From: Candidatus Methanomethylicaceae archaeon | GTDB lineage: Archaea; Thermoproteota; Methanomethylicia; Methanomethylicales; Methanomethylicaceae | Length of the DNA: 64,000 nucleotides | NCBI GenBank assembly: GCA_026414165.1 | Contig: JAOAJN010000006.1 | Location: forward strand, 31,350-95,349 | Direction: 5' to 3' | Part shown: piece after piece, positions 1-64,000 of the stretch | Numbering within the stretch: the stretch's first letter is position 1 | How the letters are laid out: each line of letters starts with the position of its first letter | Translations under genes and position numbers: made by a program | Notes under the pieces: generated by a model | What the model saw: only the letters and a program-made list of their open reading frames with translations | Told to the model about the DNA's origin: nothing | The model's database searches: none

Positions 1-281
1 TCAGGCTACAGATCTTAGAGTTTTTGAAGGATGGTGAGAAGTGCGTCTGTGAAATTATACCATTTATCTGCAGGTCTCAGTCCACGACTTCCAAGAATCT
101 AGACATATTGTATAGAGCAGGTATACTAGAGAGGAGAGAGAACGGGCGTCGGACTCTTTACAAAATAAAGAGTCCTAAAGTGCTAGAGCTCCTCAATCTG
201 ACGGATTCTTTGTTAGTTGACTGGCTGTCCACATATGCAAAGACTGTAGAATATTTGGGATTGCAAAAATCAAGTAAATAA
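1..281 (+). CDS. ArsR-family winged-helix transcriptional regulator (5' truncated by window edge)
   Basis: ORF open from the window start; ...LKDGEKCVCEIIPFICRSQSTTSKNLDILYRAGILERRENGRRTLYKI is a typical ArsR HTH-wing. Confidence 0.75.
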   Translation, partial: RLQILEFLKDGEKCVCEIIPFICRSQSTTSKNLDILYRAGILERRENGRRTLYKIKSPKVLELLNLTDSLLVDWLSTYAKTVEYLGLQKSSK

Positions 282-356
282 ATGCTGATACAAGCAAAAA
301 ATAAAAAATAAGTTTATGAATAACTGTTCCTTTTAAAGACCAGCCGGCGATAGGCG

Positions 357-1319
357 ATGATGATTGAAACTTTCGGCATAACAAAAGTCTTCAAAACATT
401 GGTTGCAGTAGACCACATAGACCTCTCCGTGGAGGATGGAGAGATCTTTGGGCTATTGGGACCGAACGGCGCGGGCAAGACGACTCTGCTATCAATGCTT
501 GCTACGATACTCAGACCAACGGAGGGCAATGCGAAGGTCAATAGTTATGACATCATTAATCAGCCATCGAGAGTCAGAAAGTCGATAGGGATGGTCTTTC
601 AGGCTCCGAGCTCTGATGAGCTTCTTACTGGATGGGAGAACTTATACTTGCATGCCATGATGTACGGCGTTCCCTCTGAAGTTAGGCGGTCAAGAATAGA
701 CGAAGTGTTAGAGCTTGTGGATCTGAAGGACAGGGCAAAGGACCTAGTGAAGACGTATTCAGGCGGTATGAGGAGGAGGCTCGAGCTCGCGAGGGGGCTA
801 CTCCACAAGCCAAAAGTCCTATTCTTGGATGAGCCAACCTTGGGATTGGATCCCCAGACTAGGAGCCATATATGGGATTATATAAAGAGGCTATCAAAGG
901 AGGAAGGGGTCACGATTCTGATTACGACACATTATATGGAAGAGGCAGATGCCCTCTGCGATAGGGTTGCCATAATAGACCACGGCAGAATAAAGGCGCT
1001 CGACTCTCCAGCAAATCTAAAGATGAGGGTAGGGAAGAGCATGATAAGGGCTAAGGTAAAGGAGCCCAACTTAGAAAAGATAAAGACTTTGCCGTATGTG
1101 AGCAGGGTTGAGGCAAAAGATGGGGACGTTATAATAATACTATCGGAGGTGGGGGCGCACATTCAGGAAGTTCTATGCAATATCGGAGAGGCGTCCTTTG
1201 TGGAGTTGAGAGAGCCGACCCTGAACGACGTATTTTTGCAACTGACGGGGAGGGGTATAAGGGATGAGTCGGCAGAAGGTTGGGAGGATAAGTTAATTCA
1301 GGTGAGGCAGAATGGGTGA
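357..1319 (+). CDS. ABC transporter ATP-binding protein, DrrA/ABC-2 exporter type
   Basis: Walker A GPNGAGKTT, signature YSGGMRRRLELARGL, Walker B VLFLDEPTLGLDP, C-terminal DrrA-like extension. Confidence 0.93.
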   Translation: MMIETFGITKVFKTLVAVDHIDLSVEDGEIFGLLGPNGAGKTTLLSMLATILRPTEGNAKVNSYDIINQPSRVRKSIGMVFQAPSSDELLTGWENLYLHAMMYGVPSEVRRSRIDEVLELVDLKDRAKDLVKTYSGGMRRRLELARGLLHKPKVLFLDEPTLGLDPQTRSHIWDYIKRLSKEEGVTILITTHYMEEADALCDRVAIIDHGRIKALDSPANLKMRVGKSMIRAKVKEPNLEKIKTLPYVSRVEAKDGDVIIILSEVGAHIQEVLCNIGEASFVELREPTLNDVFLQLTGRGIRDESAEGWEDKLIQVRQNG

Positions 1320-2058
1320 GCTTTCAGGACTTTATGCACTCTGGTATCGAGAGGTGAAAGTATTCCTTAGGGAGAGATCCAGGATAATATCATCAATTGT
1401 GAATCCAATTATTTGGTTGATCGCCTTTGGTGGAGGGCTGGGTTCAACCATATCCTTCGGGGGCGCAGACTACCAGACGTTCATATTCCCAGGAGTGCTG
1501 ATGCTCACAGTGCTCTTCACCTCAATATTCTTTGGCCTCTACATAGTATGGGACAAAAGGATGGATTTTTTCAAGGAGGTAATGGTAGCGCCCCTTAGTA
1601 GACTAACGCTCTTCACCGGTAAGATGATGGGAGGGTGCACCGATTCGCTATTACAGGGGTCGTTTCTAATAGTGATTGGGGTTTTCTTCAACATTAATTA
1701 TACGCCATACTCCCTTATTGTGGTAATTCTCTTCTTGCTATTCCTCTCCGCCGCCACAACGAGCTTGGGGTTGGCAATAGGGGCACAGATGAGTAGTTTT
1801 GAAGGATTCGGTCTTATTCAGAGCTTTGTAATAATGCCACTCTTCTTCCTCTCGGGCGCACTATATCCGCTAGAGAATCTCCCGGCTTGGTTGCTTTTTG
1901 TGACTAGGATTAATCCCTTAACTTACATAGTGGATGGTATGAGAGGGGCGCTATTGGGGCTTAATCATTTCCCGATCTGGATAGATCTCGGAGTTGCACT
2001 GGTATTCATGATCACCATGATTATTGCAGGCACTGTGAGCTTTATGAGAATGCACTGA
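1312..2058 (+). CDS. ABC-2 type transporter permease (DrrB-like)
   Basis: Overlaps the upstream ATPase gene; multi-TM protein, FFLSGALYPLENLPAWL..RINPLTYIVDGMR motif. Confidence 0.9.
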   Translation: MGELSGLYALWYREVKVFLRERSRIISSIVNPIIWLIAFGGGLGSTISFGGADYQTFIFPGVLMLTVLFTSIFFGLYIVWDKRMDFFKEVMVAPLSRLTLFTGKMMGGCTDSLLQGSFLIVIGVFFNINYTPYSLIVVILFLLFLSAATTSLGLAIGAQMSSFEGFGLIQSFVIMPLFFLSGALYPLENLPAWLLFVTRINPLTYIVDGMRGALLGLNHFPIWIDLGVALVFMITMIIAGTVSFMRMH

Positions 2059-2078
2059 AAATAGGAAAGTGTGAATAT

Positions 2079-2774
2079 ATGAGGTACAAGGCAACTATAA
2101 TTAGAGTTCTTAAAAGGGCCGAAGACATTAGAAGTTTTCAGTTCATTAAGCCGCGGGGGTTTGAGTTTTTACCTGGACAGTATTTGTTTGTTTCCGTACA
2201 AAAAAGTGGTAAAGCATTAACTAAGCCACTTTCTATAAGTAGCAGCCCCACCGAGGATTTTTTAGAGGTCACAAAGAGGCTTACAGGACACGAGTTTTCG
2301 AACGCGATGACAGAACTCCGTGTTGGCGACGAGATTTATATCGACGGACCCAACGGTAGTTTCACCTTTATGGGAGAGTACCCAAAGGTGGGGATGCTGG
2401 CAGGCGGTATCGGAATAACGCCCCTAATAAGCATGATAAAGTATTGTACACATAAACAAGTTCAGTCAAGCATAATATTATTGTACGGAAACAGGTCTGA
2501 GGAGAATATACCATTTTTTGAGGAATTGAATCAATTAGCAAAGAACAACAAGAATTTCAGAGTCATTCATACGCTTTCCCGTGCCGGGGATTCTTGGAAG
2601 GGTAGGAGGGGACATGTGGACTCTGAAATGATCAAGGAGCATATACCTGATTATGAAGAGAGGGTCTTCTATGTGTCAGGGCCTCCAGGACTTGTCAAGG
2701 ACTGTACTCAGCATTTAAGATCCCTAGGGGTAAATGAGGAAAAGATCAAGACAGAAAACTTCATTGGTTATTGA
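2079..2774 (+). CDS. FAD/NAD(P)-binding oxidoreductase (ferredoxin-NADP reductase-like)
   Basis: FLPGQYLFVSV, KPLSISSSP (FAD), LAGGIGITPLISMIKY (NAD), YVSGPPGLVKD. Confidence 0.88.
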   Translation: MRYKATIIRVLKRAEDIRSFQFIKPRGFEFLPGQYLFVSVQKSGKALTKPLSISSSPTEDFLEVTKRLTGHEFSNAMTELRVGDEIYIDGPNGSFTFMGEYPKVGMLAGGIGITPLISMIKYCTHKQVQSSIILLYGNRSEENIPFFEELNQLAKNNKNFRVIHTLSRAGDSWKGRRGHVDSEMIKEHIPDYEERVFYVSGPPGLVKDCTQHLRSLGVNEEKIKTENFIGY

Positions 2775-4150
2775 AGGGGCTTGAAGAGGTTTGCTGCGGC
2801 TCGATCTATGACTTCGGAGAGTGCAGGGTGAATGTGAACGACCTTCCTGATGTTGTCCAAAGTTCCATCCCCACATTTCATCGCGACCAAGACCTCGTGT
2901 ATTAGGACTGAGGCGTCGTGTCCAAGTATGTGACAACCAAGAATCTTCCCTGATTTTCGATCCACCAAGAACTTTACAAATCCCTCATCATCGCCAATCG
3001 CATTTCCCATACCAGTATCAGCGTACCTGTAGAAACCGATCAGATATTCAGCACCTTTAGATCTGAGCTCCTGCTCTGTCTTACCAACACCGGCTATCTG
3101 GGGGTTCGTGAAAACCGCGTGCGGTATTGCGGTATAGTCAACAGGCACCATGGCATCGGGATTCATGATGTTATGATAGGCGTACTCAGCCTCTAGGTTT
3201 GCAGCATGTTTGAATTGATATCGTCCAATGATGTCTCCCAGTGCGAATATCCCGTCTACATTTGTCCTCAGGTACTCATCAACTATTATGAAGCCCCTGC
3301 TATCGGTCTTGACTCCGGTCCTCTCAAGATCAAGTAGGTCGGAGTTTGGAACCCTACCTGCGGCTATTAGAAGTTGGTCAGAACTTATTACACGCTGCTC
3401 TTTGGTCTCTATATTCTCGACCTTGACCTCATAGATTCCGCCATTCCTTGAGACGCCTATGGGGGCGTGTCCTGTGAGGACATTGAATTTTTTAGAGAAG
3501 ATATGCGTGAATTTTGATGATATTGATTCGTCCTCGTTCGGCAGTAGGATCTTTCTCCTCTGCACTATGTTAATATTGGCGCCTAATGAGCCGAAGAAAT
3601 GTGCGAGCTCTGCGGCAATGTATCCTCCTCCCAGAATTGTGAGTGTTTGGGGCAGTGTCTCGAGTCGAAGGGCTTCATCACTGGTTATGTACCCGGATTC
3701 CTTCAACCCAGGTATATTCGGTACCTCGGGCCTACTACCCCCAGCAATGAGAATTTTTTCAGCGCGGATCCTCTCTCCATTAACTTCTAAGGTCTTCAGA
3801 TCAACAAATCTGCCTACTCCCTTTAATAGAACAGGATTTGTTACTCTCCTCAGATTTCTTTCTATTTCTTGAGACTCTCTATCCACTTCATCCTTTACTC
3901 GCCGAACTATTCGCCTGAAGTCGATCTCAAAATCCTTTACATTAATGCCAAATTTATGGGCACTTCTCAAAGCCTCCATTATATCAGCGCTGTGAATAAG
4001 CATCTTTGATGGGATGCAGCCTCTGTTTAGGCAAGTTCCGCCCAGTGGCCCTTTCTCTATTATAGCAACACTCTTTCCAGCTTGGGCGACAGCAACAGCC
4101 ACATCCAGACCAGATCCGCTACCGATTACAATAAGATCGAATTCGCGCAA
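2768..4150 (-). CDS. Dihydrolipoamide dehydrogenase-like pyridine nucleotide-disulfide oxidoreductase
   Basis: GSGSGLDVAVAVAQAGKSVAIIEKGPLGGTCLNRGCIPSK redox-active CxxxxC; FALGDIIGR; C-terminal HIHPALSEV. Confidence 0.88.
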   Translation of the reverse strand: MREFDLIVIGSGSGLDVAVAVAQAGKSVAIIEKGPLGGTCLNRGCIPSKMLIHSADIMEALRSAHKFGINVKDFEIDFRRIVRRVKDEVDRESQEIERNLRRVTNPVLLKGVGRFVDLKTLEVNGERIRAEKILIAGGSRPEVPNIPGLKESGYITSDEALRLETLPQTLTILGGGYIAAELAHFFGSLGANINIVQRRKILLPNEDESISSKFTHIFSKKFNVLTGHAPIGVSRNGGIYEVKVENIETKEQRVISSDQLLIAAGRVPNSDLLDLERTGVKTDSRGFIIVDEYLRTNVDGIFALGDIIGRYQFKHAANLEAEYAYHNIMNPDAMVPVDYTAIPHAVFTNPQIAGVGKTEQELRSKGAEYLIGFYRYADTGMGNAIGDDEGFVKFLVDRKSGKILGCHILGHDASVLIHEVLVAMKCGDGTLDNIRKVVHIHPALSEVIDRAAANLFKPLQ

Positions 4151-4259
4151 AATTCTTCCCCATTTAAAAACTTCGTGCTAAATATATATGAATTGAGTAA
4201 GCCTATTCTATTAGCATTATTAATTCTATATCTAGAGGCATTATACGGAAGGAGGACCT

Positions 4260-5192
4260 ATGAGTAAAAACCAGCAAAGCAATATTCATGATGTTATAAT
4301 AGTCGGCTGCGGTCCTGCAGGAGTCGCTGCGGCTATCTACGCCAAAAGGAAGATGCTTGATGTTTTGGTCATAAGTAAGGACATCGGCGGGCAGGTAATT
4401 TTGACAGGATTTATTGAAAACTACCCAGGTTTCAATGAAGTGAGGGGGGAGGCATTGGTTGAGATCTTCGAGAGGCAGTTGAAGGGACTAGAGGTTGATG
4501 TGAAAATTGGAGAGGTTGAGAGGGTGGAAAAGGAGGGCGAGATCTTCAAAGTCATTAGTAGTGAAGGGAACTTTTTTGGGAAGGCGGTCATTGTGACGGG
4601 CGGAAGTACGTACAAGAAGCTAAAAGTTCCTGGTGAGGACAGGCTAATAGGCAGAGGTGTTAGCTTCTGCGCGACCTGTGATGCTCCCTTTTCGAGGAAC
4701 AGGGAAGTCGCGGTTGTAGGAGGAGGGAATGCGGCTCTGCAGAGCGCCGAGCTTTTGTCCCGATATGCCAAAATGGTCTACGTCATCCATAGGAGAGACA
4801 AGTTTAGGGCGGATGAGGTGCTAGTTGAAAGGGTAAAAAAGCACTCGAATGTTCAGTTCATTATGAATGCCATGGTAACGGAGATTAAAGGGGATAAAAA
4901 GGTAGAAGGAATTACCGTGAAATATAAAGACGGAAATCTTGTAGACATGAAGGTGGACATGGTATTCATAGAGGTGGGCAGGGAGGTCAAGGTCGAATAC
5001 ATTAAACACTTGGTCAGGACGAATGAGTGGGGGCAAATAATTGTAGATAGAAGACAAAGGACTTCATGTGAAGGTGTGTTTGCTGCGGGCGACATCACAG
5101 ACAGACCGTATCAACAAGCAATAATAGCGGCGGGCGACGGCGCAGTTGCTGCTCTTTCAGCGTACGATTTCCTAATGGAAAAGGAGTTATGA
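4260..5192 (+). CDS. trxB: Thioredoxin reductase
   Basis: GCGPAGVAAAIYAKR, FCATCDAPF redox motif, VVGGGNAALQSAELLSRYA, AAGDITDRPYQQAIIAAGDGAVAAL. Confidence 0.92.
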   Translation: MSKNQQSNIHDVIIVGCGPAGVAAAIYAKRKMLDVLVISKDIGGQVILTGFIENYPGFNEVRGEALVEIFERQLKGLEVDVKIGEVERVEKEGEIFKVISSEGNFFGKAVIVTGGSTYKKLKVPGEDRLIGRGVSFCATCDAPFSRNREVAVVGGGNAALQSAELLSRYAKMVYVIHRRDKFRADEVLVERVKKHSNVQFIMNAMVTEIKGDKKVEGITVKYKDGNLVDMKVDMVFIEVGREVKVEYIKHLVRTNEWGQIIVDRRQRTSCEGVFAAGDITDRPYQQAIIAAGDGAVAALSAYDFLMEKEL

Positions 5193-5271
5193 AAATAATT
5201 CGTTCTTGGGCTGCAAAGAAGGAACTGAAAAAGATGGAAACATAGCGTTAAGTGGAGGGCATAAAACATTT

Positions 5272-5808
5272 TTAGACGGCTTTCTTCGCCAAGTTTATTG
5301 CCAATTCGGCGGCTTCCTCTGGGTTCTCTATAAAATGCAGTTTAACTAGATGTCGGTGGTCGATGTAACCATCTGGGAACATCAGCGGCAACTTGTCAGC
5401 CATCATCCCGCTGCCCTTTAAGACCACAATTGGCTTCTTCAGATTATAAGCAATAGAGACTTCGGTGAGCGTCCCGACACCTCCTGCAACGACTATAACC
5501 GCGTCGCTACTCCTGACCACAATAGAGCTTCTTGATGTAAAGGTCTGACCTGTCTTTATCTTTATGGTGTTATATGGATTGAACCAATGGTGTCCTGGTC
5601 CTATGTCCTCAAGTTCTATGGCTAGTATTCCGACAGTTAAACCGCCAGCTTTTCTTGCAGCCTCTGCCACCAAGGTCATCAGACCGCCGTTTCCACCCGT
5701 TATAAGTATGGCGCCCCGCGCGGCTAGTGCCATGCCCAACCTCTTTGCCTTCTCTTCCACATCGAGCGGTACAGGATCGTAAGTGGTGAGAACCCCAATT
5801 TGTACCAT
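5272..5808 (-). CDS. LOG-like/TIGR00725-type Rossmann-fold protein
   Basis: ITGGNGGLMTLVAEAARKAGG and VAGGVGTLTEVSIAY motifs (GGxGTxxE type). Confidence 0.75.
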   Translation of the reverse strand: MVQIGVLTTYDPVPLDVEEKAKRLGMALAARGAILITGGNGGLMTLVAEAARKAGGLTVGILAIELEDIGPGHHWFNPYNTIKIKTGQTFTSRSSIVVRSSDAVIVVAGGVGTLTEVSIAYNLKKPIVVLKGSGMMADKLPLMFPDGYIDHRHLVKLHFIENPEEAAELAINLAKKAV

Positions 5809-5922
5809 AATAATTACTCAGGTCTGGAGTATTTTTAAGACTGCTGGCTTTTTACCGCAGTTATTGGTTTTTGATAGGTATTTCATTAATTTTTCAAGTG
5901 GTATAGAAAAATAGAATTTAGC

Positions 5923-6654
5923 TCAATCCACTGTTACTGGAATATTGCCCCTGAAGCATATAATGCGTTCATTTTCAAGCGAGACTTTGAAAGATGTTGT
6001 AGAAAGCCCAAGCCTTAGCCCCTCCTTGAGCGTCTGGTAGAAAAGAGGATCTGTTTCCATATTTGGGCGCAGATTGTTTGCATCAGGCCGCATTACTACG
6101 AAAATAAGCAGGGGGCAAGCTCCAGGGTATTCTAACATTCTCTTGATTTGTCGGCTCCCCCTTGACGTGGGCGCGTCAGGAAACAGTGCAGTGCCACCTC
6201 TGCAGAGCGTGCATCCCTTCACTTCGGCAATGAATCTTGTTCCATCTTTCTCTAAAAGGTAATCGATTCTCGAGTCCCCGCATTGTACTTCCTTGTCAAT
6301 AATCTTATAGTTAAGAATGGAAAGTTCAACGACCCTCCTCAAGATAATATTTGGCATCCTTGAATCTGTGATCACCCAAAATCCTGGCGAGCGTATCGCC
6401 AAAATGTCATACTGGGTTTTCCTTCCAGGGCTTTGAATGTCCCTGAAGAGAACGGGAACGCCTGGCAGGAGTAGTTCGCTGAGTCTGCCAGGATCATGGA
6501 GGTGGCACTGCAAAAGACTACCATTATACTTCAACAAGACCGTAAACCTATTCACTCTAGTTACGAAAAGACCTCTTCGAATGTTTCCAGTTATCTCGAG
6601 TAGGGGCACATGGAATGACCGGTTTTCGCCCTCCATTATAATTGCCCCCATCAA
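5923..6654 (-). CDS. sfsA: SfsA-family DNA/RNA-binding nuclease-like protein
   Basis: FVTRVNRFTVLLKYNGSLLQCHLHDPGRLSELLLPG; RIDYLLEKDGTRFIAEVKGCTL; ALFPDAPTSRGSRQIKRMLE. Confidence 0.9.
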   Translation of the reverse strand: MMGAIIMEGENRSFHVPLLEITGNIRRGLFVTRVNRFTVLLKYNGSLLQCHLHDPGRLSELLLPGVPVLFRDIQSPGRKTQYDILAIRSPGFWVITDSRMPNIILRRVVELSILNYKIIDKEVQCGDSRIDYLLEKDGTRFIAEVKGCTLCRGGTALFPDAPTSRGSRQIKRMLEYPGACPLLIFVVMRPDANNLRPNMETDPLFYQTLKEGLRLGLSTTSFKVSLENERIICFRGNIPVTVD

Positions 6655-6694
6655 TCAATATTAGGAAGTTCCCCTTTATCCTCTTTGACGGATT

Positions 6695-9562
6695 ATGGAT
6701 GAAATTCTCTCATACTTCTCAAAGCCGATTCAGAGGTTGTTAGAGGAGAGAGGGTTTGGAAAGTTCACCGAGCCTCAGAGGAGGGCTATACCGACCATCC
6801 TTAAAGGAAGTAACGTTTTAATAATTGCGCCCACTGGAACGGGCAAGACCGAGGCGGCCTTCCTGCCAATCTTGGACAAGATAGTCAGGGAGGGAGGAAG
6901 AGGAGGCATAAGGGTACTTTACATAACACCATTGAGGGCGTTGAACAGAGACCTTATGGAAAGGTTACAATGGTGGTGCAGCAGGCTGGACCTGAGGGTG
7001 GCTGTGAGGCACGGGGATACAGAGACTAAGGAGAGAGGTAAGCAGGCGATGGCGCCTCCAGATGTTTTGATAACTACTCCCGAGACACTTCAAGCAATTC
7101 TCCCCGGAAGGAGGCTTAGAAAACACCTCTCCAAGGTGAGGTGGGTGATAGTTGACGAGGTGCATGAGTTAACAAACGACAAGAGGGGTAGTCAGCTTTC
7201 GGTCGGGCTGGAGAGGTTGAGGAGGATAACTGAGGCAGAGCCTCAGATAATCGGGCTCTCCGCAACAATAGGATCCCCCGAAGAGGTTGCCAAGTTCTTG
7301 GTCGGCGTAGGAAGGGACTGTGAAATTGTGAGGGTCTCGGTGGCAAAGGACATGGAGTTAGAGGTGGACATGCCAGAGGCGGACGAAGAAGACGTGAGGT
7401 TGGCGGAGAAGATAGCAACCTTCCCCGAGGTCGCAGCGAGGCTGAGGAGGATAAGGGATCTGGTGGAGAGGTATAGGTCCACGCTGATCTTTACTAATAC
7501 CAGGTCTGAGGCCGAGATCCTTGCCAGCAGGTTCAGGGTTTGGGATATGAACATGCCAGTTAGCATACACCACGGTAGCCTGGCAAAATCCTCAAGGGTC
7601 GAGGCGGAGACAAGTCTCAAGAAGGGGGAGTTGAAGGGCGTGGTTTGTACTTCATCCTTGGAGCTAGGAATCGACATCGGAAGCGTCGATCTTGTGGTTC
7701 AGTACAATTCCCCGAGGCAGGTGACCAGACTCCTCCAAAGAGTGGGGAGGGCGGGACATTGGGTTGGTGGAACCTCGAAGGGGGCAATTATTACTATGGA
7801 CTCGGATGACGCGCTTGAGTCCTTGGTAATAGTCAAGCGTAGCCTTAGAGAAGAGTTGGAAGAAGTGAAGATAATTCGAAAACCCCTAGATGTACTAGTC
7901 CACCAGATAGCAGGCTTGTTGCTGGAATACGGCAGACTCACCGTTGATGAGATTATGGAGATCGTCAGAAGCGCTTACCCATTCCAAGACCTAACTGAGG
8001 AGGAGCTCAAAGAGGTGCTTAAATACATGAGTGAGAGGAGACCGAGGCTCGCTCTCTACGTGCCAGAGGAGGGCGTTGTGATCAAGACGAGACCTTACGA
8101 GAGCATCTTCAGGTACTATTTTGAAAACCTCTCAATGATACCTGAGGAGAAACACTACCTAGTAATTGATGAGGAGAAGGATGAGCCCATAGGTACGCTG
8201 GACGAGGCTTTTGTGGCAGAATATGGTGAGCCAGGAGTGAAGTTTATAGTTAGGGGATCGCCATGGAAGATTGTCCAAATCTACAAAGATGTGGTTTATG
8301 TTAGGGCGGAGGAGGATCCAACAGGTGCTATACCTGATTGGGTGGGAGACGAGATACCCGTGCCCTTCGAAGTGGCACAGGAAGTAGGTAGGATAAAGGG
8401 GAGAGTATGCGAGCTTTTGAGAGTTGGCACACCATTTGAGGATTTGGTCCAAGAGCTCAGGAAGGAGTATCCCGTATCGAGAGAGTTGCTGACCAAGGCG
8501 CTGACAGAAGTAAAGGAGCAAGCTGAAGGTATATGGGAAGTTCCGACTGACAGACTTATCACGGTGGAGGGGTGGGAAGGATACGTAATAGTGAGTTGTT
8601 CCCTAGGGCTCATGATAAACAAGACGCTCTCGAGAGTGCTGGCTTATTTGATCACCATAAGGACTGGGAGCGGTGTTGGGGCTTCTCAGGATCCCTACAG
8701 GATCTACCTGAAGACTTCGGTTGATGTGGATATTGTGGCAGAGGTATTGAAAAGCCTCGATCCAAAAGATGTTGCCAGGCTGGCTGAAGTGTCCGTAGAG
8801 AAGACGGGACTTTTCAGGAGGCGGCTGCTCCATGTGGCAAAGAGGTTCGGCGTTGTAGAGAAGGGGGCCGATCTTAGCGAGATGGGTATGCAGCAACTGG
8901 TGGAAAGTATGAAGGGAACTGTGATATGGAGAGAGGCGATGAAGGAGGTCTTATTCAAGGATCTGGATGTTGAAGGGCTAGAAAGGTTTGCAAGGGGTCT
9001 GAAGGATGGGATCTTCAAGGTCGTCGTTATGGAGAGAGACCTGCCTTTATCACCAATATCGAGAGTCGGCATAAGGAAGTTGAGCTGGAAGACAGACCTA
9101 GTTCCAGCGGACCGGTTGAGGAGGATCTTAATAGAGGCTGGAAAGGCCAGACTTCTGAACGAGGCAAGGGTCGCAGTTTGCTCAGAGTGCTTCAGGTACG
9201 TGGAGAATGTGAAGATCAAGAGGTTTTTGGGGGATTTTGTCTGTCCAGAGTGTGGGTCCAAGAAGATAGGTTTAGTGGATGGAGATCTCCTAGAAGTAGC
9301 ACAGATGGTGTCAGAGAGGGCGGAGAGAGGCAAAGTCTCTGACAAATTCAAAGAGATTTATAAGACAGTACTGGAGAGTGGAGAGCTTATAGGGATCTAT
9401 GGGCTGCCAGCGGCCCTTGTGTTGGCAGCCAAAGGACTCTCTAAGACTGCAATTGTGACGCTAGCATCCTCAAAGACACCAGACATCGATTTCCTCGTAG
9501 ATATGATCCTGAGGGAGGAGAGGGAAGTACTAAGAAAGAGATACAGAAGAACGCACCCATAA
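6695..9562 (+). CDS. lhr: Lhr-type large DEAD/DEAH helicase
   Basis: APTGTGKTEAAFLP, DEVHEL, SATIGSPEEVA, QRVGRAGHWVGGTSKG; C-terminal Zn motif CSECFRYV...CPECGSKK. Confidence 0.92.
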   Translation: MDEILSYFSKPIQRLLEERGFGKFTEPQRRAIPTILKGSNVLIIAPTGTGKTEAAFLPILDKIVREGGRGGIRVLYITPLRALNRDLMERLQWWCSRLDLRVAVRHGDTETKERGKQAMAPPDVLITTPETLQAILPGRRLRKHLSKVRWVIVDEVHELTNDKRGSQLSVGLERLRRITEAEPQIIGLSATIGSPEEVAKFLVGVGRDCEIVRVSVAKDMELEVDMPEADEEDVRLAEKIATFPEVAARLRRIRDLVERYRSTLIFTNTRSEAEILASRFRVWDMNMPVSIHHGSLAKSSRVEAETSLKKGELKGVVCTSSLELGIDIGSVDLVVQYNSPRQVTRLLQRVGRAGHWVGGTSKGAIITMDSDDALESLVIVKRSLREELEEVKIIRKPLDVLVHQIAGLLLEYGRLTVDEIMEIVRSAYPFQDLTEEELKEVLKYMSERRPRLALYVPEEGVVIKTRPYESIFRYYFENLSMIPEEKHYLVIDEEKDEPIGTLDEAFVAEYGEPGVKFIVRGSPWKIVQIYKDVVYVRAEEDPTGAIPDWVGDEIPVPFEVAQEVGRIKGRVCELLRVGTPFEDLVQELRKEYPVSRELLTKALTEVKEQAEGIWEVPTDRLITVEGWEGYVIVSCSLGLMINKTLSRVLAYLITIRTGSGVGASQDPYRIYLKTSVDVDIVAEVLKSLDPKDVARLAEVSVEKTGLFRRRLLHVAKRFGVVEKGADLSEMGMQQLVESMKGTVIWREAMKEVLFKDLDVEGLERFARGLKDGIFKVVVMERDLPLSPISRVGIRKLSWKTDLVPADRLRRILIEAGKARLLNEARVAVCSECFRYVENVKIKRFLGDFVCPECGSKKIGLVDGDLLEVAQMVSERAERGKVSDKFKEIYKTVLESGELIGIYGLPAALVLAAKGLSKTAIVTLASSKTPDIDFLVDMILREEREVLRKRYRRTHP

Positions 9563-9714
9563 AGCCCAAAGCATATGCAGGTTTAGAGTTGTTAAGCCGA
9601 TGGAACCAAATTAGGGTTAAATCTAAACATAATTCATTCCCAGTCATTTTGAATGAGACGAGGGTGAAAAGAATTTATTTTAAATAATTTTTTGGGAACT
9701 TATTATTCGGGTGA

Positions 9715-10362
9715 ATGGTTTTGGTAACCATCAGGTGGCTTGGGCACGCAGCCTTTCAGATCAAAGGTAAGGATAAAATAATTTACATAGACCTTGGAAA
9801 GGATGCGAAACCTTATGATAAGGCAGACCTATTACTCGCCACTCATTCCCATTGGGACCACTTTGATCCTAAGGTCATAGAGAGCGTCATGAAAGAGGGC
9901 ACCATCATAATCGCCCCAAAAGATTGTGCCCAGAAGATGAAGGCAAAAGTAAAGACTGTTGAGCCCGGAGATAGTCTGAAGATCGACAATATTGAAGTCA
10001 GTACAGTACATGCCTACAACGTAAAGAGGTACAGGTCTCCGGGCGTTCCCTTCCATCCTAAAGGATTTGGTGTGGGCTATATCTTGACCATAGAGGGCAA
10101 GAAAATATACCATGCAGGCGACACGGACTTCATACCTGAGATGATGGGGTTTAAAGGTGTTGATGTGGCCATTTTGCCGACCGGGAACACCTACACAATG
10201 GATAATTCAGAAGCTGCCGAGGCTGCTGTGACAATAAGCCCCAAGATAGCGATCCCCATGCACCGCTGGACAACAGATCCAGAGGAGTTCCGCAAAAAAG
10301 TTGAGGCAGCATCTAAAGTAACAGTCAAGGTGTTAAAGGAAGGTGAAGAGATAGAGCTGTAA
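9715..10362 (+). CDS. Metal-dependent hydrolase, UPF0173 metallo-beta-lactamase fold
   Basis: WLGHAAFQI, THSHWDHFDP, YHAGDTDF, IPMHRWTTDPEEF. Confidence 0.88.
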   Translation: MVLVTIRWLGHAAFQIKGKDKIIYIDLGKDAKPYDKADLLLATHSHWDHFDPKVIESVMKEGTIIIAPKDCAQKMKAKVKTVEPGDSLKIDNIEVSTVHAYNVKRYRSPGVPFHPKGFGVGYILTIEGKKIYHAGDTDFIPEMMGFKGVDVAILPTGNTYTMDNSEAAEAAVTISPKIAIPMHRWTTDPEEFRKKVEAASKVTVKVLKEGEEIEL

Positions 10363-10405
10363 GTCCGCGGAGTATTCGATCAAGCGCCGCTCAAATACGC
10401 AAGTG

Positions 10406-10975
10406 CTAAAGCTGTTGAGTCTGAGAAGATCCCGCAATAATGCTGACTAAGGTTTTAAGGTCTATCTCGGCGCGAGTCCTCCATCCAATGTAGAGGTTGC
10501 CCTCCTCATCCTCGTCCAAATACCCCTTCCTTATAAACCTGTTGAGGTCTTGGTCGACCTTCCAGTCTGGGAATTTCTCCCTCAGAAGGCCCTCAACCTC
10601 ATTCCTTGTAGCCCTGCCCTGCTTTGAAGTTATATAAGCCAATGCTGCCGCCAATACGGCAAGTGTGTCTATCCTCCAGCCTGAAAGCGAGACCTCGCCG
10701 ATCTGAAGTGGGGACCTGCAGATAACATAGAAGCGAGCCTGCTCAAGATCCTCCTCTGTGGGAGTTTGGTGGTCTATACCGTCCTCATATACGATCTTTA
10801 TCTCCAGCCCTAGCTCATCTAAACGCCTCTCCAGAAGCTTTATTATCTTCATGTAATCCTTGCCCAATACCTTCCTCAGCTCCCACCCCTTAGCACCTGG
10901 TAGGCGGTGATGTTGAAAGAGAAGGAGCTGGGCAGCCTTCTTGAGCTTTCTTGATATGGTGACGTCCTCACTCAT
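10406..10975 (-). CDS. MAGE/Nse3-like winged-helix KITE protein (putative SMC subcomplex subunit)
   Basis: GWRIDTLAVLAAALAYITSKQGRATRNEVEGLLREKF...LNRFIRKGYLDEDEEGNLYIGWRTRAEID resembles the MAGE homology pattern (LLxxVLAxIxxxGNRAxExE...YLEYR..Y.FLWGPRAxxE); last gene of the SMC cassette. Confidence 0.6.
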   Translation of the reverse strand: MSEDVTISRKLKKAAQLLLFQHHRLPGAKGWELRKVLGKDYMKIIKLLERRLDELGLEIKIVYEDGIDHQTPTEEDLEQARFYVICRSPLQIGEVSLSGWRIDTLAVLAAALAYITSKQGRATRNEVEGLLREKFPDWKVDQDLNRFIRKGYLDEDEEGNLYIGWRTRAEIDLKTLVSIIAGSSQTQQL

Positions 10976-11837
10976 TTCTTATCCCTTCAGTTTTTATGCT
11001 ATTTTTCATCGTCATCCATTTCTCATAGGTTATGGAGATGGGCACGGATTTGCCTCCCTTCCTTTGCGTCTGCTTTCCCGCGGTCTCGATCATAATACTC
11101 TCCTCCACAGGGTTGATGATGAGGTTGGCATAGCCGTTCGATATGATGAAGCTTAGTGCGTATGCCCTCAACAGCGTCTCCTCATAGGTATCCCTGATCA
11201 CGAACTTCCAGTAATCAATGGGTCCTCCCTTTGACTCGTAATCTTTAGTCAATTCTTCTTGAAGTCTCCTAACCTCTTCATTGAAAGCGCGCTCAGAAAG
11301 GAATTTCAATCTGATGAGTTCCGAGACCGCCAAGGTCTTTTCCTCTGGGAACTGGGCTGCCTCGATTTCCTTCATTCTCTGGGAAAGCGGGAGGAGCACC
11401 CTCCAGTAATCCAAAGCCTCTAAGAGTCTCTTTGGGGTCAGTTGCTCGGCGGCAATCAAAGGTCTCCAAGCGGCAAGAAGGGCGGATGCAAGCTCTTCCT
11501 TACCTAGGAGCTTTATCTTGACTTCTACGAGGAACGGATCAATAAAGAGTCCTGAGGCACGCCTCTTCACCCAGTCACTCTGAAGTTTTACCATTAAAGA
11601 GAGCTCCTTTAGAGCCTCGGCGTCCATGAGTAGCTCATCGAGAAGCTTCCACTGAGGCAAGAGCCTCTTGAGTACCTGTAACTTTTGGGGAACGTCCACA
11701 AGGAATGGATCCTCCCCTTTGGCCCTTATGCTCTGACACAAGTTTATTATGCGGGCGAGTTCCTCGTAGTACTCTTCTTTACGCGCTCGCTGTGGCAGCT
11801 TTGGCCACCTCCGATCTTCCGTGCACATTTTGGACAA
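10968..11837 (-). CDS. Probable kleisin-like subunit of an SMC complex
   Basis: Helical protein whose C-terminus (TLLRAYALSFIISNGYANLIINPVEESIMIE) resembles a kleisin C-terminal winged helix; sits between the SMC and KITE genes, overlapping both; N-terminal start uncertain. Confidence 0.45.
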   Translation of the reverse strand: MSKMCTEDRRWPKLPQRARKEEYYEELARIINLCQSIRAKGEDPFLVDVPQKLQVLKRLLPQWKLLDELLMDAEALKELSLMVKLQSDWVKRRASGLFIDPFLVEVKIKLLGKEELASALLAAWRPLIAAEQLTPKRLLEALDYWRVLLPLSQRMKEIEAAQFPEEKTLAVSELIRLKFLSERAFNEEVRRLQEELTKDYESKGGPIDYWKFVIRDTYEETLLRAYALSFIISNGYANLIINPVEESIMIETAGKQTQRKGGKSVPISITYEKWMTMKNSIKTEGIRNE

Positions 11838-13542
11838 ATATTATGTTCGCGAACTCGCCGACCGCGCTGAGCTGACTCGGGGTGATCACTATAAACTGCA
11901 CATCTGAACTGTCATTCATGAAGGAGAAGAGCATCCTCATCATCGACTCCCTGTTGTGCGGATCCATATGCACATCGAACTCGTCGACGGCCCTCACCGG
12001 TGATTTCAGGTGATCCTGCAATGCCAGAAGGAAGGCCATGGTTGCCACAGCCCTCTCCCCTCCGCTCTGAGAATAAGCATCCAATAGTACAGGCGATGTG
12101 CCCCGAAATCCAACCGTGATCTCCACCCCGGCCCTGTCTGGGTCGTCCATATTCAGTAGACGTATGGCGCCAGTTCCGCCGACCCTTCCCAAGACAGAAC
12201 GGTATGTCGGGTTGATATCGTCTATGAGCTTTTCCATTACTCCTCTCCAGACCCTCTTCCTCTCCTCCAACTCTTCGATGGTTTTCCGCCTATTCTCACC
12301 TACGACCTGAGCCTTCTGCTTCAACTCGTTGTAGGTTTTCAAGTAGGTTTGGTACATGGAGGGGGCATCCTCGGGGACGTCGCCAAGGGATAGCAGATGA
12401 GCATTCACAAACTTTATCTCGTCGGAGATCTCCAAGATTGTCCTACTGGTCTCGATCCTTTCACCTGCCTTATCCTTGAACTTCTCGGACTCTGTCAGAG
12501 ATGCCTTGGCCTCCTGCAAAGAATTTTGCAATTCCTTTAGCTCCCTCTCGAGTTCGCCCTTGCGGTAGCGCATCACCGCCTCATCCACCCTCAGCTCTAC
12601 ATACCTCTTGACAACCTCGTCAAGTCGCTCGTCTACTAGTCCCAGCTCCTTCAGTTCCGCTTCTCCTTTCTTGACATCCAGAAGTATGTTCCTGAACTTT
12701 TCCTTCAATAACAGATAATCTCCCCAGAGGTCTTTCGCCTCCTCGCTCTTTGTGCGGATCCCCTTCTCTATCGCCTCGAGCTGGGACGACTTGAGGCGGA
12801 TCTTCTCCTCGATCTGTGATACCGCACGCTCATTCTTCAATATCTGGGCCCATATCAATTCCCTCTCAAGGTAGGCCTTCCTCTCTAGTAGGGACTTCTT
12901 CTCGTTATACTTGTCGTTTAGCTCCTTCCAGTATGCCAAGGTTTGCTCGGCACTGGTAAGAAGCTGTGATGTAGCCTCCTCCTCACCCAGTATCCTGTTG
13001 AGCCTCTCCTCAGACTCGTAAATGGCGCGCCTATACTGGGAGAAGCCAACCGCCTCCTCCACCATCTTGAGTTTCTCTTCAGGTGAGGTAATAGCGAACT
13101 CTTCTATCATATTTTGGTGCATTATTATGAGCATGTTATCGGGGTTCATCCCAACACTCTTAAAGAGTCTATTCACATCAAATTTGCTAGCTTGCCTGCC
13201 ATTTATCTCAAACCAGTAGGCACCATCCCTCTTCAGATACCTCGAGACCGAGATAATGTCGTTGTTTATGTAGGGGACGGGGCGCTTTCCATTTTCTGCT
13301 CTGTTATCCAGCAACAGAGTGACCCTGGCAGTTTCCTTGCCCCTTCGGATGAGGTCTGCCAACTTCCTAGAACGCTCGGTGTAGCTTTGTCCTGTTGCCA
13401 CGGATATCGCGATTAGTATTGATGACTTTCCAGCACCGTTGGGACCGCAAATCAGATTGAGTCCGCGTCTGAGGGGCACCCTAGCGTACTCATAAGACAT
13501 GAAGTTCTCCAGTACCACCTCGAGTATTGTGAGAGAGCTCAT
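11779..13542 (-). CDS. SMC-like ATPase with Smc5/6-type head motifs, short arms
   Basis: Walker A CGPNGAGKSSILIAI; MIIMHQNMIEEFAITSPEEKLKMVEEAVG; signature/Walker B SQSGGERAVATMAFLLALQDHLKSPVRAVDEFDVHMDPHNR; about 250 residues of coiled coil between head halves. Confidence 0.88.
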   Translation of the reverse strand: MSSLTILEVVLENFMSYEYARVPLRRGLNLICGPNGAGKSSILIAISVATGQSYTERSRKLADLIRRGKETARVTLLLDNRAENGKRPVPYINNDIISVSRYLKRDGAYWFEINGRQASKFDVNRLFKSVGMNPDNMLIIMHQNMIEEFAITSPEEKLKMVEEAVGFSQYRRAIYESEERLNRILGEEEATSQLLTSAEQTLAYWKELNDKYNEKKSLLERKAYLERELIWAQILKNERAVSQIEEKIRLKSSQLEAIEKGIRTKSEEAKDLWGDYLLLKEKFRNILLDVKKGEAELKELGLVDERLDEVVKRYVELRVDEAVMRYRKGELERELKELQNSLQEAKASLTESEKFKDKAGERIETSRTILEISDEIKFVNAHLLSLGDVPEDAPSMYQTYLKTYNELKQKAQVVGENRRKTIEELEERKRVWRGVMEKLIDDINPTYRSVLGRVGGTGAIRLLNMDDPDRAGVEITVGFRGTSPVLLDAYSQSGGERAVATMAFLLALQDHLKSPVRAVDEFDVHMDPHNRESMMRMLFSFMNDSSDVQFIVITPSQLSAVGEFANIIFVQNVHGRSEVAKAATASA

Positions 13543-13799
13543 ATCGGGGACCCCTCAGGGCGCCTCAAATTCCACAGAAGACCCTTATAAGCATCACTTT
13601 CACCCTTTATAGGTCGACTCCTTGAAGTTTTGTGATGTGAGAGTATTCAAATGCGTATAGATTGTATATCGTGATTATTATTAAAATTTTTTACTTATAT
13701 AATTTCAATATTAATTTAATATTTTCTTTTACTGACAAAAAGTCGAGTAAAGTTTATGTAACGAGATTCATTTTAAATTGGTGTTCATGGCGATCTTGG

Positions 13800-15338
13800 A
13801 TGGCGAGCATCGAGATAAAACAGCTTATACATAATGGAGTCCTCATACCTGTTTACAAGCCCGTAGGATTCAAGATAAAATTCAGGGGAGAGGAAATCTT
13901 ACTTACCCCAGAGCAGGAAGAGATGGCGGTGGCTTGGGTTAAGAAGCTATCTACAGATTACGTGAAAGATAAGGTGTTCGTTAGAAATTTCTTCAAGGAT
14001 TTCGGAAAAGCATTAGGTATAAAGGGCAAGATCCAACCTGAAGATTTTGATTTCTCGGAGATAATCGCTTGGTTGGAGAGGGAGAAGGCAAGAAAAGAGG
14101 CTATGAGTAAAGAGGAGAAGAAGGCGCTGGCACAGGAGAGAAAGAGGATAAGAGAAGAGAACAAGAAAAAGTATGGATTTGCAATTGTGAATGGAATGCC
14201 GATGGAGATCTCTAATTATATGGTAGAACCGGCCTGCATTTTCATGGGTAGAGGAGATCACCCCCTTAGAGGCAGATGGAAGCCAGGGGTTAAACCGGAG
14301 GACATAACCCTGAACCTCTCTCCGGACGCGAAGGTGCCTGATCCACCGAATGGGGGGTCTTGGAAGTCTGTTGTATTCGACCCGACCTCGCTCTGGATCG
14401 CCAGCTGGAGAGACAAGCTCAGGGGCAAGATGAAGTATGTATGGCTCTCTGATACAGCGTACATAAAACAAGTAAGGGATATTGAGAAGTTCAACAAGGC
14501 ATGGGAACTGGAAAAAATAATCGATAAGGTCAGGGAGCACATAAAAAGGGGTTTAGAGTCGCACGATCTGCTAGAGAGAAAGATCGCTACAGTATGCTAC
14601 CTCATTGATGAACTGAAACTCAGGGTCGGCGATGAGAAGGACGAGGATGAGGCAGACACTGTTGGCGCGACGACCCTCAGACCAGAACATCTGAAATTCA
14701 ACCCGGACGGTACAATAACTTTTGACTTCCTCGGTAAAGACTCAGTTCGATGGGTCAGCACTATCAACCCACCTGAGGTCGTCTATAGGAATCTAAAGGA
14801 GTTCATAGCAGAAGGAAACGAGACCATATTTAACGGTGTGAGATCTCAGAAGGTAAACGCTTACCTAGCCGAAGTTATGCCTGGACTGACTGCCAAGGTT
14901 TTCAGAACCTACCATGCATCCACAACCGCAAAGAGGGCACTCCAAAGTGCCGATGTCAAAAAAGATGATCCTTTATACGTCAAGAAGTACTATGCGACCA
15001 TGGCGAATTTGGAGGCTGCCAAGGTTTGTAACCACAAGAGAAAACTGCCCAAGAATTGGGAGGAGAGCCTCAGGAAGAAGATTGAAAGGTTGAAGGCGCT
15101 AAGGGAGAAGAATGCCAAAAAGGAGAAGATAGAAGAACTCAAACTCAAGATCAATGCGATGAAAGCGACGAGAGATTACAACTTAAACACCTCCCTGAAG
15201 AACTACATTGATCCTAGGGTCTATGCAGACTGGGGGAGGAGGATAGATTTTGACTGGAAGCTCTACTATTCGAAATCCCTCCAGAGAAGGTTTGCGTGGG
15301 TGGACGGGGGAGACCTCGGAGCAGGGTCAATTTTTTAA
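13800..15338 (+). CDS. DNA topoisomerase IB (eukaryote-type)
   Basis: In-frame ATG at 13800 starts the conserved region MASIEIKQLIHNGVLIPVYKP; PGLTAKVFRTYHASTTA; C-terminal catalytic-region sequence TSLKNYIDPRVYADWGRRIDFDWKLYYSKSLQRRFAW. The ORF-track start 13662 adds an AT-rich, probably untranslated leader. Confidence 0.93.
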   Translation: MASIEIKQLIHNGVLIPVYKPVGFKIKFRGEEILLTPEQEEMAVAWVKKLSTDYVKDKVFVRNFFKDFGKALGIKGKIQPEDFDFSEIIAWLEREKARKEAMSKEEKKALAQERKRIREENKKKYGFAIVNGMPMEISNYMVEPACIFMGRGDHPLRGRWKPGVKPEDITLNLSPDAKVPDPPNGGSWKSVVFDPTSLWIASWRDKLRGKMKYVWLSDTAYIKQVRDIEKFNKAWELEKIIDKVREHIKRGLESHDLLERKIATVCYLIDELKLRVGDEKDEDEADTVGATTLRPEHLKFNPDGTITFDFLGKDSVRWVSTINPPEVVYRNLKEFIAEGNETIFNGVRSQKVNAYLAEVMPGLTAKVFRTYHASTTAKRALQSADVKKDDPLYVKKYYATMANLEAAKVCNHKRKLPKNWEESLRKKIERLKALREKNAKKEKIEELKLKINAMKATRDYNLNTSLKNYIDPRVYADWGRRIDFDWKLYYSKSLQRRFAWVDGGDLGAGSIF

Positions 15339-15454
15339 GGAAAATTTTTAAGGACAATTTTTAACCTAGTCGTTTAAATATTGATATTAATATTTATATT
15401 ATGATATTTCTTTTAATTCATGTCCTTGAATAATCACAATAGTTGGTGTCATAG

Positions 15455-16138
15455 ATGGTCCTTGCAGGGAAGGTCTTCAAGATTAAAGAGGATGTGGACC
15501 TAGCAACGATCTCGGGAAAGCTGAAGGGATACCGACAGGAGGAGGAATTCACGCATGGGGATGAAAAGATTACACTTGTTACAGAGATAGGAGATCTCGT
15601 TTTGGGCTCAGACTACCTTGAGGGGACTTTTTTCCAAGATGTTCCGTTTACCGTACGGCATAGGGGCGGAGAAAGGCTCGTGGTCAAGACTTTGGAGGCA
15701 CCATTCCTGTTTCAGGTCGATAGGGAAAGAATTTTGCTCATTATTCTCGAGAAGAAGAGAACTGCAAACAACATAGCAAATCAGCTGAGCAAGATATTAT
15801 TCATCTCTGCGGGGAGCATCGTCGAAGCAAAGATCCCACCCGAGACGCTCAGAAAATTTCATGAAGCGAACCCGGAGGACACGAAGGTCATATTCTTTGA
15901 CGGTGTGGATATACCAAATGTGGATAAACTCTCGCTTTATGGATCTCAGCTCGCCGACACTGCGCTGTACAATGAGTACCTGACCCACGGAACCATATGG
16001 TATATCGTATTCAAGTCAAGGAAATATAGTATAGTTGCAGGAGTGACTAGAAACTCGGTTGTAACGGCATTCAGCGAGGTCAAGCCGAAGGATTTCCTTG
16101 ACTACATCAGAGATGAGATCTTCCCTCTCATCGAGTGA
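15455..16138 (+). CDS. Hypothetical protein downstream of topoisomerase IB
   Basis: 227-aa ORF with normal composition; no family recognised. Confidence 0.7.
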   Translation: MVLAGKVFKIKEDVDLATISGKLKGYRQEEEFTHGDEKITLVTEIGDLVLGSDYLEGTFFQDVPFTVRHRGGERLVVKTLEAPFLFQVDRERILLIILEKKRTANNIANQLSKILFISAGSIVEAKIPPETLRKFHEANPEDTKVIFFDGVDIPNVDKLSLYGSQLADTALYNEYLTHGTIWYIVFKSRKYSIVAGVTRNSVVTAFSEVKPKDFLDYIRDEIFPLIE

Positions 16139-16499
16139 CTGCCACATTGAAGTAATCCCGGACAGACCCACTCCTAAGGCAGAATATTATCAACAGTCGC
16201 ATAAAGAGTAGGATTACATAAAGTGCTATAGGGTCGGAAAGGAAGGAGAGGGTATAATTGATTATATTGATACCACTGAAAATCAGTCCAAAGAACCAGG
16301 ACCACCTAGACCCGCGCATGAAGCCAATGATAAGTATGAAGTCAAGAACCCCCATTAGGTAAGACACAAGAAACTCGACCCCACTATAGTAAATGAAGGT
16401 GCCAGTCAGGAAGGGGGCTGCAAGATCGAATATCACAAACAATGCCTGTAGGAATGCCATAATGTATACGAGACTCGGGCGACGTGCCATTTGGGGCAC
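16128..16499 (-). CDS. Small multi-spanning membrane protein
   Basis: Several hydrophobic segments; no family recognised. Confidence 0.6.
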   Translation of the reverse strand: MPQMARRPSLVYIMAFLQALFVIFDLAAPFLTGTFIYYSGVEFLVSYLMGVLDFILIIGFMRGSRWSWFFGLIFSGINIINYTLSFLSDPIALYVILLFMRLLIIFCLRSGSVRDYFNVAVTR

Positions 16500-16533
16500 C
16501 TCACAACATAAAAGAATAGGGAGGTGTTAGCAT

Positions 16534-16911
16534 TTAAGCTGATCTTTCCTTGGAGGGCGAACAGTCTTTACAGCCCTCTACTTTTGGTAGTTCGAGAGAG
16601 CCTAGCCTCGTTGAAGACTTGATGATCTCGTGAGTTCCGGAGATCTGCCTCTCCTCGCTGCGAATTATGAAGGCGGCGTCGTATATTATGTAAACCTCGT
16701 AAGAAATTATCCTGGTGTCCCCCCTAGATTCCTCGATCTGCTCTCCATAGATTATCTTCGATCCTTCCATCTCATGGTCGTGAAGGAAGTGATATATCTC
16801 ATGAAGTTCAATTTTGTTCTCTTCAACCCACTTTTCAATGAGCTCCATATCGTTCTTTGGAATGTTAAGCTCATCAGGAGTACCATACCACTCTATCATA
16901 AGCAAAACCAA
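16534..16911 (-). CDS. Hypothetical protein
   Basis: 125-aa ORF, acidic; no family recognised. Confidence 0.55.
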   Translation of the reverse strand: MVLLMIEWYGTPDELNIPKNDMELIEKWVEENKIELHEIYHFLHDHEMEGSKIIYGEQIEESRGDTRIISYEVYIIYDAAFIIRSEERQISGTHEIIKSSTRLGSLELPKVEGCKDCSPSKERSA

Positions 16912-16947
16912 GTTTTTAAAGCGAGACAGGAGTAATAAATATTCCCT

Positions 16948-17838
16948 TTAGAGGCCCATGAGTACTGATCTGATCTCCGATGGGGAGTATGAAAAGTCCC
17001 CAAATATGAAGTAATCGCTCTTGTAGACGCTCTTTGATTTTGCAAAGATGTTCTTGACCACATCCGAATATTTCGAGTTTAGGTCAGTTGATGAAGGGAA
17101 GTGTAGTAGATAACGAACCGTCAAGCCCGACTTGACGCTTCGCATCTCCCAATCTACATTATAAGAGTTGTTCCCAGATTTGAAGTAAGAGAAGCTTAGC
17201 TGATCATCCCCTAATGATGATAGGAGGTATCCGATTTTTAAGGAGTCGTTTGCGAAGAAAGGATTGGAGTTAGAGTCGATTATCAATCTTATGGCGTCTG
17301 TCTTCTTGCCCTCACTGAGTATGAGGGCGCCTCGGTGAAGGCAGATCCAAGCAGAATCCTGCATGGTTATCGGTGATGAAGGCAGTAAGTAAAAGGTGAC
17401 GTTTTTATAAGTTGTACTTTCAAGCGAACTAGCATTAAGCATGAAGGAAACCTGATCAAGAATCGAAGTTCTAAGTGCGATGACGCTGACGATCATATCA
17501 TCGCCTATGAGCATATCAAGACCGTATGTCACCTCGGATAGACTGATGCTTAGATTGATCTCGGGAATTGAGAGTATCGTCTCCCCAGAGAACAGGTTTG
17601 GATACGAGGAGAGCGAGGTAATGTTCAAGTACCTGAAGCCCTCAACTTGTGATGGTATTAATGACATCCATTCGGCCTGTTTGAAGGAAGAAGGAGGAGG
17701 GGGAGTTACATAGTTCGATGAGAAGAAATAGGCCACATAACTCAAAACCAGGATCAGGATAATTAAGGGGATGAATGCTTTCGTGATCTTTGATGGTCCG
17801 GATTTTCTTTTACTTTTTTGCGGCAAATCTTTCACCAA
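16948..17838 (-). CDS. Hypothetical membrane-anchored protein
   Basis: N-terminal positive patch plus one TM segment (FIPLIILILVLSYVAYFF), then an exported-looking domain. Confidence 0.6.
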   Translation of the reverse strand: MVKDLPQKSKRKSGPSKITKAFIPLIILILVLSYVAYFFSSNYVTPPPPSSFKQAEWMSLIPSQVEGFRYLNITSLSSYPNLFSGETILSIPEINLSISLSEVTYGLDMLIGDDMIVSVIALRTSILDQVSFMLNASSLESTTYKNVTFYLLPSSPITMQDSAWICLHRGALILSEGKKTDAIRLIIDSNSNPFFANDSLKIGYLLSSLGDDQLSFSYFKSGNNSYNVDWEMRSVKSGLTVRYLLHFPSSTDLNSKYSDVVKNIFAKSKSVYKSDYFIFGDFSYSPSEIRSVLMGL

Positions 17839-17948
17839 TTTGCTCCGGAAATTATTCTGTTATGCGGATAGTAACCTCGCTCTTAATTATTTTTATTGCC
17901 GGATCTGTCAGAACAATATCTTTATTGGAGGAGATTTCGATATAATGC

Positions 17949-18371
17949 TTGGAGAAGATCCAACCCATAAAAAGGTCGTTTGCATTGAATAGATATATAA
18001 CAGATTTTTGTATCATGAATCTCGTTACATTTTTGGTTTCAGCAATAACCTATCTTTTAGGAAAGGATTTCTTTAGCGCTTTTATGCTACTCCTGCTTGT
18101 AGAGAGCTCTGTTGCACTGATAATCGGAGGGGTTTATGGCTCAATAGTTTCAAGCGCTTCTTTTCATGGAATTGATCGATATTTCAAAAGAGCAGGGTTT
18201 GGAAAATTAAAGGTTGAAGTGCCAAGTATACAAAAAGATCAAGAAGAAAAAGAGCTGAAAAACGAGATAGAGAGAACAAAGAGAGAAGTCAGGATGGGGA
18301 AGAGATTTGTAATACTTGGAGCGACCTTATTATTGGAGTCTATTTTTATAGCATTAATTTTGATGATATAA
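17949..18371 (+). CDS. Hypothetical membrane protein with coiled-coil segment
   Basis: Two hydrophobic segments, a charged helix, C-terminal TM; start may be further downstream (e.g. ATG near 18015). Confidence 0.5.
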   Translation: MEKIQPIKRSFALNRYITDFCIMNLVTFLVSAITYLLGKDFFSAFMLLLLVESSVALIIGGVYGSIVSSASFHGIDRYFKRAGFGKLKVEVPSIQKDQEEKELKNEIERTKREVRMGKRFVILGATLLLESIFIALILMI

Positions 18372-18414
18372 TACTTCATCAAAATTAATAAAAAAGAAAA
18401 AAGAGGGTTATTTT

Positions 18415-20814
18415 TTATTTCTTACGCATGCCAAGAATTGCAGCTATGATTATCGCAATGATGGCTAAAGCGATGGCGCCATAGGCTATGCTAGTGAGTG
18501 ATGCTACCTGGGAGTTTAGGGATGCTACTTGGGAGCTCAATGAAGATACTTGGTTCTTGTATGTGGTTAGCATCTCATCGACGGAAGTTATTGTTACCTT
18601 AACCGAATCTGTTTTCTGGGACGGAATTGCTAAAGTTAATCCGCTGTACGGAAATGTTGGACCGGTCGCTGTCGAGGCAGCTGCGGTCTTGGCTCCTACT
18701 CCTGGCAGGGTTACCCTGAAGTAATATGTTCCAGTGCTTGTAGGAACATAAACTAGCTGGTAGTATCCACCAGTTGTTGTTATCGTCTGAGCTACTGGTG
18801 TAAAGGTTGAGTTGTCGGTACTCATCTCCAAGAGTGCTACGAACCCACCCTCCTGAATTGCAATCACGGGGTCAACACTGAACTGCCCTGTAAACACGAT
18901 GGGCTCATTCACAAGATATGTGGCGCCCACAGCAACCTGTCCTGCCGCAGCTGGCACTTTGTATCCGGCCTTGGCTAGATACTCTTTGGCCTTGGCGGGG
19001 TTGTATTCTCTTGGTACACATTCAGTGTTGTAGTATGGGCTCAGTGGATTAACATGCACAGAGGCGGGTTCTGCGAATCCGCTAAGGAGATTGTCTATGA
19101 TAAGTTTACGAGGTATGAGATATTCAAAGGCAAGTCTTACATATCTTGCCGCCTCAGCAGCCCTCGATGGATCTTGTTTTCCAAGTGGAGTGGCAGTACC
19201 AGTTCCAAAGACAGGGTGCCTCATGTTGTACCCAAGCTGTTGAATTCCTGAGCCTCTCAGTATGTAGTTAGTGGCAAAGTTGAGGTTACCAGCCTGATAG
19301 TCCCTGGAGAGCTGATAGTTCTGGTCGAGTATGTGTACCTCTCCATTCTTGAGGGCGGCAATGGCAGCATCCTTCTCTACTATGTATCTCACATAGAACT
19401 TCTGAACTTGGAATAGACCTTGTGACTCCAAAGCGGCTTTATTCCAGTAGTTATTGAACTTCTCAAGTGTGGCTATTGCCTTTACAGGATCGTATTTCAC
19501 GAACTTGTATGGACCACATCCGATAGGACCTGAGAAGGTCTGCCCATTAGAGGTGTACGTTCCAGTGCCCTTGTTAAATGGATGCTCTTTCCATTTCTCA
19601 AATGGAACGTTGCCCAGAACATGTTTCGGAAGTATGGCTACACCATCGCCTTCTGGATGGAATGTTGCTGCTGGCTTACCAAGCCCTCCAAAGTCCGCGA
19701 TAGTGATCCTTACTGTGTACTTATCAACGGCTTCTATTGTGGCCTTCCTTGGATTGCTCACATTAGCTGGTGCAGGGTAATAGCCCACACCATTTTCAAG
19801 GTCGATTACAAGCCTTGTTGTTGTTCCGTCAAGCCATTTGAAAGTTATATCCTCACCAATATAGCCCGCCTCATAAGCTGATTGCTGCGATCCAGACTGC
19901 GGGTTAAGGTATGCCAAAAATGAGAAGACTACATCGTCAGCGGTGACTTCTATGCCATCATGGAAGTAGACGCCGGACCTTATTTTGTATGTAAAGGTTC
20001 TTCCGTCAGCTGAAACAGTCGGGTGGTCTAAGGCTATGGCAGGCTTAAACTCGTAGTTTGAGTCAAGGTAGTAGAGGGAGTCAAATATGGAGTTGAAGAC
20101 CAGAGTGTCGTACCAAGAATTGGATAATGGTGGACAGAGGTCCAACAATTCACCAGTGGTTGCAAGTACTACTTCACTCCTTCCAGTAAGGAACTGAGGT
20201 GTCGGACCGATGTTGTCGAAGATCCACTCGTAGCCGTGGAAGTTTAGGGCACTGTCTGCTGTGAAGACAGCCTGTGAGAAGAATATCTGTGATGCGGGGA
20301 CATCATTGTACTGGACCATCTGCCAGTCCTTGAATGCCTTTATGCCCTCGGGAGTGTATCCCTTTGTCATAAAAGATTCTATTAATCTATCACTCTGAGG
20401 GTTATTCCAGAGGAAGTAGTTTGAGTTTGGTGGAAGGTTCTTGCTGTAGTAAATTTGGAATGTGCCAGAGAAGGGTGTTGAAGGAGCTCCAGGCGTCCAT
20501 CCGATGAATAAGGCGTCCCAACCGCCCTCGTCCCAAGTCTTTCCAATTTTCTCGGGAGGCGGGGTCAATATCCTGTCATAAACAGAGCCCCAACCCAAGA
20601 AGACGACCCTAGCATCAATGCCTACTGACTGAAATGAATTAGCAATGATAAGACCCCACTGTCTTCTTAGTAAGTTGGCTGTTCCAGGTGCCACAAGTGT
20701 CATTTTGAATAGTGGTTGATCTGCGGAAAGCACCAAAGGTTGTACGAAGGCAAACACCGACACTACCATCATCCCTGCCATTGCTATTGCAAAAATAGAT
20801 TTTCTTTTCATCAA
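18415..20814 (-). CDS. ABC transporter peptide/solute-binding protein (family 5) with C-terminal coiled coil and membrane anchor
   Basis: SBP_bac_5-like body (YKIRSGVYFHDGIEVTADDVVFSF); C-term SSLSSQVASLNSQVASLTS + TM + RKK. Confidence 0.88.
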   Translation of the reverse strand: MMKRKSIFAIAMAGMMVVSVFAFVQPLVLSADQPLFKMTLVAPGTANLLRRQWGLIIANSFQSVGIDARVVFLGWGSVYDRILTPPPEKIGKTWDEGGWDALFIGWTPGAPSTPFSGTFQIYYSKNLPPNSNYFLWNNPQSDRLIESFMTKGYTPEGIKAFKDWQMVQYNDVPASQIFFSQAVFTADSALNFHGYEWIFDNIGPTPQFLTGRSEVVLATTGELLDLCPPLSNSWYDTLVFNSIFDSLYYLDSNYEFKPAIALDHPTVSADGRTFTYKIRSGVYFHDGIEVTADDVVFSFLAYLNPQSGSQQSAYEAGYIGEDITFKWLDGTTTRLVIDLENGVGYYPAPANVSNPRKATIEAVDKYTVRITIADFGGLGKPAATFHPEGDGVAILPKHVLGNVPFEKWKEHPFNKGTGTYTSNGQTFSGPIGCGPYKFVKYDPVKAIATLEKFNNYWNKAALESQGLFQVQKFYVRYIVEKDAAIAALKNGEVHILDQNYQLSRDYQAGNLNFATNYILRGSGIQQLGYNMRHPVFGTGTATPLGKQDPSRAAEAARYVRLAFEYLIPRKLIIDNLLSGFAEPASVHVNPLSPYYNTECVPREYNPAKAKEYLAKAGYKVPAAAGQVAVGATYLVNEPIVFTGQFSVDPVIAIQEGGFVALLEMSTDNSTFTPVAQTITTTGGYYQLVYVPTSTGTYYFRVTLPGVGAKTAAASTATGPTFPYSGLTLAIPSQKTDSVKVTITSVDEMLTTYKNQVSSLSSQVASLNSQVASLTSIAYGAIALAIIAIIIAAILGMRKK

Positions 20815-20972
20815 ATATCACCCATATTGGTGGTGTATTGAAATATTGGTCTTAAAGTGTATTTAAGATCTGTCATTCTCATTGGCTTGTTTAAAAAATA
20901 CTTATGGTAAATATAAAACAAGAAATTTAAATGAAATGGGTGTCTCCAAACTTAAGTGTCGGCATTTTAGAT

Positions 20973-21965
20973 TCAGAGAAACTTATTCCAGTAGTGACAT
21001 GAAACGAAGTGATCTAAATCCACTTGAGATAGCACAGGCTTCTCTTCTTTACACTTAGAATCCGCATATTGACATCTTGGGTGGAACCTGCAACCAGGGG
21101 GAGGATTAATAGGACTAGGTACTTCGCCCGGAAGGACAATAATGTTCATCTTTCTTTTCGGGTCTGGTATCGGAACCGCAGACATAAGTGCCCTCGTATA
21201 AGGATGCACAGGATGATCAAACAGCTTCTCCGTCGGAGCATGTTCAACAATCTCTCCAAGATACATCACAATTACGCGTTGTGAGATCTGCCTAACTGAA
21301 CTGAGATCGTGGGATATGTATAGGTAGGACATCCCCAGTTTTTCTTGAAGTTCCATGATCAAGTTCAGTATTTGAGCCCTTATCGACACATCCAATGAGG
21401 AGACGGGTTCGTCCGCAATAATGAACTTTGGCTCGACAGCCAACGCGCGTGCAATGCAGATCCTTTGCCTTTGTCCTCCGCTGAATTCGTGTGGGTATCT
21501 CTCTGCGTGATAGGGCTCAAGACCAACCATCTCTAGTAGTTTGTAGACCCTTTCCTTCCACTCGCTTGAGGGTACATGTCTATGTATTTTGAAGGGCTCA
21601 CTTATGATGTCGTATACAGTCATCCTCGGATCTAAGGATGCATAAGGATTTTGGAATACCATCTGCATAGATCTTCTGAGTTTAAGCTGTTCTTCCCTGG
21701 ATCCTTTTGAGAAGGTCTGGATGATGTCCTTTCCGCCGAAGAAGATCTGCCCTGAGGAGGGCTTCTCTAAATAAAGAATTAGCTTTCCAGTCGTGGTCTT
21801 TCCACAGCCACTCTCGCCCACCAGCCCTATAGTTTCCCTTTCATTTACAGTAAATGAGATGTGATCTACGGCATGGACGTTGCCAATTATCTTTTTTCTA
21901 AAGATTCCCCTAGAGTACACTGGGAAATATTTCACAAGATCCCTAACTTCAAGCAGTGGCGGCAT
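20973..21965 (-). CDS. Oligopeptide/dipeptide ABC transporter ATP-binding protein (OppF-like)
   Basis: Walker A GESGCGKTT, FSGGQRQRICIARAL, C-terminal CRFHPRCQYADSKC. Confidence 0.93.
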   Translation of the reverse strand: MPPLLEVRDLVKYFPVYSRGIFRKKIIGNVHAVDHISFTVNERETIGLVGESGCGKTTTGKLILYLEKPSSGQIFFGGKDIIQTFSKGSREEQLKLRRSMQMVFQNPYASLDPRMTVYDIISEPFKIHRHVPSSEWKERVYKLLEMVGLEPYHAERYPHEFSGGQRQRICIARALAVEPKFIIADEPVSSLDVSIRAQILNLIMELQEKLGMSYLYISHDLSSVRQISQRVIVMYLGEIVEHAPTEKLFDHPVHPYTRALMSAVPIPDPKRKMNIIVLPGEVPSPINPPPGCRFHPRCQYADSKCKEEKPVLSQVDLDHFVSCHYWNKFL

Positions 21966-21966
21966 T

Positions 21967-22941
21967 TCAGGATCTACCTCCTTGTAGCTCCCGCCATCTA
22001 TGGCAGGAAATAAAGTGGGAGTTGCCGACTTCTTCCAGTGGCGGCTTTCTTTCCTTGCAAAGGTCTATGGCATACTGGCAGCGTGGATGGAATCTGCAGC
22101 CAGAAGGCGGGTCAATCAGGTTTGGAATGTTGCCTGGGATTGAGATCAGCTTTCTCGTCTCGTCAAGTCTTGGGACCGCCTTTAGTAGCGCTTCGGTGTA
22201 TGGGTGGGGTCTCTCAAAGATGTCTTCTATACTACCGCTCTCCATGACATTTCCTGCGTAGAGAACGACTACATTCTTACACATTTCTGCAACAATTCCC
22301 ATGTCATGAGTGATCATTACCAAGGTCATGCCCAGTTCTTTCTGAAGATCCTTGAGAAGGGCAATAATCTGTGCCTGAATTGTCACATCCAAGTTCGTGG
22401 TGGGCTCATCTGCAAACAGAAGTTCAGGGTTTAGTAGTAGGGCTCTGGCTATACATATTCTCTGTTTCATACCGCCGCTGAACTGATGCGGGTACTGATA
22501 TATGGCATGTTCAGGGTCTGGAAGTTTCACGATTCTAAGTGCTTTAACCACCCGTTCCATGGCCTCGTCCTTCTTAACCTTCTCATGTTCGATTACAATG
22601 TCTGCTAACTGTGAGCCGATGGTGAATAGTGGATTTAATGAACTTGTAGGATCTTGAAATATGAGAGAGATCTTTTTACCCCGGTACTTCCGCATCTCTT
22701 CCTCTTTTTTGAGAAGGAGATCCTCACCATTAAACAGTACCTTGCCACCGATTATTTTTCCGGGTCTTGGTACAATTCTAAGTACGGATTGTGCAGTGAC
22801 TGATTTTCCGCTTCCGCTCTCCCCAACCAATCCAACAGTGCTGCCCTTTTCCACAGAAAGGGTCACATCATCAACTGCCTTGACTACTCCAGCCTCGGTG
22901 AAAAAGTAAGTCTTAAGATACTCTATCTCAAGCAAATTCAT
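21967..22941 (-). CDS. Oligopeptide/dipeptide ABC transporter ATP-binding protein (OppD-like)
   Basis: GESGSGKSVTAQSVL, FSGGMKQRICIARAL, CRFHPRCQYAIDLC. Confidence 0.93.
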   Translation of the reverse strand: MNLLEIEYLKTYFFTEAGVVKAVDDVTLSVEKGSTVGLVGESGSGKSVTAQSVLRIVPRPGKIIGGKVLFNGEDLLLKKEEEMRKYRGKKISLIFQDPTSSLNPLFTIGSQLADIVIEHEKVKKDEAMERVVKALRIVKLPDPEHAIYQYPHQFSGGMKQRICIARALLLNPELLFADEPTTNLDVTIQAQIIALLKDLQKELGMTLVMITHDMGIVAEMCKNVVVLYAGNVMESGSIEDIFERPHPYTEALLKAVPRLDETRKLISIPGNIPNLIDPPSGCRFHPRCQYAIDLCKERKPPLEEVGNSHFISCHRWRELQGGRS

Positions 22942-22947
22942 TTTGAA

Positions 22948-23898
22948 CTACTCCCTTAGTCTTGGATTTAGCGCGTCTGAAAGACCATCACCAACAAGGT
23001 TGAATGCGAGAACTGTTAGGAAGACTGCTAGTCCTGGAAATACCTCAGCCCACCAGACTGTCGAGAGGTCCTGCAAACTCTCCTCCATCAGGCGACCCCA
23101 CGTTATAGTGTTGGGGTCTCCAAATCCCAAGAAGCTCACAGCTGCCTCGACTAGAACAGCAGAGGCCATTGTCAAGGTTGCCAGCACGATTACCTGAGGC
23201 AATATGTTGGGAAAAATGTGGCGCAGCATAATCCATCTAGAACTTGCGCCTAGGCTTTTTGCTGCTTGAATAAACTCACACTCCTTCATCCTCAAAACCT
23301 CGCCTCTTATCACACGCGCGTAGGACGCCCAACCGAATATAGAGACTATAACCACCACTATTGTGAGACCGACCGGAATTTTTATGCCAAAAACATTCCA
23401 AAATGGCTCTGCTACTCCCAACTGGTAAATCCTTGAGAATAAGAGTATGAAGAGCAGAGATGGAAATACAAGAAACACCTCAGTAATCCTCATCAAGACG
23501 TCGTCAACGAGACGTCCAAAGTAGCCCGATACTATTCCGACCCCAACCGAAAGTGCCATACTTATAATAGTAACGGCCACGGCAACATAGATGGTGTAAA
23601 TTGAGCCATGAATAACTTCGCTGAAGACATCCGTCCCCATGACCGTGGTTCCAAATGGGTGTTTCCATGATGGTGGCTGCGCAGATTCCCCTTCGTAGAG
23701 GGGCTTGAAGGCGTCAGGATGAGGTCGGGCAGGGTAAGGTGCTATAACATTGTGAAAAGCCGCGATCGTCAAAAGTACGATAATCATGCCCAGTCCAACA
23801 AGACCAGACCTGTGCTTCTTGAATCTGCGCCAGGCAACCGCCCACTGGCTAGCACCCCTTTCTTTTATTTCTTTGTCAGATCTACGTCTAAGGTTCAC
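22948..23898 (-). CDS. Oligopeptide/dipeptide ABC transporter permease (OppC-like)
   Basis: HPFGTTVMGTDVFSEVIHGSIYTI; YARVIRGEVLRMKECEFIQAAKSLGAS EAA loop. Confidence 0.92.
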   Translation of the reverse strand: MNLRRRSDKEIKERGASQWAVAWRRFKKHRSGLVGLGMIIVLLTIAAFHNVIAPYPARPHPDAFKPLYEGESAQPPSWKHPFGTTVMGTDVFSEVIHGSIYTIYVAVAVTIISMALSVGVGIVSGYFGRLVDDVLMRITEVFLVFPSLLFILLFSRIYQLGVAEPFWNVFGIKIPVGLTIVVVIVSIFGWASYARVIRGEVLRMKECEFIQAAKSLGASSRWIMLRHIFPNILPQVIVLATLTMASAVLVEAAVSFLGFGDPNTITWGRLMEESLQDLSTVWWAEVFPGLAVFLTVLAFNLVGDGLSDALNPRLRE

Positions 23899-23910
23899 TC
23901 TTAAAACCTC

Positions 23911-24891
23911 CTAGTCTATAGTTACCCTAGGATCAACCCAAGCGTAAACCAAGTCGGTAATAAGGTTCGCAATTAGAATCATTATTGTTATGATCATTGT
24001 TATGCCCATTATAAGGGGGAAGTCCAGCCTTAGAGACGCAGTTACATAAGCTCTACCAAGTCCAGGCCAGCTGAATACAGTCTCAGTTACGGGCGCTCCT
24101 GCAAGCATTCCACCTATGGAAAGCCCAAGCAGAGTTAAAAGAGGTGTTATTGCGTTCTTCAGTGCGTACTTGTAAAGAACTTTTCTCTCGGGAATTCCAC
24201 TTGCCCTTGCTGCCATAATGTAGTCTTGCCTAAGAACCTCGAGCATGCCAGCCCTGAGCAGACGAACATTATAAGCCAAATTTGCGAATGTGAGGACCGT
24301 TACTGGTAACACGAGATGGGCAAGTTCGTCTAAAAATTCATTCTTTATACCAAAAACTGGCCAAAGATAAGGCGCACCATGTGCACCAGCCGATGGTAGC
24401 CAGCCAAGATGGTAAGAGAATATTAGAATTAACACGATTCCGAACCAGAAGACGGGCACAGAGATACCAAATATAGCTATGCTGGAGACCGTGTAGTCGG
24501 CAGCTGAACGTTGCTTTACTGCCGAGTACACTCCAGCAGGAATTGATATGAAGAAGGCAAGGAGAATGGATATGATCTGTAGTTTAGCAGTCTCCCATAT
24601 AAGAGACGAGATTATCTCATTGACAGGTCTGCCACCGTAGAGAGATTTTCCAAAGTCTCCATGGATGAAGTGGTCGAGCCATCTTAGGTATTGGATCGGG
24701 ATAGGATCGTTAAGACCGTAGTATTCCCTTAAGAATTGTCTTTGGGCCTCGGTTATGCTGGGATTTCCCGCTGTGGCAAGTTGAATAGGATCTCCAGCAG
24801 CATACATGACGAGAAAACTAACAAGGGAGATACCAATAATCAAAGGGACCATGTATATTGTCCGCCTTATAATGTACTTGGCTAGCCCCAA
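23911..24891 (-). CDS. Oligopeptide/dipeptide ABC transporter permease (OppB-like)
   Basis: YIIRRTIYMVPLIIGISLVSF; RLLRAGMLEVLRQDYIMAARASGIPERKVLYKYALKNA. Confidence 0.92.
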   Translation of the reverse strand: MGLAKYIIRRTIYMVPLIIGISLVSFLVMYAAGDPIQLATAGNPSITEAQRQFLREYYGLNDPIPIQYLRWLDHFIHGDFGKSLYGGRPVNEIISSLIWETAKLQIISILLAFFISIPAGVYSAVKQRSAADYTVSSIAIFGISVPVFWFGIVLILIFSYHLGWLPSAGAHGAPYLWPVFGIKNEFLDELAHLVLPVTVLTFANLAYNVRLLRAGMLEVLRQDYIMAARASGIPERKVLYKYALKNAITPLLTLLGLSIGGMLAGAPVTETVFSWPGLGRAYVTASLRLDFPLIMGITMIITIMILIANLITDLVYAWVDPRVTID

Positions 24892-25047
24892 GCAATGACA
24901 CCTTTTTTCTCAACTAATAGACTTTAGTATTTAAATTTTTGCAGAATTTTAACTGGATTTTATTTTTGATTTTTTGTATTTTACTCCATCGCGAATGTAA
25001 CCCTAATCTGAAAAAGGTCTTTTTTTAGTATCAATAATGGGGATTAT

Positions 25048-25917
25048 TTATTCTGCAATTGCTTCATATGCCCTTATGAGGGCCTGTGTCCCCTTCTCGC
25101 CTAGACCCTTTGCCTCTGCGATCCTGAATATCTGGTGTGCCAGTCCCGTGGCGAGTAGAGGTGCTCTAAGTTCCTCTGCAAGCTGAAGTGCCAACCGGAG
25201 ATCCTTCTGTTGGAGCCTTAACTTGAAGCCTGGCTCCATGTCGCCTGAAAGTATCTTCGGGGCAAGGTTTGATATAATGTTCGAAGCGCCAAGACCGCCA
25301 CTGACGACCTCGATCATCTTTCCAACATCCACAACAGTTCTCTTGCAAAGAGCGATCCCCTCACACATGGATACGATGTTCAACGCACAGATCACTTGAT
25401 TGCAGAGTTTGACGATCTCGCCAGCACCATTTCCTCCTACGTGGACAATTACTCGTCCCATTGCCCTGAATATTGGCAAGCACCTTTCAAAGACTTCCTT
25501 CTTGCCACCAACCATTATTGAGAGGGTGCCCTCGATCGCCCCCTTCTGACCACCGCTAACCGGCGCGTCCAGCATGTCAACACCTTTGGCTGCAAGCGCG
25601 TTGGCGATCTCGACGGAAACTTTGGGAGAGATTGTGCTCATATCTACCACCACCATTCCAGGACGGACGCCTTCGATCACGCCATTTTCGCCCAGAATTA
25701 CCTCCTTTACGTCTGGCGAGTCCGGAAGCATGGTTATAATGACGTCTGTTTTCTCGGCGACCTCACGACCTGAAAGTGCAGGTTTTGCACCTAATGCGAC
25801 AAGCTCGTCTACCGGCTTTCTGCTTCTGTTGTGCACTACAAGAGCGTAGCCATTTTTCAATAGATTTTTTGCCATTGGGAGGCCCATTATCCCAAGACCA
25901 ATAAATCCGATCTTCAA
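25048..25917 (-). CDS. 3-hydroxyisobutyrate dehydrogenase / 2-hydroxy-3-oxopropionate reductase family
   Basis: MKIGFIGLGIMGLPMAKNLLKNGY; DAPVSGGQKGAIEGTLSIMVGG; GNGAGEIVKLCNQ. Confidence 0.92.
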   Translation of the reverse strand: MKIGFIGLGIMGLPMAKNLLKNGYALVVHNRSRKPVDELVALGAKPALSGREVAEKTDVIITMLPDSPDVKEVILGENGVIEGVRPGMVVVDMSTISPKVSVEIANALAAKGVDMLDAPVSGGQKGAIEGTLSIMVGGKKEVFERCLPIFRAMGRVIVHVGGNGAGEIVKLCNQVICALNIVSMCEGIALCKRTVVDVGKMIEVVSGGLGASNIISNLAPKILSGDMEPGFKLRLQQKDLRLALQLAEELRAPLLATGLAHQIFRIAEAKGLGEKGTQALIRAYEAIAE

Positions 25918-26054
25918 AGTTTTAAGACCCCCATTCTCAAACGTCTTTAATTATGTATAAGAGTTGTGTCTCATGTACTAAATTTACTGATATTATAATC
26001 TGCAATCGATGATTCTCCCAAATTTTATATTTCATTGAACGATTAATATCTTAA

Positions 26055-26330
26055 GTGGTTAAATTGAAAGTATGTAAAGAGTGTAGGTGGTGGAGACCCG
26101 ACGCGGTTCTGATATACGTGGGCGAGTGTGAAAGAAAGCAAATCTCAACGAAAGAGCTGGACGGTCCTTGCGAGGTTTTTGCCAAGAAGGTTGAGTCGGA
26201 GTTTATGTGGTGTAGTGATTGTAGAGAAACTTTTCATAAAAGTGAGGCAAAACGGCACAGAGAGCATAACACATACCAAGAGGTACACGTTGATGAGGAT
26301 GTACACGAGTATATATCGGCTGGTGACTGA
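26055..26330 (+). CDS. Small Cys/His-rich zinc-binding protein upstream of KorA
   Basis: GTG start; CKECRWWRP, C..C; C2H2-like WCSDCRETFHKSEAKRHREH; stop abuts the next ATG (TGAATG). Confidence 0.65.
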   Translation: MVKLKVCKECRWWRPDAVLIYVGECERKQISTKELDGPCEVFAKKVESEFMWCSDCRETFHKSEAKRHREHNTYQEVHVDEDVHEYISAGD

Positions 26331-28229
26331 ATGGATTTAAATATAATAATAGGAGGGCCTCAAGGGGGAGGCGTTGAGACTGCAGGAATGCTATTGGTAA
26401 GGGCAACTGCCAGCGCCGGACTTGAGGTCTTCGGTATCAGGGAATATCATTCCAACATAAAGGGGAAACATAGTTATTTCCACGTGAGAGTCGCCGATAA
26501 GCCTGTTAACAGCATAAAGCTCCCTGCGGACATTCTTGGAGGGCTAGACCCTGAGACGCTGGCGACGCACTTCTCTGAGGTGAGAAGGGGAGGGACCGTG
26601 GTATACGACGAAGCTATCAAGGAGAAGGTGTTGACAAAGTCACCTTCCATGGACCCCGCGAAACTCAATAGACTCAGATCGGCGCTCGCAGAGAAGGGTA
26701 TAAAGGACACCATTGAAGGCCTGAGGGGGCATTTGGAAGGGGAAGGTGTTAGAGTCTACGCTTTTCCCTTTTCAGAGATTATATCAGAGATCCTCAAGGG
26801 TACGAAGATCCCCATCGAGAGGACCATGAATACTGCTATTACATCGGCAATACTCTCCATTATGGGCTTTGAGAAGCACATTGTTTATGAGGCTGTTGAT
26901 GGTCTCTTCAGGGGCAAGGCTGAAGTCGTAGAGATCAATAAGATGGTCATAGATGCCGTCTATGAAGAGTTTAAAGTTAAGTTTCAAGTTGAAAATAGGG
27001 ACAAAGAGGAATATGAAGGAGATAAGTATAGAGATAAGGTAAAGAAGAGACTTTTGCTTGCGGGAAATGACGCAGTAGCGATAGGCAAGATAGTTGGGGG
27101 GCTGAGGTTTCAGACATATTACCCCATAACCCCGGCCGCAGACGAGTCCCTGGCAATAGAGGAGTCTGCAAAGATATTCAATGAAGAAGGGAACGTAATT
27201 GGATCGCCCATAGTCATCCAGAGCGAGGACGAGATATCTGCCGTGGGGATGGCAATCGGCGGAGCTCTGATTGGTGTTAGGAGTGCTACTTCTACCAGCG
27301 GACCAGGCTTTTCCCTGATGGTCGAAGGGCTTGGGTGGGCAGGGATTAATGAAGTTCCTTTGGTAATAACATACTATCAAAGAGGTGGACCCTCGACTGG
27401 TCTACCAACGAGGCACAGTCAGTCAGATCTACTCTTCTCGATATTTGCAGGGCATGGAGAGTTTTCTAGGATTGTGATAGCATCCGGGGACCATCGTGAG
27501 GCAATAGAAGATGCTGTCAAGTGCTTCAATTACGCAGAGATGTTTCAGGTGCCAGTGATTCACCTACTCGACAAGGGTCTTGCGAACTCTGTCACAACAG
27601 TGCCAATTCCGTCTATCGAGATACCAATTGTCAGAGGGAGTATCGTTAATGGTGGGGAAGATTATGAAAGGTTCAGGCTTACGGAGGATGGAATCTCACC
27701 CAGAGCCTTCCTCGGGAGGGCAATCCAGTGGTACACGGGGGATGAACATAACGAACGTGGAAACATATGCGAAGATCCATTCGTTAGGGAGGAGATGTAC
27801 AGGAAGAGGATGGAAAAGAGTAGGACGATCCTCAAGGAGGTACCAGACGAAGATAAGGCGAGGTTTTATGGTAATGAGAAATATGACGGCCTGCTTCTCA
27901 CATGGGGGACGACCAAGGGAGCCGTCGTGGACGCTCTGCCGACGCTCAACGCCCTTGGGGAGAGGGTTTCGGTGCTCCAAGTTAGACTGATGGAGCCATT
28001 CCCAGCCGATTACATCTCTAAGTTCATTGCCAGTTCCAAAAGGGTCGTTTCAATAGAGGCCAACTACACAGGGCAGCTTGCTTGGTTAGTAGAGCGTTAT
28101 TTTATGAGAGAGGTAGATTGTAGAGTGCTTAAGTATACCGGAAGGATGGTATCAGAGGACGAGGTAGTCAGCGCCTACAGGCGAATCAGAGGCGGGGAGA
28201 GAAGAGTTGTTTTAACAGGGGGGGAATGA
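26331..28229 (+). CDS. korA: 2-oxoacid:ferredoxin oxidoreductase, fused gamma/alpha subunit
   Basis: N-terminal gamma domain GGPQGGGVETAGMLLVRA; alpha domain YYPITPAADESL, SEDEISAVGMAIGGALIGVRSATSTSGPGFSLM. Confidence 0.92.
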   Translation: MDLNIIIGGPQGGGVETAGMLLVRATASAGLEVFGIREYHSNIKGKHSYFHVRVADKPVNSIKLPADILGGLDPETLATHFSEVRRGGTVVYDEAIKEKVLTKSPSMDPAKLNRLRSALAEKGIKDTIEGLRGHLEGEGVRVYAFPFSEIISEILKGTKIPIERTMNTAITSAILSIMGFEKHIVYEAVDGLFRGKAEVVEINKMVIDAVYEEFKVKFQVENRDKEEYEGDKYRDKVKKRLLLAGNDAVAIGKIVGGLRFQTYYPITPAADESLAIEESAKIFNEEGNVIGSPIVIQSEDEISAVGMAIGGALIGVRSATSTSGPGFSLMVEGLGWAGINEVPLVITYYQRGGPSTGLPTRHSQSDLLFSIFAGHGEFSRIVIASGDHREAIEDAVKCFNYAEMFQVPVIHLLDKGLANSVTTVPIPSIEIPIVRGSIVNGGEDYERFRLTEDGISPRAFLGRAIQWYTGDEHNERGNICEDPFVREEMYRKRMEKSRTILKEVPDEDKARFYGNEKYDGLLLTWGTTKGAVVDALPTLNALGERVSVLQVRLMEPFPADYISKFIASSKRVVSIEANYTGQLAWLVERYFMREVDCRVLKYTGRMVSEDEVVSAYRRIRGGERRVVLTGGE

Positions 28230-28230
28230 T

Positions 28231-29133
28231 ATGGCGACTGAATGGGCTTCTGAAGTATGGCCTGATTGGTGCCCAGGCTGCGGAAATTTTGGGATACTCT
28301 CGGCATTAAAGTTAGCACTCTCAGAATTGGGCGTTAATAGAAGAGAATTCGTTATAGTCTCGGGTATAGGTTGCAGCGGGAAGATAGCGCACTTTGTGAG
28401 AACAAACGGAGTCCACACCCTACATGGAAGGGCGATACCTTTTGCAAGCGGCATAAAGATAGCAAATCCAGAGCTAAAGGTAATAGTTCATGGAGGAGAC
28501 GGCGATCTGCTCGGGATAGGTATGGGGCACTTCATAGCGTTAGGAAGAAGGAACATAGACATCTTGGTTGTAGTACATAATAATGGTGTTTATGGACTCA
28601 CGAAAGGGCAGGCATCACCAACTTTAGGTAAGGGAATAAAGACTAAAGGTCTTGCGCTCCCCAATATTGCAGAACCCGTCAATCCAATCCTTTTAGGGAT
28701 GATGGCAGGCTATACCTTCCTTGCAAGAGGGTATGCGTATAATGTAGAACATCTAAAGACATTACTTAAGGCAGGGATAAACCATAAAGGCGCTGGTGTG
28801 CTCGAGATTATCCAGCCGTGTCCAACATGGAACAATGTGATCACTGTGGAATGGGTCTCTAACAATACTTATTACCTGAAGGATTGGAACCCGTTAGTCG
28901 ATAAAAAGGAAGGACTTGTTAAGAAAATGAATGAAATCATATCTATGGAATATGGAGACATGAGACCACTTGGGATAATCCTTGAGGACAATTATAAAGA
29001 AACTTACCAAGAACGCATAGCGAAGTTAAATGAGGTCTACGGCAAATATCCGCCAGCAAAACAAAAGATTGAATCAAATGGGAAAACCCTGCCAATAAGT
29101 TTCGAAAAGACCTTCGGAAGATATCTAATTTAA
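28231..29133 (+). CDS. korB: 2-oxoacid:ferredoxin oxidoreductase beta subunit
   Basis: WCPGCGNFGILSALK; IGCSGKIAHFV; VHGGDGDLLGIGMGHFI; NNGVYGLTKGQASPT. Confidence 0.93.
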   Translation: MATEWASEVWPDWCPGCGNFGILSALKLALSELGVNRREFVIVSGIGCSGKIAHFVRTNGVHTLHGRAIPFASGIKIANPELKVIVHGGDGDLLGIGMGHFIALGRRNIDILVVVHNNGVYGLTKGQASPTLGKGIKTKGLALPNIAEPVNPILLGMMAGYTFLARGYAYNVEHLKTLLKAGINHKGAGVLEIIQPCPTWNNVITVEWVSNNTYYLKDWNPLVDKKEGLVKKMNEIISMEYGDMRPLGIILEDNYKETYQERIAKLNEVYGKYPPAKQKIESNGKTLPISFEKTFGRYLI

Positions 29134-29190
29134 TTTTTAAAAATGGGCATGTCTCGAAACATGATTATGGTTCAGAATATGATTTACAAA

Positions 29191-30300
29191 TCAGAAGATC
29201 CATCTGTCAATGATCTCAAAAAACCCTTTTTTCACTTCCACTGCATCGAACTCGCAGACCTCATGACAAACGTAGCATTTGATGCATTTCGATCTATCAA
29301 TCTTCGCTATATCATCTAGCGCTATTGCATCTGCTGGGCACGCCTCTGCACAATTTCCACAGCCAGTGCACCTTTCTGGAATTATGCTAGGAGAGGCCGT
29401 GACCAGAGGCGTAAAGTAGCCTGCAAGAGAGGAGACCCTAGATATAAAAGTAGAAGGCAGTACAAATTTTACTTCCTCTAGAGAGTCGCCCAGTAAATCT
29501 ATTTCGCCCAAGGATTTTGGCCCGAGCCCTCTCTGAGAGGCTTCGCGAATATAGGGAACTTTGAAGGGATCTATGCCAGCCATCTTGAAGGAGATCATGT
29601 CCAGTGCCAAAGCGTCTTTGCTTGTCAAGATTTTATTCACCCTTAAAGGATTCCCGCCAGTAGGACCATTTCCATCCATGCATACGATAGCATCCATTAC
29701 ATTGAGGGAAACAAATGGGCGGACAGCGGAGTACACATCAACCATGGCTTTGGCCATCCTATTTGGGGTGACCCCCACTTGATGTAATATGCCCTTACCA
29801 GAGCCAGGGATACACCCGAATACGAGGTTTTTGATCGCGCCAGTCATCAATGTTTGCATGTGAGTTTTGAGTTTTGGGACGTTTATTATACGGTGCTTGA
29901 ATATACATGAGGCCAAGCCGATTGATCTTATAACCACACCATTTGTCTGAACCACCTTAGGAGGTTCGCCCTCGAACTCTAAAAACTCGGCGCCGCTCTC
30001 CTCAATAGCTTTGAGCATGCCAGTGAGGGAAAAGACCTCACGGGCCTTGCCTGGGTGGGCGTTTCCTGGCGAGTCGCCCACATATACCTTGCAACCAAAA
30101 TCCTTTACGATCTCGATCAAAGCTGAAACAATTGTTGGATCAGTGGTTACACCCTCCTCTGACGTTTTGGAGTTAATCATGTTAGGCTTGATAAGAATAG
30201 ATTCGCTTGGAGAACAGCTCCAGTCAACGAGTTTAACTGCTCTCCGAACGGCTTCCTTCACATCGCCTTTGAAATCCACGACTGCGACAGAGTACTTCAC
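29191..30300 (-). CDS. DUF362 domain protein with C-terminal 2x[4Fe-4S] ferredoxin motifs
   Basis: VLIKPNMINSKTSEEGVTTDP-type DUF362 body; CTGCGNCAEACPADAI...CIKCYVCHEVCEFDAV. Confidence 0.88.
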   Translation of the reverse strand: MKYSVAVVDFKGDVKEAVRRAVKLVDWSCSPSESILIKPNMINSKTSEEGVTTDPTIVSALIEIVKDFGCKVYVGDSPGNAHPGKAREVFSLTGMLKAIEESGAEFLEFEGEPPKVVQTNGVVIRSIGLASCIFKHRIINVPKLKTHMQTLMTGAIKNLVFGCIPGSGKGILHQVGVTPNRMAKAMVDVYSAVRPFVSLNVMDAIVCMDGNGPTGGNPLRVNKILTSKDALALDMISFKMAGIDPFKVPYIREASQRGLGPKSLGEIDLLGDSLEEVKFVLPSTFISRVSSLAGYFTPLVTASPSIIPERCTGCGNCAEACPADAIALDDIAKIDRSKCIKCYVCHEVCEFDAVEVKKGFFEIIDRWIF

Positions 30301-30500
30301 AAATGATCACCTTGACGATTTTTACTGCTAAGTTAATGATTTTTCGCTCGTATTCTTGATCAGCATTATGTTTATAGCTTTTGGCTTCATCAACTTATTT
30401 GTATATTAGTAATAATTACGCCTTAAGTCTGGTTTTTAGCCTTCTTCAGAATCTTTAGTTTTCGAGCTTATTGGTGAAGAGGTGATCCGAGTAATGCAAA

Positions 30501-31037
30501 TCAGCTCTTTTCTATGACTCTTATTGCCATTAATAGTGAGAATACGGCTTTAGTTCTATTTGCCAAGATCTCAACTGTACTATTACTGATGTCGATATTT
30601 CTTATCTCGTTGATGATGTTTTCAAGTCGTTCAAAGTGCTTTGCCCCATTTCCTGAAAGCGTATCTTCGAATGGTAAAATCAGATCTTTAGAGTCGCTCT
30701 TAATGATGCCATCATATGCCCTATACATGAACCAAATATACGATGCCAACTTTAGGCGTTCAATGGACTCTTCCAGCGGTGTGTTTGGGAGGATCTTTGT
30801 TAGTAAGTCTCTCAAAACTGTGGAAATATCACAGTTTGCAAAAGAAGAAAGGCTAGTTGGGAGCTCTACCGGATCATGCTTTGTTGGAGTATCAAATTTG
30901 ATCCTGTCTGATAGCGCGGAATCAGGGGCTCTAAAGGCGTAGCATTCAGATTTTTCGCAGAGAGGAAGACATTCTAGGGCAGGAGATGAGCTCATTGGGC
31001 AGATTCGGCCCGGATCTTCCGGTTTACCGTTGCCCAT
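30501..31037 (-). CDS. Hypothetical protein with Cys-rich N-terminus
   Basis: CPMSSSPALECLPLCEKSEC; overlaps the upstream Fe-S protein gene. Confidence 0.6.
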   Translation of the reverse strand: MGNGKPEDPGRICPMSSSPALECLPLCEKSECYAFRAPDSALSDRIKFDTPTKHDPVELPTSLSSFANCDISTVLRDLLTKILPNTPLEESIERLKLASYIWFMYRAYDGIIKSDSKDLILPFEDTLSGNGAKHFERLENIINEIRNIDISNSTVEILANRTKAVFSLLMAIRVIEKS

Positions 31038-31525
31038 AGGAGCCTAATAGCCTTACCGATCTCCCAGAAAGCCCTCCTCTCGTCTGCACCCCTTCTTATA
31101 ATGACTTTACCTTCTGAGAAGATCATCACATCCCCGGCTTCCGACTCGATCCTGGCAATCCCAAGGGACGGAGAGATCTTTAGGTTCGATATTTGGTGAT
31201 CGAATATTTTATCAGCGGTGATCATGTCGAAGTATCCATAAGGAGAATGAATTTTGGGTAGGACGTTCACCTCTATTGTGACTTTAGTAGGCTCACTTGG
31301 ACATGGGCGGATGTAGGAGATATTTTCGGCAGGAGGTAATCTAAGGGGAGGAGGCGAATAAGAGATCTTTGGGGTTTGACGCTCTCCTGATTTGAAGTAA
31401 ATGCAGCTATTCAGATCGGAATTTCCTAAACAATATCTTCTCAGCATTGTAAGACATGAAGTATTTCCACAATAGCCACAATCTGTATGAGGGAAGAGCT
31501 TGTAGTAATCATATAGAGTTCTCAT
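30992..31525 (-). CDS. Fe-S cluster domain protein (PF04060-like, CODH/ACS gamma N-terminus-type motif)
   Basis: LFPHTDCGYCGNTSCLTMLRRYCLGNSDLNSC; ATG at 31525 preferred over the ORF-track start at 31621. Confidence 0.7.
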   Translation of the reverse strand: MRTLYDYYKLFPHTDCGYCGNTSCLTMLRRYCLGNSDLNSCIYFKSGERQTPKISYSPPPLRLPPAENISYIRPCPSEPTKVTIEVNVLPKIHSPYGYFDMITADKIFDHQISNLKISPSLGIARIESEAGDVMIFSEGKVIIRRGADERRAFWEIGKAIRLLWATVNRKIRAESAQ

Positions 31526-31535
31526 ATCTAACACC

Positions 31536-32741
31536 TCATGCAAGAGTTTTAGAGATCTCCTCAAGGGTCTCCAAGAATACATCCACATCCTCATTATTAT
31601 TATATAGATAAACCGATGCACGTACCGTGCCGTTTGGAGCGTTTAGTACGTGTTTGTGGAGTGGAAGAGCACAATGGTGACCAGACCTCACCATGACTCC
31701 GGATGCGGTATCCAAAGCAACGGCAACATCGTGAGGGTTCATACCCTTAAGGTTAAACGAGACAATTCCAGCCCTCTTCTCTGCATCCCTTGGTCCATAC
31801 ACGACGATTCCATTGATATTGGCAAGCCCTTGAAGCATCCGTTTTGTGAGTTTGCGTTCGTGTTCCTCGATGTTCCCCATACCGACATTCATAAGATATA
31901 CGGCGGCAGCACCCATTCCTATGGCCTCGGCTATCGGAGGAGTTCCGGCTTCATACTTGCCTGGACCACTCCTAAGTCGATAATACTCGATTCCAACATC
32001 TTCTATTGAGCCGCCGCCTATACAAAGAGGTTCGACAAGTTCTTGTAGATCCTCCTTGATGTAAAGAGCACCCACGCCTGTGGGACCGCACATTTTATGA
32101 CCTGAGAACGCCAAGAAATCGCAGTCAAGTTCTTTTACATCGACCTTCGCATGTGGGACCGATTGTGCTCCGTCAACCAAGACGAACGAGCCCTCTTCGT
32201 GTGCCAGCTTTACTATATCTTTAACGGGAGGGCGAACACCAAGGACGTTTGAAGTTTGCGTCACTGCAACCAGCCTAGTGCGTCTATCAATGTGTGAAAT
32301 AAAGTCTGAGGGCGATAGGAGCCCCTCCTTATCACTCTTGACTATGCTCAGTCCTACTTTCTTGGCATTTTTCAATCTTAGCCAGACGATGTAGTTAGAA
32401 TGGTGTTCAAGAATTGTCGTGACTATCTTTTCGCCTTCTTGAAATTTGAGTCCGTTCGCAATGAGATTTATGGCCTCGGTAGCGTTTCTAACAAAGATGA
32501 CTTCGTTGGGCTTGGCATTTATCAGTTTGGCAACCTCGGCCCTAGCATTCTCATAGGCAAAGGTTGCAGCTTGCGCAGCATTATATATTCCCCGCCCTAC
32601 ATTCGCCCTATATTCATGGTAATATTCTAGAACCTTTCTCAGGACTGGCTCAGGAGTTAAACTGGTCGCTGTTGAATCTAGATATATTCGCCCGCTTCTG
32701 AGGAAAGGGAAGTCTTTTCTAACATTATTTATATCGAGCAT
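31536..32741 (-). CDS. Cysteine desulfurase / selenocysteine lyase (SufS-like)
   Basis: IYLDSTATSLTPEPVL, DFLAFSGHKMCGPTGVGALY PLP-lysine, VRSGHHCALPLH catalytic Cys. Confidence 0.93.
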   Translation of the reverse strand: MLDINNVRKDFPFLRSGRIYLDSTATSLTPEPVLRKVLEYYHEYRANVGRGIYNAAQAATFAYENARAEVAKLINAKPNEVIFVRNATEAINLIANGLKFQEGEKIVTTILEHHSNYIVWLRLKNAKKVGLSIVKSDKEGLLSPSDFISHIDRRTRLVAVTQTSNVLGVRPPVKDIVKLAHEEGSFVLVDGAQSVPHAKVDVKELDCDFLAFSGHKMCGPTGVGALYIKEDLQELVEPLCIGGGSIEDVGIEYYRLRSGPGKYEAGTPPIAEAIGMGAAAVYLMNVGMGNIEEHERKLTKRMLQGLANINGIVVYGPRDAEKRAGIVSFNLKGMNPHDVAVALDTASGVMVRSGHHCALPLHKHVLNAPNGTVRASVYLYNNNEDVDVFLETLEEISKTLA

Positions 32742-32950
32742 TGTATCACCAATATTCTTAAGTCAATATCTCAAAATTAGTATATTAGAGTTGTTTGAAG
32801 GATTGTTCGCCATCTGAGGTTTTTGTCATTGAAATATTCGCAACATAGTTGATTGATTATATTCTAATCATGGCTTAGGTTTCTTCGTTTTAGAAAATTC
32901 ATAATGTTTATATTGACCATAAAATAAAAAAGTCGTCGAGGAGGATTAAT

Positions 32951-33157
32951 GTGGGCAGAGTTGCTGTATTAACGGCTTTTGCCGTAATAGGCTACTTCCT
33001 TGGAGTGGCTGCATATTACATGGGCAAGAACCTTACACCATGGCTCGAGAAGATCTCGCCTTTCCTTGTAAATGCGGATTGGTTCATAGCGGGAATAATA
33101 GGCGCAATTGTTACAGTTATAGTGGTCGTGGTCTGGTCTTATACAACAAAAAGTTAA
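32951..33157 (+). CDS. Small two-TM membrane protein
   Basis: GTG start; two hydrophobic helices; no family recognised. Confidence 0.55.
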   Translation: MGRVAVLTAFAVIGYFLGVAAYYMGKNLTPWLEKISPFLVNADWFIAGIIGAIVTVIVVVVWSYTTKS

Positions 33158-34482
33158 GTGGGTATTGTGCTTTTTTCTGTCAGCTTTATTCCCTCTTTAC
33201 TCTTTGGTTTACTAATTAGTTTGTATTGAATGAGCCAATGGTTCTCTTCTGAATTGAATATGCTATCAACCCTTACTGCGTCAAAGCCAAATACATCAAG
33301 CAGACCCAAGAGATATAGGCCCCATATAGATGGAGGGATATCAAAGCCCCTTTCATATGCCATTTTATAATAGGTCGAGAGATTTCCTGAGAGTTCGCAT
33401 GTCAGTATGTGTGGCTCAGCATCATAGGTGAGTTTAGATTCCACACCCTCGTATAATAGATATAGGGATCCCAAGAGGTTTAAGGATTCTTGCAGATCTG
33501 GGAGGATTAGCGAGTACTTTGTGGAGTTTATAATTCTGCTCCCAAGCTCACCCAAGAAGGAGATCATCTTCTTTCCCATCTTTACGGAAAGGGCGTCCAT
33601 CAGGACAAAGAAGAAGATCGGCTCAAGTGGATTAGTTCTGGTGCCTGCAAAATATTCTCTTAGTTGAGGGTCGTGGATGAGCGGGAGCATTGTAGGCAGG
33701 TCAACTGCAATGCTCCAGTCTATCCCGGATATTAGAACGTCAAGGGAGGCGCAAGCCTCCACTCCGGTGAAGTATTCTGCCATTAGGCACTTAGTTTTTT
33801 TATCGTTAAGAGTTATTCGTTTGAATACCAAGAGGTCACGACCATCGGCAAGTATCAAGTTGTTTTTGGGAGAGAATGGAATGTATTTTATATCTATGAG
33901 ATCCGAAAACCTACTGAGCAGGACAGAATCATCCTGTCCAGCCTCCATCATAATTTGAATTTGAATGTCGGACTTTGAAACCGAGTTCAGTGAGTCGTAA
34001 CAGTTATAAAATATGACTTCCAGCCCCTCATGGTTGAGCAATAGGCGGATGTCCTTCGAAGCGTTCGTTAAGATCTCTTTAATCCGCTTAATAGTCTCTT
34101 CGTCGCTTCTTGTGATCCAGTATTTTCGCTCCTCCAGTTTTTCTGATGATGATGATGTTTCGTGTATCTTCCTCAATTCCATTATGGCGCTCTTCATGAG
34201 CTTCAAGTCTTTTTCCAATTCCTTTATCGGATCCACAAGGGCGTTTATGGGAATGAGCGCCTTTGCTTTTTGTGGTTTGCCTGGAAAGAGTGTGACGAGC
34301 TGGCGCTTTTCTAAATTCTTAAGGACAGGATAAACCTTCGTTCTTGGAACCTTACTATGGGCAGCGATCTCTTTTATACCGCAGGCCCCTCTCTGTAAAA
34401 GGGTGAGGTAGACTCTAGATTCGTACTCAGTTAGACCAAACTTGGTCAATGCCTGAATCAAGTCTTTGGGTTGTAACTCCAA
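33154..34482 (-). CDS. TrmB-like transcriptional regulator
   Basis: N-term LIQALTKFGLTEYESRVYLTLLQRGACGIKEIAAHSKVPRTKVYPVLKNLEKRQLV is the TrmB winged helix; long uncharacterised C-terminal part. Confidence 0.85.
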   Translation of the reverse strand: MELQPKDLIQALTKFGLTEYESRVYLTLLQRGACGIKEIAAHSKVPRTKVYPVLKNLEKRQLVTLFPGKPQKAKALIPINALVDPIKELEKDLKLMKSAIMELRKIHETSSSSEKLEERKYWITRSDEETIKRIKEILTNASKDIRLLLNHEGLEVIFYNCYDSLNSVSKSDIQIQIMMEAGQDDSVLLSRFSDLIDIKYIPFSPKNNLILADGRDLLVFKRITLNDKKTKCLMAEYFTGVEACASLDVLISGIDWSIAVDLPTMLPLIHDPQLREYFAGTRTNPLEPIFFFVLMDALSVKMGKKMISFLGELGSRIINSTKYSLILPDLQESLNLLGSLYLLYEGVESKLTYDAEPHILTCELSGNLSTYYKMAYERGFDIPPSIWGLYLLGLLDVFGFDAVRVDSIFNSEENHWLIQYKLISKPKSKEGIKLTEKSTIPT

Positions 34483-34539
34483 TAACTGTCACCGGAGTAA
34501 CAGGCTCTGCGGTTACACTATACTCTGGTCACACGAGCC

Positions 34540-34547
34540 TTATAAAG
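34540..34547 (+). promoter_or_regulatory. TATA-box candidate for the cdv operon
   Basis: TTATAAAG about 33-40 bp upstream of the GTG start at 34580, consistent with a short-leader archaeal transcript. Confidence 0.55.
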
Positions 34548-34579
34548 TTTGGGATTTTACCGTAGAGTGGTGACCGAAA

Positions 34580-35218
34580 GTGAGCAAATTTGTGGAGAAA
34601 TGGGAGGCTAAAGAGACTCCCAGCCTAGGAACTAGAGTTAAAGAGACCATCAGACCACCAGGTCCACTTAAGCCACGCTTGGACGCGGCCATTAGATCGA
34701 TACAACTCCAGATACAGAAATTGGAAATTGCCAACCAGAGGTTCCAAGAAAGGGACAGGGTGATGTTCAGTAAAGTCGTGGATGCTTACTCAAAACATGA
34801 TATGGATCATGCTAAAATTTATGCTAATGAGTTGGCCGAAATCAGAAAGATGTCAAAGATGTTGATGCAAGCCAAGATGGCTCTCGAGCAGATAGTGATG
34901 AGGCTTAGCACTGTTACAGAGCTTGGCGACATTGTGGTTACACTTGCACCAGCGATGGGCGTAATTAAGAGTGTAAAAACTGGAATCTCAACGCTGTTGC
35001 CGGAGGCAGAGAAGGAGTTCAGCGACATTAGCACAACGCTCAGCAGCATACTAGTAGATGCAGGACAGAGTGCAGGACTCAGCCTCAACTTCGATGCCGC
35101 TAACGAGGATGCAATGAAGATCATCAACGAGGCAGCGGTCGTAGCCGAGCAGAAAGTGAGAGAGAAGTTCCCAGAGTTGCCAACAGGTGTGGCCGCAGGA
35201 GAGAAAACAGGATTCTAG
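34580..35218 (+). CDS. cdvB: ESCRT-III-like cell division protein CdvB (paralog without winged helix)
   Basis: RLDAAIRSIQLQIQKLEIANQRFQERDRVMFSKVVDAYSKHDMDHAKIYANELAEIRKM ESCRT-III core; followed by CdvC. Confidence 0.88.
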   Translation: MSKFVEKWEAKETPSLGTRVKETIRPPGPLKPRLDAAIRSIQLQIQKLEIANQRFQERDRVMFSKVVDAYSKHDMDHAKIYANELAEIRKMSKMLMQAKMALEQIVMRLSTVTELGDIVVTLAPAMGVIKSVKTGISTLLPEAEKEFSDISTTLSSILVDAGQSAGLSLNFDAANEDAMKIINEAAVVAEQKVREKFPELPTGVAAGEKTGF

Positions 35219-35249
35219 GAGCGCAAAAAAATGGCCACATCGAGACCTC

Positions 35250-35257
35250 TTTTTTTT
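35250..35257 (+). terminator. T-tract after the first cdvB gene
   Basis: Run of eight T about 32 bp after the stop codon; archaeal terminators are commonly U-rich. Confidence 0.4.
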
Positions 35258-35347
35258 ACAGTAACGCTAACCTACATAGAGAAGGTGTTTGAAAGCTTAC
35301 AAGGAGCCCCATATCCCCAGACAGCCTAGTCCGAGAGGTGGAGTCGC

Positions 35348-36157
35348 TTGTTTAAGAGATTTTTTAAGCGGGCTCCACCTCTCAAGGACGCCCTAAATGA
35401 TGCAATAGTTAGGCTTACTCAACAGAAGAGAAAACTGGAGATCCTAAATTTAAAGATAAAAAGCAGAGAGAAAGCCCTCTTTGATTCAGTCACCATGGCA
35501 ATAGAGAGGAAGGATCCAGAGAGGGCAAAGATATATGCCAACGAATTGGCAGAGGTTAAGAAGGTTCAGAAGAACGTTAGGAAGAGCATCCTAGTTTTGG
35601 AACAATTGGTAATTAGGATGGAGACGCTAAGGGAGTTCGGAACGGCTTTTGCTCAGCTAAAACCAACCCTGGAGGTAGTTAAGCAGGTCTCTGACCAGCT
35701 GTCAGAGGTAATGCCAGAGGTTTCCAACGAGCTCTCTAACATTGGAAGTGTTTTAGGGGATGCCCTGATAGGCGTAAACATAAACTTGATGCAGGAGGAA
35801 CTCCTCATCAAGATGCCAAACTGCGACAAAATCATTGAAGAGGCAGCCACATATCTTAGCGAAAAGATTGAAAATGAATTGCCAGTACCGCCTATCGGTG
35901 TAAGGATGGCGGTTGCTATAGGGGGCGAAGGTGACGAAGAGTTTTTGGTTTCAAGTAACGGAATCATAGATCCAGATGAGGCAGTTCTTTCATACTTGAA
36001 GGAGAATCAAGGTAGATTGAATATAAAAGAATGTAGCAGACTATTTCAAATTCCAGAGGAAGAAATACCCAAAATTGTGGAAAGCTTATCAAGGAAGGGA
36101 TTGATTAAGATAATGATAGTTGAGGGAATAACACATGGCGTTCGCAGCAGCAAATGA
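35348..36157 (+). CDS. cdvB: ESCRT-III-like cell division protein CdvB with C-terminal winged helix
   Basis: TTG start; ESCRT-III core ALFDSVTMAIERKDPERAKIYANELAEVKK; C-terminal wHTH AVLSYLKENQGRLNIKECSRLFQIPEEEIPKIVESLSRKGLIKI. Confidence 0.88.
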   Translation: MFKRFFKRAPPLKDALNDAIVRLTQQKRKLEILNLKIKSREKALFDSVTMAIERKDPERAKIYANELAEVKKVQKNVRKSILVLEQLVIRMETLREFGTAFAQLKPTLEVVKQVSDQLSEVMPEVSNELSNIGSVLGDALIGVNINLMQEELLIKMPNCDKIIEEAATYLSEKIENELPVPPIGVRMAVAIGGEGDEEFLVSSNGIIDPDEAVLSYLKENQGRLNIKECSRLFQIPEEEIPKIVESLSRKGLIKIMIVEGITHGVRSSK

Positions 36158-37325
36158 GATAGAGGCAGCGGCTATAAAGTATGCCAAGGAAGCGACAAGA
36201 CTGGATCAGCAGGGTTCCAAGGGTCTTGCCATCACCTATTACCAGAAGGCCATCGACGCATTCCTGAAGCTTGTGAATCTCTACCCAAATTATGAGCTGA
36301 ACAAAGTGTACATTCAGCGAGCCATGATGTACCAAGAAAGAATAAAGGTCTTACAGGTCGGGGCGGCGGCTGAGACGCCCGAGGAGACATTGGAGATAAA
36401 GCCCATAAATAAAGAGGTTGAGCAGAAGACAGAAGGCGCAGCGCCCCAGAGAAAGGCAGCTTATGAGGACCTTTTGATAGTGGAAAAGCCAAATGTTAGA
36501 TGGGAAGACGTGTCAGGGCTTGAAGAAACTAAAAAGGCGCTCAAGGAGGCCATAATATACCCATCAAAAAGACCAGATCTCTTTCCATTAGGCTTTCCGA
36601 GGGGGATACTGCTCTACGGGCCGCCTGGATGCGGTAAGACTCTTACTGCCGCGGCTGTGGCTACAGAGATAGACGCAGCATTCTATTCTGTCGATGCGGC
36701 ATCAATTATGTCAAAATGGTTGGGTGAGGCTGAGAAGAATGTGGCTAAGTTGTTCAGGTCAGCTAGAGAGTCTGCCCTCAGTCAAGGTGCCGCGATCATA
36801 TTTATTGACGAGATAGACTCCCTATTGGGAGTGCGTTACAACGAGGTCGGAGGGGAGGTCAGGGTTCGAAACCAATTCCTAAAGGAAATGGACGGGATAC
36901 TTGACAAGGGCAAGAGTTGGCCACTCTACGTCATTGGTGCTACAAATAAGCCATGGGCCCTGGATTGGGCATTCATAAGACGGTTCCAGAAGAGGATTTA
37001 TGTGCCTGTTCCCGACTTCGAGACGCGGCTCAAGATCTACCAGTTGTACACACAGAAACTTGTCATGGAAGGGGTTGACCTGAACGAAGTGGCCAGACTC
37101 TCAGAAGGTTATTCGGGCAGCGATATCAGGGACATTTGTCAGGCTGTGCAGCTCAGGGTTGTCAGTGAACTTTTCGAGTCGGGGAGGATCTCTGACATGA
37201 AAGCCAAACCTCGACCAATTACAATGGATGATTTCAGATACGTAATTTCGAGACGGAAACCCAGCATCACTCAGGAAATGATAAAGGCATACGAAGTCTG
37301 GGCTGAAAACTTCAAGGCGACATGA
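36135..37325 (+). CDS. cdvC: Vps4-like AAA ATPase, cell division protein CdvC
   Basis: N-terminal MIT domain; GPPGCGKTLTAAAVATEI; IIFIDEIDSLLG; overlaps the upstream cdvB. Confidence 0.93.
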   Translation: MAFAAANEIEAAAIKYAKEATRLDQQGSKGLAITYYQKAIDAFLKLVNLYPNYELNKVYIQRAMMYQERIKVLQVGAAAETPEETLEIKPINKEVEQKTEGAAPQRKAAYEDLLIVEKPNVRWEDVSGLEETKKALKEAIIYPSKRPDLFPLGFPRGILLYGPPGCGKTLTAAAVATEIDAAFYSVDAASIMSKWLGEAEKNVAKLFRSARESALSQGAAIIFIDEIDSLLGVRYNEVGGEVRVRNQFLKEMDGILDKGKSWPLYVIGATNKPWALDWAFIRRFQKRIYVPVPDFETRLKIYQLYTQKLVMEGVDLNEVARLSEGYSGSDIRDICQAVQLRVVSELFESGRISDMKAKPRPITMDDFRYVISRRKPSITQEMIKAYEVWAENFKAT

Positions 37326-37389
37326 TTTCGGAAAATATTCATTTTTTTATTAGAATTGTGAATTTTAAACGGATTTTGGATGGACCTCT

Positions 37390-38370
37390 ATGAAGATAAA
37401 TATTGATTGGGTACTAGCACATGGAGACAGTGATGGGATATGTTCAGCGGCGATTGCTCTCTCGGCATTTAAAAATGCCAAACTCTTCTTTTCACACCCT
37501 GTTGGACTTGCAACAGATCTGAGACAAGTTAACGGCAACCTTCTAGTTGTGGACATAGCATTACCATCGAAGGATCATCACGAAGTGGTTGGCGAGTTGC
37601 GAAGGATCTCCGACGCAGGGTACAAAATAATATACATAGATCACCATCCATACCCACCAAACTTCTCTTCGGAGGGCTTTCCAGGAGAGCTGATCCATTC
37701 CCTGAATGCCAGCGCTTCAGAACTAACCTTCATGAGGTTCAGGAGCCGTCTCGATATAGACATGAGCAGGGTAGCCATCTATGGGGCTATAGGTGACTAT
37801 TTGGACAGAACCTACAATATAGAGCGCCTGTTAGAGCTCTGGGATAAAAGGTTACTTTATCTCGAGAGCGGATTGCTTGTTCAGGCCATAGAGTCCATGG
37901 GCAGAAACCATGATGCAAAAAGGGAGTTGGTGAGGTACCTATCTGAGAATAACCTCCCCAGCGCAGACGAGAAGATCGTAAAAAGGGCGATCTCAGAGAC
38001 AATTGTGGAGGAGGACATGCGTAAGGTCATAGAGGCGGAGGCCAAGGTTATAGGCAACATTGCGTATGTTATAGATCTCAAATGGTCGCTGGGAAAGTCT
38101 GCTATTTATGCCAGGGCGGCAAAAAATGTTATGGTAGGGGTCGGTGCCGAAAGTAGAAAGGATTTTGTAGATATGAGTCTGAGGACGCCCATAGAAGGGC
38201 TTGAATTAAATAAGGCTGTAATTGAAATATCGGGCAGGTTGGGAGGTAGTGGCGGAGGACATGCCAAAGCAGCGGGTGCAAGAGTGCCAAGGGAGAGGTT
38301 TAAAGATTTTTTGGAGGAGTTAAACTCCGCTATAGTGAGCAAAACCAAGAATAAAACTGTGGAGTATTGA
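37390..38370 (+). CDS. DHH-family phosphoesterase (RecJ-like)
   Basis: AHGDSDGICSAAIAL, VVDIALP, IYIDHHPYPP, C-terminal GGSGGGHAKAAGARV DHHA1-type. Confidence 0.88.
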   Translation: MKINIDWVLAHGDSDGICSAAIALSAFKNAKLFFSHPVGLATDLRQVNGNLLVVDIALPSKDHHEVVGELRRISDAGYKIIYIDHHPYPPNFSSEGFPGELIHSLNASASELTFMRFRSRLDIDMSRVAIYGAIGDYLDRTYNIERLLELWDKRLLYLESGLLVQAIESMGRNHDAKRELVRYLSENNLPSADEKIVKRAISETIVEEDMRKVIEAEAKVIGNIAYVIDLKWSLGKSAIYARAAKNVMVGVGAESRKDFVDMSLRTPIEGLELNKAVIEISGRLGGSGGGHAKAAGARVPRERFKDFLEELNSAIVSKTKNKTVEY

Positions 38371-38461
38371 ATTAAACATCGATATTTGACTAATAGAATT
38401 TTACAGAAATCTTTATTAATAAAAATAACTGTTAAGCAAAAATGCTCAAGGAGGGATTCTC

Positions 38462-38632
38462 GTGAAATTGAAGTGTCCAGAGTGTGACGGAGATATCGAG
38501 GTAAAGGAGGTCATAGAGGGAGAGATCCTAAGCTGCAACGACTGCGGTGCTGAACTCGAGGTAAGCAAGAAGAAGGACGGAAGCATAGAGCTGAAGGTCG
38601 CAGAGTCAGAGGGCGAAGATTGGGGAGAGTAA
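38462..38632 (+). CDS. lysW: Alpha-aminoadipate/glutamate carrier protein LysW (56 aa; absent from the ORF track)
   Basis: Translated by hand: VKLKCPECDGDIEVKEVIEGEILSCNDCGAELEVSKKKDGSIELKVAESEGEDWGE; two CxxC and the conserved EDWGE C-terminus; immediately upstream of lysX. Confidence 0.93.
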   Translation: MKLKCPECDGDIEVKEVIEGEILSCNDCGAELEVSKKKDGSIELKVAESEGEDWGE

Positions 38633-38638
38633 GATTAG

Positions 38639-39499
38639 GTGCCGACACTCTCTCTCCTTTATGATAGAATTAGGACCGAGGAAAAAGTCCTAATCAATGC
38701 TGCTGAGAAGAAAGGAGTTTTCCTTAAGCCAATAGATGCCAAGGAACTTCACCTAACAATTACTGATTTTTCAAGTGAAAGGGAATTATTTGGCGATGTG
38801 GCATTAGAACGGTGTGTGAGTCACTTCAGAGGACTTCACCTTACGGCGGCGCTGGAAAATAAGGGAATTACGGTAATAAACCCCTACTCCGTTTCCAGCA
38901 TCTGCGGAAATAAGATGCTTACAAGCATCGTACTTGCTAAGAGCGGAATACCAACCCCAAAGACTGTCGTAGCATTCACAAAGGAAGAGGCGATGAAGGC
39001 AGCGGAGGAGCTGGGTTTCCCATCCGTGATCAAGCCAGTTTTCGGGAGCTGGGGAAGACTGATAGCGCCCTTAAAGGACAGGGAGACTGCCCAAGCGATA
39101 CTCGAGCACAGGGAAGAGATGGGCAACCCTCTCTACCAGATATACTACATACAGGAGATGATAAAGAGACCGCCAAGGGACATCAGAACCGTCGTTGTGG
39201 GAGAGGAGATAGTGGCATCAATTTACAGATACTCAGGACCAGAAGACTGGAGAACAAACATAGCAAGGGGAGGGAGGGCAGAGGCTTGCAAGCTCAGCGA
39301 AGAGAATGTAGAGATCATACTAAAAGCCGCGAAGGCCGTGGGTGGCGGAGTGCTTGGCGTAGACGCTATGGAGAAAGAAGAGGGCATCGTAATTCATGAA
39401 GTAAATAGTACTGTAGAATTCAAAGGAGCTATGTCTGTCTCAGAGGTCGACATACCGGGCAAGATAATAGAGTACGCCCTCAATCTAGTTAAAAGGTAG
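38639..39499 (+). CDS. lysX: LysW-aminoadipate ligase LysX (ATP-grasp, RimK-like)
   Basis: LLYDRIRTEEKVL; GFPSVIKPVFGSWGRLI; YIQEMIKRPPRDIRTVVVGEEIVASIYR; HEVNSTVEFKG; follows lysW. Confidence 0.92.
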   Translation: MPTLSLLYDRIRTEEKVLINAAEKKGVFLKPIDAKELHLTITDFSSERELFGDVALERCVSHFRGLHLTAALENKGITVINPYSVSSICGNKMLTSIVLAKSGIPTPKTVVAFTKEEAMKAAEELGFPSVIKPVFGSWGRLIAPLKDRETAQAILEHREEMGNPLYQIYYIQEMIKRPPRDIRTVVVGEEIVASIYRYSGPEDWRTNIARGGRAEACKLSEENVEIILKAAKAVGGGVLGVDAMEKEEGIVIHEVNSTVEFKGAMSVSEVDIPGKIIEYALNLVKR

Positions 39500-40061
39500 A
39501 CTTAGAATATTTAGAGCTGGTTCTTGATACCTTTAATTCGTTTATCTTAGCATCAGTTTCCTCTAAAAGCTTCTGAAGGCACCTCATGATCTCCAGTATC
39601 ATCTCCTTACGCTCCTGGAGATCCTCAAGTTCATCAAACGCTTCATAGTCGGGCAGCAGAATTTTGAGCACACTTGGGGGTGTGACGAGAGGGTTTTCAA
39701 TTCCGAAGACGTCTCTCAAGAAGTTTTCGAACAGTCTGTTGATGCCAAATGCAATCTCGCTCTGCTTTAGGATTACTCGTTCTAGCACTCTTTTTCCACT
39801 CTCGGTTATTGCGTAGACCTTCTTCTTCCTACCCTTATATGAGAGCCACTCCCCTTTTACTAGTCCTTCTTTCTCAAGTTTTTTAAGTACGGGGTAGACC
39901 CCACCAGGGGTTGGCTTCCAAGACCCCTCTGTGATTTCGCGCATAACCTGCATTATCTCATACCCAGTCATAGAGCGTTCGTTTATCATTAGGAGGAGAG
40001 CCATTCCCATGTAGCCTTTTCTACTCCACTCAAGACTTCTGGTGACGGGATCGCTGAACAT
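39489..40061 (-). CDS. PadR-family transcriptional regulator
   Basis: ALLLMINERSMTGYEIMQVMREITEGSWKPTPGGVYPVLKKLEKEGLVKGEW; ATG at 40061 preferred over the ORF-track start. Confidence 0.88.
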   Translation of the reverse strand: MFSDPVTRSLEWSRKGYMGMALLLMINERSMTGYEIMQVMREITEGSWKPTPGGVYPVLKKLEKEGLVKGEWLSYKGRKKKVYAITESGKRVLERVILKQSEIAFGINRLFENFLRDVFGIENPLVTPPSVLKILLPDYEAFDELEDLQERKEMILEIMRCLQKLLEETDAKINELKVSRTSSKYSKSTF

Positions 40062-40339
40062 AGCACACCCTTTTGAATATATTTGAGTGAAATATATGAA
40101 TCTTACGATGTGGAAGTCCCTTTGGGGCAAGTAAAAAAGGGGATTTTTAATCACCCTCACAATCCAAAGGACAGGACACAATCAGGTAATTCTAAAGACA
40201 GGAACACTTGGTTAGTATATAAAATTCATAACAGAACCTTTTAAATTTAAGGCATATAGCGTACGGGGCGATTATCTTATTACAGAGGAACCCTTTAAAA
40301 GAGGGAAAATGTTAGAACATTAAAATCTGGTGGTCTTCG

Positions 40340-41593
40340 ATGGGGATGACCATTGCAGAAAAGATCTTGGCAAGAGCCTCTGGAAAGAGCAAGGTAGAGC
40401 CAGGCGACTATGTCGTCGGGAAGATCGACCTTGCAATGGTTCACGATTTAACCGGTCCTTTGACTCTTAATGTTTTAAAGGAGATCGGGTATGACAGACC
40501 ATGGGATCCTAGAAAGATTGTGATAATCTTAGATCATCAAGTTCCTGCAAATTCGACAGTAACAGCCTCGCTCCACCAACAACTCAGAGAGTATGCAAAT
40601 AAGTACGGCACAAATTTTCATGATGTAGGAAGACAAGGCGTATGCCACCAAATACTAGCTGAGAGTTATGTTAAGCCCGGAATGTTGGTAGTCGGCGCAG
40701 ACTCACATACTTGCACGTTAGGTGCCTTGGGATCTTTTGCAACTGGCATAGGCTCCACTGAGATGGCCTCTGTATTCTTGACCGGCGAGCTCTGGTTCAG
40801 GGTTCCAGAAACCATAAGATTTGAGCTCAAAGGGACCTTAAAGCAGGGAGTCTCGGCTAAAGACATAATACTTTACATTATCGGGAAGATGGGGGTGGAT
40901 GGAGCCCTTTATTGTGCAACCGAATTCACTGGTGAAGGTGTGGAGAGGTTGAGTATTGATAGTAGACTGACCATATGTAACATGGCCATAGAGATGGGCG
41001 GAAAGACGGGGATCGTAAATCCTGACGCTAAGACGCTCGAGTATACGAAATGCGATTCGTGTGAGATCCTCAGGAGCGATAAGGATGCAGAGTACCAGAG
41101 GACCATTGAAGTTGTCCTAGAGGATCTGGTCCCGCAGGTGTCGCTCCCCCATTCTGTAGATAATGTAAAACCAGTCTCTGAGGTGGAAGGGATCGAGGTA
41201 GATCAGGTTTTCATAGGCTCATGCACAAACGGCAGACTTGAGGACTTGGAGGCGGCTGCTAAAATTCTCCATGGGAGGAAGGTCAAAGAAGGAACGAGGT
41301 TGATCGTTATACCAGCATCGCCAAGTGTGTACATTGAGGCAGAGAGAAGAGGCTACATTAAGACATTCATAGAGGCAGGGAGCGTGGTCTGTAACCCCAA
41401 TTGTGGACCATGTCTTGGAGGACATATGGGCATCCTCGCGGACGGGGAGGTCTGCGTGAGTACGTCCAACAGAAACTTTATCGGAAGGATGGGGAGCCCC
41501 AAGTCCAAGGTGTATTTGGTCTCTCCCGAGACCGCAGCGGCCACAGCGGTTGAAGGAAAGTTGACAGATCCTTTAAAATATGTAAGGAGTTGA
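40340..41593 (+). CDS. Homoaconitase / 3-isopropylmalate dehydratase large subunit
   Basis: ADSHTCTLGALGSFATGIGSTEMA; IGSCTNGRLEDL; CNPNCGPCLGGHMG; next to lysWX supports a homoaconitase role. Confidence 0.92.
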   Translation: MGMTIAEKILARASGKSKVEPGDYVVGKIDLAMVHDLTGPLTLNVLKEIGYDRPWDPRKIVIILDHQVPANSTVTASLHQQLREYANKYGTNFHDVGRQGVCHQILAESYVKPGMLVVGADSHTCTLGALGSFATGIGSTEMASVFLTGELWFRVPETIRFELKGTLKQGVSAKDIILYIIGKMGVDGALYCATEFTGEGVERLSIDSRLTICNMAIEMGGKTGIVNPDAKTLEYTKCDSCEILRSDKDAEYQRTIEVVLEDLVPQVSLPHSVDNVKPVSEVEGIEVDQVFIGSCTNGRLEDLEAAAKILHGRKVKEGTRLIVIPASPSVYIEAERRGYIKTFIEAGSVVCNPNCGPCLGGHMGILADGEVCVSTSNRNFIGRMGSPKSKVYLVSPETAAATAVEGKLTDPLKYVRS

Positions 41594-41598
41594 TAGTA

Positions 41599-42105
41599 AT
41601 GAGTGCTATTAAAGGAAAAGTATGGTTATTTGGAGACAACATAGATACAGACGTCATACTTCCAGGCAAATATCTCGTCCTTACAGATCCGAATGAGTTG
41701 GCTAAACATGCACTTGAAGGGCTGGTACAAGACTTTTACAAGAAAATCTCGAAGGGCGACATCATAGTAGCTGGAAAGAACTTTGGATGTGGTTCCAGCC
41801 GGGAGCATGCGCCTCTTGCGCTAAAGTATGCAGGTGTGGGAGCGGTTGTTGCAGAGTCTTTCTCCAGAATATTCTTCAGGAACTCGATAAATATTGGTTT
41901 GCCAGCAGTTATCTCAAAAGGGGCGAGAGGGATAATCAAAGAAAATGAGCATATTTCCATACATCTGGACGAGGGCTACATTTTAAGGGAAAATGGTGAA
42001 AAATTACCCATAGAGCGCTACCCAGACTTTCTGTTGGAGATCTTGAAGGATGGGGGCCTCCTACAAAACCTTAAGAGGAAGTTTGCTAGGAGAGGAGAAG
42101 TATGA
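41599..42105 (+). CDS. Homoaconitase / 3-isopropylmalate dehydratase small subunit
   Basis: [37 protein letters not shown] at 41599 preferred to TTG 41590. Confidence 0.92.
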
Positions 42106-43103
42106 AGACCTACAAGATAGCGTTAATGAGGGGAGACGGGATAGGGCCTGAGCAGACCGAGGCAACACTTAAGGTCCTATCTGCCCTTGAGGAGATTTCC
42201 AATTTTAGGCTAGAATTCTTGGAAGTGGAAGGTGGAGACGAGTGTCTCAAGAAGAGGGGCGTAGCCCTACCAGAAGAGAGCATAGAGACTATAAGGAAGG
42301 CTGACGCTTGTCTGAAGGGACCTGTTGGAGAGAGTGCTGCAGATGTAATCGTAAAGCTGAGGATCCTCTTCGATCTTTATGCTAATCTTAGGCCCGTGAA
42401 GTCGTATCCTGGCATATCTGCGCTCAGACCAGACATAGATATGCTATTTGTCAGGGAGAATACGGAGGATCTTTACAAAGGCTACGAGTTCTACGTGGGG
42501 GAGGACACAGTCGCGCTCAGGATAATAACCAAAAAAGGCTGCACTAGGATAGCAGAGATGGCATTCAAATATGCCATGAGAAGGAGAAAAAAGGTCACGG
42601 CAGTACACAAAGCAAACGTTATGAGAATAACGGACGGGTTATTCCGCGATATTTGTAGAGAGACTGCCAAGAAATACCCAGAGGTGAACTTCGAGGAACT
42701 TTATGTTGATGCGGCATCTATGCATCTTATCAAAAGACCACATGAGTTTGATGTAATAGTAACGCCAAACATGTTCGGCGATATACTATCAGATGAGGCG
42801 GCACAAATAGGGGGAGGACTGGGGATGGCTGCAGGAGCAAACATTGGAGACAACTACGGACTTTTTGAGCCTATTCATGGTTCTGTTCCTTCTAAGGCAG
42901 GTAAGAGAGTTGCGAATCCGACCTCCATGATACTGGCATCAAAGCTCATGCTGGAATGGCTAGGCGAGAGTCAAGCTGCAAAGATAATCGAAGATGCTGT
43001 TATAAAGACCCTCGCGGAGAAAAAAGTCCTCACTTATGATTTGGGAGGTACCGCAAGTACAGACGAGATGGGCGAAGAGATCGTAAGAAACTTGCGCGGT
43101 TGA
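42102..43103 (+). CDS. Homoisocitrate / 3-isopropylmalate dehydrogenase family
   Basis: MRGDGIGPEQTEATLKVL; VRENTEDLYKGYEF; TPNMFGDILSDEAAQIGGGLGMAAGANIGD; GSVPSKAGKRVANPTSMILA. Confidence 0.92.
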   Translation: MKTYKIALMRGDGIGPEQTEATLKVLSALEEISNFRLEFLEVEGGDECLKKRGVALPEESIETIRKADACLKGPVGESAADVIVKLRILFDLYANLRPVKSYPGISALRPDIDMLFVRENTEDLYKGYEFYVGEDTVALRIITKKGCTRIAEMAFKYAMRRRKKVTAVHKANVMRITDGLFRDICRETAKKYPEVNFEELYVDAASMHLIKRPHEFDVIVTPNMFGDILSDEAAQIGGGLGMAAGANIGDNYGLFEPIHGSVPSKAGKRVANPTSMILASKLMLEWLGESQAAKIIEDAVIKTLAEKKVLTYDLGGTASTDEMGEEIVRNLRG

Positions 43104-43246
43104 ATTCGTTAAGCCCCGAACGAACGGGCAACTTGACTAATTTTTAACTTAATTATATCATATATCGAAAAATTCTAATTTATTTTAATCTTAAGAGAGT
43201 ATTGTGGACGAATAAAGTTAAAATAATAAATAATAAAGACGTTTAA

Positions 43247-44203
43247 TTAGCGCGGCTCTTCGACGTCCACCAGTCCTTCTGAGGTTATTGCAAAGAGGCA
43301 CTCACTCTCGGGGTGCATCGGCGAATCTATTATTCTGGCTATTCTGCGATTTTCCTTAGACTTCCTCAACCATATCCTGTAAGTGGATCCATGAGCTAGA
43401 ATATTCCCTCCAGCAGGCTTGTTGGGGTTGCCAAAGAAAACATCTGGGGCAGATTGGATCTGGTTCGTAACGACCACTGCTATGTTAAATATATCAGACA
43501 TCCTCAGCAACTGGTGCAGATGTTTATTCAGCTTCTGCTGTCTAGGAGCTAACGCTTCTCGCCCAGGGTATTCTGATCTAAAATGAGTAATCACAGAGTC
43601 GACTATGACGAGGCGGACGTTGTTGGCAGGTATCAAATTTGTGGCTTCGTCAACCAAGAGTATTTGATGGTCAGAGTTGTATGCTCTGGCGTATATAATA
43701 TTCCCCAGGGCCTCATCAGGATCTACGCCGAGCCCCTTGGCAATATTCATAATGCGCTCTGGTCTGAATGTCCCTTCGGTATCTATATATAATGCCCTGC
43801 CACCAAGACCACCTCGCTCAACAGGTAATTGGACTGTAACTGCTAATTCATGACAGATCTGTGTTTTCCCAGACCCGAACTCGCCTATGAGTTCTGTAAT
43901 CGCCTGCGTTTCTATACCTTTGCCAAGCAAATTATCCAAGGATTTTGTACCAGTAGTTATAAATCCAATGTTTGCCCTCTTCGACAAAACATCCTTTGCG
44001 GTCGTAAATTTTATGTTGAGTAAAGCCCTAGCATTTTGGGTTATTATCGAAGCTTTTTCTTCTGTCAGTTCTGCTATCTCAACTAAGGTGCGCGGAGGCG
44101 TTACAGCAAGGGCCTCAACCGAAGTTATCCCGACGGATCTGAGCTTCTCAGCGGTGGCAGGCCCAACACCCTCAACATCCTCTAATTCGTGTCTTAATGC
44201 CAA
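43247..44203 (-). CDS. radA: DNA repair and recombination protein RadA
   Basis: HhH N-terminus [59 protein letters not shown] start at 44203. Confidence 0.95.
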
Positions 44204-44280
44204 CTCTCTTCTTCTCCTAATTTAGAGGGCGGCTGGGGAGGATTTAAACCTTTCAATCATAAAAATTAACTTAGGTAATA

Positions 44281-44297
44281 ATGGTATGTCGTACCAT
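44281..44297. repeat. Inverted repeat ATGGTA-N5-TACCAT upstream of radA / downstream of iorB
   Basis: ATGGTATGTCGTACCAT read directly. Confidence 0.6.
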
Positions 44298-44369
44298 ACT
44301 TTTGAGTGTACAATAAACTGAAAGAGGGGCGGGCGAAAATATAGGGTTTTGTTTTAGTATTTGAATTTT

Positions 44370-44993
44370 TCAACTTTGATTCTTCATTTTCATGTTACCG
44401 ATCGAGCAGCCAGCATCAAATGCTCGGAGATTCTCTTCCAAGAACCGGGGGATGTTTTCCTTTATGGCGTCCCTCAGTAACTCAGCTTCGAATGGGAGTG
44501 CCCCAGAGCCAGCCAGCACCCCCAGCATTACTATATTAGAGGCTATGGGTAGTCCCGAATCTTTAGCTACTTCGGTTGCGTCTAATGTAATCACCCACCC
44601 AGCAACCTTACTTATCGCGGAAAGCATTTCGCCGACATCAGGGTAGACAGCCTTGCCTATATTGACCTCGACTGGATATATCGGTCTTGTGTTCATAATC
44701 ACAAGTCCACCGACCCTCAAGAATTTTGCAACTGCCCTAAGAGCCTCCATAGGTTCGAGACCCAAAACGATGTCAGCCTTATTCTCCTCAACAAGAGATC
44801 CGTAGATCTCTTGTCCTATCCTAATATGGCTGACAACAGGACCTCCCCTCTGAGCAATTCCGTAAACATCCGAGATTCTGACTTTGTATCCAGCTTTTAT
44901 CGCTGCTGCTCCAAGGATTTGAGCCGCCTTGACATTTCCCTGCCCACCCACACCAGATATTATAATGTTGATTTCCAATTCAGATTTTTTCAT
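44370..44993 (-). CDS. iorB: Indolepyruvate ferredoxin oxidoreductase beta subunit
   Basis: ISGVGGQGNVKAAQILGAAAIKAGYKVR; YGIAQRGGPVVSHIRIG. Confidence 0.9.
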   Translation of the reverse strand: MKKSELEINIIISGVGGQGNVKAAQILGAAAIKAGYKVRISDVYGIAQRGGPVVSHIRIGQEIYGSLVEENKADIVLGLEPMEALRAVAKFLRVGGLVIMNTRPIYPVEVNIGKAVYPDVGEMLSAISKVAGWVITLDATEVAKDSGLPIASNIVMLGVLAGSGALPFEAELLRDAIKENIPRFLEENLRAFDAGCSIGNMKMKNQS

Positions 44994-44996
44994 GTT

Positions 44997-46934
44997 TTAC
45001 CACTCCGATTGTTTTATCGCGCCGTACGGGCAGACTGCTATGCAAACCTTACATCCCGTACAGTCCAAGGCATTTATGTAGGACTTTTTCTTTACAGTGT
45101 TGAAGCCCATCGCAGGGCAGCCAAAAGCAGCCACGCAAGTCCTGCAACCGATGCACTTCTCCTCCAAGACCACGCAGGGGATTATCTTTTCGCTCTTCCT
45201 CCTTGCGATTCTAAGGTACTCTTGTGCGCATATCCTCCTGAAGATTACTACCGCAGGACCTGGGAATTTCAGAGCCTCCTCCATCACAGCTACACTACCT
45301 TTTTGATCGTAAGGATCGACAATCTTTATGAAATCAATTCCGCAGGCGCGGGATATGTCTTCAATATTAACTTTTTTGGTTTGTGAGCCCATTGCTGTCT
45401 GCCCACTGCCTGGGTGAGGTTGGTATCCGGTCATACCAGTCACATAGTTATCGAGAACCATGACCTTAATGTTTGCTTTGTTAAATGTTGCGTTTATTAG
45501 GGCAGGCACCCCAGCGTGGTAGAACGTGGAGTCGCCGATTGTGGCAATAACTGGATCATTTATACCAGTCTGGGCTATTCCATTTGCTATTCCGATGCTT
45601 CCACCCATACAAAAAACATCCTGCATAAATTTCAACGGAGGATACATCCCCAATGTATAGCACCCTATGTCACCAATTGCAATGTACCGTCCTTTGGAAA
45701 CTGTCTTTATTGCCTTCCTCGCCGCATAGTAGGCCGCCCTGTGTGGGCACCCAGAGCACATAGTGAGTGTCCTTGGAGTTAGCATTTTTGAAGACTTTTC
45801 CAAGATCTCCAGCTTTTCCTTGGGAGGTGAGGTATCGTATTTTATTCCTAAGATTAAGGAGAAAGCCTTTCCCACAGCAGAGAAGTTGAGTTCGCCTGTT
45901 CTCGGAAGGTGATTTGAGAGTTTTCCGAAAATTTTAAGCCGCGGATTATGGTCCTTTGCTACCCCTATAAGTTGTCGTTCTATAAAGGGTTCTCCCTCCT
46001 CAACGACAATTACCGATTCTAGCCCCTCTATGAAGTCGGAGACTGTGCTCTCGGGAAATGGATTGGTCATACCAAGTTTTAGAAGGTTTATCTTGCCCCT
46101 TAGGTCATTATACTTAAGAAAGTCCATTACATAATTCAGCGCCACTGATGATGAGATAACACCGACAGAAGCAAAGGGACCATCAGATGCTCTCTCAATC
46201 CTGAAGAGCGACTTCTCTTTGGCTAGATTCTCAACTCTCTTAAGCTTCTCGTGAAGGATCTCGTGAAGTTGCGGTATGACTTTTGGACCGACTATACCCT
46301 CTCCAAGGACAAAATCTCTATAGTAATCGTCATGAAAGTTTGGCTCAGCGGGATGGTGCTCTATCTCTCCAAGTATCACATCACCTCTCGAATGACATAT
46401 TCGGGTGACCAACCTTATCATGACGGGGAGGCGAATTTTTTCTGAGAACTCGGCGGCTATCTTGACATAGTCTTTGGCCTCTTGCACGCCTGAGGGCTCC
46501 AATGCTGGAATCTCAGCCATCAATGCCATGTATCGATTGTCTTGTTCGTTTGCTGAGCTGTGACCTGATGGATCGTCTGCTGACACGATTATTAAAGAAC
46601 TGTTGAAGCCGTGGTAGACGGCATGCATGAGCGGATCCATTATCCAGTTTGCACCGATGTGTTTCATGGATGCCATTGATCTCTTGCCACAAAGCGCCCC
46701 TCCTATAGCAACTTCAAAGGCCACCATCTCGTTTGTGGACCATTCTACATGCATATTGAATTCATCAGCGATGAGGGCGAGTGTGTCGATAATTTCAGAG
46801 GCAGGGGTGCCAGGGTAGGAGGCGGCGATTTCAATATTTGACTCTATGGCACCCCTCGCGACTGCTTCATTGCCAAGTAAGAGAACCCTCTCGCCTGGAG
46901 AATTTTTTGTTATAATATGTTTCATTACCTGCAC
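44997..46934 (-). CDS. iorA: Indolepyruvate ferredoxin oxidoreductase alpha subunit
   Basis: AASYPGTPASEIIDTLA; CSGCPHRAAYYA; GDIGCYTLG; C-terminal CIGCRTCVAAFGCPAM / CTGCKVCIAVCPYGAI. Confidence 0.93.
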   Translation of the reverse strand: MQVMKHIITKNSPGERVLLLGNEAVARGAIESNIEIAASYPGTPASEIIDTLALIADEFNMHVEWSTNEMVAFEVAIGGALCGKRSMASMKHIGANWIMDPLMHAVYHGFNSSLIIVSADDPSGHSSANEQDNRYMALMAEIPALEPSGVQEAKDYVKIAAEFSEKIRLPVMIRLVTRICHSRGDVILGEIEHHPAEPNFHDDYYRDFVLGEGIVGPKVIPQLHEILHEKLKRVENLAKEKSLFRIERASDGPFASVGVISSSVALNYVMDFLKYNDLRGKINLLKLGMTNPFPESTVSDFIEGLESVIVVEEGEPFIERQLIGVAKDHNPRLKIFGKLSNHLPRTGELNFSAVGKAFSLILGIKYDTSPPKEKLEILEKSSKMLTPRTLTMCSGCPHRAAYYAARKAIKTVSKGRYIAIGDIGCYTLGMYPPLKFMQDVFCMGGSIGIANGIAQTGINDPVIATIGDSTFYHAGVPALINATFNKANIKVMVLDNYVTGMTGYQPHPGSGQTAMGSQTKKVNIEDISRACGIDFIKIVDPYDQKGSVAVMEEALKFPGPAVVIFRRICAQEYLRIARRKSEKIIPCVVLEEKCIGCRTCVAAFGCPAMGFNTVKKKSYINALDCTGCKVCIAVCPYGAIKQSEW

Positions 46935-47101
46935 CTTTGAATGACTAATAAAAATTGCAGAACATTATTTAAAGTTTTATTGTGACCTTTACTATCGCCG
47001 ATTTCTGCTCTTATGCCACATTGAGGATGTATCCTAACGCGTTCCGGAAATTTCCAGCCGATAAAGTTAAATCTTGATGTTAATTATATTTAGAGCAATC
47101 T

Positions 47102-47188
47102 GCTACTTTCGGAGGAAGGACTGGTGACCGCCTACCAAACCCTTTAATTTGCGTTTATGGAAGTGATTTGCATACTCCGGAGAGTAGC
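47102..47188 (+). promoter_or_regulatory. Candidate structured 5' leader of asd
   Basis: GCTACTTTCGGAG (47102-47114) can pair with CTCCGGAGAGTAGC (47175-47188) with one wobble and one bulge, just upstream of a TTG start at 47214. Confidence 0.45.
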
Positions 47189-47213
47189 AAAATGCCAAAG
47201 GAGGGTTCTATTT

Positions 47214-48284
47214 TTGGATAAAGTCAGAGTCGGAATTTTGGGATCCACAGGATCCGTAGGGCAAAGATACGTTAGTATGCTAGAGTCTCATCCATGGTTT
47301 GAGATAACTGTGTTGTCTGCGTCCAGCGCCTCAGTAGGTAAAAGGTACGCAGAGGCAGCGAAGTGGGTTCTTGACAGTAGTATGCCAGAGAGTGTCAGAG
47401 ACATAGTGATACAGCCTGCAGATACCGACGCTCTCAAAAAGGAGGGGGTCGAACTCGTCTTTTCTGCACTCCCATCAGAAGTTGCCAAGGTAGTAGAGTC
47501 GAAGATCGTGGAGGCAGGATTTCCAGTGGTCGCGGATACGAGCGCGCATCGAATGGATCCAGATGTTCCGCTTCTCATACCTGAAGTGAATAGCGAACAC
47601 CTTGCGGTATTGGATGAACAGAGAAAGAAGGGAAGAGGCATTATTGTTACAGGACCGAACTGTACGACCATAGGTCTAGCAATGTCACTCAAGCCGATCC
47701 AGCAGAAATTCGGCATCCGGAGAGTCTTGGTTTCGACCATGCAGGCGCTGTCGGGTGCTGGATTTTTCGGGGTTCCTTCAATGGCGATCTTAGACAACCT
47801 AATCCCATACATAAAGAACGAGGAAGAGAAGGTTGCGCTAGAGTTATTGAAAATCCTCGGAGAGTATAAAGATGGCTTTAAGTTTGCCAACATAAAAGTC
47901 GGCGCAAGTTGTCATAGAGTCTGCGTCTTGGACGGGCACACTGAGGCGGTATTCCTAGAGACTGTTGAAGAAACTACGCCAGAGGCTGTTAAAGAGTGCA
48001 TGAGGGAGTTCAGAGGGGAGCCGCAGAGGCTGTCTTTGCCATCGGCCCCTGTTAGACCCGTAATAGTGAGAGATGAGCCAGACAGACCGCAGCCAAGACT
48101 AGACAGAATGTCTGGAACGCCCGAGAGAGCGCGAGGTATGGCAACGGTGGTAGGTCGGGTGAGAAGCGAGCCCGCACTTGACAATGGAATAAAGTATGTG
48201 CTCCTCAGCCATAACACAATCAGAGGGGCTGCAGGGAACGCCATATTAATAGCCGAACTCTTAAAAGCAAAAGGTTTGATATGA
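47214..48284 (+). CDS. asd: Aspartate-semialdehyde dehydrogenase
   Basis: KVRVGILGSTGSVGQRYVSML; VTGPNCTTIGLAMSLKPI; TTG at 47214 has a GGAGGG Shine-Dalgarno nearby; the ORF-track ATG at 47157 is less likely. Confidence 0.92.
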   Translation: MDKVRVGILGSTGSVGQRYVSMLESHPWFEITVLSASSASVGKRYAEAAKWVLDSSMPESVRDIVIQPADTDALKKEGVELVFSALPSEVAKVVESKIVEAGFPVVADTSAHRMDPDVPLLIPEVNSEHLAVLDEQRKKGRGIIVTGPNCTTIGLAMSLKPIQQKFGIRRVLVSTMQALSGAGFFGVPSMAILDNLIPYIKNEEEKVALELLKILGEYKDGFKFANIKVGASCHRVCVLDGHTEAVFLETVEETTPEAVKECMREFRGEPQRLSLPSAPVRPVIVRDEPDRPQPRLDRMSGTPERARGMATVVGRVRSEPALDNGIKYVLLSHNTIRGAAGNAILIAELLKAKGLI

Positions 48285-49699
48285 AATTAAAGATTGGTGA
48301 TAATATGAGGGTCGTCATGAAGTTCGGCGGAACTTTGATGGACGGTGCGGAGCAGATAGAGAACTCTGCTAACCTTGTGGTAGAGAGGGTGAGGAAGGGC
48401 GATGAAGTTGTTGTTGTGGTCTCCGCTATGGCAAACGTGACGGACGATCTCGTGGCGATGGGAGAGGGTGCAAGGATCGGAGACATGGAGCGTGTTAGGA
48501 AAAAGATATCAGAACTTGAGAAGAGGCACCTAGAGGCTGCGGAGAAACTTTCTAAGGGTGATTTGAGGGGGGAGACCGTTTCAAAGATAAAGAGCCTCCT
48601 TGACATACTCAACCAATGCCTTACAGGAGTGTTTCTCCTAAGGGAGCTTACACCAAGATCAAAGGACCTAATAGTTTCATTCGGTGAGAGGCTTTCTGCG
48701 CCCCTAATGAAGGCAGCACTGGTATCCAAGGGTATCAAGGCAATAGACCTTACGGGAGGAGAGGTTGGAATAATAACAGACAGTAATTATGGCAACGCAA
48801 AGCCTCTTCTGAATATAACAGAGGTCATGGTAAAGGACAGACTGCTCCCCATACTGAAGGGAGGAGTGACGCCAGTAGTCACCGGGTTCATTGGGCAGGA
48901 CGAGAACGGCGTAGTGACCACTTTGGGCAGAGGCGGATCAGATTACACTGCGACCATACTTGCATCCGCCCTAGAGGCTGACGAGGTCTTGATCTGGAAG
49001 GATGTGGATGGCATAATGACAGCCGACCCTAAGTTGGTCCCGTCAGCAAAGACCATACCCACTCTATCCTATGCTGAAGTCATGGAAATGGCATACTTCG
49101 GAGCAAAGGTCCTTCACCCATTAACCGTGACGCCTGTTCAAGAGAGAAGAATACCCATCAGGATAGCTAATGCATATAATCCAAGCAACCCAGGAACGAT
49201 AATAAGGGAGAAAGGAGAAGGCACAAAGAAAGTCAAGGCGGTAACCGCGATCAAGGACCTGAGCATTATAACAACTGGGGGCGCGGGCATGATCGGCGTT
49301 CCAAGTGTTGTGGCAAGGGTCTTCTCTACTCTGTCGGAAAACAACATTAATGTAACTATGATTTCGCAGAGCTCCTCTCAGGCAAATATCTCCATGGTTG
49401 TGAAGACCGTAGATCTGGAGAGGGCATTAAAGGCGCTCAAAGTGGAGTTTAGAAATGGTGATCTGATCAGGGACATTCATGCAATTTCAAAGGTGGCGGT
49501 GATAGCAATAGTCGGCGAGGGTATGAGGGGCACCAAAGGCATTGCAGCGAAGACATTCTCAGCCGTTGCAGAGGCAGGCGTCAACGTCCTTACCATAGCC
49601 CAAGGCTCCTCTGAGTTAAACATATCCTTCGCTGTGCTTGAGGAAGATATGCAAAAAGCTGTGGAGGCAGTTCATCGAGCCTTTGAGCTAGATAAATGA
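48281..49699 (+). CDS. Aspartate kinase
   Basis: VVMKFGGTLMDGAEQIEN; GFIGQDENGVVTTLGRGGSDYTATILASALEADEVLIWKDVDGIMTADPKLVPSAKTI; two ACT domains. Confidence 0.94.
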   Translation: MKLKIGDNMRVVMKFGGTLMDGAEQIENSANLVVERVRKGDEVVVVVSAMANVTDDLVAMGEGARIGDMERVRKKISELEKRHLEAAEKLSKGDLRGETVSKIKSLLDILNQCLTGVFLLRELTPRSKDLIVSFGERLSAPLMKAALVSKGIKAIDLTGGEVGIITDSNYGNAKPLLNITEVMVKDRLLPILKGGVTPVVTGFIGQDENGVVTTLGRGGSDYTATILASALEADEVLIWKDVDGIMTADPKLVPSAKTIPTLSYAEVMEMAYFGAKVLHPLTVTPVQERRIPIRIANAYNPSNPGTIIREKGEGTKKVKAVTAIKDLSIITTGGAGMIGVPSVVARVFSTLSENNINVTMISQSSSQANISMVVKTVDLERALKALKVEFRNGDLIRDIHAISKVAVIAIVGEGMRGTKGIAAKTFSAVAEAGVNVLTIAQGSSELNISFAVLEEDMQKAVEAVHRAFELDK

Positions 49700-49760
49700 G
49701 ACGCACTTTCAGTTGCCAAAATGGGTTGGAAGAAGTCATGAGATTTCCTGGAACAGAGTA

Positions 49761-49788
49761 GGTAATCTGTGAGGTCCGACAGATTACC
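49761..49788. repeat. Perfect 10-bp inverted repeat with 8-nt loop at a convergent gene junction
   Basis: GGTAATCTGT-GAGGTCCG-ACAGATTACC; overlaps the cbiO stop codon and lies 3' of aspartate kinase. Confidence 0.8.
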
Positions 49789-50623
49789 CTCTTTCCGATT
49801 TTTTAAGAGCTTCCTCGACAATTTTTTCAGCCTCATCTATTGTCAAAGGGATTTTTTGTATCAGACCTTTTGATTTTAACTTTGCAAAGAGCCGAACCAA
49901 CAGAGGAGGCTCCATTGACACTTTCCGAAGGAGTTGCTCTTCATAAAGCATCTCCCTCGTGATGCCAGAGGCCAAAATTCTTCCACCAATCATCAGGATA
50001 GCTCTCTCAATAAAGTCGGGTAAAATTTCTACATCATGTGTAGTAAGTACTATAGTTGTGCCTTCCCGGTTAATATCTTTTAAAAGCGTTAGTAGCTCAT
50101 TCTTTGACTTTGGGTCTAAGTTGGCGGTGGGTTCGTCTAGAAGGAGGATTTTTGGTTTCATTACAATTGTAGTGGCTATTGCTACCTTTTTCTTTTCGCC
50201 ATAGCTAAGGCGGTGTGGCGAACGATCTGAGAGGTGGGATATGCCCATGATCTTGAGGGCTTCGTCTACATGTCTTTTAACCTCGTTCTCATCCATTCCG
50301 AGGCTTCTGGGACCATAGGCAACATCGTCAAAAACAGTATTATTGAATAGTTGGTCGTCAGGGTCCTGAAAGACCACGCCTATATCTCGCCTAATATTCT
50401 CAAATTCCCTAGAGCGCGTATCTTTTCCAAAAACTTTGACGTGTCCTTCAACAGGCCTCAGCAAACCTGCCATCAGCAGTGTGAGTGTCGATTTTCCGGC
50501 ACCGTTAGGACCGAGAATAGCTAATCGTTCGCCCTCAAACACATCAAATGAGATGTCCGTTAAAGCTTTGATATTACCGGCGTACGTGTATTCTAGGTTT
50601 CTTATTTCTATTATATTTTTCAA
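49784..50623 (-). CDS. cbiO: Cobalt/nickel ECF transporter ATP-binding protein (CbiO-like)
   Basis: LGPNGAGKSTLTLLMAGLL; VVFQDPDDQLFNNTVFDDVAYGP; LSYGEKKKVAIA. Confidence 0.92.
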   Translation of the reverse strand: MKNIIEIRNLEYTYAGNIKALTDISFDVFEGERLAILGPNGAGKSTLTLLMAGLLRPVEGHVKVFGKDTRSREFENIRRDIGVVFQDPDDQLFNNTVFDDVAYGPRSLGMDENEVKRHVDEALKIMGISHLSDRSPHRLSYGEKKKVAIATTIVMKPKILLLDEPTANLDPKSKNELLTLLKDINREGTTIVLTTHDVEILPDFIERAILMIGGRILASGITREMLYEEQLLRKVSMEPPLLVRLFAKLKSKGLIQKIPLTIDEAEKIVEEALKKSERG

Positions 50624-50635
50624 GCATACCCCTCA

Positions 50636-51439
50636 TTATGCGACATTCGTGAGAGCTAAAAAAATGACGATCAAAACAGCAAAAACGAATGGGAGATCGC
50701 TCAATTTTAGAGGGCTTTTATTGAAAGACCTACTTCTCTCAATTGTGAAGCCTCTTGCTTTCATAGCGAGATAGACGCGTTCGGATCGCTCATAGGTCCT
50801 TATGAAGAGCGCCGCCAGTATCTTTCCAAGATCTCTTAGGTCCTGTGAATTGATGAATTTTTTATTTTTGTAACGTCTTGCTTCCCTCGCCAAGAGCATT
50901 TTTTGGGCTTCGTGGATAGAAACGAAGAGGTACCTATAGGTTAAAGAGATTGTCTGGAGGACTATCTTGGGGGCTCTAGTTTGATATAAAATGTTTAAGA
51001 TTCCATCAATTCCCAATATTGAAGTTGGTAATATTAGCGCCCCAATGCAAACCCATACCCTCAAAACGAATTGAAGTACCCTATATGTGCCCTCTGATGA
51101 GGGAGCTATGGTAAAAGGACCTAAGTTAATCGCGAACAAAGGAGCACCCTCCGTCAAGAAGGCTGCAGGAAGAGAGATCAGAAGCATTAAGAGTGCAAAT
51201 ATTGCGGGTTTGATTAAATATCTCTTGGGACGGATTCTTAGGGAGATCCCTAACAGCAGGTTTAATCCTCCCATAACTAGAAGTTGTATAAAGGAAGTTG
51301 CAATAAGCGCGGATGCGATTATCAAAGAGGCGATTACGATCAAGGCTAACGGGCTGATGTCCTTTTTTAAGCTACCCGGCGTCTCTACCTCAAGGATCTC
51401 CTCTAGTCCTTGAACCAAGTCCTTTATTGTTGAAGACAT
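50636..51439 (-). CDS. cbiQ: Cobalt/nickel ECF transporter T component (CbiQ-like)
   Basis: TYRYLFVSIHEAQKMLLAREARRYKNK; ALFIRTYERSERVYLAMKARGF. Confidence 0.88.
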   Translation of the reverse strand: MSSTIKDLVQGLEEILEVETPGSLKKDISPLALIVIASLIIASALIATSFIQLLVMGGLNLLLGISLRIRPKRYLIKPAIFALLMLLISLPAAFLTEGAPLFAINLGPFTIAPSSEGTYRVLQFVLRVWVCIGALILPTSILGIDGILNILYQTRAPKIVLQTISLTYRYLFVSIHEAQKMLLAREARRYKNKKFINSQDLRDLGKILAALFIRTYERSERVYLAMKARGFTIERSRSFNKSPLKLSDLPFVFAVLIVIFLALTNVA

Positions 51440-51735
51440 TAATTAGTCTCACTCTTTTCTCGAACTTTTGCTAATAGCTTTCCAATGCCGTATGTTATAG
51501 TAAAGATTATGATTGTGGAGATCATCCCTAACATTAAAGAGACCCAAACGCTGTCGAACCATGGAAAAGTATACTCGGGGAAGGGTGCTGTAAGTAAATT
51601 CTCACCAATAACTCCTAGACGCTCTGCCACCATGTCAAGTGTCTCATTCGACTCATAAAAAACGAAAGTCCCTAATAAAACGAAAACAAGAGCGCTCATC
51701 AGTCCGCAGAGTATCCATTTATCAAGATTTTTCAA
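51439..51735 (-). CDS. CbiN/PDGLE-like small membrane component
   Basis: Two-TM small protein between cbiM and cbiQ; ESNETLDMVAERLG. Confidence 0.75.
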   Translation of the reverse strand: MKNLDKWILCGLMSALVFVLLGTFVFYESNETLDMVAERLGVIGENLLTAPFPEYTFPWFDSVWVSLMLGMISTIIIFTITYGIGKLLAKVREKSETN

Positions 51736-52426
51736 TTTTTAAACCTCCGCCGTGACTAATTTTTAAATCTAATGAGAGGGATTTGAATGTGGGACTAAGG
51801 CTCAGTACTTCTGGTCTTGATGTGATTAGAAGTCTCAACAGTGCAGCGGTCACAAACCCTTCTGCCACTCCTATAATGGAATGGTGAATTGCCATAGCGG
51901 GAACCGCTATGGAAACGCCGTAGATAAAAGTGGGGACAGAAAGTCCCAACTCAAGTCCTGCCAAGACTGCTGCTAGAACGTCTCCCACTAGCCCCCCTAT
52001 AAATGCGCCTATAAAGAGCTGCTTACCTTTCGTAGCTCGCACTATTAGGACAAACAGAACGTAGGGTATGATGACGCCTGCCACGCCCATATTGAGAACG
52101 TTCGCCCCTAATGCGGTTATGCCACCATCTCCAAAGAGAAGGCACTGAAGCACCAATATAATAGTCATTGAGGTAAGACCTGTTGAAGGGCCAAGCAGTA
52201 TACCAAGCGAGGGCCCGCCAAGGAGGTGCGCGGTCGTGCCCCCTATCACGGGATAGTTCATCATCTGGGCGGCAAAGAAGAGCGCTGTGAGTAGAGCCAT
52301 TAGCGGGACCATTCTCTCGTCAAGTTCGCGCCTCACCTTCCTGAAAGAAATAGCCCAAAAGATTAGTACGAGTATGTATGTCGTCAGGATTACTGAAGGG
52401 CTCAGAAAGCCGTCCGGAATATGCAT
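51722..52426 (-). CDS. cbiM: Cobalt/nickel transport S component CbiM
   Basis: MHIPDGFLSPSVILTTY N-terminus; MMNYPVIGGTTAHLLGGPSLGILLGP. Confidence 0.92.
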   Translation of the reverse strand: MHIPDGFLSPSVILTTYILVLIFWAISFRKVRRELDERMVPLMALLTALFFAAQMMNYPVIGGTTAHLLGGPSLGILLGPSTGLTSMTIILVLQCLLFGDGGITALGANVLNMGVAGVIIPYVLFVLIVRATKGKQLFIGAFIGGLVGDVLAAVLAGLELGLSVPTFIYGVSIAVPAMAIHHSIIGVAEGFVTAALLRLLITSRPEVLSLSPTFKSLSLDLKISHGGGLKIEKS

Positions 52427-52441
52427 AGGAATCACTTTTGG

Positions 52442-52470
52442 TATTACTAATTTGAGTAAAAATATTACTA
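52442..52470. repeat. Direct repeats TATTACTA (52442-52449, 52463-52470) and TTACT-N6-AGTAA inverted repeat upstream of cbiM
   Basis: Read directly; start-to-start spacing 21 bp, overlapping a putative minus-strand TATA element (TTTTATAG). Confidence 0.5.
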
Positions 52471-52543
52471 TAAAAACTTTCGCCTCTTATAGATTGACTT
52501 CAGTAATTTTCATTTTGTCGGTAAAAATCTAGGTCAGAGTACA

Positions 52544-53215
52544 TTACTTTGTTTGGAGCAACCTACCCCTTTCCATCCTGTGTATTTGATCAGCAATCTT
52601 TATCAACTCGGGATCATGAGTCGATACGACTATGGTCTTTCCTTTGTCTCGCAGATCTTGTAAGAGTCGGTATATTATTCTTGAGGTCTCCTCATCCACA
52701 AACACTGTTGGCTCATCAGCAAATAGATACTTTGGATCCTTTATTAGCGCCCTAACAAAGGCCACCCTCTGCTGTTCCCCTCCAGAAAGCTGCTCTACGA
52801 GGTGATTTGCCCTCTCAATAACGCCTAGCTTCGAGAGTAGCTCGACTGCTCTCTCCATAAAGTCTGAGGGATCAGAATCCCTGGCGTAAAGAGGGAGTAG
52901 GACATTTTCTAAAGCGGTATATTGGGGCAGGAGGTTTATATGTTGAAATACGAATCCAAAGTTCTCTCTCCTGAAGATCGTCTTCCAGTAGTCAGAGTAT
53001 CCCAAGACAGGCTCACCATCATACAAGATATCACCAGATGTCGGCGTCAATATTAGACCCATAATACTCAGGAGGGTTGTCTTTCCACAGCCGCTTGGAC
53101 CCGTCAAAACTACTATCCTGCCGTCTTCGATCTTCAGATTCACATCCTGAACTGCCACAACCTCATTGAACTTTCCCTTATTGTAAATCTTTGAGACCCC
53201 GCGGAGTTCTATCAT
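52544..53215 (-). CDS. ABC transporter ATP-binding protein (LolD/MacB-like)
   Basis: LTGPSGCGKTTLLSIMGLI; LSGGEQQRVAFVRALIKDPKYLFADEPT. Confidence 0.92.
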   Translation of the reverse strand: MIELRGVSKIYNKGKFNEVVAVQDVNLKIEDGRIVVLTGPSGCGKTTLLSIMGLILTPTSGDILYDGEPVLGYSDYWKTIFRRENFGFVFQHINLLPQYTALENVLLPLYARDSDPSDFMERAVELLSKLGVIERANHLVEQLSGGEQQRVAFVRALIKDPKYLFADEPTVFVDEETSRIIYRLLQDLRDKGKTIVVSTHDPELIKIADQIHRMERGRLLQTK

Positions 53216-54396
53216 GCGGCAGCCCTCCTCATTGCAAGCTCAGGATCCGTGATCGCATTCAACCATGCTGGTACGACGGTGGTTATCATAAGAGGAATAA
53301 CGGTCACTGCATAGATTGAGAATACTGAGGTCCAGCTGACAAAGACAGGCAACCTGAATTCTCTTGGGAGAAATGCCCACCCAAGCAGAATGTCGACTAA
53401 ACCAGGTGCATTTAAATAGGCGGCGTATATATACCCAAGAACCATACCCAAGGATGTTGCAAAGAAGCCAAGTACTAAGCTTTCCACAAGCCTCACTTCT
53501 ATAATGTCGAGTGTAGAGAAGCCAAAAGTCTTAAGGAGTCCGACCTCAAACTTCGATTCATGACCAACAACAACTGCTTGGCTGAATGCAACTAGTGCAG
53601 CCCCTACCAGTAAGATTGTCCACAAAGTCACAAATATGCCACCCCTCGCGCCGTAGGCAGCCTTGTAGCCCCGGAGGAGAAGATCCTGATCAAGGATTCT
53701 CACATTCGGCAGGAACGACATCTTGGTTGCAACGTTTGCAGGTTGTTCATAATCCTCTACATAAACTGCAAAATCCGTGACATAACCCTCGGGCATCCTG
53801 AAAAATTGCCTCGCGTCTTGTATTGACATCACAATCATGTCCGCGGTGTATATGGATGAAGCGTCAGAGAATAAGCCCACTACATGAAATTTGTTGGCCT
53901 CCACAGATTCGCTCAGTAAAATTATGTCATCTCCGACCTTTACATTCAACAGACCTGCGATCAGTTTCCCAATTACGATATTTCCCTTTCCCGCATCATC
54001 TGGTTTGAGAAAGCGTCCGCTCTCTATACTTCCAAAAGTTGCATATGGGATTAATGAGGTGTCGAGTCCAATAACCGTGAATGTGTAGGTCGATATTCCA
54101 GCATACCCCCATATTCGGGGGACTACCGATTTAACTCCCTCTACTTCCGCGATAGTGTTAGCGTAATCTAAGGGAATGGGCGCGACTCTTCCTGCCTTGA
54201 GGTACTGTACGGTAAGATCTGGAGCCATCCTGACACTGATCTCTGCCTCCTTTTCTAGACCTTCCTTTGTAAAGAGGACTGCAGAGACCATCGTAGTGGC
54301 TATAAGGAAAGTCACTATGATGACTGCGCTTCTCATCCGATATCTACTGAGACAATCGAAGGAATAACGCAGTAAATTTTTGTGCTTCTTGATCAA
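53212..54396 (-). CDS. ABC transporter permease, FtsX/MacB type
   Basis: Overlaps the ATPase gene start; N-terminal TM, large extracytoplasmic domain, C-terminal TMs. Confidence 0.85.
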   Translation of the reverse strand: MIKKHKNLLRYSFDCLSRYRMRSAVIIVTFLIATTMVSAVLFTKEGLEKEAEISVRMAPDLTVQYLKAGRVAPIPLDYANTIAEVEGVKSVVPRIWGYAGISTYTFTVIGLDTSLIPYATFGSIESGRFLKPDDAGKGNIVIGKLIAGLLNVKVGDDIILLSESVEANKFHVVGLFSDASSIYTADMIVMSIQDARQFFRMPEGYVTDFAVYVEDYEQPANVATKMSFLPNVRILDQDLLLRGYKAAYGARGGIFVTLWTILLVGAALVAFSQAVVVGHESKFEVGLLKTFGFSTLDIIEVRLVESLVLGFFATSLGMVLGYIYAAYLNAPGLVDILLGWAFLPREFRLPVFVSWTSVFSIYAVTVIPLMITTVVPAWLNAITDPELAMRRAAA

Positions 54397-54397
54397 T

Positions 54398-54721
54398 TTA
54401 GCTCCTCCTTATTGTTATGTTGAAACCTGGTACACTTTCATAATACTCCTTTAACTTCAGTGGTGTGTCTATGAAACTTGAAGGTACGACATAGTCATAT
54501 CCCCCTGGTATGTCGTAAAGTGAGCGGACAAAAACTTCTAAGAGAGGGTTTCGGGTACCCTCGTAGTTGGTCCCGATGGCTATGCTAGGGAGGCCTATAG
54601 CATATCTAAGGTCATTATAATATTCGCGGTTCTGCCAAGATGCCTGATTAGTGACGCAAATGACCATGACTGTGCATGTTAAAATTATTGCCATAATTGG
54701 CATCAAATAGATTTTTCTCAT
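54398..54721 (-). CDS. Hypothetical exported protein
   Basis: Signal-like N-terminus MRKIYLMPIMAIILTCTVMVICVT; next to the FtsX-type ABC transporter. Confidence 0.6.
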   Translation of the reverse strand: MRKIYLMPIMAIILTCTVMVICVTNQASWQNREYYNDLRYAIGLPSIAIGTNYEGTRNPLLEVFVRSLYDIPGGYDYVVPSSFIDTPLKLKEYYESVPGFNITIRRS

Positions 54722-54733
54722 ATGTGTCCCTCA

Positions 54734-55222
54734 CTATTTTTTGGTAGGGATTATTACAAGGTACCTAAATTTACCTTCATAGCCATAAGACGTCAACTCC
54801 ACAACATTATCCACTCCAGCCTGAATCAGTGTGATAAAACAGCATGATGCTATTGAAGTGTTAACTACTTGGGTGGTCTCGATCCACGTCTCACCCAAAG
54901 GAATGCCGTTGAATTTTATGAAGAGATTGCCTTTTCTCTCAACACTCAAAGGCTGAATCCCAAGTATCATTACAGACTGTCCGCCTGCACCTGCATATTG
55001 AAAGATGTCTTTAAAGGTCTCTCCGTTCCTGATTGTGAAGTTATTTGAGACGTAAGTGTTCTCATCGATCCATCCGCGCGGAAGAGGGGTCTTTTGGAAG
55101 GGATTGAAATATGGATGGGCATAGAGAAAGACCCCTATAACTGCAGAGATGCCAAAAATAGATATAACAGCAACAAGCAATAGCACTCTGAAGGGATGTG
55201 CGATACCTCTCAATTTTATCAA
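54734..55222 (-). CDS. Hypothetical membrane-anchored extracytoplasmic protein
   Basis: N-terminal TM then beta-rich region with a CC pair. Confidence 0.6.
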   Translation of the reverse strand: MIKLRGIAHPFRVLLLVAVISIFGISAVIGVFLYAHPYFNPFQKTPLPRGWIDENTYVSNNFTIRNGETFKDIFQYAGAGGQSVMILGIQPLSVERKGNLFIKFNGIPLGETWIETTQVVNTSIASCCFITLIQAGVDNVVELTSYGYEGKFRYLVIIPTKK

Positions 55223-55327
55223 CCAGTATTTTTTTAAAGTGGTTCTAATAAATATGCACCCTTAAGTCCATATTATAAGAATTCAATTCCATAATGTTTA
55301 TGTTTTTTAGTCAATAGGCCTACACAG

Positions 55328-56029
55328 GTGAATTTAATGAAGGGCAAGTATATAATAGTAGGAGTGTTCGTAGCAGTAGCATTGCTATTAATAGGCACAG
55401 GCGGGTATTACTATTATAACTACTATGGGACGCCGAGATGCGAGGCTTGTGGTATGATCATAACATCAGAGATGGATGCCAATATAAAAATAATCGATCT
55501 GAACACTAACCAAAGAGTATGGACTTGCTGCCCCGGGTGTATGTTAAGGTCTGTCGCAGCGCACCCGAACATACATATAGAGGCCCTTGACAGCTGGTAT
55601 GGAACTTCAGCGCCTAAGATAGTAATAGAAATCAGGAACGGCGAGGTTGTGAGTGCTAACCCAGAGACGGCGAGGATACTCCTTGGCTCGAAGGTAGTGA
55701 AGAGCTGCGCCAACAACAGGATTGCTATCAATGAGACGTCCGCGGCGCTTCTCCTCAAGAATGGCTGGAACCCCAACAATCCGTTGGCGGTCTTCAAAAA
55801 CACAGTACCTGAAGGGACCCCTGTACTGACTGTGGCTCAATCGCTGCCAGGACTCAAGCAGATGGGCATCCAGTATGTACCCCCATCGGCGGCTTTCTTG
55901 GGAGGGATTGTGGTTATCGGAGTGCTGGTACTCTTAATGGGGATATTGGCTTGGAAGAAACTGGTAGTACACTCAACAAAACAGACAAATGCACCACAAT
56001 CCACCACAGAACCAATAAAAGAGGCATGA
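55328..56029 (+). CDS. NosL-like Cys-rich extracytoplasmic protein flanked by two TM helices
   Basis: RCEACGMIITSEMDANIKI...WTCCPGCM; N- and C-terminal TM segments. Confidence 0.6.
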   Translation: MNLMKGKYIIVGVFVAVALLLIGTGGYYYYNYYGTPRCEACGMIITSEMDANIKIIDLNTNQRVWTCCPGCMLRSVAAHPNIHIEALDSWYGTSAPKIVIEIRNGEVVSANPETARILLGSKVVKSCANNRIAINETSAALLLKNGWNPNNPLAVFKNTVPEGTPVLTVAQSLPGLKQMGIQYVPPSAAFLGGIVVIGVLVLLMGILAWKKLVVHSTKQTNAPQSTTEPIKEA

Positions 56030-56033
56030 TAAG

Positions 56034-56825
56034 ATGATATGGACGCCTCTGACGGCTGTGATGGTCATATTGGGCGCCTTTGGGCTGGCGCTCACGCTAT
56101 ATACAGTTCCAAAAGCCTACAAGATTGGTAAAAGATTATCAAGAGCATCGCTCGAGGAGAAGTATGGGCTTGAGAAAGAGTATTACCTCCTCTCCACAGT
56201 CGTCTGGGTCGTGCTAATTACTAGGATAGTTGCCAGTGTACTATTCTGGGCGACCAACGAGAGTCTCATCCCTCTAATACCGGGAGCTATGTGTCAGTTC
56301 GGTGTAAATCAGGTAGGAGCGCCATACTCTTGGATTGACAACGGGGTTAAGCTGATCGTTCTACTGGTATACGGAATATGGCTAAGCCTCGACTTTCTCA
56401 ACAGGAGAGTGAAGGGCGCTCCTTTGATTAAGGCGCTCTCTAGACTCTTCCTATTATTGGTACCGATCCTTATACTTGACCTCGCTGTGGATATTGGGTT
56501 ATACTTTACCGTCAGTGCTGTGACTGTGCCATGCTGCAGAGTGGTATTTACGGCTGAAAGCCCAATTCCATGCCCATACTGCTTCGTATTCCATGATGCG
56601 CCAATGTTCATCGTGGTTATTGCATGTTATGGACTTGCCATCTCGCTTGTGGTTTGGAGCTTCGTAATTAGATATTTCATGAAAAAGGTGCCTGAGATAG
56701 AGAATGTAGGAATGGAAGCAATCCGGAGGCTGGTCACGCTATCGCTGGGATTTGCGATAATGGGAACTGTGGCACTCATACCGGCAATAATGCAGGTAAT
56801 GGGACCTACTGTACCATTTCACTAG
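56034..56825 (+). CDS. Multi-TM membrane protein with conserved-looking cysteines
   Basis: GAMCQFGV; VTVPCCRVV...IPCPYCFVFHDAP; adjacent to the NosL-like gene. Confidence 0.65.
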   Translation: MIWTPLTAVMVILGAFGLALTLYTVPKAYKIGKRLSRASLEEKYGLEKEYYLLSTVVWVVLITRIVASVLFWATNESLIPLIPGAMCQFGVNQVGAPYSWIDNGVKLIVLLVYGIWLSLDFLNRRVKGAPLIKALSRLFLLLVPILILDLAVDIGLYFTVSAVTVPCCRVVFTAESPIPCPYCFVFHDAPMFIVVIACYGLAISLVVWSFVIRYFMKKVPEIENVGMEAIRRLVTLSLGFAIMGTVALIPAIMQVMGPTVPFH

Positions 56826-57236
56826 GTGATCACGGTGAAGGTCTCCACCCCCAAGCTAGTAATAATCCTAACAGCCCTGGCGATTGTAATCACTGGTACA
56901 ACTTATGTATACATTAGGACGCAGCAGTCTTCTATTGCCCTTGAGCAGAACGTCGATGTGGTGGAGATCGAGGTGAACAGAAGGACAGCAGTATTGGTGA
57001 GTGTAACGCTCCGGAACAACGGCCCACCCTTGATTTTAGAGGGGGCGAGCCTTGTCAAGATCCAATCAGGGATAACTTTGGTATCATCGAAATTCGCCCC
57101 ACCCATAATACTTTACACGGGCAATCTCACAAGAATCCCCATATCATACCAGCTCGATAGGGAAGGCGCGGACTATTTCCTGCAGCTATTCACAAACAAA
57201 GGTACGGCTATAAGATGCACAATCTCCTATCCTTAG
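56826..57236 (+). CDS. Hypothetical membrane-anchored protein
   Basis: N-terminal TM followed by beta-rich domain; abuts the preceding gene. Confidence 0.6.
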   Translation: MITVKVSTPKLVIILTALAIVITGTTYVYIRTQQSSIALEQNVDVVEIEVNRRTAVLVSVTLRNNGPPLILEGASLVKIQSGITLVSSKFAPPIILYTGNLTRIPISYQLDREGADYFLQLFTNKGTAIRCTISYP

Positions 57237-57322
57237 ACTGTGTCTTTTTTAAAAATGATAATGTTCCATATCTTAAAATTTTTAAGTATTTTAACATATA
57301 ATTAAAGTTTAGGGAGTACTTT

Positions 57323-58531
57323 ATGGACTGGAAGAAGTATGCATTAATTGTGGCCATTACGGTCGGCTTCATCCTCGGCCTGGGGGTCGGAGTCGCCGCC
57401 GGTAAGTCTGCAGCAGTTCTAAAGCCGCTGGGCGACCTGTTCATAAGATTGATGCGCATGATAGTGACTCCGCTAGTGATAATAACCATAGCGGCAGCCG
57501 TTGCGCAGATTGCAGACCTTCGCCGACTTGGCAAACTCGTTATTGGAATGTTCGTGCTCTTCATACTTTTATCTGCACTCGGGGCTTCAGTAATGCTACC
57601 GGCCGCACTTGCTTTCGGTCCAGGAGTTGATGTTGGTCTAAAACCTCCTGCCGGATACACACCACCGACGCCCCCCTCTGTAGTGGATCTCATACTGGGA
57701 GTGATACCTTATGACTTTGTGGATATCTTCTCTGTTGGAGGTCTACTAAAGGCCATATTCTTCTCCATCATACTCGGCCTTGCCGTGAGTCTGGCCGGAG
57801 AGAAAGGGGAGCCTGTCGCGAGGGGGCTTCGTTATCTCTCGGATGTTATTCTGAAGGTTGTTGTAATAGTTATGTGGGTCGCACCGATTGGTGTCTTCGG
57901 CTATGCGGCTTGGCTTATGGGCACGTATGGGACTTCGATATTAGTAGCTTATGGGAAACTGATAACACTTGACTACGCGGTTAGCTTAGCATTCTTCTTT
58001 GTAGCTTACACAATTGTGGTTGCCCTGAGCAGACTCAATCCTATAGTGTATTGGAGAAATATAATCGAGCCTGCTCTTGTAGCCTTTACGACTAGAAGTA
58101 GTGCCGTGACGCTCCCTGTAAATATAAGGGCAGCACAGAGAAGCGGAATACCAGATTATGTAACAAATTTGGTTTTGCCAGTGGGAGCGACTTGCCATAT
58201 GGACGGGACGGCGATGTACCAAGTCCTCTGTGCAGTATTCATAGCACAGGCATTTGGGATAACATTGGATCCCACACTTTACGGGACAATCATCATTGTG
58301 GGCACTCTGGCTGCAGTTGGTACTGCTGCGATACCAGGTGGAGGTCTATTGATGCTCGCAATGACAGTGGCCGCTGCAGGACTACCGCTTGAGGGAATAG
58401 CACTCATTGTGGCAATAGATCCTATTCTGGATATGCTCAGAACTATGATAAATGCAACCGGGGACGTTGCCGTCGCCACATTAATGGCCAGAATATTAGA
58501 GGGGCCCAATTGGTATATTAGAGGCCCCTAA
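57323..58531 (+). CDS. Dicarboxylate/amino acid:cation symporter (DAACS family)
   Basis: GDLFIRLMRMIVTPLVIITIAAAVAQI; FTTRSSAVTLPVNIRAA; LPVGATCHMDGTAMYQ; INATGDVAVATLMAR. Confidence 0.93.
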   Translation: MDWKKYALIVAITVGFILGLGVGVAAGKSAAVLKPLGDLFIRLMRMIVTPLVIITIAAAVAQIADLRRLGKLVIGMFVLFILLSALGASVMLPAALAFGPGVDVGLKPPAGYTPPTPPSVVDLILGVIPYDFVDIFSVGGLLKAIFFSIILGLAVSLAGEKGEPVARGLRYLSDVILKVVVIVMWVAPIGVFGYAAWLMGTYGTSILVAYGKLITLDYAVSLAFFFVAYTIVVALSRLNPIVYWRNIIEPALVAFTTRSSAVTLPVNIRAAQRSGIPDYVTNLVLPVGATCHMDGTAMYQVLCAVFIAQAFGITLDPTLYGTIIIVGTLAAVGTAAIPGGGLLMLAMTVAAAGLPLEGIALIVAIDPILDMLRTMINATGDVAVATLMARILEGPNWYIRGP

Positions 58532-58636
58532 TTTTTCTGGTATAATGGTTTCAAGAAAATTAGCCAGAAAATTAGTAAAGAAAATAAGTAGAATTCTTTT
58601 ATCAAATACCAAGAAATAGCTTTTGGAGAATGTCCT

Positions 58637-59737
58637 ATGAGTTTCAGACTTTTGTGCAAAGTGTGTGGTAAAAATTATTCCCTCAAAACAAATCACTGGA
58701 GATGTGTATCCTGCAATAGACCGCTTAACCTGGTTACAGAACTTCCAAGATGCGACCAGTTCGATCAACTGGTAGAGAAAAATGAAAGAGGGATCTGGAG
58801 GTATAAGAGGCTAATTCCATTCTCCGAAGAATCAGTCTCATTGGGGGAAGGCAATACTCCGGTTGTTGAGATGAAAGATGAAGGGGCGAAGTTGAAGCTG
58901 GAGTATTTTTCGCCCACGGGGTCATTTAAAGACAGAGGGGCGGCGGTGAGTGTGAGTAGGGCAAAATGTATCGGTGTCAGAAGTATTGTTGAGGATTCCT
59001 CGGGAAATGCTGGCATCGCAGCAGCGGCTTATGCAGCTAGGGCGAGCATCAGAGCCAGGATCTATGTCCCTAAGGATGCTCCTTTGGCAAAGCGTGTTAT
59101 GATTCGTGCGTGTGGTGCAGATGTCGTGGAGTGTGAGAGTAGGAAAGATGCGTCTGCACGGGCAGTAGGCGAATTAAAAGAAAACGAACTGTATATAGGG
59201 CATACGTGGGATCCTTTTTATATTGAAGGGATGAAGACCGTAGCGTTTGAGTTGTTTGAAAGTAAATGCATCCCTGATGCTGTTATGATACCTGTTGCCA
59301 GCGGAACTCTCTTTTTGGGACTCTTTAAAGGTTTCCTCGAGTTGAATGAGTTAGGTTTCCTTGACAAGATTCCGAAATTTTATGCTGTTCAAGGAGAAAG
59401 CTGTGCGCCGCTATACGAGGCGATGTATGGACCAATAAGGGCAATTAGGGGAAGCGCGCTCGCTGACGGTCTCAGGATAGACGCCCCCCCAAGAAAAGAG
59501 GAGATCTTGAACGCGATAAGAAAAACCTCTGGGGAGGTTCTTACAGTAAATGACGACGAGATTATAGGGGCTCTTAAGGATCTCTATAAAAAGGGCATAA
59601 TTGTGGAGCCTACATCCGCAACTGCATATGCAGCATTTAAGAGGGGCAAGGACCTTAAAAATGAAAATGTTTTGATTCCTATGACTGGGACGGGAATAAA
59701 AACCGTAGACAAAATAAGCAAGCTTTTCATATTTTGA
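58637..59737 (+). CDS. Threonine synthase-like PLP enzyme with N-terminal zinc ribbon
   Basis: CKVCGKNYS...CVSCNRPL; LGEGNTPVVEM; YFSPTGSFKDRGAAVSV; EDSSGNAGIAAAAYAA. Confidence 0.88.
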   Translation: MSFRLLCKVCGKNYSLKTNHWRCVSCNRPLNLVTELPRCDQFDQLVEKNERGIWRYKRLIPFSEESVSLGEGNTPVVEMKDEGAKLKLEYFSPTGSFKDRGAAVSVSRAKCIGVRSIVEDSSGNAGIAAAAYAARASIRARIYVPKDAPLAKRVMIRACGADVVECESRKDASARAVGELKENELYIGHTWDPFYIEGMKTVAFELFESKCIPDAVMIPVASGTLFLGLFKGFLELNELGFLDKIPKFYAVQGESCAPLYEAMYGPIRAIRGSALADGLRIDAPPRKEEILNAIRKTSGEVLTVNDDEIIGALKDLYKKGIIVEPTSATAYAAFKRGKDLKNENVLIPMTGTGIKTVDKISKLFIF

Positions 59738-60121
59738 TATCTCACTAAATTAAATCATTTTCTCCATTTTTGGGAAATGCCGGTAAATTGAAGTTATTGC
59801 ATCTGTCTCCTGAGCCTTTCAGATCTTGCTTCAGTCCTCATGTGTGCGACTACTTTTACAGGAAGTCTCCGTTGGGAGATTGAAGCAAAGAGTTAGAAAA
59901 CTTTGGATTAATGATGATAATGAGAGCAAATAGTGAAAACTAACAGATAGGATAGAGACAAAGGGATAGAGGGGGCAAGGACATAAACTATATCCTCGTT
60001 TTTTATAATTATCAGACGAGCCCTCCGCAAGGATCTTAAGCCTTTCAAATATAGGAAGTCAGCACATCAAGAAGTTTTTTATAGATTTCGAAGGGGGCTC
60101 GTTGTTATAACTACTAAACCA

Positions 60122-60356
60122 GTGCAGATATGCAACCTTACCTCAGCAGAATTTTTGATATCATGCATAAATGAGTTAGGCATGCCAGTGAATTTGGATC
60201 TGGCAGAGCTCGAGGCACTCCGTCTTGTGGAGTTGAAAATCTCTTATGATAATGCAGGAATGGTTGCGAGAGTTTCAAGGAAAACCATATGGCGCTTGGA
60301 GGTTGGAAAAAAGGAGGCGATATCGGCGCTCTGAGTGTAGAAAGATCGAGGTACAT
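60122..60356 (+). pseudogene. Degenerate DUF134-like (MerR/sigma-type HTH) gene fragment
   Basis: LDLAELEALRLVELKISYDNAGMVARVSRKTIWRLEVGKKEAISAL then stop; matching continuation (CRKIEV) lies in another frame. Confidence 0.45.
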
Positions 60357-60373
60357 AATTTCTTAGTGTTTGA

Positions 60374-61327
60374 TCAAAATCTTGACGGCGTTGTCTTAAC
60401 TATAACCTCGGCGAGCGATTCAAAAATGATGCTCTTTGCCCTCTTATACATCTTGCCTCCTATTATGCCAGCAAGCCTTCCATTCTCCGCAATGAGGTAG
60501 ACATTGTTTGATAGGCATACGCCCACTTGTTGTCCATTAATAATTATTTTGTCGCCAACCTCTGCATATTGTATTTGTCTGATCTCTCTGTTGCCTTCCT
60601 TGCTGACCTTCTTAACTTCCAAACTTGGACGTATTATATCGAGACCCGTGGCTTTTTTAATCGCTTCCAAAAGCTCTGCAAAGGAATCATTCCAGAGTAT
60701 TATCGCGCCATCGTGCTTTCCAGACCTCTCTACTTGAACTAGAGGTAGAGATGGAATGTTTTTAAGCAGTTTTGTTTTGGAAACCATTTGAGCCACATAT
60801 AGTATCCCGCTCTGCGTACTTCTGCCAGAGTTCAATATCACTAAGCCGTCGATGTCCATCAGCGAGATCTCGTCAAGAAGGCGACTGAGGCTCTTTTCAT
60901 ATTTTTGTTTTCTCTCTTTGGACAGAGCTTTTGCAGCGCTTTCCCCGACTGGGACGATCATGACCTTGAAACCCAAACTTTCCAGGGCAGACTTTATTTT
61001 CTCGTGCCATCCCTCATAAACTGGTTCGGCTGAAAGTGGTGCCAACACGATCTTTTTAGACAGATTATAACCTAAGGCATCATTAATAGTCCGAGGCAGC
61101 CACTCCATGATCTTGACAGAGCCGCCAGCACACCTTAGCTCGTCCAAGATCTTTCTCAGGCGATCGTCAAAATGCTCCACAATCCATGAAGATCTCTGGA
61201 TTTGGAAAGCGCCAACACCTCTTAGGGCGCGTACCAACCTTATCCGTATCCCGTGCGGGTCTTTCTTGCCTTCAATGTCGTAAAGTAAAAGAAACATATT
61301 TATCAATTTAGTATTAATCACCGTCAA
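60374..61327 (-). CDS. Protein with N-terminal Cas2/PaaX-C-like ferredoxin-fold domain and C-terminal DUF2117-like domain
   Basis: N: MFLLLYDIEGKKDPHGIRIRLVRALRGVGAFQIQRSSWIVEHFDDRLRKILDELRCAGGSVKIMEW; C: PLVQVERSGKHDGAIILWND...VGDKIIINGQQVGVCLSNNVYLIAENGRLAGIIGGK. Confidence 0.55.
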   Translation of the reverse strand: MTVINTKLINMFLLLYDIEGKKDPHGIRIRLVRALRGVGAFQIQRSSWIVEHFDDRLRKILDELRCAGGSVKIMEWLPRTINDALGYNLSKKIVLAPLSAEPVYEGWHEKIKSALESLGFKVMIVPVGESAAKALSKERKQKYEKSLSRLLDEISLMDIDGLVILNSGRSTQSGILYVAQMVSKTKLLKNIPSLPLVQVERSGKHDGAIILWNDSFAELLEAIKKATGLDIIRPSLEVKKVSKEGNREIRQIQYAEVGDKIIINGQQVGVCLSNNVYLIAENGRLAGIIGGKMYKRAKSIIFESLAEVIVKTTPSRF

Positions 61328-61360
61328 CTTTAACTTTAACTAAATTAAAAGAGATAAACA

Positions 61361-62275
61361 GTGATTCGAATGGCTTCATTTTCGGTAAAGTCCATAGCCC
61401 GGCACCCACCAGCTGTTGTTTTCCCATCCAGTACAAAGATCATAGACGCAGTAAAGATGATGCATGAGAAGAGCGTAAGACATGCAATAGTGTCGGACGA
61501 CGGACATAGATTGGACGGCCTCGTCTCGGCTAAAGACATACTTAACTATCTTGGCGGCGGGGAGAAATTTAGAATCCTCAAGGACTTGTACCAGGGAGAC
61601 GTATACAAAGCCCTCCACTCACCCATAGAACCCATAGTCAACAAAAGCCCCATAGTGGCTCGGACAACAGACTCGCTCCCAGAGGTCATGTCCATTATGG
61701 CAAAGAAAGATATAGGGATGATCCCTCTGTTAGATGAACAGTCCAAGATCTGGGGATCTCTTTCTGAAAGGCACCTCTTCAAGCTGTTTGAAGACAACCA
61801 GATGTTTGTAAAAGTCTTTGAGGTGATGTCCAAGCCCCTTATTACGCTTGATACGAAAGCTACGCTACTCGACATCTCAAGGGTCATGATAAGCAAGGAC
61901 ATAAGGCGAATCCCAATAATGAGTGAAGGAAAACTCTGGGGAATAGTGACTGTCAAGGATATTATGAGGTTTTTGGCGAGTAGTTACGTGGAAGACGCAA
62001 TAAACATGGGGCTGTCTGAGTATATTCTTAACACCAATGTGTCCAAGATTGCGACATTAAACCCAAAAATAGTTAGTCCTGATGCGGACCTAAGCGACGC
62101 CGTTAAGATAATGAATGCAAATAACGTCGGATCGCTTATTGTGGTCTCTGCTGGAAATCCAGTGGGAATCGTGACGGAACGGGATCTCTTGCTGAAGCTC
62201 CCCAGGCTTAGAGGCGTGGAATTTATGACAGATGTTGCCAAAAATAGAGTCATTGTCGGTAGGATACACTTTTAA
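61361..62275 (+). CDS. Protein with four CBS domains
   Basis: Repeated CBS units: HEKSVRHAIVSDDGHRLDGLVSAKDIL, KKDIGMIPLLDEQSKIWGSLSERHLF, SKDIRRIPIMSEGKLWGIVTVKDIM, NANNVGSLIVVSAGNPVGIVTERDLL. Confidence 0.92.
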   Translation: MIRMASFSVKSIARHPPAVVFPSSTKIIDAVKMMHEKSVRHAIVSDDGHRLDGLVSAKDILNYLGGGEKFRILKDLYQGDVYKALHSPIEPIVNKSPIVARTTDSLPEVMSIMAKKDIGMIPLLDEQSKIWGSLSERHLFKLFEDNQMFVKVFEVMSKPLITLDTKATLLDISRVMISKDIRRIPIMSEGKLWGIVTVKDIMRFLASSYVEDAINMGLSEYILNTNVSKIATLNPKIVSPDADLSDAVKIMNANNVGSLIVVSAGNPVGIVTERDLLLKLPRLRGVEFMTDVAKNRVIVGRIHF

Positions 62276-62280
62276 GGTGT

Positions 62281-63330
62281 ATGATTTCTGTAATGTCCCA
62301 TTCAGAACAAAATATGGCAAATTCTGAAAATAATTGGCTAAATTACAATAGAGTGCTTGCTTCGTTCTATGGAATTTTGGCGTTAGTGGCAATCAGCACA
62401 TATGTTTTGGCATTTGTTTTAGCGCTTTTCATGTTTTTCTCTCCCGAGGGGGTCTCCTTTGCTTATCAGAGTTACAAGACAATTAGGATAAACGTGCTAT
62501 ACTTCTGGACCGCGAGCTTTCAAATAGAGACGAGGGCATGGCAACTATTCATCGTGCTTAATATCATCTTCGCTTTGTCTTTTTGGTCGGCATTCTTTTC
62601 AAATAATAAGTTCTGTGCAGTAATAAAAGATTTGTTTGTTAGGGGAGATCTAAATGAAGTTCGAAGAAACTTCTTGATCCTAATGCCCGGGGCCTCCTCT
62701 GCGATGCTTTTGATAACCACTGCGCTGAACGTTTTGGGAGAGAGGGCGGGAGCAGGTGTAGGAGGACCGTCCTTTTCCGATCCTTTCTCAGAGATCTTCA
62801 CTCTATCTTACGCGGTGATCTCAGAGGAGATCGGATTCAGACTTGTGCCGATACTTGTACCCATAGCAATCTACCTGCTTTTCAAGACAAGAAACTCAAT
62901 AAGAGGCATGCCAAGAAGAGTCAAGATCTTTATGACTTTGGCTGCGGTGCTCAAGCCCGAGTCATACAGACGCAGGATAGGGAGTGGTGCTGACCATACG
63001 CTTACAGTTTTAAAGACGTTACTTATCGTAGCATCTTCAATCATGTTTTCTTATGCGCACATTTTGTTTGGGTCGTGGGGTTGGGGGAAGGTTCCATCAA
63101 CATTCATTGCAGGACTTGTGATAGGGTACTTTTCAGTCAGATATGGATTTGACAGTGCCATTCTTTTGCATTGGTTCTTTAACTACTATTGGAGTGCACT
63201 TTCATCAGAGATCATTCTAGGAGCCTCTTTGATAAACGAAATAGTATATATCGTTACGGTTTACTTAGGGCTTTTTACGGTCATCTATTTTGTATTTAGT
63301 TATTTGGAAAGATGCAGAACCCTAAATTAA
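62281..63330 (+). CDS. CPBP-family intramembrane metalloprotease
   Basis: SEEIGFRLVPIL, FSYAHILFGSWGWGKVPSTFIAGLVIGYFSVRYGFDSAILLHWFFNYYW. Confidence 0.85.
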   Translation: MISVMSHSEQNMANSENNWLNYNRVLASFYGILALVAISTYVLAFVLALFMFFSPEGVSFAYQSYKTIRINVLYFWTASFQIETRAWQLFIVLNIIFALSFWSAFFSNNKFCAVIKDLFVRGDLNEVRRNFLILMPGASSAMLLITTALNVLGERAGAGVGGPSFSDPFSEIFTLSYAVISEEIGFRLVPILVPIAIYLLFKTRNSIRGMPRRVKIFMTLAAVLKPESYRRRIGSGADHTLTVLKTLLIVASSIMFSYAHILFGSWGWGKVPSTFIAGLVIGYFSVRYGFDSAILLHWFFNYYWSALSSEIILGASLINEIVYIVTVYLGLFTVIYFVFSYLERCRTLN

Positions 63331-63775
63331 TCCGTAAAGTCAAAATCAGTAGACAGCGAAATAATAAGACGCGAGCACTTTGATTACCACATAATCATAA
63401 AAGAAGTTGGAGAGCCCTTAGTAAAAGAGGCTTTTGGGGACTTGTTATCAAATAAAATAGGTTCCAAGACTGCCTTGAAGATATTAAAAGAGTATTCAAG
63501 GAAGTGGAAGGACTATTTCAGACCTGCCTTGATGATATTTGCCTGTAAATCTGTTGGTGGAGATCCCTCGAAAGTCCACCCAGCAGCAAAGGCGTTGATA
63601 TTGACTAGTGGTGGACTTGATATTTATTAGGATATTATTGACGCGTCATACTTCAGAACGAAGAAAATGTACAAGACAATGGTCGGTCAGTACGGAGTTT
63701 CAAAATCGCTACTGATAGGCGACTGCCTTATCCCTCTTGGTGGAAAGGGAAGTTTGGCATTTGATTTGTTGGGTT
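63331..63775 (+). pseudogene. Decayed polyprenyl synthetase
   Basis: No ATG/GTG before the conserved part; SKTALKILKEYSRKWKDYFRPALMIFACKSVGGD...ALILTSGGLDIY-TAG-DIIDASYFRTKKMYKTMVGQYGVSKSLLIGDCLI reads through one in-frame TAG. Confidence 0.7.
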
Positions 63776-63997
63776 GATTTTGCATCTTTGTTTATCATCC
63801 CCGCGAATGAGGTAATTAAGGTTACATTGTTACTGGCTGTTGGACCAATTTTATTAGGGCTTTATATACCATGCATGCTGACTCTGATAATAGATGGGGC
63901 GGGTTTTGAAAATAGAGGAGCTGTTGCAGGATTATTTACATTTCTGGTATTTGTACTAGCAATTTTAGTATCTACCTATTGCGGTTGGATTGTTTGA
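63737..63997 (+). pseudogene. Fragment of an MFS-type transporter (C-terminal half)
   Basis: GPILLGLYIPCMLTLIIDGAGFENRGAVAGLFTFLVFVLAILVSTYCGW resembles an MFS TM4/5 or TM10/11 segment; 86 aa only. Confidence 0.4.
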
Positions 63998-64000
63998 GTT

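Follow-up and report, generated by a model that had tools for sequence, protein, structure and literature searches.

An archaeal Smc5/6-type ATPase without a recognisable hinge is encoded together with an Nse4-like kleisin and a predicted Nse3/MAGE-like KITE protein

Three adjoining genes of an archaeon from Candidatus Methanomethylicia encode an SMC ATPase, a kleisin and a KITE protein, and the best explanation is that their products very likely assemble into an Smc5/6-type complex of SMC, kleisin and KITE that is self-contained. The genes are located on the minus strand of a 64,000-nucleotide stretch of DNA, called the window here, that belongs to a metagenome-assembled genome (MAG) of 1.19 Mb and 86% completeness. 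The closest relatives of the ATPase are found in Candidatus Methanomethylicota / Methanomethylicales MAGs (95% and 93%). The cassette consists of the following genes, with positions counted along the window:

11779-13542, minus strand: gene 1, SMC ATPase of the Smc5/6 type, 587 aa, hinge-less and short-armed
10968-11837, minus strand: gene 2, Nse4-like kleisin of at most 289 aa, with an uncertain start
10406-10975, minus strand: gene 3, Nse3/MAGE-like KITE subunit with tandem winged helices, 189 aa

A sequence-only reading of this DNA had described three minus-strand genes with overlaps of 59 bp and 8 bp, and the open reading frames are present as described; the ATPase head sequence that it quoted, SQSGGERAVATMAFLLALQDHLKSPVRAVDEFDVHMDPHNR followed by QFIVITPSQL, occurs verbatim in gene 1. 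All three reading frames are conserved at 26-95% identity across 42-43 aligned members each, in the same order and on the same strand, which excludes chance open reading frames. The 59-bp overlap between genes 1 and 2 derives from a TTG start that was assigned to gene 2 mechanically. The family alignment reveals that the start of gene 2 differs among relatives, so the first ~20 residues of the kleisin and the 59-bp overlap are uncertain.

The gene 1 protein matches the Pfam family SMC_N (5e-34) and features the Walker A, signature and Walker B motifs of a split ABC ATPase head of the SMC type. In an alignment of 42 family members these motifs are conserved as follows:

13423-13446, minus strand: Walker A, GPNGAGKS, residues 33-40, invariant except A37
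12052-12069, minus strand: ABC signature, QSGGER, residues 492-497, Q492-E496 invariant
11947-12000, minus strand: Walker B and D-loop, PVRAVDEFDVHMDPHNRE, residues 515-532, with P515, R517, D520, E521, D523, H525, D527, P528 and N530-E532 invariant

A search of the PDB with the single gene 1 sequence placed yeast Smc5 at the top (8e-29), and prokaryotic Smc (3e-26) ranked between the Smc5 and Smc6 entries. When the 42-member profile was used, yeast and human Smc6 (193-189 bits) and Smc5 (185-153 bits) scored above all other proteins, followed by prokaryotic Smc (136), Smc2 (124), Smc1 (113), Smc4 (111), Smc3 (101) and Rad50 (42). The best NCBIfam model was SMC_prok_A at 196 bits, against a family cut-off of 729, and the RecN and Rad50 profiles also match the head. 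W231, a family-invariant residue in the coil, aligns with tryptophans of yeast and human Smc6. The ATPase had been read as Smc5/6-like from its head motifs, and the searches agree, with Smc5 and Smc6 preferred over RecF, RecN, Rad50 and the other SMC proteins.

Phylogenetic trees computed without Smc1-4 and human Smc5, with the eukaryotic sequences taken from PDB alignments, point the same way. The tree of the heads with the adjoining coil separates the archaeal proteins and Smc5/6 from canonical archaeal SMC and Rad50 with a support of 99.7/100, and a heads-only tree under a mixture model gives the same split (100/98). The ATPase trees feature long branches, and a grouping of canonical SMC with the archaeal proteins was not rejected by an AU test (p 0.163). 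By scores and by these trees the ATPase groups with Smc5 and Smc6. The heads-only tree does not firmly settle if Smc5/6 branches within the archaeal clade or next to it, and for this reason the suggestion of the sequence-only reading that the protein reflects a homodimeric ancestor of Smc5/6 is compatible with the data and goes no further than that.

The architecture of the ATPase, which the sequence-only reading had missed, is that of an SMC protein with short arms and with neither a recognisable hinge nor a zinc hook, as judged from profile searches and alignment. The SMC_hinge family (PF06470) was matched neither by the gene 1 protein nor in any Methanomethylicia genome searched; the same search was positive in 11 more distant relatives and in 10 of 14 controls. 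A CxxC zinc hook was found in 0 of the 42 family members. Proteins of the family are ~580-680 aa long, and the region between the head halves measures ~250 residues in the window protein and ~285-330 in other lineages. Strong length variation in the 42-member alignment is confined to one block in the middle of this region, as expected for a coiled-coil hairpin with a variable tip, and this variable-length centre leaves no room for a conserved hinge. The arms are estimated at ~120-150 residues, which would correspond to ~18-22 nm if each helical residue adds 0.15 nm. Members in which a central loop was found have, for example, 120/133, 145/151 and 147/157 residues on each side, which lends weak support to this estimate. 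The family keeps a joint motif, LGxVPED; location of the arm tip by proline and glycine density was rejected, as it mostly picked this joint near the head.

Gene 2 encodes a kleisin of the Nse4 type. A 42-member profile searched against the PDB matched human NSE4B/EID3 (9e-6) and yeast Nse4 (9e-5 to 2.5e-4); Nse4 proteins were the only matches with E < 0.001 and were aligned to the C-terminal half. The next match was the N-terminal domain of ScpA (0.024, profile positions 9-76), and the ScpA family PF02616 itself is not matched by the gene 2 protein. Pfam Nse4_C matches 37 of the 42 members (best 1.5e-7); the window kleisin alone falls under the cut-off of this family (19 vs 26 bits). The structure model of the kleisin is of moderate quality (pLDDT 77, pTM 0.42), and a Foldseek search with it ranked Nse4 first (3e-4) and the C-terminal winged helix of ScpA in complex with an Smc head next; kleisins of cohesin and condensin were among the matches that followed. 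The protein combines the C-terminal winged helix of a kleisin with an N-terminal helical domain, the latter assigned from the model and the weak ScpA match. These results bear out the earlier view of the middle gene, which had been based on its kleisin-like end.

For the gene 3 protein the likeness to MAGE is weak by sequence and comes mainly from the predicted fold. Pfam MAGE matches 7 of the 43 KITE members (best 2.8e-4) and SMC_Nse1 matches two. The KITE profile gave nothing significant against PDB sequences, so the fold was predicted instead. The AlphaFold2 model (mean pLDDT 87.5, pTM 0.79) features two winged-helix-like units, and the top four Foldseek matches are Nse1-Nse3-Nse4 and MAGE-G1/NSE1 chains (E 1e-5 to 9e-4), followed by other KITE proteins, namely MukE, yeast Nse1/3/4 chains and JetB. 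Model and Foldseek search together suggest a tandem winged-helix partner of the KITE class, and the MAGE/Nse3 pattern noted earlier in the last gene is recovered at the level of the fold.

The three genes are linked well beyond the window. They occur in order and on one strand at 58 of 80 loci from named genomes, and most of the remaining 22 loci are contig ends or belong to ANME-1. Conserved synteny in relatives had been named as a check on the cassette, and the three-gene order is kept across many lineages. In a set of 61 related genomes, the genes for the kleisin and KITE proteins have an identical distribution, with one copy of each in 38 genomes and always with the SMC; the cassette SMC occurs in 39, which are these 38 and one genome where the SMC runs off the contig (G019). 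The ANME-1 genomes contain the kleisin-KITE pair in 8 of 9 cases, adjoining the SMC in one and apart from it in 7. This co-occurrence outlasts the loss of the operon, which argues for a common function. With one SMC, one kleisin and one KITE copy per genome, the Smc5-Smc6 and Nse1-Nse3 heterodimers have no counterpart here. The three homologies and the conserved operon sustain the earlier proposal of an Smc5/6-type set with one protein of each kind.

The relation of the cassette to canonical SMC was surveyed in 397 genomes of the phylum, all at least 90% complete except the source genome. The kleisin was found in 150 and a hinge-bearing SMC in 204; 93 genomes contain both, 57 the kleisin only, 111 the hinge only and 136 neither. 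The 93 genomes with both indicate that the cassette is a lineage separate from the hinge-bearing SMC. The 57 cassette-only genomes are an upper bound, as some long SMC proteins evade the hinge profile. Two of these were found in G047 (L157, 1316-4780, 1154 aa) and G054 (L167, 1067-4444, 1125 aa), where the long SMC genes adjoin ScpA-like genes; the absence of PF06470 alone overstates the loss of canonical SMC. The Methanomethylicia genomes searched gave no match to ScpA (PF02616), and an ATPase search in the family of the window recovered only Rad50-sized proteins besides the cassette. Methanomethylicia have no detectable canonical SMC-ScpA, and the cassette is the only SMC complex detected in them besides Rad50. 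In three genomes of the same class and their relatives (G026, G030 and G032; families f3 and f6; 93-96% complete), the searches detected no cassette, no hinge-bearing SMC and no ScpA, and these organisms may have no SMC complex except Rad50. In one genome of the survey, G350, the kleisin is matched at full length twice (C1:446890-447687 and C1:955449-956243), and the cassette may be duplicated there.

The genes that surround the cassette include the following:

15455-16138, plus strand: X227, an uncharacterised, strongly conserved 227-aa protein, candidate fourth component
13662-15338, plus strand: DNA topoisomerase IB, eukaryotic-type (Topoisom_I, E 7e-70)
6695-9562, plus strand: helicase of the Lhr family, in convergent orientation to the KITE gene

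Of 39 genomes with the cassette, 37 encode X227, vs 2 of the 22 genomes without the cassette (Fisher p 8e-12, without a correction for kinship), and the protein is a candidate fourth component of the complex. X227 neighbours the cassette upstream and in divergent orientation at 48 of the 80 loci, and at 15 of these the distance is within 350 bp. In several genomes it lies on another contig or far from the cassette. Profile searches of Pfam, NCBIfam and the PDB gave no convincing match for it. In one genome that has no cassette (G043), X227 is located slightly downstream of Mre11-Rad50. The topoisomerase IB gene stands between X227 and the SMC gene only in Methanomethylicia among the loci fetched. 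About half of the full loci have an Lhr homologue close to the cassette, and in many loci it follows the KITE gene in convergent orientation.

Several other readings of the cassette have to be weighed, and the Smc-ScpAB, Wadjet and Rad50/RecN readings were rejected on scores. In the first of these, the cassette would be a canonical prokaryotic condensin (Smc-ScpAB) that has diverged and lost its hinge, with a superficial resemblance to Smc5/6; this reading agrees with SMC_prok_A as the best NCBIfam model, with the weakly ScpA-like N-terminus of the kleisin, with the ScpA C-terminal winged helix among the fold matches and with the indecisive AU test. It is improbable, since the SMC_prok_A score is far under its cut-off, the head profile favours Smc5/6 over prokaryotic SMC by ~50 bits, the kleisin matches Nse4 and not the ScpA family, the fold of the KITE protein is nearer to Nse3/MAGE than to ScpB, and the cassette kleisin co-occurs with a hinge-bearing SMC in the 93 genomes described above.

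A defence system of the Wadjet or Lamassu type, with the ATPase as an SMC-like sensor, is less probable again. Both systems have been found in archaea (PMC10586767), the head fold is common to defence ATPases, and PADLOC matched the ATPase to mad3, AriA, LmuB and, weakly, JetC. PADLOC gave no match for the kleisin, the KITE protein or X227, so that JetA and JetB partners were not recognised, and neither JetD nor another effector nuclease was recognised beside the cassette. The cassette is single-copy in nearly all genomes of the family of the window and has conserved housekeeping neighbours, which is unlike a defence island. There is least to be said for a repair ATPase akin to Rad50 or RecN that has two winged-helix proteins of unrelated origin as partners: the arms are short like those of RecN and the head is matched by the RecN and Rad50 profiles, but Rad50 reaches 42 bits vs 193 for Smc6, relatives in the same family encode a separate Rad50, and Rad50 and RecN have neither of the partners found here, a kleisin and a KITE protein.

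The preferred reading, a self-contained Smc5/6-type complex, suggests a mechanism. Closure of the heads as a sandwich around ATP, bridging of neck and head by the kleisin and attachment of a KITE dimer to the kleisin are established for Smc-ScpAB and Smc5/6. In the archaeal complex the single SMC protein would form a homodimer whose two heads close on two ATP, and one kleisin would join this dimer asymmetrically, with its N-terminal helical domain at the neck of one SMC, its C-terminal winged helix at the other head and its middle segment carrying a dimer of the single KITE protein. Lacking a hinge, the far end of the ring would be without its usual closing domain; the arms may be open there or joined through another contact. 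The parts and the absent hinge favour an ATP-gated clamp or a short-step translocator. A short-armed device of this kind, in which engaged heads, KITE dimer and kleisin would hold the DNA between them, would be the most likely form of action. Its role may be in chromosome organisation and repair, and in Methanomethylicia, where no SMC complex other than this one and Rad50 was detected, it probably takes over the job of condensin too. A wider proposal, somewhat short of an even chance, is that the cassette and X227 form an ancient four-part hinge-less archaeal machine, ancestral or sister to eukaryotic Smc5/6, that organises chromosomes with a ring not closed by a hinge and, in some archaea, has taken the place of condensin entirely.

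Of the eukaryotic SMC complexes, Smc5/6 is understood least. If the archaeal trio forms as proposed, its matching kleisin and KITE protein would mean that this branch was already a whole complex in archaea; whether Smc5/6 represents a KITE-bearing branch separate from cohesin and condensin since its origin was left open by Wells et al. (PMC5228436). It would also qualify the view of archaeal SMC complexes as KITE-less, as Jeon et al. described archaeal Smc-ScpA complexes that generally have no working KITE (PMC7055376). The cassette is a natural case in which to test if SMC action on DNA requires a hinge and long arms at all, and a complex of 587, 289 and 189 residues would, if formed, be a simple biochemical system.

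The sequence-only reading had left the novelty of the cassette to the literature. The clade of the ATPase has been published before: Yoshinaga and colleagues describe archaeal 'SMC5/6-related' proteins, with 21 sequences in one alignment, in a 2022 text (PMC9389158) that does not mention kleisins and treats the hinge only in general terms. The archaeal SMC of Yoshinaga and Inagaki (2021), compared through its description in PMC9389158, is very probably the same ATPase clade, as it too is archaeal and groups with Smc5 and Smc6, and as cited there the work concerns the ATPase. No description of archaeal Nse4 or Nse3, or of Asgard SMC-kleisin partners, was found in a search that left the 2021 paper and preprints outside. 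The same search gave no report of the kleisin and KITE partners of the clade or of its hinge-less form.

Among known systems, RecN, Rad50 and ClsN/ASRP share with the cassette a short or hinge-less ATPase of the SMC superfamily; unlike them, the cassette has no zinc hook, includes a kleisin and a KITE protein, and scores much lower against RecN and Rad50. MukBEF and Wadjet JetABCD follow the same SMC-kleisin-KITE plan, and MukE and JetB provide the next-best KITE fold matches, but the archaeal SMC has no hinge, its kleisin and KITE protein have no PADLOC match, and no JetD-like effector was seen. Bacterial Smc-ScpAB also has one gene each for SMC, kleisin and KITE, with the same expected 2:1:2 stoichiometry, but its sequence families differ, and its SMC features arms of ~50 nm and a hinge. 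Eukaryotic Smc5/6 is built on Smc5, Smc6, Nse4, Nse1 and Nse3, whereas the cassette contains one SMC gene and one KITE gene, an SMC without a hinge and with far shorter arms, and a KITE protein without a RING domain; Nse2, Nse5 and Nse6 were not seen beside the archaeal operon, to which this comparison is confined. What the cassette shares with eukaryotic Smc5/6 is the absence of HEAT (Hawk) subunits, as judged from its three genes, the lineage of the head ATPase and the Nse4-type kleisin; the predicted fold of its KITE protein is nearest to Nse1, Nse3 and MAGE, with a weak match by sequence.

Follow-up and report, generated by a model that had tools for sequence, protein, structure and literature searches.

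Does an archaeal gene whose product resembles the MAGE domain encode part of an Smc5/6-type complex? Smc5/6 is a DNA-clamping machine known from eukaryotes, and accounts of it usually treat it as eukaryotic and as requiring two SMC proteins and two KITE subunits. The window (the whole stretch of 64,000 nucleotides that was analysed) carries a gene that the original prediction took for an archaeal MAGE/Nse3 homologue located next to an Smc5/6-like ATPase. Our analysis indicates that this gene very probably encodes the KITE subunit of an archaeal Smc5/6-type SMC–kleisin–KITE complex specified by one operon. Two features describe the gene itself (window positions, with supporting evidence in brackets).

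10406 to 10975, minus strand: KITE subunit with an Nse1/Nse3-type tandem winged helix, 189 amino acids (open reading frame, conservation, model and fold search, Pfam MAGE and Nse1)
10460 to 10681, minus strand: second winged-helix half with the MAGE-like segment GWRIDTLAVLAAALAYI...IGWRTRAEID (open reading frame, model, alignment of the consensus to MAGE)

The reading frame holds exactly the sequence strings on which the original prediction was based, and its orthologues establish that it is a genuine gene. It begins with ATG, overlaps the kleisin stop by 8 nucleotides and comes third and last in its operon, after the genes for an SMC ATPase and a kleisin. The nearest relatives of the window place it in Ca. 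Methanomethylicota (Verstraetearchaeota). Of 61 related genomes, 38 carry an orthologue. Within the phylum, the KITE is present in 69 of 151 sampled genomes and as exactly one copy in every one of these 69. A scan of GTDB genomes recovered 327 stretches related to the KITE. The titles of the best 80 of these name Methanomethylicota, Bathyarchaeota, Nitrososphaeria/Nitrososphaerales, Thaumarchaeota and similar archaea, and all 80 are TACK-type archaea by title. Residues that are invariant among the orthologues include G27, G30, E32, G38, W165, R166 and E170.

An AlphaFold2 model derived from 25 orthologues (pLDDT 86, pTM 0.75) adopts a tandem winged helix, and its secondary structure meets the tandem winged-helix criterion of the KITE superfamily, matching Nse1, Nse3, MukE and ScpB. 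When the model is searched against the PDB with Foldseek, the first matches are 7dg2_C, 5hvq_D, 5hvq_C and 7dg2_A, with E values from 8e-6 to 1.9e-5. The top two of these are the MAGE-domain chain (Nse3) of the Nse1–Nse3–Nse4 complex (7dg2_C, 8e-6) and MAGE-G1 (5hvq_D); the other two are the Nse1 chains paired with them. Nse1 is equally close, with TM-scores of 0.66 to 7dg2_A (Nse1) and 0.59 to 7dg2_C (Nse3). The KITE chains of yeast Smc5/6, MukE (1.5e-3) and ScpB (3.8e-3) rank after the top four.

The presence of ScpB among the fold matches, along with the C-terminal domain of ScpA, brings up the canonical prokaryotic condensin. A diverged Smc–ScpAB, wherein the KITE would be ScpB and the kleisin ScpA, has an equal three-part logic of SMC, kleisin and KITE. 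However, Nse3 and Nse1 match the fold better than ScpB does, ScpB does not feature among the families in the Pfam listing of 64 KITE orthologues, and archaeal Smc–ScpA has been argued to be generally without a kite (PMC7055376). With the searches for ScpA, the hinge and canonical SMCs described below, we regard this explanation as very unlikely. The protein could also be an ordinary winged helix-turn-helix transcription regulator that is co-transcribed by chance, given its winged-helix fold and the fact that 2 of the 64 orthologues match PaaX. The tandem architecture, the best structural matches to Nse1 and Nse3, and the invariant adjacency to the kleisin gene leave this possibility close to negligible. 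A clearly better match to ScpB or to an unrelated winged helix-turn-helix family, which would have refuted the original prediction, was not obtained (3.8e-3 for ScpB versus 8e-6 for Nse3).

The sequence signal pointing to MAGE is faint. When the 64 orthologues were compared with 24,736 Pfam families, MAGE was matched by the most members (6, best E value 2.8e-4), followed by SMC_Nse1 (4 members, best 0.015). The sole match of a consensus of 99 orthologues is a weak one to MAGE (E value 0.022), which pairs residues 80–177 with profile positions 117–206 and covers the very region aligned in the original prediction. No KITE sequence seen passes the MAGE cut-off (PF01454), including those in 31 genomes (0/31), and the consensus scores 15 bits against the required 25. 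The single KITE sequence from the window gave no MAGE match and only noise in Pfam and PDB searches, and a KITE profile found no KITE protein among PDB sequences. Comparison by hhalign with a shallow profile of five mammalian MAGE sequences was not significant (probability 1%), and the short alignment obtained with these five segments has the register that had been proposed. Taken across the family, though not in the window sequence by itself, the resemblance to MAGE exceeds chance, and the signal toward MAGE and SMC_Nse1 is weak but specific.

The original reading as an archaeal MAGE/Nse3 homologue is supported, with a refinement: the fold is matched best by Nse3 and MAGE-G1, but it lies equally near Nse1 and the MAGE cut-off is not reached. 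Because the protein lies no nearer to Nse3 than to Nse1 and is single-copy, 'KITE of the Nse1/Nse3 type' is a safer description than 'MAGE family member'. The C-terminal variant RING of Nse1 is absent from the KITE, since its 189 amino acids include only one cysteine. The finding of one KITE per sampled genome suggests a state before the Nse1/Nse3 duplication, and we infer that the archaeal protein possibly represents the condition before Nse1 and Nse3 diverged.

The middle gene of the operon, which the original prediction had not recognized, is an Nse4-type kleisin, an assignment based on the family consensus and on fold matching.

10968 to 11837, minus strand: kleisin of Nse4 type, 289 amino acids from a TTG start, with the first ATG at 11828, overlapping the SMC stop (Pfam Nse4_C, PDB profile match to EID3/NSE4b, model and Foldseek)
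10992 to 11222, minus strand: C-terminal winged-helix domain of the kleisin, Nse4_C region, residues 206–282 (Pfam Nse4_C, Foldseek)

Specifically, 21 of 26 kleisin orthologues match Nse4_C (best E value 3.5e-7). The curated cut-off is exceeded in five genomes and in none of 14 control genomes. The family consensus, computed from 99 sequences, scores 28.6 bits against the cut-off of 26, and the window copy alone falls below it (19 versus 26 bits). A kleisin profile searched against the PDB matches human EID3/NSE4b (7.9e-6) and yeast Nse4 (0.0065) and reaches ScpA only at 0.057. The predicted structure starts with N-terminal helices, one of them long, and continues through a linker to a C-terminal winged helix, which is the layout expected of a kleisin, and yeast Nse4 chains are its best Foldseek matches, although confidence in the model is modest (pTM 0.39).

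The first gene of the operon encodes the ATPase.

11779 to 13542, minus strand: SMC ATPase of Smc5/6 type, 587 amino acids, with short arms, no hinge and no CxxC hook (profile scores, motifs, head tree)
13423 to 13446, minus strand: Walker A, GPNGAGKS, SMC residues 33–40 (sequence; mostly invariant positions)
12493 to 12822, minus strand: coiled-coil apex region, residues 241–350, least conserved and variable in length, where the hinge is absent (SMC alignment)
12052 to 12069, minus strand: ABC signature QSGGER, residues 492–497, as in Smc5 (alignment)
11962 to 11988, minus strand: Walker B VDEFDVHMD, residues 519–527, as in Smc6, where it reads DEFDVFMD (alignment)

A profile of 21 SMC orthologues scores approximately 223–224 bits against yeast Smc5 and Smc6 and 211 and 180 bits against the SMC6 and SMC5 chains of 9lwi. 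The best prokaryotic Smc chain reaches 166 bits and Smc2 140. These values serve only as a guide because the chains differ in length. In a head-domain tree that included canonical archaeal SMCs and Rad50-like proteins, the operon SMCs form a clade with yeast Smc5 and Smc6 (UFboot 97). Eukaryotes are represented there by only these two yeast proteins, and the branches are long, yet the clade agrees with that published for an archaeal 'SMC5/6-related' SMC and Smc5/6 (PMC9389158). On this sequence evidence, the operon SMC is of Smc5/6 type by its head, and profile scores, motifs and tree confirm the original description of the neighbouring ATPase. By contrast, the protein scores far below the cut-off of the canonical SMC model (196 versus 729 bits) and lies outside the canonical archaeal SMCs in the tree, both of which speak against Smc–ScpAB.

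The absence of a hinge, also missed in the original prediction, distinguishes this SMC. Orthologues, fragments excluded, are 572–726 amino acids long, with arms of only about 135 residues on each side. No hinge model is among the matches listed for the operon SMC, and its HMMER alignment to Smc6 skips residues of roughly 507–705. No CxxC (zinc) hook is present in 78 SMCs, and the ASRP model NF045487 is not passed (49 versus 300 bits). The Smc5/6 criterion of two different SMCs joined at their hinges is not met, as the locus has one such SMC gene and the hinge domain is missing.

Neither the SMC hinge (PF06470) nor ScpA (PF02616) was found in 31 close relatives, and 10 and 9 of 14 control genomes, respectively, were positive. 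This result further undermines the Smc–ScpAB reading. Although the window genome is 86% complete, the absence of hinge and ScpA matches is common to more complete relatives. The KITE operon encodes the only such SMC machine detected in the organism. A second SMC-superfamily protein in the same genome, of about 706 amino acids (G000:C1:21325-23367, locus L144), is Rad50/ASRP-like.

Other lineages of the phylum differ. Among the 151 genomes, 24 have both the KITE complex and a hinge SMC, 45 only the KITE complex, 32 only the hinge SMC and 50 neither, such that the two coexist in 24 of the 69 KITE genomes. Mutual exclusion across the phylum was accordingly rejected (p = 0.6). The hinge SMC is replaced in the class to which the window belongs, a pattern that does not extend to the phylum as a whole.

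The order SMC–kleisin–KITE, on the same strand and with overlapping ends, recurs across loci. The kleisin adjoins the KITE in all 74 loci with room for it, and the SMC is adjacent in 63 of 72 loci, the other nine having no adjacent intact SMC gene. On two complete Bathyarchaeal chromosomes (L091 and L121), kleisin and KITE are present with no SMC within about 5 kb upstream; it may sit elsewhere. Three further genes of the window belong to this neighbourhood.

6695 to 9562, plus strand: Lhr-type DNA helicase, a recurrent neighbour (family matches)
13662 to 15338, plus strand: eukaryotic-type topoisomerase IB (PF01028/PF02919), a divergent neighbour (family matches)
15455 to 16138, plus strand: uncharacterized 227-amino-acid protein, a candidate accessory factor (divergent position, co-occurrence with the KITE)

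The helicase gene lies close to the operon in 39 of 108 loci, with some species represented more than once, and topoisomerase IB homologues do so in 17 of 108 (loci partly redundant), the latter recurring within the lineage. Both neighbours fit DNA maintenance, but they constitute only context.

Some SMC ATPases serve in anti-plasmid or anti-phage systems of the Wadjet, Lamassu or ASRP kind, and the operon might be another. The SMC does give weak PADLOC matches to SMC/ABC-type ATPases (mad3, AriA, LmuB and JetC), in addition to its weak ASRP match. PADLOC finds no match for the kleisin or the KITE, however, the zinc hook is lacking, and the Smc5/6 scores of the SMC are far higher. Moreover, the operon is single-copy and kept through most of the lineage with conserved gene order and neighbours, a vertical and stable inheritance with no linked effector nuclease so far. 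A defence role is extremely unlikely on these grounds. Canonical ScpB/ScpA, ASRP/coalescin, defence systems and a plain transcription regulator were all rejected as candidates.

In 37 fetched loci, not all from different species, the gene for the 227-amino-acid protein and that for the SMC are divergently oriented, and the protein has no convincing match in Pfam, NCBIfam or the PDB. It occurs with the KITE in 64 of the 151 genomes; 5 have only the KITE, 5 only the protein and 77 neither. Co-occurrence in 64 of the 74 genomes holding either (Fisher p 3e-30, uncorrected for shared ancestry) includes genomes with the two genes on different contigs, and no such association is seen with the hinge SMC in the same genomes (p 0.24). 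A functional link between this protein and the KITE complex is likely, although its nature is undetermined.

The archaeal Smc5/6-type complex appears to draw on a single gene each for motor, linker and KITE. How these parts assemble and in what stoichiometry, the clamping of DNA, and a part in maintaining or repairing the chromosome are inferred only. On binding ATP, two SMC copies would join at their ATPase heads. The kleisin may then link the two heads, its N-terminal helices holding one at the neck and its C-terminal winged helix holding the other. A pair of KITEs, a homodimer in place of the Nse1–Nse3 heterodimer, would sit on the middle of the kleisin and close a DNA clamp above the heads. 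In the absence of a model of the complex, these contacts and the dimerization are inferences, and kleisin binding by the KITE is supported by gene adjacency alone. In DNA-bound yeast Smc5/6, the heads, Nse4 and Nse3 enclose DNA (PMC9191643). By analogy, the archaeal complex could carry out ATP-driven clamping of DNA between the engaged heads and the kleisin–KITE bridge. Having no hinge and only short arms, it would likely act close to the heads, by clamping or bridging DNA or by translocating in short steps, and not as a large loop-enclosing ring.

The core of eukaryotic Smc5/6 (Smc5, Smc6, Nse4, Nse1 and Nse3) comprises the same three subunit classes as the archaeal operon, with which it shares the SMC head signature and Walker B motifs, an Nse4-type kleisin and an Nse1/Nse3-like tandem winged-helix protein. 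The archaeal version differs in having one SMC and one KITE instead of two of each, a single operon, a KITE without a RING and a short-armed SMC without a hinge. Bacterial Smc–ScpAB and MukBEF share the architecture of SMC, kleisin and KITE, but they have long arms with a hinge and use ScpA/ScpB or MukF/MukE, whereas the archaeal KITE and kleisin are nearer to the Nse proteins. Like the operon SMC, archaeal ASRP/coalescin proteins (ClsN, Sph) are short SMC-related ATPases, but most carry a zinc hook; the operon SMC lacks CxxC and scores well below the ASRP cut-off.

An archaeal SMC5/6-related SMC that likewise groups with Smc5/6 and not with canonical SMCs is already published (Yoshinaga & Inagaki; PMC9389158). 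Our analysis adds the kleisin and KITE partners (kleisins are unmentioned there), the operon and the missing hinge; identity with the published sequences is not established. The literature searched contained no account of archaeal subunits of the Nse4 or Nse1/3 type, although a 2024 preprint on the prokaryotic roots of SMC complexes may already report them.

We speculate, with considerable doubt, that whole archaeal lineages have a hinge-less minimal Smc5/6 of pre-duplication type (one SMC, one Nse4 and one KITE) as their sole chromosomal SMC complex, and that the 227-amino-acid protein is an unrecognized fourth component supplying a function absent along with the hinge, such as loading or dimerization. 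The operon qualifies the view that archaeal SMC complexes are without kite subunits (PMC7055376), and its hinge-less SMC offers a natural test of an SMC complex working without a hinge. With one of each subunit, the archaeal operon is a candidate for the state that preceded the Smc5/Smc6 and Nse1/Nse3 duplications, and it would connect the MAGE family's origin with the maintenance of archaeal chromosomes.
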